From contig JAANXD010000041.1 in NCBI GenBank assembly GCA_018263435.1, forward strand, positions 1 to 44,208: a stretch of 44,208 bases of DNA, in the 5' to 3' direction. Both the position numbers and the translations under genes were made by a program. The stretch is from Candidatus Scalindua arabica (GTDB lineage Bacteria > Planctomycetota > Brocadiia > Brocadiales > Scalinduaceae). Under the pieces are notes generated by a model that saw nothing but the letters and a program-made list of their open reading frames with translations, was not told where the DNA came from and searched no databases. Shown here in pieces: positions 1-44,208 of the stretch (position 1 is its first letter; the number at the start of each line of letters is the position of its first letter).

Positions 1-56
1 TCATTCTCAGGCAATACATCTCTTACCTCCTTTCTGGAGGTAAGTTTACCTGACAT
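1..56 (-). CDS. Possible 5' fragment of an ORF running off the left edge
   Basis: On the minus strand an ATG at 56 opens a frame that reads at least 18 codons (MSGKLTSRKEVRDVLPEN) to the window edge without a stop. No Shine-Dalgarno sequence is visible upstream and no family is recognisable. The same stretch contains a perfect inverted repeat (ttacctcc at 24-31 against ggaggtaa at 37-44), so it may be non-coding. Very uncertain. Confidence 0.2.
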   Translation of the reverse strand, partial: MSGKLTSRKEVRDVLPEN

Positions 57-98
57 TTTCTATTTGCCATATACTGACATTATCAATTTGCTGTGACA
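51..98. repeat. Imperfect 24-bp tandem repeat
   Basis: Two adjacent 24-bp units begin tgacattttctatttgc (51) and tgacattatcaatttgct (75). The first 17 bases differ at two positions and the remainder diverges. No function is assigned; such tandem units upstream of a gene can be regulator sites or the end of a mobile element. Confidence 0.4.
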
Positions 99-219
99 GG
101 AAAAAAATAACTGGGGGTTCAAAAGAGTTGCTTTTATGTACGGTTCTCAAGCTTTTTGCATGCAGTTGACAAAATACAACCTTGCAAGGTTTTCTGAAAG
201 TGACACTACTAAGGAAGAC

Positions 220-675
220 CTATGTGTCTGTTCTTATTGAAATCACTCGACTGACTTTCAGTATAGTGAGATAAAACAGTATGCTGAAAATGGAAAGGCT
301 TATTACTCCTATAAGATACTCACCGATATAAAATGTTACAGACAGAATAAAGATCATATTTATAAAATAAAATGCCGGCCCCATAAGGGCGTTTCCGGCA
401 TATTCTGTAGACCACCCCATATTCCTGTCTAACTTCTGGAAGCAGTATATAATTGCAATCCCTACCAGAAACCATCCCAGAAAATTAGACAAAGGTACTC
501 CAATACGGGTAGAGCTATACTCAGAAATGAAGGCAATAACATAAGCCAGGATAGTAAAGACTACAATTCTTTTCATTCCAAGCTGTAAACCACCTGCAAT
601 AAAGTACAATCCCAGCCATACAAAGACATACGGCCTTAATAAGATAGTGGATATGAATAATTCAAAGAGATCCAT
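220..675 (-). CDS. Carotenoid-biosynthesis-like (DUF422) membrane protein, internally shortened
   Basis: A 151-aa protein that is almost entirely hydrophobic, with about five membrane segments. The first half (TM helix, then AYVIAFISEYSSTRIG) and second half (GVPLSNFLGWFLVGIAIIY, then ALMGPAFYFINMIFILSVTFYIGEYL) resemble from memory the two ends of the COG2324/DUF422 carotenoid-biosynthesis membrane proteins, which are usually well over 200 aa. The middle of the family, normally between the R-T-G-F-P motif and the G-V-P-L-S-N-F motif, appears missing and the two are fused at one G-V-P. The ATG at 675 directly abuts the stop codon of the upstream gene, so translation is probably coupled. Family call is moderate; enzymatic function is doubtful given the deletion. 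Confidence 0.5.
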   Translation of the reverse strand: MDLFELFISTILLRPYVFVWLGLYFIAGGLQLGMKRIVVFTILAYVIAFISEYSSTRIGVPLSNFLGWFLVGIAIIYCFQKLDRNMGWSTEYAGNALMGPAFYFINMIFILSVTFYIGEYLIGVISLSIFSILFYLTILKVSRVISIRTDT

Positions 676-1410
676 CTATATTTTCTTCAAAACCCGTGTA
701 AGTTTGTCTTTTTCATTTTGTTTGGCATTAATCTCTTTCCATTTTGACTGAGGCAATATAACGCTCACATACAAACATATAAAGAAGAGAATCCCTTCTG
801 TTATACATATTCCTATAGGCATTCCAATATACTTCCCAAATGGAAACGCGATAATCTGACCGCCAACAAAATAAATGAGGAAAGGCATAAGGCCGCTTTT
901 CTTCTTACCTGTCATCTCGGCACTTAACTCTTCTATTTGCTTATCAATATTTATTTGTATTTCATTACTTTTTCTTTTTAACCGATCCTTTCTTCGTTTC
1001 AGCTTCGTAGATAAGAGCGTAAGTAGAATATCTGCTATGTATGCATCAAAAACCGAATCATTTTCCAGCATTTTATCTATTTCACTGTTTTCACCTTTTT
1101 CGTTCTCTTGGAACAATTCAACAGAATAATCCTTGGGTACATCATAACCTAACTTTTGAATACCATTTACGGCATTATTTAATATAACCACATTTTTCTT
1201 CTCTCCTTCTAATTTTTCTTTAACTTCTGCTTTTTTCTCGTCCCTGATCTCCTCGTACAATTTAACTATTTCAGGTTTTATTCCGTCAAAATCCAGTTCA
1301 CCACCAATCTTTAAACAGTAGATTATATCCTCTTTGATAGCCTTCTTTAATAATGGAACAGCTTTTTCCGGCCTGTTCAAAAGGGCATTATATTGAGCAT
1401 TCTGATACAT
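676..1410 (-). CDS. C-terminal part of a frameshifted TPR/coiled-coil membrane protein
   Basis: 244 aa from the first ATG, but the open frame continues upstream to about 1600 and encodes further TPR-like helices. It begins with a TPR-like unit (NAQYNALLNRPEKAVPLLKKA), continues through a charged, coiled-coil-prone middle (residues about 50-165) and ends with two membrane helices near residues 172-215. It is the continuation of the gene at 1557-2093: a one-base shift in an A7 run near 1588-1596 joins the two into one frame of about 472 aa. No known function. The helices suggest a membrane-anchored scaffold facing the cytoplasm. Confidence 0.6.
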   Translation of the reverse strand: MYQNAQYNALLNRPEKAVPLLKKAIKEDIIYCLKIGGELDFDGIKPEIVKLYEEIRDEKKAEVKEKLEGEKKNVVILNNAVNGIQKLGYDVPKDYSVELFQENEKGENSEIDKMLENDSVFDAYIADILLTLLSTKLKRRKDRLKRKSNEIQINIDKQIEELSAEMTGKKKSGLMPFLIYFVGGQIIAFPFGKYIGMPIGICITEGILFFICLYVSVILPQSKWKEINAKQNEKDKLTRVLKKI

Positions 1411-1556
1411 CGCCTCAGTAAAATCAGGCGAAAGCTTAACCGCTTCGTTTGTACACTCTTCAGCTTCCTCTATGAGGCCAAAATCACGTTTGATTAATGC
1501 CTTGTATAATAAAGCATAACTTGCGTAATAAGCAGCTTGCGATCTTCTGGCATTTT

Positions 1557-2093
1557 TTACGGCTTTTTCAAAATATTCCAGAGCCTTTTTTTGTCTATCT
1601 TATGAAAAAGGTAAATTATTCCAAGGCTTATACAAACAGAGAAATCCTTCACAGTTTGCGGTTCCAATTCTGTGAAATATACCAGTGCATCATCCAACTT
1701 ACCACTTGCATAAGCACCTTCCGCTTTGCCCCTGAGCGCATCAATTTGTTTATTAGAGACCCCACTAGTGGCTGTTATAATTCTCTTTAAATCTTCTCTA
1801 TCTTTCTCTATTAACCAGACAACATCAGATATTCCCCACTCGAATGCCGCTTTCAACCCGCGCATCCCCTGCCCGATACTTTTTATGTCATATTCAATAT
1901 CATGAACTACATCGACTTTTGCTTTCTGGCTTGAAATGATTGATTCTGCCGGGGCAATTATAGCAGAAATCATCTTACGCGTCTGCTTCTTCAAGGCTTC
2001 TTTTACCTCAACGATTTTATTGCCAGGTTTTATATCCTTATAATACGCCCTTCTCTTTTCCCATGGTGCAAGCTTATCTATATAAGTATCCAT
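1557..2093 (-). CDS. N-terminal part of the same frameshifted TPR protein
   Basis: About 178 aa. The preferred start is the ATG at 2093, because GGAG lies six bases upstream; a TTG twelve bases earlier is less likely. The protein is helical, with a basic N-terminus and a TPR-like unit near its end (GKAEGAYASGKLDDALVYF). After residues DK the frame runs through seven A residues and ends in an unlikely tail. Shifting by one base there gives KKALEYFEKAVKNARRSQAA, a normal TPR continuation into 676-1410. Either a homopolymer sequencing error, a real inactivating mutation, or slippage on the A run. The full protein is unrecognised. Confidence 0.55.
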   Translation of the reverse strand: MDTYIDKLAPWEKRRAYYKDIKPGNKIVEVKEALKKQTRKMISAIIAPAESIISSQKAKVDVVHDIEYDIKSIGQGMRGLKAAFEWGISDVVWLIEKDREDLKRIITATSGVSNKQIDALRGKAEGAYASGKLDDALVYFTELEPQTVKDFSVCISLGIIYLFHKIDKKRLWNILKKP

Positions 2094-2140
2094 CCTTTTC
2101 TCCAAATAAAAACGTATTTTTCAAACAAAACATCACAAAT

Positions 2141-2303
2141 ATTCAGCAGTGTCCGGTTAGGTTTTTGCAGGTACGGTTTTTATACCAGATTTGTCGAAAA
2201 ATACGTAGGGCGAGGCTTTAGCCTTGCGTGTATTGCACGAAAGCAAACCCTAAAGGATTGCCCTACGTGTTACATGCAAAAACCTAACCGGACACTACTG
2301 AAT
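2141..2303. mobile_element. 163-bp MITE-like element with 29-bp terminal inverted repeats
   Basis: The left end (2141-2169) and right end (2275-2303) are inverted copies matching at 28 of 29 bases, core tgtccggttaggtttttgca. A second, nested inverted repeat lies inside (acgtagggc near 2212 against gccctacgt near 2261). There is no coding capacity and no clear target-site duplication. It fills the gap between the divergent TPR and radical SAM genes. Structure is seen directly; mobility is inferred. Confidence 0.65.
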
Positions 2304-2330
2304 TTGAGTAACAATTAGTTAGGAGCTGTT

Positions 2331-4094
2331 TTGCAGGTTTCACTAATATTTCCACCTTCCTGGATTCCTTCTCAGCCATTTTTGAGCTTGCCATCATTAC
2401 AGGGCTTTCTAAAGAAAGAGGGTGTAGAAGATGTTTCAATACGTGATCTGAATATTGAGATAATGGATGCCTTGCTTTCTTCTGAACAAGTTAAGAAAAC
2501 TCACGCAAATATAATTGATAGACTCAGTAATATTACAGAACCATTTGGACATGAAAATAACGAAGCCGAAGTGTTTTCAAGGCTTGAGTGGGCAAGAGAC
2601 GTGATAGAGGGCGAAGATTTAGTTCAGAAAGTAGAATGGGCGAAGACAACATTGAAGACTGATGGGTTTTATGATCTTAATGATTATGTAGATTGTTGGA
2701 AGACTGTTGATATATGGCTGCAGGCATTTGGCATGTTGTACTACCCATCTGAAATCTCGATTGCTGATAATTCTATGAGATACAGTGTATATTCATCTAT
2801 AGATGTTATGAAGGCTTCTGGCGATGAATATGAAAACCCGTATCGAGACCTGTTTAAAGAGTATATGTTAGACTCTATAGTCAGTAAAGAGCCGGGGCTT
2901 GTTGGTATATCCGTAACCGCGACATCACAGATAATGCCTGCATTTACTCTGGCAAGGTTGCTGAAAGAAGTCAGTCGGGATATCCATATAACTATGGGTG
3001 GTAGCGTTTTCACGAAGCTTATTGATAATCTTAAGGACAATCATACGCTTTTTGAACTGGTAGATAGCTTCATAGTATTTGAAGGGGAACATGCGCTTTT
3101 AGGATTACTAGAACAGCTTGATGGCAAGAAGGATTTTACTAAGGTTCCTAATCTTGTTTATAGAGAAGGAAATCAGATTCGAGTTAATGAGCCGTTCCAT
3201 ATTGAGGAAATAAATTCACTGCCTACTCCTGATTATGATGGATTCCCTCTGGATCAGTATTTGTCTCCAATGAGGGTTCTACCATTACAAGGTTCAAGGG
3301 GGTGCTACTGGAGAAAATGTACATTTTGTAACCTCCATGTAGATAACCTGCGATTTCGGCTAAGAAATCTTGATTTAGTGCTTGAAGATATAGAAAAACT
3401 GAAAGAAAAGTATAATACAGAATTTATGTTCTTCAGTGATGAGTGCATGCCGGTAAAACAATTGGAAAATATGAGCACCAGATTAATTGAGGATGGTAAT
3501 AACATAAAGTGGATGGCAGGAGTCAGGTTTGATAAAGGGCTGACAAACGATGTATTAAACAAGGCAAGAGAAGCAGGATGTCTTAAGATGGTATTTGGCC
3601 TGGAGTCATCTAATAAAAGGGTACTGTCCTTAATGGACAAGGGGATTGAGACTGAAATCACTAAAAACATAATAGATTATTGTCTGGATGCAGACATTGC
3701 TGTACATATGTATGTTATAGTCGGCTTCCCATCAGAAACCAGGGAAGAAGCTCTTGAAACGCTTGATTTTGTAATATCAAATAAGAGATACATGGAGTCA
3801 AAAGGTGCGTCATGCCTTGCGTGTTTGTTTGAATTGGAAAAGCATGCTCCCATAATGCGTGATCCCGGAAAGTATGGATTGACAAAAATAGGACATCCAA
3901 AACAAGACGATTTAAGTCTTGGTTTCTTTTACGAGACAAACGAGGGGATGGCTCCTGAAGAGGCAACCAGTGTATACGAGTACGTAAAGACGGAGATTGA
4001 CAACAGACTGCCTATATTTCCATACAATTTCTCGATGTCAGACGGGTTGTTATACCTAGACCATTTTTCAGATAAGGTACACGAAGTTGCTTAG
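2331..4094 (+). CDS. B12-binding-type radical SAM protein
   Basis: 587 aa. The start is TTG 2331, five bases after an AGGAG at 2321-2325; no ATG fits. The N-terminus (VSLIFPPSWIPSQPFLSLPSLQGFL) and residues about 180-275 look like a cobalamin-binding Rossmann region (GLVGISVTATSQIMPAFTLARLL, then ITMGGSVF). The radical SAM core follows: SRGCYWRKCTFC gives the cluster cysteines C325, C330 and C333, spaced CX4CX2C rather than the usual CX3CX2C. FFSDECMP and MVFGLESSNKRVLSLMDKG are typical of B12-radical SAM barrels. Substrate is unknown; members include methylases and RiPP or lipid-modifying enzymes. The next gene follows within seven bases. Confidence 0.85.
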   Translation: MQVSLIFPPSWIPSQPFLSLPSLQGFLKKEGVEDVSIRDLNIEIMDALLSSEQVKKTHANIIDRLSNITEPFGHENNEAEVFSRLEWARDVIEGEDLVQKVEWAKTTLKTDGFYDLNDYVDCWKTVDIWLQAFGMLYYPSEISIADNSMRYSVYSSIDVMKASGDEYENPYRDLFKEYMLDSIVSKEPGLVGISVTATSQIMPAFTLARLLKEVSRDIHITMGGSVFTKLIDNLKDNHTLFELVDSFIVFEGEHALLGLLEQLDGKKDFTKVPNLVYREGNQIRVNEPFHIEEINSLPTPDYDGFPLDQYLSPMRVLPLQGSRGCYWRKCTFCNLHVDNLRFRLRNLDLVLEDIEKLKEKYNTEFMFFSDECMPVKQLENMSTRLIEDGNNIKWMAGVRFDKGLTNDVLNKAREAGCLKMVFGLESSNKRVLSLMDKGIETEITKNIIDYCLDADIAVHMYVIVGFPSETREEALETLDFVISNKRYMESKGASCLACLFELEKHAPIMRDPGKYGLTKIGHPKQDDLSLGFFYETNEGMAPEEATSVYEYVKTEIDNRLPIFPYNFSMSDGLLYLDHFSDKVHEVA

Positions 4095-4100
4095 AAAATA

Positions 4101-4514
4101 ATGAAAATATACTATAACCCAAAATTAAAAAACCTTTCAAGGAAACTAAGAAAAAAAGGTGTTCTTTCAGAAGTCTTGTTGTGGAATTGTTTAAAAAAGA
4201 AGCAAATGAAAGGATACCGTTTCATGCGGCAAAAGCCGATTGATAATTTCATAGTAGATTTTTGTTGTAGTAAATTACATTTGATTATAGAAATAGATGG
4301 TGCTAGCCATGAGGATAGATTTGATGCCGATAAATCCAGACAAGACAAGCTTGACCGTATGGGATTTTCATTTTTACGCTTCCATGATCTAGACGTTATG
4401 AAGAGCTTAGATGGAGTTCTAAAATGTGTTGAGTGTTGGATAGATGAATATGAGGGAAGACAACCCCCTTTATCCCCCTTTTTTAAGGGGGAATTAAAAG
4501 CAAGCCCCATTTAG
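4101..4514 (+). CDS. DUF559 (Vsr/very-short-patch-repair-like) nuclease-fold protein
   Basis: 137 aa. The N-terminal 115 residues match the DUF559 family: RKLRKKGVLSEVLLWNCLK, GYRFMRQKPIDNFIVDFCC, LHLIIEIDGASHE and GFSFLRFHDLDV. The D-F, E-I-D-G-x-x-H pattern fits a PD-(D/E)XK-like nuclease fold. DUF559 proteins are often single genes near repeats or restriction genes; the biological role is not established. The last 17 residues (QPPLSPFFKGELKASPI) are encoded by an inverted-repeat element (4461-4561), so the native C-terminus has been replaced or extended by repeat DNA. No Shine-Dalgarno sequence; it may be read by coupling from the radical SAM gene. Confidence 0.8.
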   Translation: MKIYYNPKLKNLSRKLRKKGVLSEVLLWNCLKKKQMKGYRFMRQKPIDNFIVDFCCSKLHLIIEIDGASHEDRFDADKSRQDKLDRMGFSFLRFHDLDVMKSLDGVLKCVECWIDEYEGRQPPLSPFFKGELKASPI

Positions 4515-4561
4515 GGGGCGAAAAAGTATTCCCCCTTAAAAAAGGGGGATAAAGGGGGTTG
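4461..4561. repeat. REP/MITE-like element with 34-bp perfect inverted repeat
   Basis: The arms 4461-4494 and 4528-4561 are exact inverted copies built from runs of C or G (ccccctttatccccc...). Each arm is itself partly palindromic (cccccttttttaaggggg), and a 33-base loop separates them. It overlaps the last 54 bases of the DUF559 gene and ends about 65 bp before the ferredoxin gene. As RNA it would form a very stable hairpin and could end or stabilise transcripts. Similar C-run palindromes are common dispersed repeats in other bacteria. Confidence 0.8.
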
Positions 4562-4627
4562 TGACTCATTTATCAATGGAGTTTAGTTAAACCCTGTAAA
4601 CGGCTACTTTTTAATCAGGTGACAAAA

Positions 4628-5242
4628 ATGGATGATGAGATAATAGACCACGGAAGAAGGGCGTTTTTCAAGGAAACATTTTCATCTATAGGAAATGTTG
4701 TAGGTGATATAGTTAAAACTAAAGTTACAGCAATAACTAATCCTGGTTCTGATCCTGACATCAATTCAAAACCAAGACGTTATATCAGACCACCTGGAGC
4801 TTTAAAAGAAAAAGAATTTCTTGCCATGTGTACTAAATGTGATGAATGCATTAAGGCGTGCCCGCATTATAGTATACGGAAACTAAATAAAGATTTTGAT
4901 ATTGCTGACGGAACACCCATTATTATACCAGAAGAAGCTCCCTGCTATATGTGTGAAGGGTTTCTATGTATAAAGGCGTGTAAAGACGGCGCTCTGATAG
5001 AGGTGAAGGAGAAGGAAGACGTTGTGATGGGCAAAGCGTATATCAATGAAGATAATTGTATGGCATACGGTGTACAATTTTGTGAGCAATGTGTAAAGAA
5101 TTGTCCAATCCCGGATGCAATGTATAAGGAAGATAATAAACCTGTAGTAAGAAGAGAAAAATGTGTGGGCTGTGGTATTTGCGAAACTGTATGCAATACT
5201 GTAAATCAGCCAATAGCCATCAAGATAGTTCCGGAACAGTAA
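4628..5242 (+). CDS. NapG/MauM-like ferredoxin with four [4Fe-4S] motifs
   Basis: 204 aa from ATG 4628, chosen because aggtga (4617-4622) sits five bases upstream; a GTG at 4619 is the alternative. Four cysteine clusters are visible: C68/71/74/78, C106/109/114/118, C144/152/155/159 and C179/182/185/189. This is the pattern of NapG/MauM periplasmic-type ferredoxins in quinol-to-nitrate-reductase electron transfer. The N-terminus has a twin-arginine-like RRAFFKE, but the following stretch is not clearly hydrophobic, so Tat export is uncertain. It is followed 96 bp later by an Mrp-type ATPase. Electron partner unknown. Confidence 0.8.
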   Translation: MDDEIIDHGRRAFFKETFSSIGNVVGDIVKTKVTAITNPGSDPDINSKPRRYIRPPGALKEKEFLAMCTKCDECIKACPHYSIRKLNKDFDIADGTPIIIPEEAPCYMCEGFLCIKACKDGALIEVKEKEDVVMGKAYINEDNCMAYGVQFCEQCVKNCPIPDAMYKEDNKPVVRREKCVGCGICETVCNTVNQPIAIKIVPEQ

Positions 5243-5264
5243 CTAATTTGAGAATTGAAGCATT

Positions 5265-5308
5265 GAGGGATTAAAGAATTCTTAAATTCCCCAATTCCTA
5301 AATCCCTC
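5265..5308. repeat. Short intergenic inverted repeat
   Basis: gagggatt (5265-5272) is inverted as aatccctc (5301-5308), with gaatt/aattc pairs inside, between the ferredoxin gene and the mrp-like gene. It may fold in RNA, but it lacks a U-tract and is not a convincing terminator. Confidence 0.4.
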
Positions 5309-5338
5309 CATTAAACAATAAGTATAAAGGTAAAATAT

Positions 5339-6202
5339 ATGAATGAATGTAAGAAGCTGTCTACGTGTGAGTTCTGCCGCGATTTTGAAACATGCAAAAA
5401 GCCTGAAAAAGGGTTGAAGCATAATGAATGGGCATTAAGTAACAGGATGGCCCTGATAAAGAAGAAGATTTTGGTTATGTCTAACAAGGGTGGTGTTGGC
5501 AAGAGTACTGTTACAGTCAATCTTGGAGTGGCCCTGGCCGAAATGGGTTATAAGGTAGGAATTGCAGATGTTGATATGCACGGTCCCAATATTCCGAAAA
5601 TGCTCGGAGTGGAAGGTGGAAGGCTTAAGGACAATGAGAACGGCATTGATCCATTATCTGTTAATGACAATCTCAAGATAGTTTCACTGGCTTTTCTTAT
5701 TGAAAGTCCGGATCAGCCTGTTGCATGGAGAGATACTGCAAAGTATGATTATCTCCGTGAACTGGTGGGCAGTATCAACTGGGGCGAACTTGACTATTTA
5801 CTGGCTGATTTACCTCCGGGTACAGGTCATGAGCCTATTACCATGATTGAGCTAATAGGAAAGGTAGATGGGGCCATCATAGTTACAACGCCTCAGGATG
5901 TTGCTTTGTTGGATGCGCAAAAAGCGATACTATTTGCAAAGGATAATGAGGTACCAGTGCTTGGGATTATTGAAAACATGAGTGTCCTGACCTGTCCTCA
6001 TTGCAATGAAGAGATAGATGTATTTAAATCAGGTGGAGGGAAAAGGATTGCCGATAAGATGAAGGTGCCTTTTCTTGGCAGGATACCTCTGGATCCTGAG
6101 ATTGTTTCCAGATGTGATGAGGGAAAGGCCTTTGTGGCAGGTGATAATGGTTCGAAGAATATATCCGCATTTAAGGAAATTACCGAGAAAATTGTGACAT
6201 AG
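5339..6202 (+). CDS. Mrp/NBP35-type Fe-S cluster carrier P-loop ATPase
   Basis: 287 aa. The P-loop SNKGGVGKST lies at residues 48-57 and is of the deviant Walker A type. DVDMHGPNIPKMLG and DYLLADLPPGTGHEP are the Mrp signature segments, and CPHC (C219, C222) is the bridging-cluster motif of ApbC/Mrp proteins. An N-terminal cysteine group (C4, C10, C13, C19) resembles NBP35, which binds an extra [4Fe-4S] cluster. The likely role is cytoplasmic assembly and transfer of Fe-S clusters, perhaps to the adjacent ferredoxin, radical SAM protein and MoaA. aaagg lies eight bases before the ATG. Confidence 0.88.
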   Translation: MNECKKLSTCEFCRDFETCKKPEKGLKHNEWALSNRMALIKKKILVMSNKGGVGKSTVTVNLGVALAEMGYKVGIADVDMHGPNIPKMLGVEGGRLKDNENGIDPLSVNDNLKIVSLAFLIESPDQPVAWRDTAKYDYLRELVGSINWGELDYLLADLPPGTGHEPITMIELIGKVDGAIIVTTPQDVALLDAQKAILFAKDNEVPVLGIIENMSVLTCPHCNEEIDVFKSGGGKRIADKMKVPFLGRIPLDPEIVSRCDEGKAFVAGDNGSKNISAFKEITEKIVT

Positions 6203-6369
6203 ACTCAAAACGTTTGTAGCCGTAGAACATGTAATTACATGGCAAAATTGTTTGTGGTTTTTTCTTAAATATTCTTTACAATATAGCCTTGATATAATTT
6301 ATTTCAAGAAGATCCATACTTTAACATTAATGTTGATTTGTAAATAATGAACAATTATTTAACATAAAA

Positions 6370-7347
6370 ATGATTGATAAACATTCCAGAAAAATAAGCT
6401 ATCTGCGGGTATCTGTTACAGATTTGTGTAATCTGAGATGTGTATACTGTATGCCGGCGGGTGGATCAGTACTGAGCAGTAAAGAAGAGATTCTCAGCCT
6501 TGAAGAGATACTGAAGCTTATAAAGCATGGGGTAAGTCTTGGTGTTAACAAGATAAGGATTACTGGTGGTGAACCACTCGTCAGGAAAGGCATCACCTCT
6601 CTTATCAGAAGAATCTCAGAGATCAGTGGTATTAATGATATAGCGTTAACCACAAACGGAGTCTATTTGAAGGAATATGCTGCTGTATTGAAAAAGAGTG
6701 GCCTCTCCAGATTAAACATCAGTCTGGATACCATGAGAGAAGATCGTTTTGCGGAAATCACACGAGGGGGCAATATTGCGGACGTTTTCGACGGGGTAGA
6801 GGCAGTATTAAAGGCAGGCTTCAGAGGCACAAAGATGAATGCAGTTATAATGCGTGGTGATAACGATGACGAAATACATGATTTTGTCAAATATATCATG
6901 GAGAGAGATATAGAGCTGAGATTCATAGAACTTATGGCTTCCGGATGGAAGGATATGGTTGATGAAGATCGCTTTATGCCGACTTCAGAGATAATGGAGA
7001 GGGTCCTGGAGGTTGGTGAGCTGGTACCGGATAAGCAGCGTGTTGGAGGTGGCCCTGCCACTATCTACAGGATAAAGGGTGCGTTGGGGTCAATAGGGTT
7101 TATCTCAGCGGTCTCAAAGCCATTCTGTAAGACCTGTAATCGTTTGAGGCTTACATCTGACGGCAAACTACGTTCGTGCCTTCTGAGTGGGGGAGATGTC
7201 GACATAAAAAGTATACTGCGGTCTTCCAATTTAGGTGAAAAAGAGATGCAGGATAAGCTGACAGAAGCTTTCATCAGGGCAACTGATATGAAGCCGGTCG
7301 TACATTCCGGAAGAAACAGTGCCGTAATGAACCAGATTGGTGGATGA
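6370..7347 (+). CDS. moaA: GTP 3',8-cyclase MoaA
   Basis: 325 aa, normal length for MoaA. This radical SAM enzyme carries out the first step of molybdenum cofactor synthesis, GTP to 3',8-cyclo-7,8-dihydro-GTP. The N-terminal cluster is DLCNLRCVYCMP (C20, C24, C27), ITGGEPLVR binds SAM, and the C-terminal substrate-binding cluster is C253, C256 and C270 in CKTCNRLRLTSDGKLRSC. The conserved C-terminal double glycine is present. There is no clear Shine-Dalgarno sequence. moaC follows after a repeat-filled gap. A Moco enzyme such as nitrate or nitrite oxidoreductase is presumably encoded elsewhere. Confidence 0.96.
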   Translation: MIDKHSRKISYLRVSVTDLCNLRCVYCMPAGGSVLSSKEEILSLEEILKLIKHGVSLGVNKIRITGGEPLVRKGITSLIRRISEISGINDIALTTNGVYLKEYAAVLKKSGLSRLNISLDTMREDRFAEITRGGNIADVFDGVEAVLKAGFRGTKMNAVIMRGDNDDEIHDFVKYIMERDIELRFIELMASGWKDMVDEDRFMPTSEIMERVLEVGELVPDKQRVGGGPATIYRIKGALGSIGFISAVSKPFCKTCNRLRLTSDGKLRSCLLSGGDVDIKSILRSSNLGEKEMQDKLTEAFIRATDMKPVVHSGRNSAVMNQIGG

Positions 7348-7360
7348 TAAAGATTTAATT

Positions 7361-7517
7361 AAAATTCGAAATACGAATATCGAAACTCGAAACAAATCCA
7401 AAATTCAAATACTCAAATTTTCAAAACCTAAAGAGTGTTCGTGGACTGAAATCCATTTGTTTTGAGTTTATAATTTTGGCTATTTGATATTGTTTCGAAT
7501 TTCGCGCTTCGGGTTTC
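7361..7517. repeat. AT-rich interspersed element, copy 1 (TcGAAAnnCGAAACAA family)
   Basis: The left arm (about 7361-7397, containing cgaaactcgaaacaaat) and right arm (about 7489-7517, containing attgtttcgaatttcg) are imperfect inverted copies. They are built of repeated cgaaa steps and flank an AT-rich middle. It fills the moaA-moaC gap. A second element with the same arm sequence lies at 21653-21779. No coding capacity. Confidence 0.55.
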
Positions 7518-7553
7518 TATATTTAGGTGCAATTCGTTGAATTGCCTTTTATC

Positions 7554-8036
7554 ATGTCAAAAGAATCAAAACTATCCCATATTGATGAAACCGGAGCCTC
7601 ACGGATGGTAGACGTCAGTAGCAAGGAAATCACTGAACGTATTGCAGAGGCTCATGCTAAGGTTACCATGAAGCCGGAAACATTCAATCTGATTATGGAC
7701 AAGAAAGTAGTAAAAGGAGACGTCCTTGGGGTAGCCCGTGTAGCAGGCATAATGGCAGCGAAAAAGACAAGCGAACTTGTCCCGATGTGCCATCCGCTTA
7801 ATCTGAGTTCTGTCAAAATAGACTATACAAACAATAATCTGGATTCCATCGAAATTACTTCAGAGGTAAAGATCACGGCAAAGACAGGTGTTGAGATGGA
7901 GGCTCTTACAGCTGTGTCGGTCTGCGCTCTTACTATATATGATATGTGTAAATCTGCAGACAAATCAATGCTCATAGGCGATATATATCTGGCCAGGAAA
8001 TCCGGAGGCAAGAGTGGCTCTTTCGAAAGGGAATAG
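7554..8036 (+). CDS. moaC: Cyclic pyranopterin monophosphate synthase MoaC
   Basis: 160 aa from ATG 7554; a GTG at 7527 in frame would add nine residues unlike the family. MoaC converts the MoaA product to cyclic pyranopterin monophosphate in the cytoplasm. Family motifs: LSHIDETGASRMVDVSSKEI, then KGDVLGVARVAGIMAAKKT, SELVPMCHPLNL (the conserved M-C-H-P-L active-site segment), KTGVEMEALTAVSVCALTIYDMCKS and the C-terminal lysine-rich KSGGKSG. Same strand as moaA, separated by the repeat element at 7361-7517. Identification is firm. Confidence 0.95.
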   Translation: MSKESKLSHIDETGASRMVDVSSKEITERIAEAHAKVTMKPETFNLIMDKKVVKGDVLGVARVAGIMAAKKTSELVPMCHPLNLSSVKIDYTNNNLDSIEITSEVKITAKTGVEMEALTAVSVCALTIYDMCKSADKSMLIGDIYLARKSGGKSGSFERE

Positions 8037-8149
8037 AGAGGTAGTTGTTATTTGCAAATTAGGAAATAGAAGTATTATTCAACAAATATGTAATAGATAC
8101 TATGAATGCAACATTTATGTTAATCAGACAAAACACGAATAACGACAGT

Positions 8150-9859
8150 TTATTTCTTGTTTCCCTTCTTTTGTACTTTCGCCCATGTGTCACGGAGAGT
8201 CACAGTCCGATTAATAATAAGCCTGTCAGCTGTCGAATCAGTATCGATACAAAAATAACCGAGCCTTTCGAACTGAATCCGCTCAAATGGTTTTGCGTCT
8301 TTGAGGCCGGGTTCTACCATACAGTCTGAAAGAATCTGAAGTGATTGGGGGTTCAGGTTTGATCTGAAATCCTCTCCATCTTTTGCCTCTTCAGGGCGTT
8401 CCTTTGTAAACAGATGGTCATACAATCTGACTTCTGCACGTAATGCATGCGAAGCGGAAACCCAATGAAGCGTGGACTTAACCTTACGTCCGTCCGGGGC
8501 ATTACCTCCCTGTGTAGCCGGATCATAACTGCAGTGTAATTCAACTATCTCACCATCATCGTTTTTTACTACATCTGTGCAGGTTATAAAATAGGCATAA
8601 CGCAACCTCACCTCTCTGCCCGGTCCTAGACGAAAGAATTTCCTGGGAGGATCTTCCATAAAATCATCCTGTTCGATATATATAACCCTGGAGAACGGAA
8701 CTTTCCTCGTGCCTGCACTCTGGTCTTCAGGATTGTTTACAGCGTCCATCCACTCTTCCTCACCTTCAGGATAGTTTTCTATAACTACCTTCAGTGGTCT
8801 TAATACGGCCATTACACGGTTGGAAGTCTTATTCAGGGCTTCACGTATGCAATGCTCCAGCAGGGCGATATCAATGGTGCTGTTAAACTTGTTTATTCCG
8901 ATTCGTCTGCAGAATTCACGAATAGCTTCCGGGCTGTATCCACGCCTGTGCATGCCGCAGATAGTCGGCATTCGGGGATCATCCCAGCCATTAACGTGTC
9001 CCTCATCAACCAACTGTAGGAGTTTCCTCTTACTCATTACGGTATAGGTAAGTTCCAGACGAGCAAACTCAATCTGCTGAGGATGATGAACTTCCAGTTT
9101 GTCCAGGTACCAGTCATATAGAGGCCTATGATTTTCAAATTCAAGTGTACATATTGAGTGAGTTATACCCTCGATCGAATCTTCCAGGCCATGAGCCCAA
9201 TCATAGGTTGGATATATACTCCACACGCTGCCGGTACGGTGGTGTTCTGCATGCAGGATACGGTACATAACCGGATCACGCAAATTCATATTAGGTGAAG
9301 CCATGTCTATTCTGGCGCGAAGCACATGCGAACCGTCTTTAAACTCTCCATCCTTCATTCGCCTGAATAGATCTATGTTTTCTTCAACACTACGGTTGCG
9401 GTATGGACTCTCTTTGCCGGGTGTGGTCAGGGTGCCGCGATACTCGCTTATCTGGCGGGCATTCAATTCGCATACATACGCATGGCCTTTTTCTATTAAC
9501 TGTACTGCATAGTCATACATCTGCTCGAAATAGTCTGATGCATAATAGAGGTTTTCATCCCAGTCCCACCCCAGCCAGCGAACATCTTCCTGTATAGAGT
9601 TAACGTATCTGTCTTCTTCGGTAACAGGATTAGTATCATCAAATCTCAAATTACATTGCCCACCGCTGTTCTCATCAGCTATCCCAAAATTCAGACAGAT
9701 GGATTTGGCATGTCCGATGTGCAGGAAACCGTTTGGTTCAGGCGGAAATCGTGTGATTACCTTTCCGTCCCACTTGTTCGTACTGATATCTTCGGCTACA
9801 ATTGCCCTGATAAAATCTACTGAACCCTCTTTGTTTCCATCATTCTCACTCTTTTGCAT
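8150..9859 (-). CDS. glnS: Glutaminyl-tRNA synthetase
   Basis: 569 aa, normal for bacterial GlnRS; it charges tRNA-Gln directly with glutamine. The class I signatures are [16 protein letters not shown] (HIGH at 47-50) and VMSKRKL (MSK at 275-277). The GlnRS-specific region [30 protein letters not shown] is present, followed by the anticodon-binding beta-barrel region ([38 protein letters not shown]). It stands alone, with a convergent moaC and a long non-coding gap upstream. Having GlnRS means the organism need not depend on GatCAB for Gln-tRNA. Confidence 0.97.
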
Positions 9860-10099
9860 TTTTTAAATCACAAATCTATAATACTATATCTGGAATTAAT
9901 TTGGATATATTATCAATAAACGCTGCCTATTTACAGTTTAAAGTTTTCGGGTTCCATTTTGTGATGCAAGCTCTTGACATGTAGGTATTTGTCAGATAGA
10001 TTATAATACATCTTAGAAATTATACTATTATTCTGTAGAATTATCTTTTCTGAAAGTTGTTTGTATTGTTGATAGTTGAAAGTGCCTACCCGCCTGCCA

Positions 10100-10295
10100 G
10101 CCTGTCCGCCAGTTTGCTGGGCGGAGCAGTTCGGGCAGGAAGATCACAGTGACTAAAGTAAATGAAAGGCGAAAGGTAGGAAAGAATAAGCACCAAATAA
10201 TAAAATCCAAATAACAAACAAATTCCAATGAAGAAATCCAAAATATCAAACAAACTGATTCTGGTCATTCCCGCCTAACAAATTGGCGGACAGGC
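10100..10295. repeat. Composite element bounded by 25-bp inverted repeats
   Basis: The left arm at 10100-10124 (gcctgtccgccagtttgctg, then ggcgg) pairs with the right arm at 10271-10295 at about 22 of 25 positions. Between them is an AT-rich segment with repeated aaatccaaataacaaac-type words. It is MITE-like in form; no target duplication was identified. Confidence 0.5.
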
Positions 10296-10385
10296 GGACA
10301 TTGTGTTTTGCCCACCCGGATGAATCCGTTCGGACGGGTAATTTATTTGTAATTTGCTATTTAAGATTTGTAGTTTTATCCTCTG

Positions 10386-10409
10386 TGTCTTAGTGTCTTA
10401 GTGTCTTAG
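10386..10409. repeat. 8-bp tandem repeat, three copies
   Basis: tgtcttag occurs three times in a row without change, about 40 bp before the start of the receiver-like gene. It could be a replication-slippage locus that alters spacing of upstream signals, but there is no promoter evidence. Confidence 0.6.
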
Positions 10410-10447
10410 TGGCAAAGGGTTTGATCTTATGAAAAGGGAGACGTTAC

Positions 10448-10813
10448 ATGAAGAATGTATTGATAGTTGGCCATTGTGACCAGGACAATCCTCAAATAAC
10501 ATCATTGATTGAGAAAAACTTTTCTGCAACGGTAACGAGGGAGAAACTTTTAAAGAATACAATAGGTTGCCTGGAGAAACAGGATTATGATCTGGTTATA
10601 ATTAACCGGATAGGTGCGTTCGATCAGAAAAGAGGCTTGGAGTTGATCAAGGAGATAAAAAATGACGGTCGCTTTAATACGCCACTGATGATGATAACCA
10701 ACTTCAAGGACCAAATGGAAGAAGCCATAAAAAGCGGAGCGGTACCTGGATATGGCAAAGACAAACTGTACGACGAAGAAACTTTAAAATTGCTGAGTAA
10801 GTATTTAGGTTGA
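10448..10813 (+). CDS. CheY-like receiver domain protein lacking the phospho-acceptor Asp
   Basis: 121 aa, a single receiver-like domain. The hydrophobic beta-1 strand (NVLIVGHCDQD), YDLVIINRIGAF and the TPLMMITNF strand follow the receiver fold. The residue expected to be phosphorylated is N53 instead of Asp, and the conserved Lys loop is altered (AVPGYGKDKL). It is therefore probably a pseudo-receiver that works without phosphotransfer, as a protein-interaction module. aagggag lies eight bases before the ATG. The gene stands alone, so no partner kinase or output domain can be named. Confidence 0.7.
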   Translation: MKNVLIVGHCDQDNPQITSLIEKNFSATVTREKLLKNTIGCLEKQDYDLVIINRIGAFDQKRGLELIKEIKNDGRFNTPLMMITNFKDQMEEAIKSGAVPGYGKDKLYDEETLKLLSKYLG

Positions 10814-10944
10814 AATTATGAAAATATTTCAACGCAATGTACGCAGAGAAAGACAGATAAAATACTGGACACTGATAGAAGTGGATAAAAATACAGGTAA
10901 AAAACAAACAAAATAGTCTCTCGCTAAAACTTATCATGAATATT

Positions 10945-11214
10945 TTACTTAAACAGGTCACTATGACTACCTGTTCGTTCCAGACGAAGGACATTTGAGT
11001 CGGAGTAATAAACTAGCACCCAATCAGGTTCTATGTGGCAATCACGACAAGGCTTCCACTCACCCATCAATGGATGATCTCGGTACTTTGGGTTGAGTGT
11101 TTCATTATTGGCAAGTTTATGTACCACTGTTTGCAGCTTCTTGATATCCTTTCCACGTTTTCTTAGTCTTTTAATATCTTTTAAGAATTGGCTAGACTGA
11201 AATAGCTTTTTCAT
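10945..11214 (-). CDS. YafQ-type mRNA interferase toxin
   Basis: 89 aa, typical size for the RelE/YafQ superfamily. Recognised from FKDIKRLRKRGKDIKKLQTVV, the segment HPLMGEWKPCRDCHIEPDWVLVYY, and the C-terminal LERTGSHSDLF containing the catalytic-type histidine. The family is a ribosome-dependent mRNA endonuclease. It overlaps the upstream antitoxin gene by four bases (ATGA), the usual translational coupling of a type II toxin-antitoxin operon. Naming it yafQ precisely would need comparison; the family call is solid. Confidence 0.88.
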   Translation of the reverse strand: MKKLFQSSQFLKDIKRLRKRGKDIKKLQTVVHKLANNETLNPKYRDHPLMGEWKPCRDCHIEPDWVLVYYSDSNVLRLERTGSHSDLFK

Positions 11215-11471
11215 TTCTCCCAGCTATCATACATTTCCTCAAGAGAATCAAAGGATTGAACTTCTTCGCCCTTACTGCTTCTTTTCAGGGTTTCCTTAGT
11301 TGTCTCATTAGGGATGAGGATCGGAAAGGGAATGCCTCCTCGCAGGCATATCTGATTATAGAAAAGACGTATAGCTTCTGTAGGGCTCATTCCTAATTTC
11401 TTCAGAACCCCTTCTGCTTTTTTCTTTGTCTTGGGTTCAACTCTGGCGTGAACGGTTGCTGATTTTTTCAT
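11211..11471 (-). CDS. RelB/DinJ-family antitoxin
   Basis: 86 aa. The N-terminal ribbon-helix-helix (SATVHARVEPKTKKKAEGVLKKLGMSPTEAIRLFYNQI) is characteristic of DinJ, and GGIPFPILIPNETT is the family's linker to the toxin-wrapping C-terminus. It should neutralise the YafQ-type toxin encoded immediately downstream and repress the operon through its DNA-binding domain. No operator palindrome was identified with confidence in the short upstream gap. Confidence 0.88.
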   Translation of the reverse strand: MKKSATVHARVEPKTKKKAEGVLKKLGMSPTEAIRLFYNQICLRGGIPFPILIPNETTKETLKRSSKGEEVQSFDSLEEMYDSWEK

Positions 11472-11570
11472 GCTGGAATTGTCTCACAAATGCAACACAA
11501 ATGCAAATATATTATTAAGAGAAGTTAATTATGTTTCTTCTGCGCTTTTTGTCTGGGGAGCGGTGAGTAA

Positions 11571-12800
11571 TTATCTGTCATAATTTAATTTTTCACCTTC
11601 AGTCTTGGCTATTACAACTGCACCGCAGCTGTCACTCCATACGTTAACGGATGTCCTGAACATATCGAGTATTCTGTCAACGGCCAGTATCAATCCTACT
11701 CCTTCCAACGGCAATCCAACTGCAGATAAAATAATTGAAATCATTACAAAGCCGGCCATTGGGATCCCTGCCGCACCAATAGAGGCGAGAAGGGCGGTTG
11801 CGACTACGATCGCCTGTTGAACGAAGGTCAGATCTATCCCATAAGCTTGAGCTATGAACATGGCAGCCACACACTCATACAATGCTGTACCGTCCATATT
11901 TATTGTCGCTCCGAGTGGCAGAACAAGACTGCTTACTCTGTTGGAGACTCCTGATTTCTCTTCCACTTCCTCTAATGTTAAAGGCAGGGTTGCGGACGAT
12001 GATGAGGTCGAGAATGCGGTGAGAAGTGGAATCCTGAGGGCTTTAAAGTGGGCATATGGATTTATCTTCCCAAACAGTCTCAAGATTAATGGAAGGACTA
12101 TGATTGCGTGTATAAACAAACCTGACATCACGGCTATCATGTAGAGTCCCAATCTACTGGCAATATTCAGTAATGCCGCAGTGTCACTTGCCTGTCGTGA
12201 TACAGTTAATGCAACTATTCCAAAAACACCAAGAGGGGTGAACCTGATAATTAAGTGTGTTATCTGCATCATTAGTTCAAATCCGGCATTGAGAGCAGTG
12301 ACGCAGAATTCCTTATGATTGCTTGATATCTTTGTAATAAAAATGCCTGTCAGGATAGAGAAGAAAATAATAGGCAACATTGTGCTGTTAACAAATGCCA
12401 CGAAGATGTTTTCGGGTATGATACTAATTAAAGTGCTTCCAAATGACTCTTTTGCACTTGCAAGTCCCTCTATGGGTTCAGTAAATCCCATATCCGCACC
12501 TACACCCGGTCTTAAGAGGTTCACCATTAACAATCCGGCAAGTATTGCGAATATGCTTGTGCTCACATAATAGGAGATTGTCTTCAGGCCGAGTTTGCCG
12601 AGTTTGCCGGAATTACCTATATTTGCAATGCCAGATGCTATTGAGGTAACTATTAATGGTATTATCAGCATCTTGAGTGCGCGCATGAATATCACACCCA
12701 TCCAGCTGATATAACTCACATATTCAGTCAGATAAAGGCCGTATAATACACCTAATATCAATGCCGTTAAGATTTGCCAGTGTAATGGAAACTTCTTCAT
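11571..12800 (-). CDS. Dicarboxylate/amino acid:cation symporter (DAACS family)
   Basis: 409 aa with eight or more membrane segments plus re-entrant hairpins, of the GltP/DctA/GltPh type. The serine-rich hairpin (AFSTSSSSATLPLTLEEVEE), the NMDGTALYE motif of helix 7 that binds sodium and substrate, and the second hairpin GAAGIPMAG are all present. It imports glutamate, aspartate or C4-dicarboxylates with Na+ or H+; substrate cannot be set from sequence alone. It lies alone between the YafQ/DinJ pair and a Cys-rich exported protein, all on the minus strand but widely spaced. Confidence 0.92.
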   Translation of the reverse strand: MKKFPLHWQILTALILGVLYGLYLTEYVSYISWMGVIFMRALKMLIIPLIVTSIASGIANIGNSGKLGKLGLKTISYYVSTSIFAILAGLLMVNLLRPGVGADMGFTEPIEGLASAKESFGSTLISIIPENIFVAFVNSTMLPIIFFSILTGIFITKISSNHKEFCVTALNAGFELMMQITHLIIRFTPLGVFGIVALTVSRQASDTAALLNIASRLGLYMIAVMSGLFIHAIIVLPLILRLFGKINPYAHFKALRIPLLTAFSTSSSSATLPLTLEEVEEKSGVSNRVSSLVLPLGATINMDGTALYECVAAMFIAQAYGIDLTFVQQAIVVATALLASIGAAGIPMAGFVMISIILSAVGLPLEGVGLILAVDRILDMFRTSVNVWSDSCGAVVIAKTEGEKLNYDR

Positions 12801-12894
12801 AGGTTCAATCCCTTAATTTGTTCTGAACTCCGAACTCCGAACGTTTTCACTCCGAACTATTAAAGCAAGCTCAGCTTTACAATCCCTCAATCTA

Positions 12895-13704
12895 CTATAT
12901 ACTGTTTTCCAACAATATTTTCTCGATTGACTGGCGAATAGCAGTATCTGTGGCAAGTACAATTGCATTGTTTATAGTAATTGTCGGGTAGGACTCAATG
13001 TTGCGTTCTATTGCGTGTTCCTGGTCTTTAGCGATCTGTTGATCTATCTCGATACTGTTAATATAGTCATTAATATTATGCGGTATCTGGACGTATCTGG
13101 CAACAAGGTCAATGAGTGTACGCCAATCCCAGGGTCCTTTATGTTTGATCAGGGCCTCCTGGATTATGCTGAATTTTCCAACAAAGCGCGCATACTCTGC
13201 AATCTTAATAGCGCGCTGAGCCTCCTTCGTCAACCCGGGTGGGCGTAGTACAACCCTTCTCTGGTGAAGTTCAGAAGTGACAGTTTTGGCATGATTCCAT
13301 AATTTAGATATATTTGAATCTGTGTAGTCAGCAAAGATGTCAACTATGACAGGGCTGTCAAGGTTCAATAGAATTTCATCTTTATTCTTACCGGATTCAA
13401 GGCTTTCCAGCACATAACTGATTTCGGCCTTACCGGCGCTGCATCCAAAACATGCAGGCAGATTGGGACTGCCCGGCAGGTATTTGCCGCATTGGCAGGG
13501 GCATTTTCGATTAGCGAGAATTTCATCGATTAACTCGATGATTTCGTTCTGCCGGGTTGTGGTTGTTTCCTGAGCTTCACATTCCCGATTAATTGATTCT
13601 GTAACCGGCACTGCTTCAAAAATGAAGATGACGGAAATCAGTAATAAGAAAGTGCGCAGAGAATGCTTTGCCAGAGTATTTAAGAGATTGTAAGATTTTA
13701 ACAT
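12895..13704 (-). CDS. Exported DsbA-like thioredoxin-fold protein with Cys-rich N-terminal domain
   Basis: 269 aa. An N-terminal hydrophobic segment (residues 16-30) acts as signal peptide or anchor. A short Cys-rich region follows (C68, C70, C72, C85, C88 in KCPCQCGKYLPGS...ACFGCSAGK), resembling modules seen before thioredoxin domains in some DsbA/CcmH-like proteins. The rest (VIVDIFADYTDSNISKLWNHAKTV, then YPTITINNAIVLATDT) follows a DsbA-like thioredoxin fold, with the cis-Pro region Y-P-T-I. The active-site CXXC is absent, replaced by D-Y-T-D-S-N. The redox role must lie in the Cys-rich part or be lost. Possible periplasmic or paryphoplasm chaperone or metal-binding protein. Confidence 0.55.
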   Translation of the reverse strand: MLKSYNLLNTLAKHSLRTFLLLISVIFIFEAVPVTESINRECEAQETTTTRQNEIIELIDEILANRKCPCQCGKYLPGSPNLPACFGCSAGKAEISYVLESLESGKNKDEILLNLDSPVIVDIFADYTDSNISKLWNHAKTVTSELHQRRVVLRPPGLTKEAQRAIKIAEYARFVGKFSIIQEALIKHKGPWDWRTLIDLVARYVQIPHNINDYINSIEIDQQIAKDQEHAIERNIESYPTITINNAIVLATDTAIRQSIEKILLENSI

Positions 13705-14100
13705 TATATTAACCTTGGGGGTATCATTTAATTTGTAACATCATACGCAAAAACGGCTAGATAATCAAGAAGGTATTATTGCTGATAGAATATTAAACGG
13801 GATAACAGGATATCCCCGTCTGCCCGTCAGTTTGCAGACTGTGTCACAATAGCAAAAACTCCCAATTTGTCTTCTGAACTTGTCGCCTGAGGACGACCCT
13901 GTGGGCCAGCTCACAGATCCGACTCAGTCGGGTTTCAGGATCTTATGATTACAACGACTTAGCAACTTATGAGATCCCGAAATGAATTTGGGATGACAAT
14001 TATGACACAGTCTGCTTTTGGTCGGGTGTAACTGCTTTAATACACATCGTCACGCCCGCCTGCCATTTGTCGGGCAGGGACGATGTACTCCAAAAAAACG
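13705..14100. other. 396-bp intergenic region filled by repeat elements
   Basis: No gene is supported. It holds the 182-bp inverted-repeat element (13834-14015) with one copy of the 71-bp direct repeat, and a nested hairpin at 14044-14086 (acatcgtc/gacgatgt outside, cctgcc/ggcagg inside). A short palindrome ccgactcagtcgg is near 13919. All lie downstream of hicA and upstream of the exported protein gene. Confidence 0.6.
13834..14015. mobile_element. 182-bp MITE-like element, complete copy
   Basis: The ends gcagactgtgtcacaat (13834-13850) and attatgacacagtctgc (13999-14015) are inverted copies matching at 16 of 17 bases. The right half (13933-14003) is repeated exactly at 15280-15350. There is no coding capacity. 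Identical sequence over 71 bp, 1.3 kb apart, suggests recent movement or gene conversion. Confidence 0.65.
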
Positions 14101-14340
14101 TCAATGTTTGAATTTTCGGAATTGATCTAATGTTAAGTTTGCGTCCTTTAATATAGCTTTTAAGGTTTTGCGCTTTATTATCTTGCCGGAATGCATTGGC
14201 ACATTGGTTCTTCGCTTATCGCTGGCTCTTTTATAGATGGCGTGGCTGCTTCCGGACTGTCGAATGAATTGAAACCCAATAGATTCTAAAACTTTTACAA
14301 CTTCCTTAGAAGTAACTGCCGGAAATCTCCTGGATGTCAC
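14101..14340 (-). CDS. hicA: HicA-type mRNA interferase toxin
   Basis: 79 aa. A dsRBD-like fold typical of HicA: PAVTSKEVVKVLESIGFQFIRQSGSSHAIYKR, where G-S-S-H carries the catalytic histidine, then TNVPMHSGKIIKRKTLKAILKDANLT. It cleaves mRNA independently of ribosomes unless bound by HicB. Its start overlaps the end of the upstream hicB by four bases. Gene order is hicB then hicA, the reverse of the most common arrangement but well known. Confidence 0.9.
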   Translation of the reverse strand: MTSRRFPAVTSKEVVKVLESIGFQFIRQSGSSHAIYKRASDKRRTNVPMHSGKIIKRKTLKAILKDANLTLDQFRKFKH

Positions 14341-14570
14341 ACCGCCACCTTCAATGAGGTTACAGTAAACTCGTCATCAGGGATATCCTCTCCATTCTTT
14401 AAATAATCTTCTGTAAACGCATTAATTGACTTTCTCATTTCAGATATGGTTTCTTCGTATGTTTCTCCCTCGACGTGACAACCCTGAAAGGCAGGACACT
14501 GAGCAAAATATCCACCCTCTTCACATGGTTCAATAATGACAGTAAACTTATATGTTTGTTTTCTGCTCAT
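14337..14570 (-). CDS. hicB: HicB-family antitoxin
   Basis: 77 aa from ATG 14570. This start is chosen because AGGAGG lies seven bases upstream; an ATG at 14630 would add residues unlike the family. The partial RNase H-like fold of HicB is clear: FTVIIEPCEEGGYFAQCPAFQGCHVEGETYEETISEMRKSINAF. It should bind and block the HicA toxin encoded downstream. No separate DNA-binding domain is visible at the C-terminus. Confidence 0.88.
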   Translation of the reverse strand: MSRKQTYKFTVIIEPCEEGGYFAQCPAFQGCHVEGETYEETISEMRKSINAFTEDYLKNGEDIPDDEFTVTSLKVAV

Positions 14571-14630
14571 TACAATAACCTCCTTAATATTTGAAAATTC
14601 GTTTTTGTCAAGTGCAACAGTGTAGAACAA

Positions 14631-14986
14631 GTTTCTATATTGATTGTAATAAAATATATTTGAAAATCAAGTTGCAGTTACTAAGGGCTTCATCGTAGTC
14701 GATTATAAGGATTTATGATTTTCTATTGTTGATTGTCGATTGATCCTTTTGAGCAGTTTTTCTTGTTGTGATAAATTAATAAGCTAAATTGAGAAATTTT
14801 ATATTACATACCGTTATAGCTGCTGGCTTTAGTCTGCGTTATTCATCACTCGATGGGTCTATGTAAGTTACGCAACCTCAAGGTTGCGGCTACAAAATCA
14901 CTCAATTTAAGTGTGAGTATTATGGCTTGGTCAGGTTTAAGTTTAAAATATGACGAAATGTACATGATGAAATAAGGATTGAAAAG
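14631..14986. other. 356-bp gap with an inverted-repeat element and no gene
   Basis: AT-rich. It contains an element at 14783-14911 and otherwise nothing recognisable. The missing C-terminal half of the MazF-like toxin at 14987 is not found here in another frame. Confidence 0.5.
14783..14911. repeat. 129-bp element with imperfect terminal inverted repeats and an internal palindrome
   Basis: The ends 14783-14800 (gctaaattgagaaatttt) and 14894-14911 (aaaatcactcaatttaag) pair at 14 of 18 positions. Inside is a GC-richer palindrome cgcaacctcaaggttgcg (14871-14888). MITE-like, non-coding. Confidence 0.45.
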
Positions 14987-15175
14987 CTATACCATAGGAG
15001 TAACAAGTTCATCTAACTCATGGATTTGTTGGTCAACTTTAGAAGATATCATGCAAACAAGCCAGTCGTTAAATTTTCCGGGCAGTTTACATAATATAAG
15101 TGCTGGTCGTAGTTTTCCTTCTTTTTGATCAGTTTGAGGAAAATTGAATAGAACAATCTGGCCTTCAGAAATCAT
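14987..15175 (-). pseudogene. Truncated MazF/PemK-like toxin
   Basis: 62 aa, about half of the roughly 110 aa usual for this family. It starts normally for PemK/MazF toxins: EGQIVLFNFPQTDQKEGKLRPALILCKLPGKFNDWLVCMISSK. It stops shortly after ELDELVTPMV, where the second half with the last beta strands and catalytic-core residues should follow. The ATG overlaps the stop of the upstream antitoxin remnant by one base (TAATG), as in an intact toxin-antitoxin operon. Probably an inactive remnant. Confidence 0.75.
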
Positions 15176-15285
15176 TAAAAACTTTCCTTTAGATCATTTA
15201 TTGAATAAAGAGAATGTTCGTCTTCCATCCCTCGCATTGCTGACGAAAGTGAAATATCGCTCCATTCTTTATATTCTTCTTTCAG
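15175..15285 (-). pseudogene. C-terminal remnant of the cognate antitoxin
   Basis: In the minus frame ending with TAA at 15177-15175 the sequence reads LKEEYKEWSDISLSSAMRG, then MEDEHSLYSINDLKESF. This matches the tail of small antitoxins paired with PemK/MazF toxins. Its N-terminal DNA-binding part is missing: the frame enters the repeat copy at 15280-15350, where an in-frame TTG could act as a start but no ATG exists. The antitoxin has been cut by a repeat junction. Confidence 0.6.
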
Positions 15286-15369
15286 GATCTTATGATTACA
15301 ACGACTTAGCAACTTATGAGATCCCGAAATGAATTTGGGATGACAATTATATTATGATACAGTCTGCTT
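15280..15369. repeat. Partial second copy of the 182-bp MITE-like element
   Basis: 15280-15350 is identical to 13933-14003 (71 bp), then after a 5-bp insertion it continues as atacagtctgctt to 15369. The left half and left terminal repeat of the element are missing. It lies between the antitoxin remnant and the end of the histidine kinase gene. Confidence 0.75.
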
Positions 15370-15381
15370 CAGAATGGGTTA

Positions 15382-17268
15382 TTAATCAGTATTGAATGCA
15401 GTATTTATATGATTTGTCAGTTCTGGGAAATCAAAAGGTTTCCTGATAATGAAGTCAACCATCATGTCTTCTTTATCCACATCCTTGATCTCCTCTCCCC
15501 AACCGGTGATTAAACCTATCTTTGGCCTCTTATCCAACCCATTCAAAGCCTTTATTACATTATATCCGGAAACTTCCGGCATGGCTATGTCACATAACAC
15601 AAGATCATAATCGACATTCCTGGTAAGTATTATGGCCTCTGTACCATTGTCAACAGTTCTTACCAGGTGGCCTTTTTTAGAAAGGAAATTATCAAGAATA
15701 TCGCATATAGCGGTTTCGTCATCTATCACCATGATGCGGAGAGACCTGCTTATTGTTTTTTCTTCCTGTTCAGGGAGTTCACTCGGGCTGTCGGTTTTAG
15801 TGGTTGTCGGGAATTGCAGAGTAAATATACTGCCCCTCCTGACCTCGCTTTCCACCTCTATCTTGCCGTCATGTCTGTTGATTATGCCGTAAGCCGTGCT
15901 CATGCCCAACCCTGTTCCTACAGCCGTCTTGGTGGTGAAAAATGGATCAAATATACTGTCCTTTACTTCCCCGGTCATACCCTCTCCATTATCAGAAATC
16001 CTGATAAATACTGTGTCCTTATTGCTCCACGTGCTGAAGGTCATACAGCCGCCATCAGGCATGGCGTCAAGGGCGTTGTTAATTATATTTACAAATACCT
16101 CTCTTATCTCTGAAGGGTTACACAGTATGTTTGGTATTTCTTTCATGTTTTCAGTGTTCATGTCGTAGTTTATGCCTTTCGTTTGAGCCATATTCCTCCA
16201 TCTGGGTATTGTGAAATCAATAGATTGCTTTATCAGCTCCCTTATATCAAAAGGCACATATTCTATAGAATCATTTGCTGTTTTGGAAAACTGAAGCATC
16301 TTGCTGGATATTTTAGCACCATCATCGGCTACCCTTTTAATAGTGCGGAGTGTCTCCACCAAGTCCTCTTGGTCTTTATAGGTAACTTGCAGCAACTGTA
16401 CGTTGCCGGAGATGATTGCAAGAATATTATTAAACTCGTGAGCAACTCCAGAGGCTATTGTCCCAATGGACTTTAGTTTCTCTGACTGCAAAAGAGACTC
16501 TTGCATCTTCTTACGCTCAGTGATGTCTTTTGCAATTCTAATGATGCGGTTAGTTGCCCCGGATGCTGACTTGACAGAAAAAGCACAATCCAGTATCCAA
16601 CGTATAGACCCGTCCGGACGAATAATGCGATATTCTTCTGCAAAGCTCGCCTTGCCCTGCACATGCTTTTCAAGAGCCTTAATAACCTTCTCACAATCAT
16701 CTGGATGGATATTATCCGTCCAGGACTTTGGCTGTTCGTACAAACTTTTGCACGTGCGCCCCCAAACAGTCTCGAATGCGGGACTTATATATAATATCTG
16801 CTCAAAATCAGGTGAGGCCACCCAGAAGACTTCAGGTATATTTTCTGCCAACTCTCTGAAGAGATCCCCACTCTCTTTCAACTTCGCTTCTGTCTCTCTG
16901 CGCTTGAATATTTGATTAATGGTTGATAAAAGACGGTCTAAACTTAACGGTTTTGTCTCGTATGAAATTACATGTTCTTGTTTCACTGCTTCTATTGCAG
17001 TTTCGAGTGAAGCATGTCCGATTATGTAGATGAATTCTGTTGACGGCAATGACTTTGAGATTTCACTTACAACCTCGGTACCCGGAATGTCAGGTAATCT
17101 AATATCAGTAATGACTAATTCATACCTGTTTTTCAGGGCCAGGTTAATTGCATCCTTGCCGTTATGCAGATATTCTACTGAATAGCCTTTCTCCTCTAAG
17201 ACATCATGCAGGCTGATACATTGTTCCTTGTTGTCGTCGACTAGAAGTATATCGGGAATTGTCTTCAT
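15382..17268 (-). CDS. Hybrid sensor histidine kinase (REC-PAS-HisKA-HATPase-REC)
   Basis: 628 aa, no membrane segment, so cytoplasmic. Order: receiver 1 (LLVDDN, phospho-acceptor D55 in TDIRLP), linker, PAS/PAC (about 134-255, ELAENIPEVFWVASPDFEQILYISPAF), HisKA with phosphorylated H277 in GVAHEFNNILA, HATPase (N box INNALDAMP, G boxes DNGEGM and GTGLGMSTAYGI), and receiver 2 (VIDDE, D560 in CDIAMP). This is the NtrB-like H-box subfamily with receivers at both ends, suggesting input from another kinase and output by phosphorelay to a separate Hpt protein or regulator. No partner adjacent. Divergent from feoB across a 228-bp gap. Confidence 0.93.
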   Translation of the reverse strand: MKTIPDILLVDDNKEQCISLHDVLEEKGYSVEYLHNGKDAINLALKNRYELVITDIRLPDIPGTEVVSEISKSLPSTEFIYIIGHASLETAIEAVKQEHVISYETKPLSLDRLLSTINQIFKRRETEAKLKESGDLFRELAENIPEVFWVASPDFEQILYISPAFETVWGRTCKSLYEQPKSWTDNIHPDDCEKVIKALEKHVQGKASFAEEYRIIRPDGSIRWILDCAFSVKSASGATNRIIRIAKDITERKKMQESLLQSEKLKSIGTIASGVAHEFNNILAIISGNVQLLQVTYKDQEDLVETLRTIKRVADDGAKISSKMLQFSKTANDSIEYVPFDIRELIKQSIDFTIPRWRNMAQTKGINYDMNTENMKEIPNILCNPSEIREVFVNIINNALDAMPDGGCMTFSTWSNKDTVFIRISDNGEGMTGEVKDSIFDPFFTTKTAVGTGLGMSTAYGIINRHDGKIEVESEVRRGSIFTLQFPTTTKTDSPSELPEQEEKTISRSLRIMVIDDETAICDILDNFLSKKGHLVRTVDNGTEAIILTRNVDYDLVLCDIAMPEVSGYNVIKALNGLDKRPKIGLITGWGEEIKDVDKEDMMVDFIIRKPFDFPELTNHINTAFNTD

Positions 17269-17377
17269 CGAATTGTAAATTTGTATATGGGCTGCTACTT
17301 TTGCTATAATTATATCTAAAATACATATAATATCAAGAACAAATAGTGCATCAGTAAAATCTAAATCTAAATATAAA

Positions 17378-17405
17378 TTGACTTTACAGAATTTTTATAT
17401 ATTAT
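17378..17405 (+). promoter_or_regulatory. Predicted sigma-70 promoter for feoB
   Basis: TTGACT (17378-17383), a 16-bp spacer, then TATTAT (17400-17405). It is close to consensus and points at feoB. The expected transcript start near 17412 lies just before the Fur-box-like palindrome. The region is AT-rich, so chance matches are possible. Confidence 0.45.
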
Positions 17406-17419
17406 ATAAGACAGGTGTT

Positions 17420-17438
17420 ATTGAGACTCGTTCTCAAT
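17420..17438. promoter_or_regulatory. Fur-box-like operator upstream of feoB
   Basis: attgagactcgttctcaat is a 19-bp inverted repeat (attgaga / tctcaat, five-base centre). The half-site TGAGA resembles Fur-family boxes. It lies 22 to 40 bp before the TTG at 17461 and just downstream of a predicted promoter. A regulator bound here would block transcription. The DtxR-FeoA protein encoded downstream is an alternative ligand. Confidence 0.6.
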
Positions 17439-17496
17439 TTGCTTATAGTATTGTATCTCTTTGGCGAATTACCACTTATATAAAACGGTTTTTGAA

Positions 17497-19785
17497 ATGC
17501 ACGAAACAAAAATAAAAATTCCTGATTCTAAAGCAATTGATTATCGAATTGCTCTGGTTGGTAATCCGAATGTGGGGAAGAGCGTACTGTTTGGATTGCT
17601 TACCGGAAAGTATGTAACCGTATCAAACTATCCGGGAACGACAGTAGAGGTTTCCCGTGGTATGTATGTGGGTTCCAATGAAACAGTTGAGGTGGTTGAT
17701 ACACCAGGAGCCAACAGCCTGATCTCACATTCGGAAGATGAGAGGGTTGCGCGCGACATTCTTCTGAGAGATGAAGAGCAGAAGATAATCCAGATAATAG
17801 ATGCCAAGAATATACAGAGGGGTTTATTGATCACTACTCAGTTAGCAGAAATGGGCCTTCCTGTATCGATAGGTTTGAATATGTGGGACGAGACGCTGGA
17901 CAGGGGGATGACCATCGATACCGATAAATTACAGGAAAAACTGGGAGTGACTTTAACAAAGACGATTGCAACACAAAAGTATGGAATCAACACATTAAGA
18001 AACTCGGCTGACTCGGTAAAGGTCCCAAAGATCAATATAGATTACGGAGAAGATATCGAGGAGGGTATAAAGAAGATTGAGGCATTACTGCCGGACAACC
18101 TCACTATTAAGAAAAGGGCGGTAGCCATAATGGTGCTGTCTTTCGATGAGGATCTAGAGGAGACTTTAAAATTTGATAAGCAGCTAACCGACAGTATTCA
18201 CAAGGTCAGGGACGATGTGCAAACCAAATACGGCCATTCTTTAAGTTATGTAATAATCAGGAAACGCAGTGAATATGTAGATAATTTATTGAAAGGGATT
18301 GTAAGCTACAGAGGTAAGGAGGAAAAATCAGGTGCGATAGCAAGAAATGCATTCTTCTTCTTTATTATGCCGCTGATTTCTTTCTTTATCGGGCTAAAGG
18401 TTATGGATCTGCTGATGTTTATGATTTCAAATTATGTGATGGCAAGTGGACAAACGGCCTTGATATTGAAGCTTGCGGGCGGCGGAGTATCAGTCGGCTT
18501 TTATTCATTTTATCTGTTCGCAAGAGAATACAAATCAGGCCGGAAGATAACCAGTATACTGGGTACTTTAACCATGCATCCCGGCCTTGCGTGGCCGATG
18601 CTGCTTGTGGTTTTATGGGGCATTTACAAAATAGTGGGGGAGTTTGGCGCAGGAGAGTGTGTTGATTTTATAGAGAGCAAGATTTTTGGTTCATCACTGG
18701 AAATGTCCGGTGGGTTTAATTTCAGAGTGTTTATACCATTCACCGACATTGAATATATATTTACGCATGTAAATTTTCAGGGAATCAATTATTACCTCGG
18801 ATTACTGTTTCAGAAATTTATGAGTGCTGACAATATCATTTTCCAATTGTTCATGGGTGAAGAAGCAGGCATAGTGCAGGTAGGTGTGACCTATTCCATA
18901 GCTATAATACTGCCCATTGTCGGATTTTTCTTTGTAAGTTTTGGACTGATGGAGGACAGCGGATATTTACCGAGGCTGGCCGTAATGCTGAACAGGTTTT
19001 TCAAGGTAATCGGTTTAAATGGCAAGGCAGTATTACCCATGGTGTTGGGATTGGGTTGTGATACCATGGCCACTTTGACTACGCGTATACTCGATACCAG
19101 GAAGGAAAGAATCATATCTACTCTGCTGCTTGCCCTTGCTGTGCCGTGTTCTGCTCAGTTAGGGGTGATTGCTGGAATACTGGGTAGTGTATCCGGGCTG
19201 CACCTGACAATCTATTTTGCTGTTATATTTTTTCAAATGTTACTGGTTGGCTATATCTCTTCAAAGGTCCTTAAGGGGGAAGGGTCGGATTTCCTGATGG
19301 AAATGCCTCCATTCAGAAGGCCGAAGCTGACTAATATATTATTGAAAACTTATTACAGGACTAAATGGTTCCTGAAGGAGGCGGTGCCTTTATTTGTATT
19401 AGGCACATTTATATTGTTTATACTTACAAAACTTGGTATTTTAACGTATATTGAGTTGGCGGCCAGGCCTGTGGTAAAGCATTTTCTGGGCCTGCCGGTT
19501 GAGACTACGAGTGGTTTTTTACTGGGTTTCCTGCGCAGGGATTATGCCGTTGTGAGTATTTTCAAGGCATTGGAGGAGAAAGCCGGTGGCCTGGTAATTG
19601 ATCCAAATCAACTTATAGTTGCGCTTGTTGTTATCACGCTTTTTGTGCCTTGCCTGGCGAATTTCTTTGTTATGATAAAGGAAAGGGGCGCTAAGACAGC
19701 ATTTTGCATGCTCGCTTTCATCATACCGTTTGCTTTCCTTGTCGGTGGAATTTTAAGATATATATTGCAGTGGCTGTCAATTTGA
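17497..19785 (+). CDS. feoB: Ferrous iron transporter FeoB
   Basis: 762 aa from ATG 17497; a TTG at 17461 would add 12 residues. Neither start has a Shine-Dalgarno sequence. The N-terminal G domain has G1 GNPNVGKS, G2 NYPGTTVE, G3 DTPGANSL and G4 NMWD, followed by the helical S domain. The membrane part has about ten helices with the two Gate motifs (GFFFVSFGLMEDSGYLPRLAVML with VLGLGCDTMATLTTRIL, and GTFILFILTKLG). It imports Fe2+ across the cytoplasmic membrane under GTP control. FeoA is not separate but fused to the DtxR-like regulator immediately downstream. A Fur-like box precedes the gene. Confidence 0.95.
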   Translation: MHETKIKIPDSKAIDYRIALVGNPNVGKSVLFGLLTGKYVTVSNYPGTTVEVSRGMYVGSNETVEVVDTPGANSLISHSEDERVARDILLRDEEQKIIQIIDAKNIQRGLLITTQLAEMGLPVSIGLNMWDETLDRGMTIDTDKLQEKLGVTLTKTIATQKYGINTLRNSADSVKVPKINIDYGEDIEEGIKKIEALLPDNLTIKKRAVAIMVLSFDEDLEETLKFDKQLTDSIHKVRDDVQTKYGHSLSYVIIRKRSEYVDNLLKGIVSYRGKEEKSGAIARNAFFFFIMPLISFFIGLKVMDLLMFMISNYVMASGQTALILKLAGGGVSVGFYSFYLFAREYKSGRKITSILGTLTMHPGLAWPMLLVVLWGIYKIVGEFGAGECVDFIESKIFGSSLEMSGGFNFRVFIPFTDIEYIFTHVNFQGINYYLGLLFQKFMSADNIIFQLFMGEEAGIVQVGVTYSIAIILPIVGFFFVSFGLMEDSGYLPRLAVMLNRFFKVIGLNGKAVLPMVLGLGCDTMATLTTRILDTRKERIISTLLLALAVPCSAQLGVIAGILGSVSGLHLTIYFAVIFFQMLLVGYISSKVLKGEGSDFLMEMPPFRRPKLTNILLKTYYRTKWFLKEAVPLFVLGTFILFILTKLGILTYIELAARPVVKHFLGLPVETTSGFLLGFLRRDYAVVSIFKALEEKAGGLVIDPNQLIVALVVITLFVPCLANFFVMIKERGAKTAFCMLAFIIPFAFLVGGILRYILQWLSI

Positions 19786-19815
19786 AAAGGTTATATTAGT
19801 TAGGAGTTGGTTTAA

Positions 19816-20469
19816 ATGGCTGAAGAGATACAAATAGAAGAGATGCTTGAGTATATCTGGATGCTTGAGGAGGATCATGGCAAAGCGGAAAGTACACGTA
19901 TGGATGATAAGTTTGGCAATGAAATCGCAAAGGACTATTTGAATAAAATGGTTGAGAAGAAGTTGATAAGTTTAAGCAATTCCAGTATAGTTTTCACGGA
20001 CAATGGGAAAAATCGGGCAAAGTCGATTATCAGGCGCCACCGTATTGCTGAAAGGCTTCTAAATGACGTACTGGAGATGACCGGTGATGAGTTTGAAGCC
20101 GGCGCCTGCCAGTTTGAACACTTTGTAAACGAAGAAATTATTGCAAGTATCTGTACATTGCTTGGCCATCCTGCTGAATGCCCTCATGGAAAAAAGATTC
20201 CACCCGGTGAATGTTGCACAAGTGCAAGGAGGAAACTGGGACCGGTAATAAATCCACTGTCTGAAATCAAATCCGGTGAGAAGGTAAAGGTGGTATACGT
20301 CACAACCAAATCTCATGCAAGCCTGGACAGGCTTTCGGCAATAGGTGTGATCCCCGGACTCGAACTCACTATACATCAAAAACGCCCGAGTATTATTATC
20401 CAATATGGAGAGACACAATTAGCGTTGGATAAGGATATAGCAGAGAATATATTTGTAAGAGCAGTATAA
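19816..20469 (+). CDS. DtxR/MntR-type metalloregulator fused to FeoA domain
   Basis: 217 aa. Residues 1-60 form the winged helix (MLEYIWMLEEDHGKAESTRMDDKFG, then DYLNKMVEKKLISL). About 65-140 is the DtxR dimerisation and metal-binding region (RRHRIAERLLNDVLEMTGDEFEAGACQFEHFVNEEI, LLGHPAECPHGKKIPPG). About 145-217 is an FeoA/SH3-like domain (LDRLSAIGVIPGLELTIHQKRPSIIIQYGETQLALDKDIA). AGGAG lies before the ATG, 30 bp after feoB. It probably senses Fe2+ or Mn2+ and controls feoB. The FeoA part may regulate either FeoB directly or DNA binding. Confidence 0.92.
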   Translation: MAEEIQIEEMLEYIWMLEEDHGKAESTRMDDKFGNEIAKDYLNKMVEKKLISLSNSSIVFTDNGKNRAKSIIRRHRIAERLLNDVLEMTGDEFEAGACQFEHFVNEEIIASICTLLGHPAECPHGKKIPPGECCTSARRKLGPVINPLSEIKSGEKVKVVYVTTKSHASLDRLSAIGVIPGLELTIHQKRPSIIIQYGETQLALDKDIAENIFVRAV

Positions 20470-20558
20470 GATTTCAGAAGTTTCTATCACCCACAAATTC
20501 CAGAATACTTAACCCACCTTTCAGAAGTTAATCAGTCGGTCCACCATTCTGTTTTAAC

Positions 20559-20587
20559 TTGACATCAAAATCATGCTGTGTTATTTA
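20559..20587 (+). promoter_or_regulatory. Weak candidate promoter for the L,D-transpeptidase gene
   Basis: A perfect TTGACA at 20559-20564 is followed after 17 bp by tattta (20582-20587), which matches the -10 consensus poorly. It is placed about 80 bp before the ATG at 20665. Low confidence. Confidence 0.3.
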
Positions 20588-20664
20588 TCGATTATACCGA
20601 TAGATAGCTTAAATTCTAGAATTTTCTATAGCATCAAAACAATAATAGATTAAAAGAGATTTGA

Positions 20665-21585
20665 ATGAAAAATTTGATTTACAGAAATATCATAATTAAC
20701 CTGTCCTGCCTTCTCATGCTTCACTGTTTTAATACGACAGAAAATGTCTATGGCAAAGATAATAAAAGTTACATAACAGAAGGCGATATTATCATAACGA
20801 CAGATGACCTTGATAAAGTGCCTGATGTGGAACCTCCTGAAAAGGCTGTTACTCCTGACGTCAAGAAAGAGGGAAAGAAGGGTTTTTCCTATAAGCTTGT
20901 TGCTGAGTATCTCAAGAATGGGAAGAAATATGAAGCAAGAAATGAGTTGTCAGATTTATATTTTGCGGAAACTGATAAGGCCAGACGGGCTGAAATAAAG
21001 AGTAAACTTAATGAACTGAATGCAGAACTTGTGTTTTCCAGGGAACCCAGTCAGGATGCTTTCATTTACGTGGTAAGGCCCGGTGATTCGCTGATAAAGA
21101 TTGCCTCTAAATTTAATACTAATTACGAATTTATTATGCGTATAAACAATAAGCATCGTACAAGTATCAGAGTGGGTGAGCGTTTGAAAATACTGAAAGG
21201 TAATGTAACAGTATTAGTAGATAAGAGTGATTACACGTTAACACTCTTACTAGATGGCCACTTTATAAAGCAATATCCGGTTGGTACCGGCAAGGCTGAC
21301 AAAACGCCGGAGGGGAAATTTAGTATTGATAATAAATTGATAAATCCTGTATGGTATTCGCCTGATGGGATATATCAATTTGGCGATCCAGAAAACGTAT
21401 TAGGAACACGATGGATAGGTTTTGAGGATAAGAAGGGGCTATACGGTTATGGTATCCATGGCACAACCGATCCTGATTCGATTGGCAAGGAAATGTCGAA
21501 TGGATGCATACGGCTTAGAAATGAAGATGTTGAAGACCTTTTTGACTATGTCAGGTCTAAAATGACTGTTGTAATACAGAAATAA
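20665..21585 (+). CDS. LysM and L,D-transpeptidase (YkuD) protein
   Basis: 306 aa. The N-terminal hydrophobic segment (about 5-22) is a likely signal peptide; a Cys follows but the lipobox is poor. A linker follows, then LysM (about 132-175, YVVRPGDSLIKIASKFNTNYEFIMRINNKHRTSIRVGERLKI). The YkuD domain (about 178-306) has the catalytic pattern YGIHGTTDPDSIGKEMSNGCIRLRN, with the active Cys in S-N-G-C-I-R. It should bind peptidoglycan and make or modify 3-3 cross-links or attach proteins. This supports a peptidoglycan-containing wall. Confidence 0.92.
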   Translation: MKNLIYRNIIINLSCLLMLHCFNTTENVYGKDNKSYITEGDIIITTDDLDKVPDVEPPEKAVTPDVKKEGKKGFSYKLVAEYLKNGKKYEARNELSDLYFAETDKARRAEIKSKLNELNAELVFSREPSQDAFIYVVRPGDSLIKIASKFNTNYEFIMRINNKHRTSIRVGERLKILKGNVTVLVDKSDYTLTLLLDGHFIKQYPVGTGKADKTPEGKFSIDNKLINPVWYSPDGIYQFGDPENVLGTRWIGFEDKKGLYGYGIHGTTDPDSIGKEMSNGCIRLRNEDVEDLFDYVRSKMTVVIQK

Positions 21586-21652
21586 GGCTTTATTCCCACA
21601 AATTGAGTCTTTGGCAATGTTTTGGTTTTGTACTTGTTTTTCTCGATTTAGC

Positions 21653-21779
21653 AAATTCTAAATTCGAAACCCGAAACAAACTCGAACTCTCAAATGGCTT
21701 AAATTCAAAACAAAAAAAGTTTAGAACTTTTGAGCATTTGAATTTAGATAATTGTTTCGTATTTCGATATTCGGTATTT
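21653..21779. repeat. AT-rich interspersed element, copy 2 (TcGAAAnnCGAAACAA family)
   Basis: The left arm (about 21653-21680, attcgaaacccgaaacaaa) and right arm (about 21751-21779, attgtttcgtatttcgatat) are imperfect inverted copies that share their words with the element at 7361-7517. Non-coding, in the gap before the Cys-rich gene. Confidence 0.55.
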
Positions 21780-21858
21780 GGATTTAACCTGGTGTAAATC
21801 AAATCCAGGTAATTTTTGAAATTACTTAAATTTTACATCAGGAAGAAAAGGAATTAAG

Positions 21859-22368
21859 ATGGAATGGTATATTAATAAGGGTTCTAAGGTCTGCTTTCTA
21901 TGTGAAAGAACGTTCGCAGAAGAAGAGGTCTACCTCTCTGCACTTTATGATGAAGACAACGCATTTGTAAGGAAGGACTTTTGCGAGGAGTGCTGGGATA
22001 AGAAGGGGGAGGGTAATATCTTTTCACACTGGAAGACGAAAGTACCTAAAAAGCCGGAAACGGTACAGAGGTATGCAAATATAGATGTCTTTTATGACTT
22101 ATTTAATAAACTCGAAAACGAAGAAGATGTATCGAGGGTGAATTTCAGATATGTGTTGTCCCTGTATCTGATGAGAAAAAAGGTACTGAAATTAAAGACT
22201 TCACACAAGTCTAATGGGAATGAATACCTTGTACTTCACAACGTTAGAGAGGACAGGGATACAGAAGTTCTCAAACCTCAGTTAAACAAGGAAGAGGTGT
22301 TAGCGGTTACAGACGAAATAGGCAAATTGGTAAATTGCGAACCACAAGCTAGCGTCGGTAACGCATAG
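21859..22368 (+). CDS. Conserved-looking hypothetical protein with N-terminal zinc-finger-like cysteines
   Basis: 169 aa, soluble and acidic. The N-terminus has two Cys pairs, VCFLCERTF and DFCEECWDKKGEG, spaced for a treble-clef or zinc-ribbon site (C12, C15, C41, C44). The rest is mixed helix and strand (INVFYDLFNKLENEEDVSRVNFRYVL-like region, then YLVLHNVREDRDTEVLKPQL). I do not recognise the family from sequence alone. The ATG is preceded by aggaagaaaagga. It is followed by a convergent 91-aa gene. Confidence 0.6.
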   Translation: MEWYINKGSKVCFLCERTFAEEEVYLSALYDEDNAFVRKDFCEECWDKKGEGNIFSHWKTKVPKKPETVQRYANIDVFYDLFNKLENEEDVSRVNFRYVLSLYLMRKKVLKLKTSHKSNGNEYLVLHNVREDRDTEVLKPQLNKEEVLAVTDEIGKLVNCEPQASVGNA

Positions 22369-22447
22369 CTTGCAGCAAGTTTGAAGTGGACTTAAGATGA
22401 TAAAAGGTGCCTATGTTAGGAAACAGATGCGGCTTGAACCGTTTAAG

Positions 22448-22459
22448 CTGTTCAAACAG
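22448..22459. terminator. Weak hairpin between convergent genes
   Basis: ctgttcaaacag is a perfect palindrome flanked by repeated accgtttaa/tttaaaccgtt words, in the gap between the converging genes at 21859 and 22500. It may end transcripts from either side, but there is no strong U-tract. Confidence 0.3.
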
Positions 22460-22499
22460 TTTAAACCGTTATTTCCCCCCAACTTCAGGCACTTATTTA

Positions 22500-22775
22500 T
22501 TATGCAGATGCTTCTGGTACCGGAACTGCCGGAGCTGTTTCCGTAACTACATTGTACGGACATCCTTCGCAGTCTACCGCAATCCCCTGATTCTTTTTCT
22601 GCTTTAACTTGACACGTAACTTATCGATTGTCTCCTCAGTAATAGATGGATCTCTCTGCAACCTGAATAAATCACGTCTTATTTGCCTGGTCTTTTTTAT
22701 GCTCGGACATTGCGACCTTGCAACCCTTGAAGGGCAGATGCTTACTATTTTCTTTTTGTTTATTCGTTTTTCCAT
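22500..22775 (-). CDS. Small basic Cys-containing hypothetical protein
   Basis: 91 aa. Two Cys pairs, VSICPSRVARSQCPS (C14, C23) and VDCEGCPYN (C69, C72), flank a highly basic helical middle (KKTRQIRRDLFRLQRD...KLRVKLKQKKNQG), with a Pro/Ala-rich tail. This could be a zinc- or cluster-binding nucleic-acid protein. I do not recognise the family. It starts 19 bp after rnc ends, with aaagg eight bases upstream of ATG, so it is likely co-transcribed with rnc and the NYN gene. Confidence 0.55.
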   Translation of the reverse strand: MEKRINKKKIVSICPSRVARSQCPSIKKTRQIRRDLFRLQRDPSITEETIDKLRVKLKQKKNQGIAVDCEGCPYNVVTETAPAVPVPEASA

Positions 22776-22793
22776 GTTATTTTCCTTTATTAA

Positions 22794-23516
22794 TTATTCT
22801 ATTTCTACGGCTAGATATTCTAATGTTTTCTTGGCTGCTACCTGTTCTGCCTCCTTCTTGTTGCTTCCTAATCCAGTGCAATGTTCAACCGTGTTTATCA
22901 GGGTTACTACTTCAAAAGTTTTATCGTGATCCGGTCCACTTTGCTTGATTATTTTGTATCTGGGTATATATCCCTGCTGCCTCTGGCAATAGTGTTGGAG
23001 TATGGATTTATAATTTTTATCGTGTTTATTGTCGCATACGATATTTATCTCTTTTTTCAGACTTTTCAGTATAAAATCATTGGCAACCTTCAATCCTCCA
23101 TCCATATAAATCGCAGCGATGATGGCCTCAAAAACGTTTGCTATAAGTGACTTTGGGAAAGAAGTGCTTTCCTTAAGTCCCTTTCCTACAGAGATGTACT
23201 CTTTTAAACCCATCTCTGTCCCGATTTTGGCAAGCGTTGCGCGACTGACAACTACAGATTTTATTTTAGTTAATTTTCCTTCTGAATAATCCGGAAACTT
23301 CTTAAACAGGTGTTCAGAGATTACCATTCCAAGTATGGCATCACCGAGAAATTCCAGTCTTTCGTTGCTGGGGTTAAAAGGCGTTTTAAATGATGTATGC
23401 GTCAGTGCATTCTCAAGCAGTTTAATGTTCTTGAAAGAATAAGCCAGTTTCTTCTGGCAATCCACCAGTTTATCCGCCAATTCTTTTTTTTCAGTTGCTA
23501 GCACCATTTTTAACAA
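22794..23516 (-). CDS. rnc: Ribonuclease III
   Basis: 240 aa, normal length. RNase III domain (about 20-155) with the signature NERLEFLGDAILGMVISEHLF and the second metal-binding region SLIANVFEAIIAAIYMDGG. The double-stranded RNA-binding domain is at about 168-236 (KNYKSILQHYCQRQQGYIPRYKIIKQSGPDHDKTFEV, then GLGSNKKEAEQVAAKKTLEYL). It cuts double-stranded RNA in rRNA processing and mRNA turnover. The 5' end overlaps the upstream NYN gene by 26 bases, so translation is probably coupled. A second ATG lies nine bases into the frame. Confidence 0.95.
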   Translation of the reverse strand: MLKMVLATEKKELADKLVDCQKKLAYSFKNIKLLENALTHTSFKTPFNPSNERLEFLGDAILGMVISEHLFKKFPDYSEGKLTKIKSVVVSRATLAKIGTEMGLKEYISVGKGLKESTSFPKSLIANVFEAIIAAIYMDGGLKVANDFILKSLKKEINIVCDNKHDKNYKSILQHYCQRQQGYIPRYKIIKQSGPDHDKTFEVVTLINTVEHCTGLGSNKKEAEQVAAKKTLEYLAVEIE

Positions 23517-24024
23517 ATTTCTTTTCCTTAAATAACATTGATTCTTCTATTGCCGTATATTGGGTTGATGCCTCGATTAATTCCACTGCAGTGCTTTTGC
23601 GAAAAGATACTACTTCAACACGACATCCATGTGCCTTTAGCATTTCTACCAGTGGCACGAAGTCACCATCACCTGAAACGAGCACTATTGTATCAAGTTT
23701 AGGAGCTATTGCAATGGTATCAATGGCAATCCCCATGTCCCAATCACCCTTGGCAGTCCCGTCCGGTCTGAGACGTAATTCTTTAGACTTTATTTCGTAT
23801 CCCAGGCGTTTGAGTGCATCCGAAAAGCCGGATTGGTCAACATCCGGTTTATGTACTGCATATGCCACAGCCCTTATAAGTTCCCTATTTGCAACCACTT
23901 CCTGTAGCAGTTTGCTGTAGTCAATCTTTGATTGGTGTAGAGCCTTTGCCGAATAGAACATATTCTGTACATCAACAAATATCCCCAATCTCTGCCGGTT
24001 CATCTTAACTACTTCACCTGTCAT
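23491..24024 (-). CDS. NYN-domain (LabA/DUF88) putative ribonuclease
   Basis: 177 aa. PIN-like NYN fold of the LabA/DUF88 family: RLGIFVDVQNMFYSAKAL with the first catalytic-type Asp, then GDWDMGIAIDTIAIAPKLDTIVLVSGDGDFVPLVEMLKAHGCRVEVVSF with the S-G-D-G-D-F acidic motif, and STAVELIEASTQYTAIEE. Probably a metal-dependent RNase; substrates are unknown. ATG 24024 and an in-frame ATG 24003 are both plausible. It overlaps rnc, and the pairing with a double-strand RNase suggests a shared RNA-processing role. Confidence 0.85.
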   Translation of the reverse strand: MTGEVVKMNRQRLGIFVDVQNMFYSAKALHQSKIDYSKLLQEVVANRELIRAVAYAVHKPDVDQSGFSDALKRLGYEIKSKELRLRPDGTAKGDWDMGIAIDTIAIAPKLDTIVLVSGDGDFVPLVEMLKAHGCRVEVVSFRKSTAVELIEASTQYTAIEESMLFKEKKFVKNGASN

Positions 24025-24428
24025 ATCTTATGCCTTTATAATGTAATTTTGTCTTTATACTGAAAATTAATATTTAATAATAATGTCTGCTCAAAACCTC
24101 ATTTCTTTGGAAATGGTTATGCACTGTTAATAACTCACAGTGGGTAACTATTGATGTGAGGGGTAACCGATTATGACATCCCCGTCATAAAATAAACAGA
24201 CTGGGAACGATCTTTAATCACAACAGGTTAAAAGAAATTATTGAATACTTGCAAAGTTTTATTTTATACAGTTTTATAGAACAGTCAATTAAAAAAATAT
24301 TTAGTGAACAATATGCCTATTGGATCGTTATTTTATTGACTTTTTACGTATGTTATGTTATAGTGCCAAGTTATATAACCTACTGAAATTATATACATTT
24401 ATGTATTGTTCTGGACAAATAATTCCAA
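24025..24428. other. 404-bp divergent intergenic region
   Basis: Between the divergent NYN gene and pheA. It contains a hairpin ttatgac-atcccc-gtcataa (24171-24190), a short cactg/cagtg pair near 24121-24141, and the predicted pheA promoter at 24336-24364. No gene is supported in either strand. Confidence 0.5.
24336..24364 (+). promoter_or_regulatory. Predicted sigma-70 promoter for the pheA operon
   Basis: TTGACT (24336-24341), an exact 17-bp spacer, then TATAGT (24359-24364), each one base off consensus. It is about 65 bp upstream of the pheA ATG and likely drives the long pheA-tpiA-secG-yicC-gmk run. Confidence 0.6.
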
Positions 24429-25499
24429 ATGAATCTTAAAAAATTAAGGGGAAAAATTGATGCTTTAGATTCGAAGATTATAGAGCTTTTCAATGAAAGG
24501 GCAAATGTTGCCAAGGAAATCGGGGCAATCAAGAAGCGTGCAAATGCACAAGTATATGCACCTGATAGAGAAAAAAAGGTATTCGAGCGGGTTTCTGCAA
24601 AGAACAAAGGCCCTTTAAGTGACAAATGCCTTTTTGCTGTATATAGAGAACTGATGGCAGGGTCTCTAATGCTTGAGAAGCCTATAAAGGTGTCATTTTT
24701 GGGGCCTGTAGGTACATTCAGTTATTTTGCGGCAAAGGGAAAATTTGGTGATTCTGTTGAATATTTGCCCTTGAATGGGATTGATTCGGTCTTCAGAGAG
24801 GTTTCAAATGAACGGGCTGACTATGGTATAGTACCTGTAGAAAATACGACAGAGGGCGGTATCAGAGAAACCCTGAATATGTTCGTTGAGTGTGATGTGA
24901 AGGTTTGTGCAGAGATCATCATGCCTGTACATCACAACCTGATGGCTAACTGTAAAATAGGCGAGATTAAGAAGATATATTCAAAGCCTCAGGCGTTTGC
25001 TCAATGTAGATTATGGCTAGCCGATAATTTTGAGAAGATTGATCTCCTGGATGTCGGTAGTACTACTGAAGCGGCAAAGATTACAGCAAAGAGTAAAAAT
25101 GCTGCTGCGATTGCCCACTCTGAAGTAGCAAGGATATCCGGTTTGAAAATATTACGACGTAATATTGAGGACAATGCCAACAATATAACAAGGTTCTTTG
25201 TCTTGAGTCGTGAATTTCCGCCACGTACCGGTAATGATAAGACAGCCATTATGTGCCATACGAAGAACGAGTCCGGTGCACTTCTTAAAATATTGGAGCC
25301 TTTCAAGAAACATAAAATAAACCTGACAGATATTGAGCCATTGCCAACAGGAAAAAAGGCATGGGACTATTGTTTTTTTATTGATTTCGTAGGCCATGCT
25401 TCTGATGAGAAGGTTAAGCGTGCGCTTAAGGATGTAAGTAGAAGGTGTATTGATATGAAGTTAATGGGGTCATTTCCTGCGGACAATACAATCAGATGA
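24429..25499 (+). CDS. pheA: Bifunctional chorismate mutase / prephenate dehydratase
   Basis: 356 aa with the full P-protein order: AroQ chorismate mutase (1-85, LRGKIDALDSKIIELFNERANVAKEIG), prephenate dehydratase (about 87-270, VSFLGPVGTFSYFAA, IVPVENTTEGGIRETL, NNITRFFVLSR) and ACT domain (about 275-350). It makes phenylpyruvate from chorismate. The ACT GALV-type motif is present as GALLKI, but the usual E-S-R-P phenylalanine-binding motif reads I-E-P-L-P, so feedback control may be altered. tpiA overlaps the end by four bases. Confidence 0.95.
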   Translation: MNLKKLRGKIDALDSKIIELFNERANVAKEIGAIKKRANAQVYAPDREKKVFERVSAKNKGPLSDKCLFAVYRELMAGSLMLEKPIKVSFLGPVGTFSYFAAKGKFGDSVEYLPLNGIDSVFREVSNERADYGIVPVENTTEGGIRETLNMFVECDVKVCAEIIMPVHHNLMANCKIGEIKKIYSKPQAFAQCRLWLADNFEKIDLLDVGSTTEAAKITAKSKNAAAIAHSEVARISGLKILRRNIEDNANNITRFFVLSREFPPRTGNDKTAIMCHTKNESGALLKILEPFKKHKINLTDIEPLPTGKKAWDYCFFIDFVGHASDEKVKRALKDVSRRCIDMKLMGSFPADNTIR

Positions 25500-26260
25500 A
25501 GAAGCAATTTATAGCCGGCAACTGGAAAATGAACCTGACTCTGGACGAGGCTGGAGATCTGGCAAGAAAGCTTTACGTCGAATTAGATAATTCAAGTGCA
25601 GTAGACATTGGAGTGTTTCCTGCTTTTGTTTTTTTAAGGGATATATGCGACATTTTTCATGGCAACAAGGTGTATGTCGGTGCGCAAAATATGTATCTGG
25701 AAAAGAGCGGGGCTTTTACCGGAGAGGTTTCAGGGGGAATGCTCAGGGATGTTGGATGCACACACGTAATAATAGGGCATTCTGAACGAAGAACAATATT
25801 CCTGGAAACGAATTCAGTAATAAACTCAAAGATTAAGGCAGCCCTTTCATGTGGCTTGAAGCCAATCGTGTGTGTTGGAGAAAAGCAGGAAGAGAGGGAT
25901 GCTGATAAGACTTATGAGGTTGTTGGGGATCAGCTGTCAGAGGGACTGGCAGGGCTGACATCAGAAGAGGCAGGTGAACTGACAATTGCTTATGAACCTG
26001 TCTGGGCAATAGGCACAGGCAAGACTGCGACTCCTGAACAGGCCAATGAAGTACATACATTCATAAGGAATACGATTAAAAGTAAATATGATGTAGACAC
26101 GGCTCAAAGTATCAGAATTCAGTACGGAGGGAGTGTAAATTCTAAGAATGCTGACGAACTGTTAGGACAACCTGAAATTGATGGTGCTCTTGTTGGAGGG
26201 GCAAGTTTAGAATCTGGCTCCTTTTTAGATATAGTTTCTGCGGCAGGCAGGTTGTCATAG
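25496..26260 (+). CDS. tpiA: Triosephosphate isomerase
   Basis: 254 aa, full length. AGNWKMNLT carries the catalytic Asn/Lys, VIIGHSERR the electrophilic His, AYEPVWAIGTGKTATPEQANEVH the catalytic Glu with flexible loop 6, and IQYGGSVN the phosphate-binding loop. It interconverts DHAP and glyceraldehyde 3-phosphate. Its ATG overlaps the pheA stop (ATGA), and secG follows, an arrangement (tpiA-secG) common in bacteria. Confidence 0.97.
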   Translation: MKKQFIAGNWKMNLTLDEAGDLARKLYVELDNSSAVDIGVFPAFVFLRDICDIFHGNKVYVGAQNMYLEKSGAFTGEVSGGMLRDVGCTHVIIGHSERRTIFLETNSVINSKIKAALSCGLKPIVCVGEKQEERDADKTYEVVGDQLSEGLAGLTSEEAGELTIAYEPVWAIGTGKTATPEQANEVHTFIRNTIKSKYDVDTAQSIRIQYGGSVNSKNADELLGQPEIDGALVGGASLESGSFLDIVSAAGRLS

Positions 26261-26330
26261 ATTTTAGTTTCCATAGTAACTTTATTTTATCTGTAAATTT
26301 TATTGTTTGATTTGGAAGAGGTACATTTTT

Positions 26331-26831
26331 ATGAAATTTAAATGGATTGTGACTATAGTGATTGTTTTTGGTTTACTGGCAATGTTTTATATAAATAACT
26401 GGTCAGGAGCTTTGAAAGTTACGTTAATTTTCTCATGTATTGTCCTGATTGGGTGCGTGTTGCTGCAGGCAGGAAAGGGCGGCGGTCTGGCTGCTATTGG
26501 CGGTTTGGCTGACGAATCTGCCATGGGAACACAGCCGGGCGGTATTCTGGCCAGAATTACTTACCTGGTAGGTGCAATATTTATTGTTTCAACACTCTTA
26601 CTTACAAAGCTGACATTAACGTCAATACATGGAACCGATACACTTAGAGGTGAAATGTCTACATCACTTCAGCATGAAGCACACGAACATTCCGAGCATG
26701 AAGGTACTGGTGATGACCATGCCGGCCATGACCATGCACCAGGAGCGCATGGAACCTCAGAAGAAGCGGGAGGGGCCTCTGTGGGGATGAAAGCAGTTGA
26801 TACTACAGATGAGGAACAGAAGAGTAACTAA
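26331..26831 (+). CDS. secG: SecG preprotein translocase subunit with His-rich tail
   Basis: 166 aa from ATG 26331, chosen over TTG 26307 because gaagagg precedes it. SecG core: TM1 (IVTIVIVFGLLAMFYI or the adjacent VTLIFSCIVLIGCVLLQ), the family loop LQAGKGGGLAAIGGLADESAMGTQPGGILARIT, and a following TM (YLVGAIFIVSTLLLT). After the core comes a long hydrophilic tail not typical of SecG. It is rich in His (eight His in about 28 residues: HEAHEHSEHE, then DDHAGHDHAPGAHG). The tail could bind metal or simply be low-complexity extension. The core function is in SecYEG protein export. Confidence 0.88.
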   Translation: MKFKWIVTIVIVFGLLAMFYINNWSGALKVTLIFSCIVLIGCVLLQAGKGGGLAAIGGLADESAMGTQPGGILARITYLVGAIFIVSTLLLTKLTLTSIHGTDTLRGEMSTSLQHEAHEHSEHEGTGDDHAGHDHAPGAHGTSEEAGGASVGMKAVDTTDEEQKSN

Positions 26832-26852
26832 AACTAATAGCTGAATAAGAAA

Positions 26853-27746
26853 ATGATCAAGAGTATGACTGGTTTTGGAAGAGCAGAAATCAAAGACGAA
26901 GAGAAGACAATTCTCGTCGAAATGCGTTCTGTAAATAATAAATATTTAAAGATTAATACAAGAATACCGGAATCGTTAATGGTTTACGAAGACAAGATCG
27001 AGAGGCTATTGAAGAAAGAATTGGTTCGGGGAACTGTTAATCTGACAATAGAGTACAAAGTGTGTGAAGAGGTGCCAAAATGTGTAATTAACAAGAATAC
27101 ACTAAAAGAGTATCACAACATGATAAATGAAGCCGGAAATGAAATATCTTCCAGGCATGAGATCTCATTAGATAATCTTATTTCTCTTCCAGGTGTACTG
27201 GAGTTTAAGAAGGACTCAGGGAACGGAAAGATGCAGGATGATGATTTCTGGGATGAGTTGGAACGTTTAATCAAACTTTCAGTTGATGATCTAAAAAGTA
27301 TGAAAGTGGCTGAGGGTAGAAACCTGCAAACAGAAATAGAAAAATGGATGGCCAGGATTTTAGAATTACTGGATGAAATAGAAACTATGGCTCCAAGTGT
27401 TGTACTGGAGTATAGCAAACGAATTCAGGAGAGGGTTTCTTCTCTACTGGAGGGCGCGGAAAATAAAATAGAAAAGAATGATTTGAACAGAGAGATTGCA
27501 ATCTTTGCAGACAGGTGTGACATTTCAGAGGAGTTGGGGAGGCTGAGAAGCCACATTTCATTACTTGACGACGTGATAGAAAATGAAGAACCGAATGGCC
27601 GGAAATTGGAATTTATTGTACAGGAAATGTTCCGCGAAGCTAATACAATTGCAGCCAAAGCAAATAACGCTGACATAATCAAAGACGTAATCTCGATAAA
27701 GACTGAGATTGAAAGAATAAAGGAACAGGTACTAAATATAGAGTAA
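26853..27746 (+). CDS. YicC/YloC family endoribonuclease
   Basis: 297 aa, typical. The N-terminus MIKSMTGFGRAEI is the family hallmark, with EMRSVNNKYLKINTRIPE after it. The C-terminal DUF1732 region includes RLRSHISLLDDVIENEEPNGRKLEFIVQEMFREANTIAAKANNADI. YicC proteins in E. coli and Bacillus act as RNases affecting small RNA or mRNA decay. Position just before gmk is conserved in many bacteria, which supports the call. Confidence 0.93.
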   Translation: MIKSMTGFGRAEIKDEEKTILVEMRSVNNKYLKINTRIPESLMVYEDKIERLLKKELVRGTVNLTIEYKVCEEVPKCVINKNTLKEYHNMINEAGNEISSRHEISLDNLISLPGVLEFKKDSGNGKMQDDDFWDELERLIKLSVDDLKSMKVAEGRNLQTEIEKWMARILELLDEIETMAPSVVLEYSKRIQERVSSLLEGAENKIEKNDLNREIAIFADRCDISEELGRLRSHISLLDDVIENEEPNGRKLEFIVQEMFREANTIAAKANNADIIKDVISIKTEIERIKEQVLNIE

Positions 27747-27765
27747 CGGTTTAATTTTTGAATAC

Positions 27766-28344
27766 ATGCTTGAGGATAGTATTATTGGTGAAGGAGAAAA
27801 AGGAAAGTTAGTAATTATTTCAGGTCCATCAGGGAGCGGCAAGACATCAATTTGTAAAATACTGACAAAAAATCCTAAAGTTAAACAATCGGTTTCTTAT
27901 ACTACTAGAAAGCCCAGGGATGGTGAAAGAGACGGCATTGATTATTGTTTTATAGATAAAAGTGAATTTGAGAAACTTATCGAGGAAGATAAATTCATAG
28001 AATACGCTGAATACTGTGGTTATTTGTATGGAACATCTATTTCAACTATTAAAGAAGCAATTGAGAATGATGAAATACTAATACTCGCTATTGACGTAAA
28101 GGGGGCGTTGCAGGTTATTGACAAAATGCCAGAGGCAATATCTATATTCATAAATACTCCCGATGATGAAACGCTGAAACATAGACTTAAGAACAGGCTT
28201 ACAGATGATGACTCTGTCATTAATGAAAGATTTGTTGTTGCCAAGGAGGAGATGGAATATAGCAAGCATTATGATTACTGTGTTATTAATGACAGGCTGG
28301 ACGATGCCGTAAAAGAGATTGAGGGTATTTTAAATATACCCTAA
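27766..28344 (+). CDS. gmk: Guanylate kinase
   Basis: 192 aa. P-loop SGPSGSGKTSICKIL, the GMP-binding segment VSYTTRKPRDGERDGIDYCFIDKSEFEKLIEEDKFIEYAEYCGYLYGTS, and the lid NRLTDDDSVINERF. It phosphorylates GMP to GDP. It follows yicC by 19 bp and precedes the CoaC-like gene by 14 bp; the common bacterial gmk-rpoZ-coaBC order lacks rpoZ here. Confidence 0.96.
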   Translation: MLEDSIIGEGEKGKLVIISGPSGSGKTSICKILTKNPKVKQSVSYTTRKPRDGERDGIDYCFIDKSEFEKLIEEDKFIEYAEYCGYLYGTSISTIKEAIENDEILILAIDVKGALQVIDKMPEAISIFINTPDDETLKHRLKNRLTDDDSVINERFVVAKEEMEYSKHYDYCVINDRLDDAVKEIEGILNIP

Positions 28345-28358
28345 AACAAGGAATCCAA

Positions 28359-29027
28359 ATGTCTAAGAATATAATATTCGGAGTAACCGGCAGCATTGCT
28401 GCATTTAAAGCTGCATCGATAGTTTCCAAGTTGAAAAGTCAGGATTTTGATATTACGGTAATAATGACAAAATCCTCACAGAACTTTATCCACCCGTTGA
28501 CTTTCAGGACGCTTTCGCAAAATAAGGTTATCACAGATATATTTATAGATGAAGACGAGTATGATCCTCAACATGTCTCCATCACAGATAAAGCAGATAT
28601 CGTCGTTATTGCACCTGCAACTGCTAATATTATTGGTAAGCTGGCGTCTGGTATTGCAGATGATGCACTGACCAGCATTGTAATGGCATCAGATGTTCCT
28701 GTTCTGATTGCTCCTGCAATGGAAGAGAGGATGTACACTAATCCTATAACGCAAAAAAACATAAAGGTTCTCCAAGAAGTGGGATTTAAGTTTGTAGGGC
28801 CGGAGGAAGGCAGGTTAGCCTCAGGCAAGACAGGTGTTGGACGGATGGCTGAAGTAGAGTTGATAGTCCAGGCAATAATTGAAGAAGTTAATAATACTTC
28901 TGATCAGAAATGTGACAATGCAAAAAATAAAACTGAAGATAAAGAGAAAAAAAGGCTGCGAAGACCTGCCATTACCAGGTTATATGAGTCAGGCAGCAAG
29001 CGGCATGGATCTCTACGCAGCAGTTGA
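28359..29027 (+). CDS. CoaC-like flavoprotein (phosphopantothenoylcysteine decarboxylase domain only)
   Basis: 222 aa. Residues 1-175 are the FMN-dependent CoaC domain: [21 protein letters not shown], the conserved His in [13 protein letters not shown] (H72), [19 protein letters not shown], and APAMEERMY where the family has P-A-M-N (Asn replaced by E122). The GxLACG-type segment reads [13 protein letters not shown] (S155). The CoaB domain expected after about residue 180 is missing. Instead a basic, low-complexity tail (about 180-222) is read across the start of dut in another frame. Either a stand-alone CoaC, a diverged HFCD-family flavoprotein, or a truncated coaBC. Confidence 0.75.
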
Positions 29028-29367
29028 TAGTGAAACAGTCGTAGAAAGAAATGAAGTCATATTAATTCCGACTGGAATTTTTATTGCGTTGCCTCTTGGT
29101 TATGAGGCACAGGTTAGACCAAGAAGCGGTTTGGCACTAAAACACGGCATTACAATTGTCAATTCGCCCGGTACAATCGATAGCGATTATAGAGGTGAAA
29201 TTGGCATTATATTATGTAATCAAGGTAAGGGCAAGTTTGTAGTTGAAAGAGGTATGCGAATAGCACAGTTAGTAGTACAACCTGTTATCCATGCTGAGTT
29301 GGAAGAGGTAGAGGAACTGGAAGATACTCACAGGGGTGAAGGTGGGTTTGGTCATACAGGGCATTGA
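28918..29367 (+). CDS. dut: dUTP diphosphatase
   Basis: 149 aa from ATG 28918 (GTG 28912 is possible), giving the normal length. The five trimeric dUTPase motifs are visible: [50 protein letters not shown] and [12 protein letters not shown]. It hydrolyses dUTP to dUMP, which also feeds the ThyX encoded further right. The first 110 bases overlap the 3' end of the CoaC-like gene in a different frame, an unusually long overlap. Confidence 0.93.
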
Positions 29368-29437
29368 ACCGTAGGCATTGGTTAAGAAGAAGTTATTTAT
29401 CTTAAACTATTCTGTGAACTGATAAGGAAGTGATTTG

Positions 29438-30526
29438 ATGCAAAAGACAAGGGTTTTCCATTCGGCATATTCAATGATCATTTTCACTATTGGAATATTT
29501 ATTCTGATAAGCATAGTGACATTTTCGCCAAATGATCCTCCATTTGCAGATTATCCTGTAAATAGCCCTGTACAGAATTATTGTGGTAAGATTGGAGCAG
29601 GGATATCAGGCTATCTGATAACATGTATTGGAATAACGTCCTATGTATTTGCTTTCTTGATTGGAGCGTTGGGAGTAGCGCTCTTTCTAAAGGAAAGAAT
29701 TGAAATCCTGTGGGTGAGAATACTTGGCGGCGTATTGCTCATCTTTTCAGTTTCACCGATACTTGGCATACTTGATAACTTTGCAAACATCAAGCTTCCA
29801 CTTGAAACAGGCGGCATCATTGGCATGATTGCGTCCTTCAGGTTGGCAGAATATCTTGGTATTCCCGGTGCTTGTATACTGTTGGCTACGGGATTCTTCA
29901 TCTCTATAACACTCATTTCCAACAAATCATTGGACTCTTCAATTGGCTGGGCATATAGAAAAATAAAGAAGATGTTTATTACGAGAACTTTGTTAGCTGA
30001 CAATACACAGAGTCTTTTTGATATGGATCTTGAAGGGGGCACTAATGTAGTAGAAGAGAGTACTTTGGAGGAAGAGGAAAATGCAGGTGCAGTAACTGTT
30101 GTACCAAAATCTTATGTAGAGCGAAAACCCAGAAAAAAAGAGCCGGCAATCAAAGCAAGCAAACATGTTTTGCCTAAAGGCAAAGGTTATGTTCTTCCTC
30201 CGATTTCGCTACTGGATGAACTTACTAAACATAAGTTTGACAGTGATGAGCATATCATGGAAAAAGCATCCATACTGAAGGAAGCGCTGGCACAGTTTAA
30301 GGTCATTGCTGAGGTTGTCGGAATGGAGAAGGGACCTTCAGTTACCATGTACGAATTGGAACTGGCGCCCGGTACAAAGGTAGGGAAAATTTCTAATCTC
30401 CATGATGATATTGCAATAGCTCTGAAGGCTCCAAGTGTACGTGTAGTCGCCCCTATACAGGGAAAGTCTACTATTGGAATTGAAGTGCCAAATACTCATA
30501 GAAAGCCTGTGCAAATGCGACAATAA
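29438..30526 (+). CDS. ftsK: FtsK N-terminal part: 4-TM anchor, linker and alpha domain (split gene)
   Basis: 362 aa. ATG 29438 has aaggaag upstream. Four membrane helices lie at about 10-30, 55-80, 90-110 and 125-165 (IGIFILISIVTFSPNDPPFADY is the classical first part). A short charged linker follows. The alpha domain is at about 255-362: YVLPPISLLDE, then VVGMEKGPSVTMYELELAPGTKVGKI, DIAIALKAPSVRVVAPIQGKSTIGIEVPN. It ends with MRQ and TAA exactly where intact FtsK/SpoIIIE continues as L-R-E-V. The motor part resumes in the same frame at 30530. Confidence 0.9.
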   Translation: MQKTRVFHSAYSMIIFTIGIFILISIVTFSPNDPPFADYPVNSPVQNYCGKIGAGISGYLITCIGITSYVFAFLIGALGVALFLKERIEILWVRILGGVLLIFSVSPILGILDNFANIKLPLETGGIIGMIASFRLAEYLGIPGACILLATGFFISITLISNKSLDSSIGWAYRKIKKMFITRTLLADNTQSLFDMDLEGGTNVVEESTLEEEENAGAVTVVPKSYVERKPRKKEPAIKASKHVLPKGKGYVLPPISLLDELTKHKFDSDEHIMEKASILKEALAQFKVIAEVVGMEKGPSVTMYELELAPGTKVGKISNLHDDIAIALKAPSVRVVAPIQGKSTIGIEVPNTHRKPVQMRQ

Positions 30527-30529
30527 GAA

Positions 30530-31642
30530 GTGACGGCATATAAAGACATTAATAAACGTACCATACCTCTTTTATTAGGTAAAGACATTGCCGGATTTCC
30601 TTTAGTCTCAGACCTTGCGGCTATGCCTCACTTATTAGTTGCCGGTACGACAGGATCAGGAAAGTCTGTATGTTTGAATTCTATAATCTTGAGTATACTT
30701 CTCTTCCAGAGGCCGGAAGAATTGAAATTAATACTGATTGACCCGAAGATGGTAGAATTTTCTGCATTCAAGGATATTCCACATTTGATTGCCCCTGTTG
30801 TTACTGACATGAAGAAAGCAGCGGGAATATTGGAATGGGCAGTCAGTAAGATGGATGAACGATATACGCTTCTTGCAAGAGCCGGTGTAAGAGATATTAC
30901 CGGATATAACAGATTGAATGAATCAGAGAAGGAAAGAAGATTGAATCCGGAAGGAGATGCAAGCCTTGATGATGTTCCCTTCTTATTGCCGCATATGGTG
31001 ATTGTTCTGGATGAATTAGCTGATCTGATGATGGTCGCCTCAAAAGAGGTAGAGGCTGCAATCATCAGGCTTTCTCAGAAGTCAAGAGCAGTTGGTATTC
31101 ATCTTGTTGTTGCAACTCAAAGGCCGTCAGTAGATGTTATCACGGGTTTGATAAAGTCTAACCTGCCATCAAGAATTTCATTTCATGTTTTTTCAAAGGT
31201 TGATTCACGTACTATTCTGGATCAAAACGGCGCAGAGAAACTTTTGGGCAAAGGCGACATGCTCTTCCTGCCGCCAGGTACATCAAAGCTGGCAAGAGTA
31301 CAGGGAACATACATTAGCGATAAAGAGATAAAAAATGTTGTTGATTATTTAAAACAAATGGCTTTGCCTGAATTCAGCCCTGAATTAAAGATATGGCAGG
31401 GTTCATTAAAGGGAAACGATGCTTCTGCCAAGGATGAACTTTATAAAGAAGCGGTAAGAATTGTATTGGAAACACAACGAGGGTCTGTATCTTTGCTGCA
31501 AAGAAGATTAGAAATTGGTTACTCGCGTGCTGCCAGGCTGATAGACTTGATGGCTGAAGATGGTATAGTTGGAGAATATAAGGGGAGCCAGGCAAGAGAA
31601 GTATTTGTAGCACTTGAGGAATGGGAATCACAGAATAAATAG
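30530..31642 (+). CDS. ftsK: FtsK motor (RecA-like) and gamma domain (split gene)
   Basis: 370 aa from GTG 30530, in the same frame and three bases after the TAA of the N-terminal part. Walker A is GTTGSGKS, Walker B region MVIVLDELADLMM, ATQRPSVDVITGLIKSNLPSRI is the FtsK translocase signature, and HVFSKVDSRTILDQNGAEKLLGKGDMLF follows. The C-terminal winged-helix gamma domain (RGSVSLLQRRLEIGYSRAARLIDLMAEDGIVGEYKGSQAREV) would read KOPS-type sites. It translocates chromosomal DNA at division. It may be made separately by re-initiation, by readthrough of the stop, or be inactive if unlinked. Confidence 0.9.
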   Translation: MTAYKDINKRTIPLLLGKDIAGFPLVSDLAAMPHLLVAGTTGSGKSVCLNSIILSILLFQRPEELKLILIDPKMVEFSAFKDIPHLIAPVVTDMKKAAGILEWAVSKMDERYTLLARAGVRDITGYNRLNESEKERRLNPEGDASLDDVPFLLPHMVIVLDELADLMMVASKEVEAAIIRLSQKSRAVGIHLVVATQRPSVDVITGLIKSNLPSRISFHVFSKVDSRTILDQNGAEKLLGKGDMLFLPPGTSKLARVQGTYISDKEIKNVVDYLKQMALPEFSPELKIWQGSLKGNDASAKDELYKEAVRIVLETQRGSVSLLQRRLEIGYSRAARLIDLMAEDGIVGEYKGSQAREVFVALEEWESQNK

Positions 31643-31652
31643 TCATTTAATC

Positions 31653-32261
31653 ATGGTCACTGAATATAAGAAAACCGATGCTCCGGCGGAGGAGATTAGT
31701 TTAAGGAAAAGTGCTGTATTTAATCTCCCGAACAGAATAACACTTTCGAGATTACTACTTGCCATTGTTTTTTTTGTTTTTTTAACATACAGGCATTTTA
31801 ACGTGGCTCTGATTACCTTTTTCGTTGCGGTTGTTACGGATTGGCTGGATGGATATCTTGCCAGAAAATGGGACTTATCGACAGACCTGGGACGTATAGT
31901 AGATCCATTTGTGGACAAAGTTATTATCTGTGGAGCATTTATTATTTTTATAAATATAGCAAAGGACCTAATTGCACCATGGATGGTAATTGTAATTGTG
32001 GCCAGAGAATTTTTTGTTAGTAGTATAAGGGGGTTTTCTGAATCAAAGGGAGTCAAGTTTGCCAGTAATATGTGGGGAAAAACTAAGATGTTTATACAGT
32101 CATGGACTATCTGTGCTATGATACTCCACTATGCATACTTTGAAAATGTAGGCTGGGCTGAATACCTGGTCACCATTTTCATGTGGATTACTGTTGTAGT
32201 TACCATTGGTTCGGGTATAACCTATGTACTCTCCGCAAAAAAGACTCTACTGGCTGCCTGA
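31653..32261 (+). CDS. pgsA: CDP-diacylglycerol-glycerol-3-phosphate 3-phosphatidyltransferase
   Basis: 202 aa from ATG 31653, chosen because the earlier TTG 31614 lies inside ftsK. Several TM helices and the CDP-alcohol phosphotransferase motif DWLDGYLARKWDLSTDLGRIVDPFVDK (DG-x2-AR-x8-G-x3-D-x3-D). FNLPNRITLSRLLLAIVFF at the start is typical of PgsA. It makes phosphatidylglycerophosphate in the membrane. The related CdsA/Pss activities share the motif, so pgsA is likely but not certain. The stop codon lies in the loop of the following hairpin. Confidence 0.88.
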   Translation: MVTEYKKTDAPAEEISLRKSAVFNLPNRITLSRLLLAIVFFVFLTYRHFNVALITFFVAVVTDWLDGYLARKWDLSTDLGRIVDPFVDKVIICGAFIIFINIAKDLIAPWMVIVIVAREFFVSSIRGFSESKGVKFASNMWGKTKMFIQSWTICAMILHYAYFENVGWAEYLVTIFMWITVVVTIGSGITYVLSAKKTLLAA

Positions 32262-32280
32262 GGAGCAAACAGCCAGTAGA
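32246..32280 (-). terminator. Hairpin terminator shared by pgsA and the FmdE-like operon
   Basis: tctactggctg (32246-32256) pairs perfectly with cagccagtaga (32270-32280): an 11-bp stem and 13-base loop. On the minus strand it is followed by a run of U (rc of aaaaaag at 32237-32243), making a good Rho-independent terminator for the FmdE-like genes. On the plus strand the pgsA stop lies in the loop and the U-tract is weak. Confidence 0.7.
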
Positions 32281-32317
32281 CGTTTTCAAGATGTTGTTGT
32301 TGTGCCTGGAACAAGAT

Positions 32318-32962
32318 TTATTTTTCTTTCACAACAAACATACCTTCATAATCACCCAGAAGTACCATTTTGACCCTATCGTGCCATAGATCACCGAACT
32401 CTTTAATCTCCTCATCGGTACCTGTTCCGCTAACGGCAAGAGGCATCAGGTCTCCCATCTTGGGATTACCCGGCAGCATACTATTGTTATAAGAAACTTC
32501 TACTGATTTTCCGTTATCGATCCTTTCAAAGACTGCTGCGCATATTGAGCCTGCAGGTGCCTCACTGCTTTCATCAAAAGTCAGGAGATTATGCCTGTTG
32601 AATCTACCACCTCCTAATCCGTGAAATCCATTATCTCCAGCAGCACCGGTTATAAGCGTAACTACCTGAGAGATTGGCCCATTTACCCTGTAATCTATAC
32701 CGCCTTTAAATCTTACTTTTATATCACCTCTGGAAGGAATTTCATCTCCATAGAGGTAATTTATTGCAGTCTGAGTTAGTCTATATGCACCTGAAACAGC
32801 GAGACATGAATGACCGGCAGTTTTCACAGCATCTTCATATCTATATATAAACGGCTCATCCTTGTCCATGGCGCCCAATGCCACGGCAAGTGGATCTTTC
32901 ATTTTAATTGGTTTTACCTGATCAAAGAAATCCTTGTTAAACTTAGTCTGTCCTTCTGCCAT
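32318..32962 (-). CDS. FmdE-like protein, cytoplasmic paralogue
   Basis: 214 aa, no signal peptide. It belongs to the formylmethanofuran dehydrogenase subunit E (FmdE)-like family on the basis of YEDAVKTAGHSCLAVSGAYRLTQTAINYLYGDEIPSRGDIKVRFKGG, VVTLITGAAGDNGFHGLGGGRFNRHNLLTFD, and the C-terminal LMPLAVSGTGTDEEIKEFGDLWHDRVKMVLL. The G-H-S-C segment parallels the metal or cofactor site of the family. ggagg seven bases before ATG 32962. It starts with MAEGQTKFNKDFF, matching the mature N-terminus of the upstream paralogue. The exact reaction is unknown. Confidence 0.7.
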   Translation of the reverse strand: MAEGQTKFNKDFFDQVKPIKMKDPLAVALGAMDKDEPFIYRYEDAVKTAGHSCLAVSGAYRLTQTAINYLYGDEIPSRGDIKVRFKGGIDYRVNGPISQVVTLITGAAGDNGFHGLGGGRFNRHNLLTFDESSEAPAGSICAAVFERIDNGKSVEVSYNNSMLPGNPKMGDLMPLAVSGTGTDEEIKEFGDLWHDRVKMVLLGDYEGMFVVKEK

Positions 32963-32992
32963 TATATTACCTCCATAGTCTATAAATAAAAA

Positions 32993-33721
32993 TTATTTAA
33001 CTTCATTTACCACAAACATGCCTTCCAGGTCATCCATTAAGACCATCTTGACTCTCTCATGCCAGAGATTGCCAAATTCACTGATTTGTTCATCAGTGCC
33101 CTTGCCACTAATTGCAAGGGGCATTAAGTCTGATATCTTTGGGTTGTTTGGAAGCATATATTTTGAATAAGTAACTTCGACAGCCTTTCCGTTATCAATC
33201 CTTTTAAATATCGCCGAGCAAATAGCGTTCTTAGGCGGCTGATTGTTTTCATCAAATTTTAAAAGATTTCGCCTTTTGTATTTTCCACCTCCAAATCCAT
33301 GAAATCCGTTTTCGGCAGCAGCACCCGTTATAAAGGTAACTATCTGTGATATCGGACCGTTAACACCGTCTTCTACACCACCCTTGAATGTTACGGCCAT
33401 ACCTCCACGTAATGGTATTCCATCGCCATAAAGTCGCTTCAGAGCTATCTGAGTTAACCTGTATGCGCCTGAAACCGCCAAACACGAATGTCCAGCCAAC
33501 TTCACTGCGTCTTCATATGTGTAAATGAAAAGTTCGTCCTTATCCATAGCACCTAATGCAACTGCGAAATGCTCTTTCACTTTGATTGGCTCTATCTCGT
33601 CGAAGAACTTTTTATTAAAATTGGTTTGGCCTTCGGCGTACAGATTACCACCATAAATAAGAACTAAAAACAATAACGATATTTGTAAAAATCTGAGAAA
33701 CCTCATTTTTCGTTGTCTCAA
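32993..33721 (-). CDS. FmdE-like protein, exported paralogue
   Basis: 242 aa. Start TTG 33721 with ggagg six bases upstream; ATG 33706 is 15 bases in. A signal peptide (basic start, FLRFLQISLLFLVLIYGGNLYA) precedes EGQTNFNKKFFDEIEPIKVKEHFAVALGAMDKDE. From there the protein is closely similar to the downstream paralogue throughout (GHSCLAVSGAYRLTQIALKRLYGDGIP, FITGAAAENGFHGFGGGKYKRRNLL, GTDEQISEFGNLWHERVKMVLMDD). Likely active outside the cytoplasmic membrane. The last residues VVNEVK differ little from the paralogue's VVKEK. Confidence 0.72.
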   Translation of the reverse strand: MRQRKMRFLRFLQISLLFLVLIYGGNLYAEGQTNFNKKFFDEIEPIKVKEHFAVALGAMDKDELFIYTYEDAVKLAGHSCLAVSGAYRLTQIALKRLYGDGIPLRGGMAVTFKGGVEDGVNGPISQIVTFITGAAAENGFHGFGGGKYKRRNLLKFDENNQPPKNAICSAIFKRIDNGKAVEVTYSKYMLPNNPKISDLMPLAISGKGTDEQISEFGNLWHERVKMVLMDDLEGMFVVNEVK

Positions 33722-33738
33722 TATAATCCTCCATTAAT

Positions 33739-34044
33739 TTAATTACCTTTAACTCTTGAGCGAAACCCTTTTACAATCATTGCATAACACCCCAATCCAA
33801 GCAATATGTTAAATAAATTCAGAAGCAACGGTAGCATCTTGAAGCCAAGAAGTATTGTTTCCAATAAAAGTATTGTTCCCAATAAAAAGTAAAAATTTAT
33901 CAAGAACCAATTTAACTTGACTATCGTTGTTTTACAGTCTGTACATTCGAATGTATTCTTATTACAAGAGGGGATAAAGCCGTAAACAATACTTGTCATT
34001 GCTTTAAATTGTAATTGCTTCGAACAGCTCGGGCACTTGTTCAT
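33739..34044 (-). CDS. Zinc-ribbon membrane protein
   Basis: 101 aa. N-terminal zinc ribbon with two pairs, MNKCPSCSKQ and FECTDCKTT (C4, C7, C33, C36), then two hydrophobic segments (about 47-68 and 72-92). No known family. Its stop is 17 bp before the exported FmdE-like start, so it is probably the first gene of that transcript, or follows cobM 74 bp upstream. Possible adaptor for the FmdE-like pair; this is inferred from position only. Confidence 0.6.
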   Translation of the reverse strand: MNKCPSCSKQLQFKAMTSIVYGFIPSCNKNTFECTDCKTTIVKLNWFLINFYFLLGTILLLETILLGFKMLPLLLNLFNILLGLGCYAMIVKGFRSRVKGN

Positions 34045-34118
34045 AGACTTTTCGAGTATAAATATTTATTAAGCTTATGATTATATGTTGAGGAATGTCA
34101 AAAATCAACTTATAAAAA

Positions 34119-34883
34119 TTATGTGGTATTGTGTGATTTGTGGCGGTATGAGTGGTTAAAATGCTTGTCGTATAGCTTTGAATATTCGAAGTTTTTAGAT
34201 AGCACATCACCTACAACAATTATAGCCGTCCTCTTGATGCCATTCCGGGTTATTTCGTCTGTAACATCACTTAGGCTGGAAATGATGACTTTTTCATCCT
34301 TCCAGCTTGCTTTATACACAATTGCAACGGGACAATTAGTTCCATAGATGGGACTGAGGATGCTTACAACTTTATCAATCTCATTAATGCTCAAGAATAT
34401 GCATAGAGTTGCTTTCGATTTTGCGAGGATCTCCAATCCTTCTGTTTCAGGTACGGGTGTTCTTCCCTCAATACGCGTTATAATTACAGTTTGCGATACA
34501 CCCGGTAAAGTAAGTTCCTGCTTTAATGTTGATGCTGCCGCTAGAAAAGAACTCACACCGGGAATTACTTCATAATCAATCCCATGTTTATCCAGCTCTG
34601 ACATTTGCTCCTGTATCGCTCCATAAATCGAAGGATCGCCTGTATGGACCCTGGCAACATCTTTATTGTCGTCTCTCGCTTCTTCTATTATATTTATGAT
34701 TTCTTCCAGGGACATAGATGCAGAATCATATATCCTGGTATCTTTACTGCAATACTTAAGGATATCAGGGTTTACCAGTGAACCTGCATATATACAATAT
34801 CCGGACGTCTCAATTATATTCTTTCCTTTTACGGTTATGAGTTCGGGATCACCGGGGCCGGCGCCAATGAAGTATACCTTCAT
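34119..34883 (-). CDS. cobM: (Cobalt-)precorrin-4 C11-methyltransferase
   Basis: 254 aa. Tetrapyrrole methylase fold: VYFIGAGPGDPELITVKG, YAGSLVNPDILKYC, RVHTGDPSIYGAIQEQM, YEVIPGVSSFLAAASTLKQELTLPGVSQTVIITR and CPVAIVYKASWKDEKV. These are specific to CobM/CbiF. It methylates C11 of the corrin ring precursor in cobalamin synthesis. It lies directly behind the phosphate transporter gene (7 bp gap), away from other cob genes. Whether the aerobic (cobM) or anaerobic (cbiF) name fits depends on the pathway; an anaerobic pathway is likelier in anammox bacteria. Confidence 0.9.
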   Translation of the reverse strand: MKVYFIGAGPGDPELITVKGKNIIETSGYCIYAGSLVNPDILKYCSKDTRIYDSASMSLEEIINIIEEARDDNKDVARVHTGDPSIYGAIQEQMSELDKHGIDYEVIPGVSSFLAAASTLKQELTLPGVSQTVIITRIEGRTPVPETEGLEILAKSKATLCIFLSINEIDKVVSILSPIYGTNCPVAIVYKASWKDEKVIISSLSDVTDEITRNGIKRTAIIVVGDVLSKNFEYSKLYDKHFNHSYRHKSHNTT

Positions 34884-34890
34884 GCTGTTT

Positions 34891-36312
34891 TCAGGAGAAT
34901 GAATATTTGATGATAAAATAGAATACGCCTGTTAACAATGCTGCGGCAGGGATTGTAACCACCCAGGAGATGACTATCTCTCGAATAGTTCCCAGGTTTA
35001 ATGAGTTTAAGCCTCTGGCAAGCCCTACTCCGAAAACGGCTCCTACCAGAGTATGTGTGGTTGATACCGGCAAGGCAAGTTTAGAGGCCAAAACAATTGT
35101 TATGGCTGCTCCGAATTCAGCAGCAAAACCCCTCGTTGGAGTTAATTCGGTAATGTATTTTCCGATGGTTTCAATGACACGCCATCCCCAGGTGGCAAGT
35201 CCGATAACAATGCCCATGCCTCCCAATAAGAGAACCAGTAGAGGAACCTGTGCCTTCATTCCTACCACTCCATGCTCTATAGCAGACAGAACACCCGCTA
35301 ATGGTCCAATGGCATTAGCCACATCGTTTGCACCATGGGCAAAAGCTACAAAGCAGGCACTCAGGATTTGCAAATAAACAAATATCTTTTCTACTGTTAG
35401 ATAATCGGTACTGACGTGCTTTACATGAGAGTATTTCTCTAAACGGTTAGATATCTTTTCTGTTTTATTCAACACTCTGTTGATTTCGTCAGAAAGCTCT
35501 CCGGTTGCAGATTCTTTTACCCTTCTAAGATGCATCACAGCCTTTTGGATGCCTTTTTCTACATCCGGATCGATAAACTCCTCATCACATTCAGGTCTGG
35601 ATGATTTGACTCTTCTGACAAGAGGTATACTGATTAGAGCGCCTAATAATCCAACCAATGAAGCAAGTATCAGAGCTTGAATCAGGGGTAGATCAAGGTG
35701 AAGATTCTTTAACCCCTTAAAAACCATCACAAGTGTCAGTATCCCAACTACAAAAAATACTAAAAATGGTGTCATCCTCCTAGCAGAATCGACCGGTGTT
35801 TTTGAATAAAAAATAAACCTTCTCAAAAGAATAAATATCGAGAAAGAAATAGCCCCGCTTAGAGCAGGTGATACAACCCAACTGGCAGCAATCTGTGATA
35901 CCTTGTTCCAGTGAATGGCGCCAATCCCACCGAATAAAATACCGAATCCCAAAACAGCGCCAACGATTGCATGAGTGGTGGAAACAGGCCATCCTTTATA
36001 TGAAGCAATGTTTAGCCATGCACCGGCAGCCAATAACGCTGCGATCATCCCATATATATAGGCGTTCGGATCTGCAGTAAATATGGCGGGCTCGATAATT
36101 CCTTTTCTGACGGTGTTTGTGACGTGTGAGCCAACTAAAAATGCCCCAGCGAATTCCATGAGGGCGGCAACAAGTATAGCCCATTTAAGAGTTAATGCCC
36201 CTGAGCCAACAGAGGTGCCCATGGCATTTGCCACATCATTGGCACCAATATTCCAAGCCATATAGAAGCTGATGCACAGGGCTAAAACAATGAGTATCGT
36301 TTCAGGACTCAA
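34891..36312 (-). CDS. PiT-family inorganic phosphate transporter
   Basis: 473 aa, ten or more membrane helices in two inverted halves. The two signature repeats are seen: WNIGANDVANAMGTSVGSGALTLKWAIL with GWPVSTTHAIVGAV, and AHGANDVANAIGPLAG with LPVSTTHTLVGAVFGVGLARG. A cytoplasmic loop (about 230-300) is charged. It moves phosphate with H+ or Na+. The gene is preceded by a DUF47 protein, the common partner of PiT transporters. The start is near 36312, without a clear Shine-Dalgarno sequence. Confidence 0.95.
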   Translation of the reverse strand: MSPETILIVLALCISFYMAWNIGANDVANAMGTSVGSGALTLKWAILVAALMEFAGAFLVGSHVTNTVRKGIIEPAIFTADPNAYIYGMIAALLAAGAWLNIASYKGWPVSTTHAIVGAVLGFGILFGGIGAIHWNKVSQIAASWVVSPALSGAISFSIFILLRRFIFYSKTPVDSARRMTPFLVFFVVGILTLVMVFKGLKNLHLDLPLIQALILASLVGLLGALISIPLVRRVKSSRPECDEEFIDPDVEKGIQKAVMHLRRVKESATGELSDEINRVLNKTEKISNRLEKYSHVKHVSTDYLTVEKIFVYLQILSACFVAFAHGANDVANAIGPLAGVLSAIEHGVVGMKAQVPLLVLLLGGMGIVIGLATWGWRVIETIGKYITELTPTRGFAAEFGAAITIVLASKLALPVSTTHTLVGAVFGVGLARGLNSLNLGTIREIVISWVVTIPAAALLTGVFYFIIKYSFS

Positions 36313-36330
36313 GTTGCTCTCTCTTTGTCA

Positions 36331-37005
36331 TTATTCAAGATCAAGTAGATTACGAATACGGTGGGCTAACTTTTCAGATGTGTTAGATAACGTTCTAATT
36401 TCTCTCAAAATTAATAACCACAGTTGGAATTCTGCATGTGTAAATTGGTCTTCGTTTCTGAAAATGTTTTTAAGCAACTTTCGTTGAGCCAGGTCGGTTT
36501 CATGTTCCTTCAGGGCTACATTGCTAACCATAGACTTGACCTTTTCAGCCTCACGACCGGTAAAAGAGGTCTCAAGTAGATTGTCAAACTCAGCTATAAT
36601 CTCTTTGATGAGTTCATAAGTCTCGTAATTCTTGCCTAAGAAGTTTTTGAAATCTTCCTTGATTACATCTTTTAATGTAAGATCTTTAAGTGTAAGCAAT
36701 ACTCCTATATCTTCACAATCGTCTGCAATATCATCCTGTAATGATAGGATTTCCAATAGTGCAGCCTTGCTAATTGGCATAAAAAGGCTGCCCGGAAGAT
36801 GATTGCGCAATTCATTTTTTGTAGTATCCGCCTTCGCCTCTAGCTTTGAGATTTCTTTGGATATTCGTGAGACTGATTTGGAATCATTTTGTTCCATAGC
36901 CTCAAATATCTCTTTTACTTTTTTGACACATTCGCTTACATCATCCATATGCTTTTGCAGAGGGGCGAATGGTGATTTTGCAAATAATTTTACCAGCGTT
37001 CTCAT
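36331..37005 (-). CDS. DUF47/PhoU-like protein, PiT partner
   Basis: 224 aa, all-helical with no membrane segment. DUF47 motifs: FAPLQKHMDDVSECVKKVKEIFEAMEQND, EAKADTTKNELRNHLPGSLFMPISKAALLEILSLQDDIADDCEDIG, and YETYELIKEIIAEFDNLLETSF. This family is PhoU-like and regulates the linked PiT phosphate transporter. It is followed by the transporter gene after 18 bp. Usual length and full motifs support the call. Confidence 0.93.
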   Translation of the reverse strand: MRTLVKLFAKSPFAPLQKHMDDVSECVKKVKEIFEAMEQNDSKSVSRISKEISKLEAKADTTKNELRNHLPGSLFMPISKAALLEILSLQDDIADDCEDIGVLLTLKDLTLKDVIKEDFKNFLGKNYETYELIKEIIAEFDNLLETSFTGREAEKVKSMVSNVALKEHETDLAQRKLLKNIFRNEDQFTHAEFQLWLLILREIRTLSNTSEKLAHRIRNLLDLE

Positions 37006-37277
37006 GTCGTTTGTTTAAATATTTTATTTAAGTATAGATAGCTATATTTACTTCTGTACGCAAAAGATTGAACATTTTTATGTATTAAATCAAATACCTG
37101 TAATATTTCAATGTTTTTTTCTCTGTGATTAATGCTACAATTAGCAAAAATTAATCTTGTATCGCAAAATAAGACAACAGACAGCTAAGTCGAGAAAAAT
37201 TTAGATATTTGTCAAGCCTATTTAGATTATGTATTTCGTATTACTCGAAGACAGGACTTGTAGGCAGGGAGTAACGG

Positions 37278-38984
37278 CTAAGTAGTAACAAATTTTCTGG
37301 CATCATCGATCATCTCTTTTGCCTGTTTCCTTGTGACTTCAGTTTTTTCTGTACCCCTGATCATTTCAGCAATCTCTTCGAGACGTTCTTTAGCTGAAAG
37401 TATGTCAATAGTCACAAATGTTTTATTATTTTCTGCAAATTTGTTTACCTTGAAGTGCTGTTCGGCATAACTGGCTATCTGAGGCAGGTGGGTAATGCAG
37501 ATAACCTGATGTGACTGTGAGACCAGTCTAAGTTTTTCACCAATGATTCGACCCATCCTCCCACCAATATTTGCATCAATTTCATCGAATATGAGAACAG
37601 GGGTTTGATCGGCAGATGCCAGATGCCGCTTCAATGCCAGCATTATTCTGGAGATTTCTCCGCCCGAAGCAATTTTCCTGAGTGGCTTAAGCTCTTCACC
37701 GGGATTGGACGAGAACATGAACTCAATATGATCAAATCCCGATCTACTGCCATCTTCCAAATTAAACTGTTCTGTACTAGTCATATCTAGCGACGAGATA
37801 TCAATATCAAATCTACCGTTAGCAATGCCCAGGTCTGACAGTTCCTTTTTAACAAGGTTAGATAGCTTTGTACTGGCCTTCTCACGCAATTTCGTCAATC
37901 TTTTGCCGGAATCAATGACAGATTTTCTTAATTTTTCTAATTCATTTTCTGTGCTACCGAGGTCTTCGTTTTCTTTCAGGAGTTGTTCCAGCTTTGATTT
38001 TGATTCTTTACAGTAAGAGAGTATGTCTTCTATCGTTTCACCATATTTACCTTTAAGACGATGAATGGTTTCAATTCTACCCTCTATTTGTTCTAATCGC
38101 TCAGGATCAAAATCATGTCCTTCTACACACTTACTTAGCGTAATAGCCACATCTTCTAATTGAAAAAGAGATTGATTACAGATTTCCAGAGGATTTTCAA
38201 AACTGATATCAATATCCTTTATCTTGCTCAGTTCATTTGAGATCTCTTTCAACCTTGAAATTATAGAATTGTCTGATTCATACAAACTATCGGTGCAATA
38301 TGACAATGTATTTTGAATCTTCTCTGAATTTGCAAGAATGAAACGTTCTTTTTCCAGTATGTCAAGCTCATCGGGTTTTAGACAGGCACCTTCGATTTCA
38401 TTTACCTCAAATTGGTATAGCTCTATCTGCCGTTTTCTTGCTTCCTGATGTTCGTTTAGTGATTGTATTAATCTTTCTTTCTCGATCGCCTTGGTGTAAA
38501 CCTCTGAGAATTTACCACGATTGGTATCTAACTTTCCAAAGCCATCCAGGATAATGAGCTGGTTTAGCGGTTTGGTCAATGACTCGTGTTCATGTTGACC
38601 GTGTATATTCACTAATAGTTCGCCAATCTCTTTCAATAAGGGAACCGTTATAGGCTGATTATTAAGTCTGCACCGGTTTCGTCCATTTTGGTCTAAATTC
38701 CTCTGAATGATAATCTCCTCCTCATCAAAGTTGTCAATGTATTCCTTTAACCTTTCACGAATATGTTCATTTTTGATAGTAAATGCACCACTTACGGAAA
38801 CATCCTTCTTGCCGGTTCTGACGATATCATTTGTTATCCGGCTACCGAGGAGAAAGTTTAAAGCTCCTATTATCAGAGACTTGCCGACACCTGTAGTACC
38901 GGTAAAGATATTTAGACCTTTATTGAATTTTACTGTAATATCATCAATCAAGGCAAAATTGGAGATATAAAGTTCGCTTAACAT
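37278..38984 (-). CDS. recN: DNA repair protein RecN
   Basis: 568 aa, normal. SMC-like ATPase: N-terminal ISNFALIDDITVKFNKGLNIFTGTTGVGKSLIIGALNFLLGSR (P-loop, with T-T-G-V in place of the more usual E-T-G-A), the segment VNIHGQHEHESLTKP typical of RecN, a coiled-coil middle (about 150-370), and the C-terminal SGGEISRIMLALK signature with LIFDEIDANIGGRMGRIIGEKL and ICITHLPQIA. It acts in double-strand break repair. Next on this strand, 272 bp away, is the DUF47 gene. Confidence 0.95.
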   Translation of the reverse strand: MLSELYISNFALIDDITVKFNKGLNIFTGTTGVGKSLIIGALNFLLGSRITNDIVRTGKKDVSVSGAFTIKNEHIRERLKEYIDNFDEEEIIIQRNLDQNGRNRCRLNNQPITVPLLKEIGELLVNIHGQHEHESLTKPLNQLIILDGFGKLDTNRGKFSEVYTKAIEKERLIQSLNEHQEARKRQIELYQFEVNEIEGACLKPDELDILEKERFILANSEKIQNTLSYCTDSLYESDNSIISRLKEISNELSKIKDIDISFENPLEICNQSLFQLEDVAITLSKCVEGHDFDPERLEQIEGRIETIHRLKGKYGETIEDILSYCKESKSKLEQLLKENEDLGSTENELEKLRKSVIDSGKRLTKLREKASTKLSNLVKKELSDLGIANGRFDIDISSLDMTSTEQFNLEDGSRSGFDHIEFMFSSNPGEELKPLRKIASGGEISRIMLALKRHLASADQTPVLIFDEIDANIGGRMGRIIGEKLRLVSQSHQVICITHLPQIASYAEQHFKVNKFAENNKTFVTIDILSAKERLEEIAEMIRGTEKTEVTRKQAKEMIDDARKFVTT

Positions 38985-39008
38985 GGTTTATAAATTAATT
39001 GAAGTATC

Positions 39009-39036
39009 AGCTTGATAAAGGGAGTTTCATCAAGCT
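39009..39036. other. Hairpin between recN and the ScdA-NnrS-like gene
   Basis: agcttgat (39009-39016) pairs with atcaagct (39029-39036), an 8-bp stem and 12-base loop, downstream of the 701-aa gene on the minus strand. There is no U-tract, so it is at best a weak terminator or processing site. Confidence 0.35.
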
Positions 39037-39123
39037 ATTCTGTGGTTCTTAGAAGTGCTGACAAATTCTCTGTATGGAGTGTATGTTTACCGTCTGGATC
39101 GCTGGAAAAATGTCCTAATCTTA

Positions 39124-41229
39124 TTATTTCTTGCCAGCCTTTAGTGATTCGTTTAAATCTACCAGTAACTGGTCTAAATCAGTGGGGTTTATCTTTGTCG
39201 CCTGGCTAATATTGATGGCCCTTGTAAGTGTGTTTCTAAGAATAGGATTCTTGAGCTGAGTAAAACCTTTGCTTACAAGAACGTCTATTGTCTGTGGGTG
39301 TTGTTTTATAAGATGATACACATTTGTAGATGCCGTAACAGCAGCAATTTCCTCATGCGCTTCATCATCTTTAGTACCTTGTTTGCCTTCATTTATAGTC
39401 TTCCAAATGTTGATACCAAACAACAGTATCGCTGTACACTCTATAAAACCACTTATGCCCATTAGCATAAAAGCAGAGCCTGATCCGGTATGAACTGCAA
39501 CCGGTTGGAATATGACCCTTATAGCACAGCCAACATTTATGAGAATAAATATCTTTGTTAGCATTGTATAACTGTGAAGCTTGATACCTTGACTGATGGG
39601 TATGATCCTTGATGCATAACCAAAGATCAACATGCTAATGAATCCTACTGTAACTGCATGTCTATATGCTCCAATTAATGCATGCGAAACAGAAGCGCCA
39701 GCTGCCTCAGAGAAGGTGAAAACTAACATGGCGGCTTCAGCAAAAACCAACCATACAATACCAGCCCAGACAAATTTCTCATAACTCTTCTCAATCTCCA
39801 TTCCTGAAAAATCTACCTCAGGTTTTGTAAATATATTCAGATTATAAATGAATAGCAGAACAAACACAAACTCAAGACAACCCGAGATGAAAAACAGAGA
39901 ACTGAAGATGTAATAGGCCGGCAGACTTACATCTACAAAGTGTGCCATTAATGGTTGAGACGTTGCTCTGAGAATGATTGAAAAATTTAACCCCAGCATG
40001 ATGATCAGGTTCAGTTTTGCATTAGGTGTTTTCAGGCCTAAGAAAGCAGGTATAGTCCTGCTCAGAACACCAAAAATTACCAGGGTTATAAATCCCATTA
40101 CCTGAATATGTCGTAGCGGATATATTAGTATATGAGGCAAAACAGTTTCACCAACTTTAAGCATATATACGGTAGCTCCCGTAAGGACTAATGTCTGCAC
40201 AAGGAACCACAGATAGCCGGAAATCAAGAATCCTTCGTATGTCTCAAGTTCCTGCTTTTCCGCAGCCAGGATGGTCTTTAATGCAACAAAAAGGAATATT
40301 AGTATAGCCAGGATTTCCAGCAGACTACCTGCAATGATGAGTAACTTGAAGAAAGGTGAATTTAAAAGCGGAAGAAGTGTTCTGAATAGAAATACCAGTA
40401 GAATACCAATTACCATGAAATAGAAAGATAAATTAGCAAGTCTTCCACTATACAATTTTATGGCATAAAAACGCGGAATGACAAAGTATGATACACCCAT
40501 AATGAAGAGTCCGCACCAGCCGAAGATTTGCGTGTGGCCATGGGTTTCTATTAAGACCTTTGACACCGCATAAAGAGAGTGTTTCATTCCCATATAGAAA
40601 AGCATGAATGCACCGTAAACACACCCGGTTGTCAGTGCTATGACAATCGCAGTTTTTATGAACTTTTCGTATATATTCTCGTATGCCGTATCCAGGTCTT
40701 CTGGTGAGATTTCCGGCGCTGATACCTTTCCTTGAATAACATCATTAAGCTCCTTGATCAGGCAGTCAGCGTCTACATTATGAACTCTGGCAAAGAAATA
40801 GACTGCCTCTTCAGGGCCGTATTCGCCGCCGCATTCCAGCAGGCCATATTTTGAAAATACACCTTTGGTTTGAGGATAGTTCGTTATAATGTCTTTTACC
40901 GTCACCGTTCCAGTGATTTCCAATTTTTCTGTTCCTGCAGTTTCAGCAACCGGAGGAGGTGTTTCTGTAACTTCATTCCCTGCCGTATCTTCGACTGTAC
41001 TGCTCTGCTCAGTGGTAGATTCCGGTTCTGGAACTACTTCGTTCAGTGCAGCCACCAGTTCGTCAATATTTTTTACATTACAAGATATTGCTGTTTTCTC
41101 AATGCTTTGTACTCCACCACAGCACATGTCAACACCGAACCTGGTAAATACCTTGTCACTTTCTGGATATTTGTTAATTACCTCATTAACAATCATATCC
41201 TTTGTAATCACGGCCTTGTCCGGACTCAT
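39124..41229 (-). CDS. ScdA_N / DUF1858 domains fused to NnrS-like 12-TM membrane protein
   Basis: 701 aa. Residues about 8-65 are an ScdA_N-type domain (MIVNEVINKYPESDKVFTRFGVDMCCGG, C36 C37). A Pro/Thr/Glu linker follows. Residues 107-165 form a second related domain (VKDIITNYPQTKGVFSKYGLLECGG, C133). Then about twelve membrane segments (about 190-635) with three repeats of a His...GF/W...G...(R)xIP motif: THGHTQIFGWCGLFIMGVSYFVIPRF, LRHIQVMGFITLVIFGVLSRTIPAF, YRHAVTVGFISMLIFGYASRIIP. This resembles NnrS and haem-copper-oxidase subunit I-like proteins. A C-terminal DUF1858-like domain (about 635-698) ends the protein. ScdA-type domains act in repair of nitrosative Fe-S damage; NnrS acts in NO tolerance. 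The role is inferred as NO-linked. Confidence 0.75.
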   Translation of the reverse strand: MSPDKAVITKDMIVNEVINKYPESDKVFTRFGVDMCCGGVQSIEKTAISCNVKNIDELVAALNEVVPEPESTTEQSSTVEDTAGNEVTETPPPVAETAGTEKLEITGTVTVKDIITNYPQTKGVFSKYGLLECGGEYGPEEAVYFFARVHNVDADCLIKELNDVIQGKVSAPEISPEDLDTAYENIYEKFIKTAIVIALTTGCVYGAFMLFYMGMKHSLYAVSKVLIETHGHTQIFGWCGLFIMGVSYFVIPRFYAIKLYSGRLANLSFYFMVIGILLVFLFRTLLPLLNSPFFKLLIIAGSLLEILAILIFLFVALKTILAAEKQELETYEGFLISGYLWFLVQTLVLTGATVYMLKVGETVLPHILIYPLRHIQVMGFITLVIFGVLSRTIPAFLGLKTPNAKLNLIIMLGLNFSIILRATSQPLMAHFVDVSLPAYYIFSSLFFISGCLEFVFVLLFIYNLNIFTKPEVDFSGMEIEKSYEKFVWAGIVWLVFAEAAMLVFTFSEAAGASVSHALIGAYRHAVTVGFISMLIFGYASRIIPISQGIKLHSYTMLTKIFILINVGCAIRVIFQPVAVHTGSGSAFMLMGISGFIECTAILLFGINIWKTINEGKQGTKDDEAHEEIAAVTASTNVYHLIKQHPQTIDVLVSKGFTQLKNPILRNTLTRAINISQATKINPTDLDQLLVDLNESLKAGKK

Positions 41230-41436
41230 GAATAAACCCCTTTCGCAATAAATACGATAGAACTTGTTATTGTAAACTGTTGCTTAATTTCTAAAGACAC
41301 TGAATTGATCTACTTATCAGTATACGTGCTATATTATAAGTCGGTTATTATACAAAAAAAAAACTGTAAATCCATTCTAAAATAGCAATTTAAACAAAAA
41401 TGACTTGCAATAAAGTTATTCATGTGATTTATTGGC

Positions 41437-41970
41437 GTGGACTTGAAGAATGGACTGATAATCATTTTTACCGGTAATGGGAAAGGAAAGACAACTGCGG
41501 CAATGGGCCAGGCGCTGAGAGCCGTTGGGCAGGGGTTAAAGGTATTAATGCTTCAATTTATAAAGGGAACGTGGGATTATGGCGAACTTGAGTCAATAAA
41601 AAGGCTTGAGCCGGATTTCAAGATACAGCCTCTTGGAAAGGGTTTTATTCGTTCTAATTCAAAATTAGATGAAAAAGAAGCACAGGAAAACGTTAATCAA
41701 TCATGGAAACAAGCCAGGAATGAGGTTCTCTCAGATAAATACGATATGATTATACTTGATGAAATCAATTATGTAATAAGTTATGGCCTGTTACCTGTTG
41801 AGGAGGTACTGGAATTATTCGAGGAGAAACCAGAACGTCTTCACCTCATCCTGACCGGAAGGGACGCTCATAAAAGTATAGTTGAAAAAGCTGATTTAGT
41901 TACTGAGATGAACGAGGTAAAGCACCAATATTCTAAAGGTATCAAGGCTCAAAAAGGAATTGAATTCTAA
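41437..41970 (+). CDS. cobO: Corrinoid adenosyltransferase (CobO/CobA/BtuR type)
   Basis: 177 aa. P-loop FTGNGKGKTTAAMGQALRAVGQG, MLQFIKG, the region YDMIILDEINYVISYGLL (Walker B), ILTGRDAH and the conserved K-H-x-Y (VKHQYSKGIKAQKGIEF). It adenosylates cobalt in corrinoids, yielding coenzyme B12. The start is GTG 41437, with no convincing Shine-Dalgarno sequence. thyX starts 12 bp after its stop, so the two are co-transcribed. Works with the CobM encoded on the other strand. Confidence 0.93.
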   Translation: MDLKNGLIIIFTGNGKGKTTAAMGQALRAVGQGLKVLMLQFIKGTWDYGELESIKRLEPDFKIQPLGKGFIRSNSKLDEKEAQENVNQSWKQARNEVLSDKYDMIILDEINYVISYGLLPVEEVLELFEEKPERLHLILTGRDAHKSIVEKADLVTEMNEVKHQYSKGIKAQKGIEF

Positions 41971-41982
41971 AAAGAGAATAAA

Positions 41983-42726
41983 GTGGGACAATCAAAACTA
42001 AATGTAAGATTGTTGAATCATACGAAAGATCCGGAAGGCTTAATTGCTCATGCTGCCAAGTTGTGCTACAGTCCCAGTTCGGTAGAACAACTAAAAGATA
42101 AGATTGAAAAGTCCGACAATAGAAAGTTTATTGAAAAACTCCTTAAACTGGGACACCTTTCTCCATTAGAGCATGTTTCGTTCAATTTTGGTGTAGAAGG
42201 AATATCCAGGGCATGTTCACACCAGCTCGTCAGACACAGAATCGCATCATATTCTCAACAAAGCCAGAGATATGTAGGCGAACACAGTGAAAAACATAAA
42301 AATGCGGGAGAACAAATATTTGATTTTGTTATACCGCCGAGTATTAAGGCTGCAGGTAAAAGTGAATGGTTTGTGGAAAGGATGCAGGAGATTCAGAAAT
42401 GGTATGATGAACTTGTTGAGGCGTTGGGTGATTCCGGAGAAAAGTCAAATGAAGATGCGCGTTTTATCCTGCCTAACGCCGCTGAGACAAAGATAATCAT
42501 TACCATGAATGCAAGAGAATTACTTCACTTTTTTAGTGTAAGATGCTGTAACCGCGCGCAATGGGAGATAAGGGATCTTGCAACTGAAATGCTGAGGTTG
42601 GCCAGAAAGATTCTTCCCTGCATCTTCTCCAAATCAGGGCCAAATTGTGTAGCTGGCCCCTGTACGGAGGGTGAAATGACCTGTGGTAAGATAGATGAGG
42701 TCAGGGAGAAGTTTAAGAAATTATAA
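41983..42726 (+). CDS. thyX: Flavin-dependent thymidylate synthase
   Basis: 247 aa, start GTG 41983. The ThyX signature RHRIASYSQQSQRYVG (RHR-x7-S) is intact, and the C-terminal half has FILPNAAETKIIITMNARELLHFFSVRCCNRAQWEIRDLA. It makes dTMP from dUMP with FAD, NADPH and methylene-folate. The protein has a Cys-rich tail (C-I-F-S-K-S-G-P-N-C, then GPCTEGEMTCGK), as in the long bacterial ThyX subgroup. With dut at 28918 it supplies thymidylate. Confidence 0.95.
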   Translation: MGQSKLNVRLLNHTKDPEGLIAHAAKLCYSPSSVEQLKDKIEKSDNRKFIEKLLKLGHLSPLEHVSFNFGVEGISRACSHQLVRHRIASYSQQSQRYVGEHSEKHKNAGEQIFDFVIPPSIKAAGKSEWFVERMQEIQKWYDELVEALGDSGEKSNEDARFILPNAAETKIIITMNARELLHFFSVRCCNRAQWEIRDLATEMLRLARKILPCIFSKSGPNCVAGPCTEGEMTCGKIDEVREKFKKL

Positions 42727-42781
42727 TTATTTAAGGTTCATCTCCCAATTAGCTGACAAAGCCGTATGTTAGATGTATAGG

Positions 42782-42987
42782 AATTTCAAGATTTTTGCCC
42801 ATGTAGGGGAGGATTAAGCGCCTGAGTTTAGTATCCACCAAACATGAATGATACTTAGCTCCTGGCGTCTCCGGACAGGCGAATCTTGAAATTATCCACA
42901 GGGTAGTTATCCGGCGACCGCCTTGGGCAAGACCTGCAAAAGCAGGGAATATTTCCTCCATTTCTGGAGGAATCCATATTTTATTAC
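42782..42987 (+). ncRNA. Structured 5' leader of the metE-like gene (candidate regulatory RNA)
   Basis: A perfect 12-bp closing stem (aatttcaagatt 42782-42793 with aatcttgaaatt 42882-42893) holds an inner imperfect hairpin (gcgcctgagtttagtatc at 42818-42835 with gatacttagctcctggcgt at 42850-42868). Two more hairpins follow: cctgc-aaaa-gcagg near 42933-42946, and tcctccatttctggagga at 42954-42971, the latter followed by attttatt. This suits a cis-acting leader with a terminator-like final stem before a methionine gene. It does not match a cobalamin, SAM or SAH riboswitch consensus that I know. Confidence 0.45.
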
Positions 42988-42998
42988 GGAGCAAAAGA

Positions 42999-44048
42999 AT
43001 GTTTAAGGGAAACTTTTCTGCTACAGCCATAGGCAGTTATCCACATAAGAAAGTGGATGACGCATGTAATCTTATCTTGAATACGCTCACGGAAATACCG
43101 TGTTGGCCACAACTCCCGGAAAGAGATATGAGGGAAGAGATGCTGGTCCAATACACGGAAGGATTGCCTTTTCTGAAGCTTGTTCCGGAAGAGAAGAAAA
43201 TTTATGTAGATATGCCTGAGGATAATACGGATGAATTAGAGTCGTTTTATAACAAGTATTTATCAGAAGATGCCGGTCTCTTTTCTATAAGCGATAGTCA
43301 CGCTGTTGGATTCTCGAACATGATCAGACTTCTAAAGGAGAGGAAACCGGAACACCTGCGTGCGACCAAGGGGCAGATAGTCGGCCCCATAACACTTGCA
43401 GGTACCTTGAAAAATCCGGAGCAGGTTTCCGTACTTCATGATCCGGTTCTTTTTGACGTGATAGTAAAATTACTGGCGATGAAGGCATGTTGGCAGATTG
43501 ACAAATATACTGAATTCGGGCTGCCCACTATTATATTCCTTGATGAGCCGTATCTATCGAGCTATGGTTCGGCATTTGCCAGTTTGAAGAAGGAGCAGAT
43601 TGTTGAATCATTAAATGAGATATTTCTGGCAATTCATAATCGTAAAGCTCTTTCCGGTATTCACTGTTGTGGGAATACTGATTGGACTATGCTCATGGAG
43701 ACTAAGGTAGATATTATAAACTTTGATGCGTATGGCTACATGGATACCATGTTAATATATAAAGACGAGGTTAAATCGTTCCTTGAGAGGGGTGGGATTC
43801 TGGCATGGGGCATCGTGCCTACTACAGACAGTATTAACGAGGTTACGATTGACAGCCTGATGGAAAAAGTTGTTTCCGCCGTAGATTTTCTAGTAGATAG
43901 CGGAATTGATAGAAAACTGGTGATTGAGAACTCATTATTAACTCCAAGTTGTGGTACAGGTGCTATGCCTGTGGAAGAGGCGGAAAAGGCAATGACTCTA
44001 ACCCACGAGTTAACAGTAAAAATAAAAGACAAATACAAAATCATTTGA
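42999..44048 (+). CDS. Core-MetE-like methionine synthase (UROD/MetE-like)
   Basis: 349 aa, about half the length of classical MetE (about 750 aa), so only the catalytic barrel is present. Start ATG 42999, with acggag eight bases upstream. ATAIGSYPHK opens the barrel; GIHCCGNTDW supplies the zinc-binding His and Cys, and LLTPSCGTG the further Cys. TKGQIVGPITLAGTL and DEPYLSSYGS are also MetE/UROD-like. The zinc should activate homocysteine thiolate. Such short MetE proteins are known to use methylcorrinoid rather than folate in some bacteria; that would suit this B12-rich neighbourhood, but is inferred here. Confidence 0.8.
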   Translation: MFKGNFSATAIGSYPHKKVDDACNLILNTLTEIPCWPQLPERDMREEMLVQYTEGLPFLKLVPEEKKIYVDMPEDNTDELESFYNKYLSEDAGLFSISDSHAVGFSNMIRLLKERKPEHLRATKGQIVGPITLAGTLKNPEQVSVLHDPVLFDVIVKLLAMKACWQIDKYTEFGLPTIIFLDEPYLSSYGSAFASLKKEQIVESLNEIFLAIHNRKALSGIHCCGNTDWTMLMETKVDIINFDAYGYMDTMLIYKDEVKSFLERGGILAWGIVPTTDSINEVTIDSLMEKVVSAVDFLVDSGIDRKLVIENSLLTPSCGTGAMPVEEAEKAMTLTHELTVKIKDKYKII

Positions 44049-44073
44049 CAGCCCTGTCACCAAAAAGTAGAAT
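44045..44073 (+). promoter_or_regulatory. Near-consensus sigma-70 promoter at the right edge
   Basis: TTGACA (44045-44050), exactly 17 bp, then TAGAAT (44068-44073). It starts within the last codons of the metE-like gene and directs a transcript off the right edge. Confidence 0.6.
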
Positions 44074-44175
44074 TTGGTAATATCATAGATATAAAGTATT
44101 AGTTTAGCTCTTTGAAAAATTAAACAGCAAAAAAGGAAAAAAAAGCTGGCGTCAGTTAACCCCATCTGGTATAAA

Positions 44176-44204
44176 GGTCTTCACAAACAATTAAGGAGAC
44201 CTTA
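44176..44204 (+). promoter_or_regulatory. Hairpin overlapping a Shine-Dalgarno sequence
   Basis: aaggtct (from 44174) pairs with agacctt (44197-44203), an inverted repeat that overlaps AAGGAG (44193-44198). A TTG at 44205 lies six bases after AAGGAG, so a gene may start exactly at the window end and be regulated by RNA folding. Alternatively this is the first repeat of an array whose rest is outside. Confidence 0.4.
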
Positions 44205-44208
44205 TTGC

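Follow-up and report, generated by a model that had tools for sequence, protein, structure and literature searches.

Nitric oxide (NO) is an intermediate of anammox metabolism (PMC11897245), and how anammox bacteria protect their iron proteins from self-made NO is poorly known. The locus considered here raises the question of whether a single membrane protein could contribute to this protection. It lies in a 44,208-nucleotide stretch of the Candidatus Scalindua arabica genome (the window), in which an intact open reading frame (ORF) with an ATG start at 39124..41229 of the minus strand encodes the 701-aa protein named in the initial annotation. The gene is complete and reads ScdA_N, DUF1858, a core of twelve transmembrane (TM) helices and DUF1858, with orthologues aligning over the full length at 66-91% identity in the Scalinduaceae genomes where the family was found. 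The host genome (2.7 Mb) encodes hydrazine synthase alpha (HZS-alpha), and the host is therefore an anammox bacterium.

The gene and its surroundings

The neighbours of the gene in the window, recN, cobO and thyX, have no link to NO, and neither the locus nor its conserved neighbourhood gave operon or synteny support for an NO-related function. Alignment of the regions upstream of the Scalinduaceae orthologues revealed a conserved promoter-like block, ATTTTAGAATGGATTT...TGTATAAT (41347..41384, minus strand), within the divergent cobO intergenic region of this family, and no NnrR, NsrR or FNR palindrome was seen upstream of the gene when the alignment was inspected by eye. A 349-aa ORF next to thyX (42999-44048, plus strand) is conserved in Scalindua and has no Pfam match at E 0.001.

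Soluble domains

Two ScdA_N/DUF1858-type domains had been proposed at the N-terminus, and the first of these is ScdA_N itself (PF04405, aa 11-64, E 3.6e-12, over the gathering cut-off; 41038..41199, minus strand), with the motif DMCCGG (C36, C37) and a match to the S. aureus ScdA chain 9r7j at E 1.1e-6. It is followed by a low-confidence acidic/proline linker (aa 67-103, 40921..41031, minus strand; pLDDT <50 at 70-101) and then by the second domain (aa 105-162, 40744..40917, minus strand), which is not ScdA_N proper but of DUF1858/TIGR03980 type (TIGR03980 at 1.3e-17, and alignment), TIGR03980 being the hybrid-cluster-protein-associated domain. This domain has the motif ECGG with a single Cys, which the alignment shows to be missing in paralogue B (one of the two Brocadiales paralogues described below). 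The third, DUF1858-like domain was correctly recognized at the C-terminus (aa 632-689, 39163..39336, minus strand); it contains no Cys, is the best of three stretches matched by PF08984 over the gathering cut-off (97 bits, 5e-28) and matches PDB 2fi0 at E 6.5e-15 with the family profile. Three small helical domains are also present besides the TM helices in the AlphaFold2 model. The ScdA_N domain occurs as a tandem duplicate at the N-terminus of orthologues L011 and L012 (G015, G016), and family f2 orthologues (L062, L066, L067) retain N-terminal domains in which the cysteines are absent.

An N-terminal ScdA_N with DxCCGG is shared with ScdA/YtfE (RIC, DnrN), but the 701-aa protein differs from these in having no hemerythrin-like di-iron domain: no Pfam hemerythrin match was found in it, and hemerythrin ORFs exist separately, elsewhere from the gene. 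No second ScdA_N was found anywhere else in the host genome. RIC proteins hold their di-iron site in the hemerythrin-like domain at the C-terminus, and CCGG is dispensable for it (PMC9268430). With this di-iron repair domain absent and CCGG not required at the site, the "ScdA-type repair" originally ascribed to the protein was overstated.

A triplicated membrane core

The AlphaFold2 model, built from an alignment of 31 sequences (mean pLDDT 79), has exactly twelve TM helices where about twelve had been counted, and these are arranged as three blocks of four within a core at aa 186-617 (39379..40674, minus strand). The blocks correspond to three internal repeats on the minus strand, TM1-4 (aa 186-322, 40264..40674), TM5-8 (aa 330-463, 39841..40242) and TM9-12 (aa 482-617, 39379..39786), which align with one another in hhalign at E 4e-13, 3e-16 and 2e-18 (scores 76-104 vs <=17.2 for column-shuffled controls). 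The core is a true internal triplication of a four-helix unit, so the internal duplication suggested earlier was well founded. The three His...G...IP repeats on which it was based are real and homologous, with the motif itself corrected to His, 5 or 7 residues, Gly and then Pro.

Two Pfam families match the core, COX1 at aa 194-415 (E 1.6e-9, just above the gathering cut-off) and, marginally, NnrS (PF05940) at aa 203-611 (E 3.1e-7, 30.5 bits vs a cut-off of 28). Foldseek of the AlphaFold model placed CcoN of the cbb3 oxidases at the top (E 3.5e-10, TM-score up to 0.75 by target), followed by NorB (3.5e-7) and then A- and B-type oxidases, and all matches listed from the PDB were haem-copper oxidase subunit I. 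The proposed NnrS-like core is thus refined to one that is strongly predicted, from the model, to have the haem-copper oxidase subunit-I fold with three-fold pseudosymmetry. When single CcoN and NorB sequences were compared with the full-length protein by hhalign, just part of the core aligned. Since Lys and Arg in the short loops occur solely on the side of the termini, the positive-inside rule predicts a cytoplasmic location for ScdA_N and both DUF1858 domains.

An unrelated transporter, with only an accidental likeness to these proteins, was also considered, given that twelve TM helices are frequent among transporters. The agreement of Foldseek and of the NnrS and COX1 families on one superfamily, together with the conservation of the candidate His ligands, makes this most improbable and it was rejected. 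The NnrS, COX1, ScdA_N and DUF1858 profiles all match above their gathering cut-offs, and the initial observation is confirmed with the small corrections given above.

Histidines and candidate metal sites

Candidate ligands were surveyed in 57 family sequences (29 from Brocadiales and 28 others). H230 in TM2 (40540..40542, minus strand) is present in all 57 and H524 in TM10 (39658..39660, minus strand) in 56, the remaining sequence being gapped. H230 aligns with the TM2 low-spin haem b ligand of CcoN, and H524 has the spacing of the second His of HxH in TM10 of CcoN/NorB; the distances to the next Gly (7 for H230, 5 for H524) are equal in these oxidase histidines, which hold low-spin haem. NnrS also has an invariant His aligned to each site, H67 with H230 and H312 with H524, again with equal Gly spacing. 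The possibility of haem binding raised by the initial annotation is strengthened by this conservation, from which we infer one low-spin haem b with H230 and H524 as its ligands.

Most of the catalytic metal ligands of an oxidase are missing. The TM7 His pair that provides CuB ligands was not found in the family alignment, and Y522 stands at the haem b3 position in place of the active-site haem His of TM10. A bimetallic O2- or NO-reducing site is thus probably absent, and without copper ligands on TM7 or a ligand for the active-site haem the protein is not expected to act as an oxidase or to reduce NO. The reading as a genuine haem-copper enzyme that reduces NO or oxygen and carries fused domains draws on the subunit-I fold and on the COX1 match, but given these lost catalytic ligands, and a TM6 His missing in most non-Brocadiales relatives, it is very improbable and was rejected. 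That TM6 His, H374 (40108..40110, minus strand), lies on or beside a CuB-ligand position and is present in 29/29 Brocadiales sequences vs 1/28 others; in anammox bacteria it may serve as an additional ligand to a metal or haem.

Relationship to NnrS and other known proteins

The 701-aa protein resembles NnrS in its TM2 and TM10 histidines, and hhalign aligns the two over 366 columns (E 1.6e-4, probability 50%). However, the H374-type TM6 His belongs to the 701-aa protein and not to NnrS, while NnrS has its own HEM motif in TM2 and HTG motif following TM10, of which EM and HTG, both invariant among the eight NnrS compared, are absent from the 701-aa protein; the fused ScdA_N/DUF1858 domains occur in none of the eight. 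Without the EM and HTG motifs it is a relative of NnrS rather than a classical member. With CcoN and NorB it shares the three-times-four-helix fold and the low-spin haem ligand positions of TM2 and TM10, and it differs from them in having cytosolic domains, no CuB ligands on TM7 and no ligand for the active-site haem. The DUF1858-core-DUF1858 proteins of Planctomycetota (including Brocadiales paralogues A2 and B) have a homologous core and flanking DUF1858 at 30-47% identity, and in them ScdA_N is absent, separate or C-terminal instead of N-terminal. The gene product belongs to a branch of the NnrS/haem-copper-oxidase-fold superfamily that is found in Planctomycetota and has been little described, with classical NnrS as a distant cousin. 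In line with the initial annotation, which knew of no such protein, the literature searched yielded no published description of this architecture.

Distribution and the origin of the fusion

The family was found in 57/59 Brocadiales genomes, mostly as two paralogues (A and B) whose duplication predates the diversification of Brocadiales in the core tree. The two genomes without it (G019 and G021, family f4) have no ScdA_N either and do encode HZS-alpha. Among 392 sampled Planctomycetota genomes 64 have a match; 29 of these genomes lie outside Brocadiales, a few of them with fragments only, and DUF1858-core-DUF1858 is the usual arrangement of these relatives. Searching plasmids by tblastn with the 701-aa protein and a Phycisphaerae-type homologue gave zero matches. 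The fit to anammox proposed for the protein agrees with HZS-alpha in its host, but the link is weaker than suggested because the family also occurs in other Planctomycetota and is missing from two HZS-bearing Brocadiales genomes.

With respect to the exact architecture, the core with flanking DUF1858 also occurs in other Planctomycetota, whereas within the sampled genomes the N-terminal ScdA_N fusion is limited to Scalinduaceae. In this family (f1) all over-cut-off ScdA_N matches are the N-terminally fused domain and no strong stand-alone match was found, while in families f2, f3 and f5 such matches fall on small separate ORFs, 65-100 aa long. At Brocadiaceae (f5) loci, the counts of which are not independent because the genomes are related, stand-alone ScdA_N lies near formate/nitrite channel genes in 12 of 16 cases, with a SLAC1 gene only at one further locus; the cargo of these channels may be formate. 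ScdA_N with CCGG is C-terminal in 12/28 non-Brocadiales proteins (Phycisphaerae-type). In the ScdA_N tree the Scalinduaceae domain is nested among Brocadiales stand-alone proteins and the C-terminal domains split off (100/99 support, few columns), and so the ScdA_N-core fusion arose twice, independently. On this reading Scalinduaceae have fused to the membrane core a small ScdA_N that exists as a separate product in related anammox bacteria.

Proposed function

We consider it about an even chance (probability roughly 0.5) that this protein holds haem in the membrane, has its thiol domains in the cytosol and shields iron centres from NO, the haem being suggested by ligand conservation. The haem would exchange electrons with, or react to NO at, the membrane and would be coupled to the vicinal cysteines (CCGG) of the cytosolic ScdA_N, which may keep nitrosyl-iron complexes from trapping thiols and iron centres there. 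This mode would be like that of NnrS, with the iron pool protected and NO not consumed: NnrS does not remove NO but guards iron from dinitrosyl complexes (PMC9246220). Furthermore, the NsrR regulon, which responds to NO, contains two genes whose function is unknown, and these are ytfE/dnrN and nnrS (PMC1274295). The two independent ScdA_N-core fusions and the formate/nitrite channel genes beside stand-alone ScdA_N also count in favour. Against NO protection stand the absence of the N-terminal cysteines in f2 forms and of the DUF1858 Cys in paralogue B, the two HZS-bearing Brocadiales genomes in which the family is missing, gene neighbours and an upstream region that show no link to NO, and the chance that the channels carry formate. 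A more specific version, in which a non-reductase haem-copper branch has become a dedicated anammox NO-defence protein, with a bis-His haem wired to vicinal-Cys domains and H374 making a new metal/NO site, is a tentative proposal that we regard as doubtful.

The small domains at both ends would also suit protein interaction, and the lack of a catalytic bimetallic site is compatible with a membrane NO/redox sensor in which the core haem senses NO or redox state and ScdA_N/DUF1858 signal to a soluble partner. A parallel is DrpB of Thermus, for which a role of this kind has been proposed and which shares DUF1858, is membrane-associated and affects nar expression in nitrate respiration, but which at 273 aa has DUF2249 domains and lacks the TM core (PMC6282519). 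However, there is no output domain, the conserved neighbourhood contains no regulator gene, and NnrS relatives are reported as protective rather than regulatory (PMC9246220), so that a sensor seems unlikely.

Alternatively, the protein could be an assembly factor for metalloenzymes such as those of nitrite, hydrazine or nitrate/nitrite turnover, supplying or guarding their iron or haem, with ScdA_N/DUF1858 binding the clients. The derivation of ScdA_N from iron-centre proteins (PMC9268430) and the two paralogues in most anammox genomes favour this, as does an NO cluster of S. meliloti in which a core-like, 12-TM-like protein accompanies DUF2249 and SufT-like genes. The family is also found in Planctomycetota outside Brocadiales, which are not known for anammox, and the enzyme genes are not adjacent, making this role improbable as well. 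The S. meliloti protein (P0002; pSymA L146:23524-26041) is an unannotated 452-aa membrane protein with no Pfam matches, sits between two DUF2249 genes and adjoins the SufT-like gene, and aligns with the 12-TM core in a weak profile match (hhalign E 4e-6). Together with its surrounding genes it is possibly a split version of the pairing of membrane core and small domains.

Returning to NO protection, two independent ScdA_N-core fusions mean that both unknowns, ScdA_N alone and the NnrS-type core, can be tested together. The protein also illustrates how a haem-copper fold that has no catalytic centre can be put to another use.
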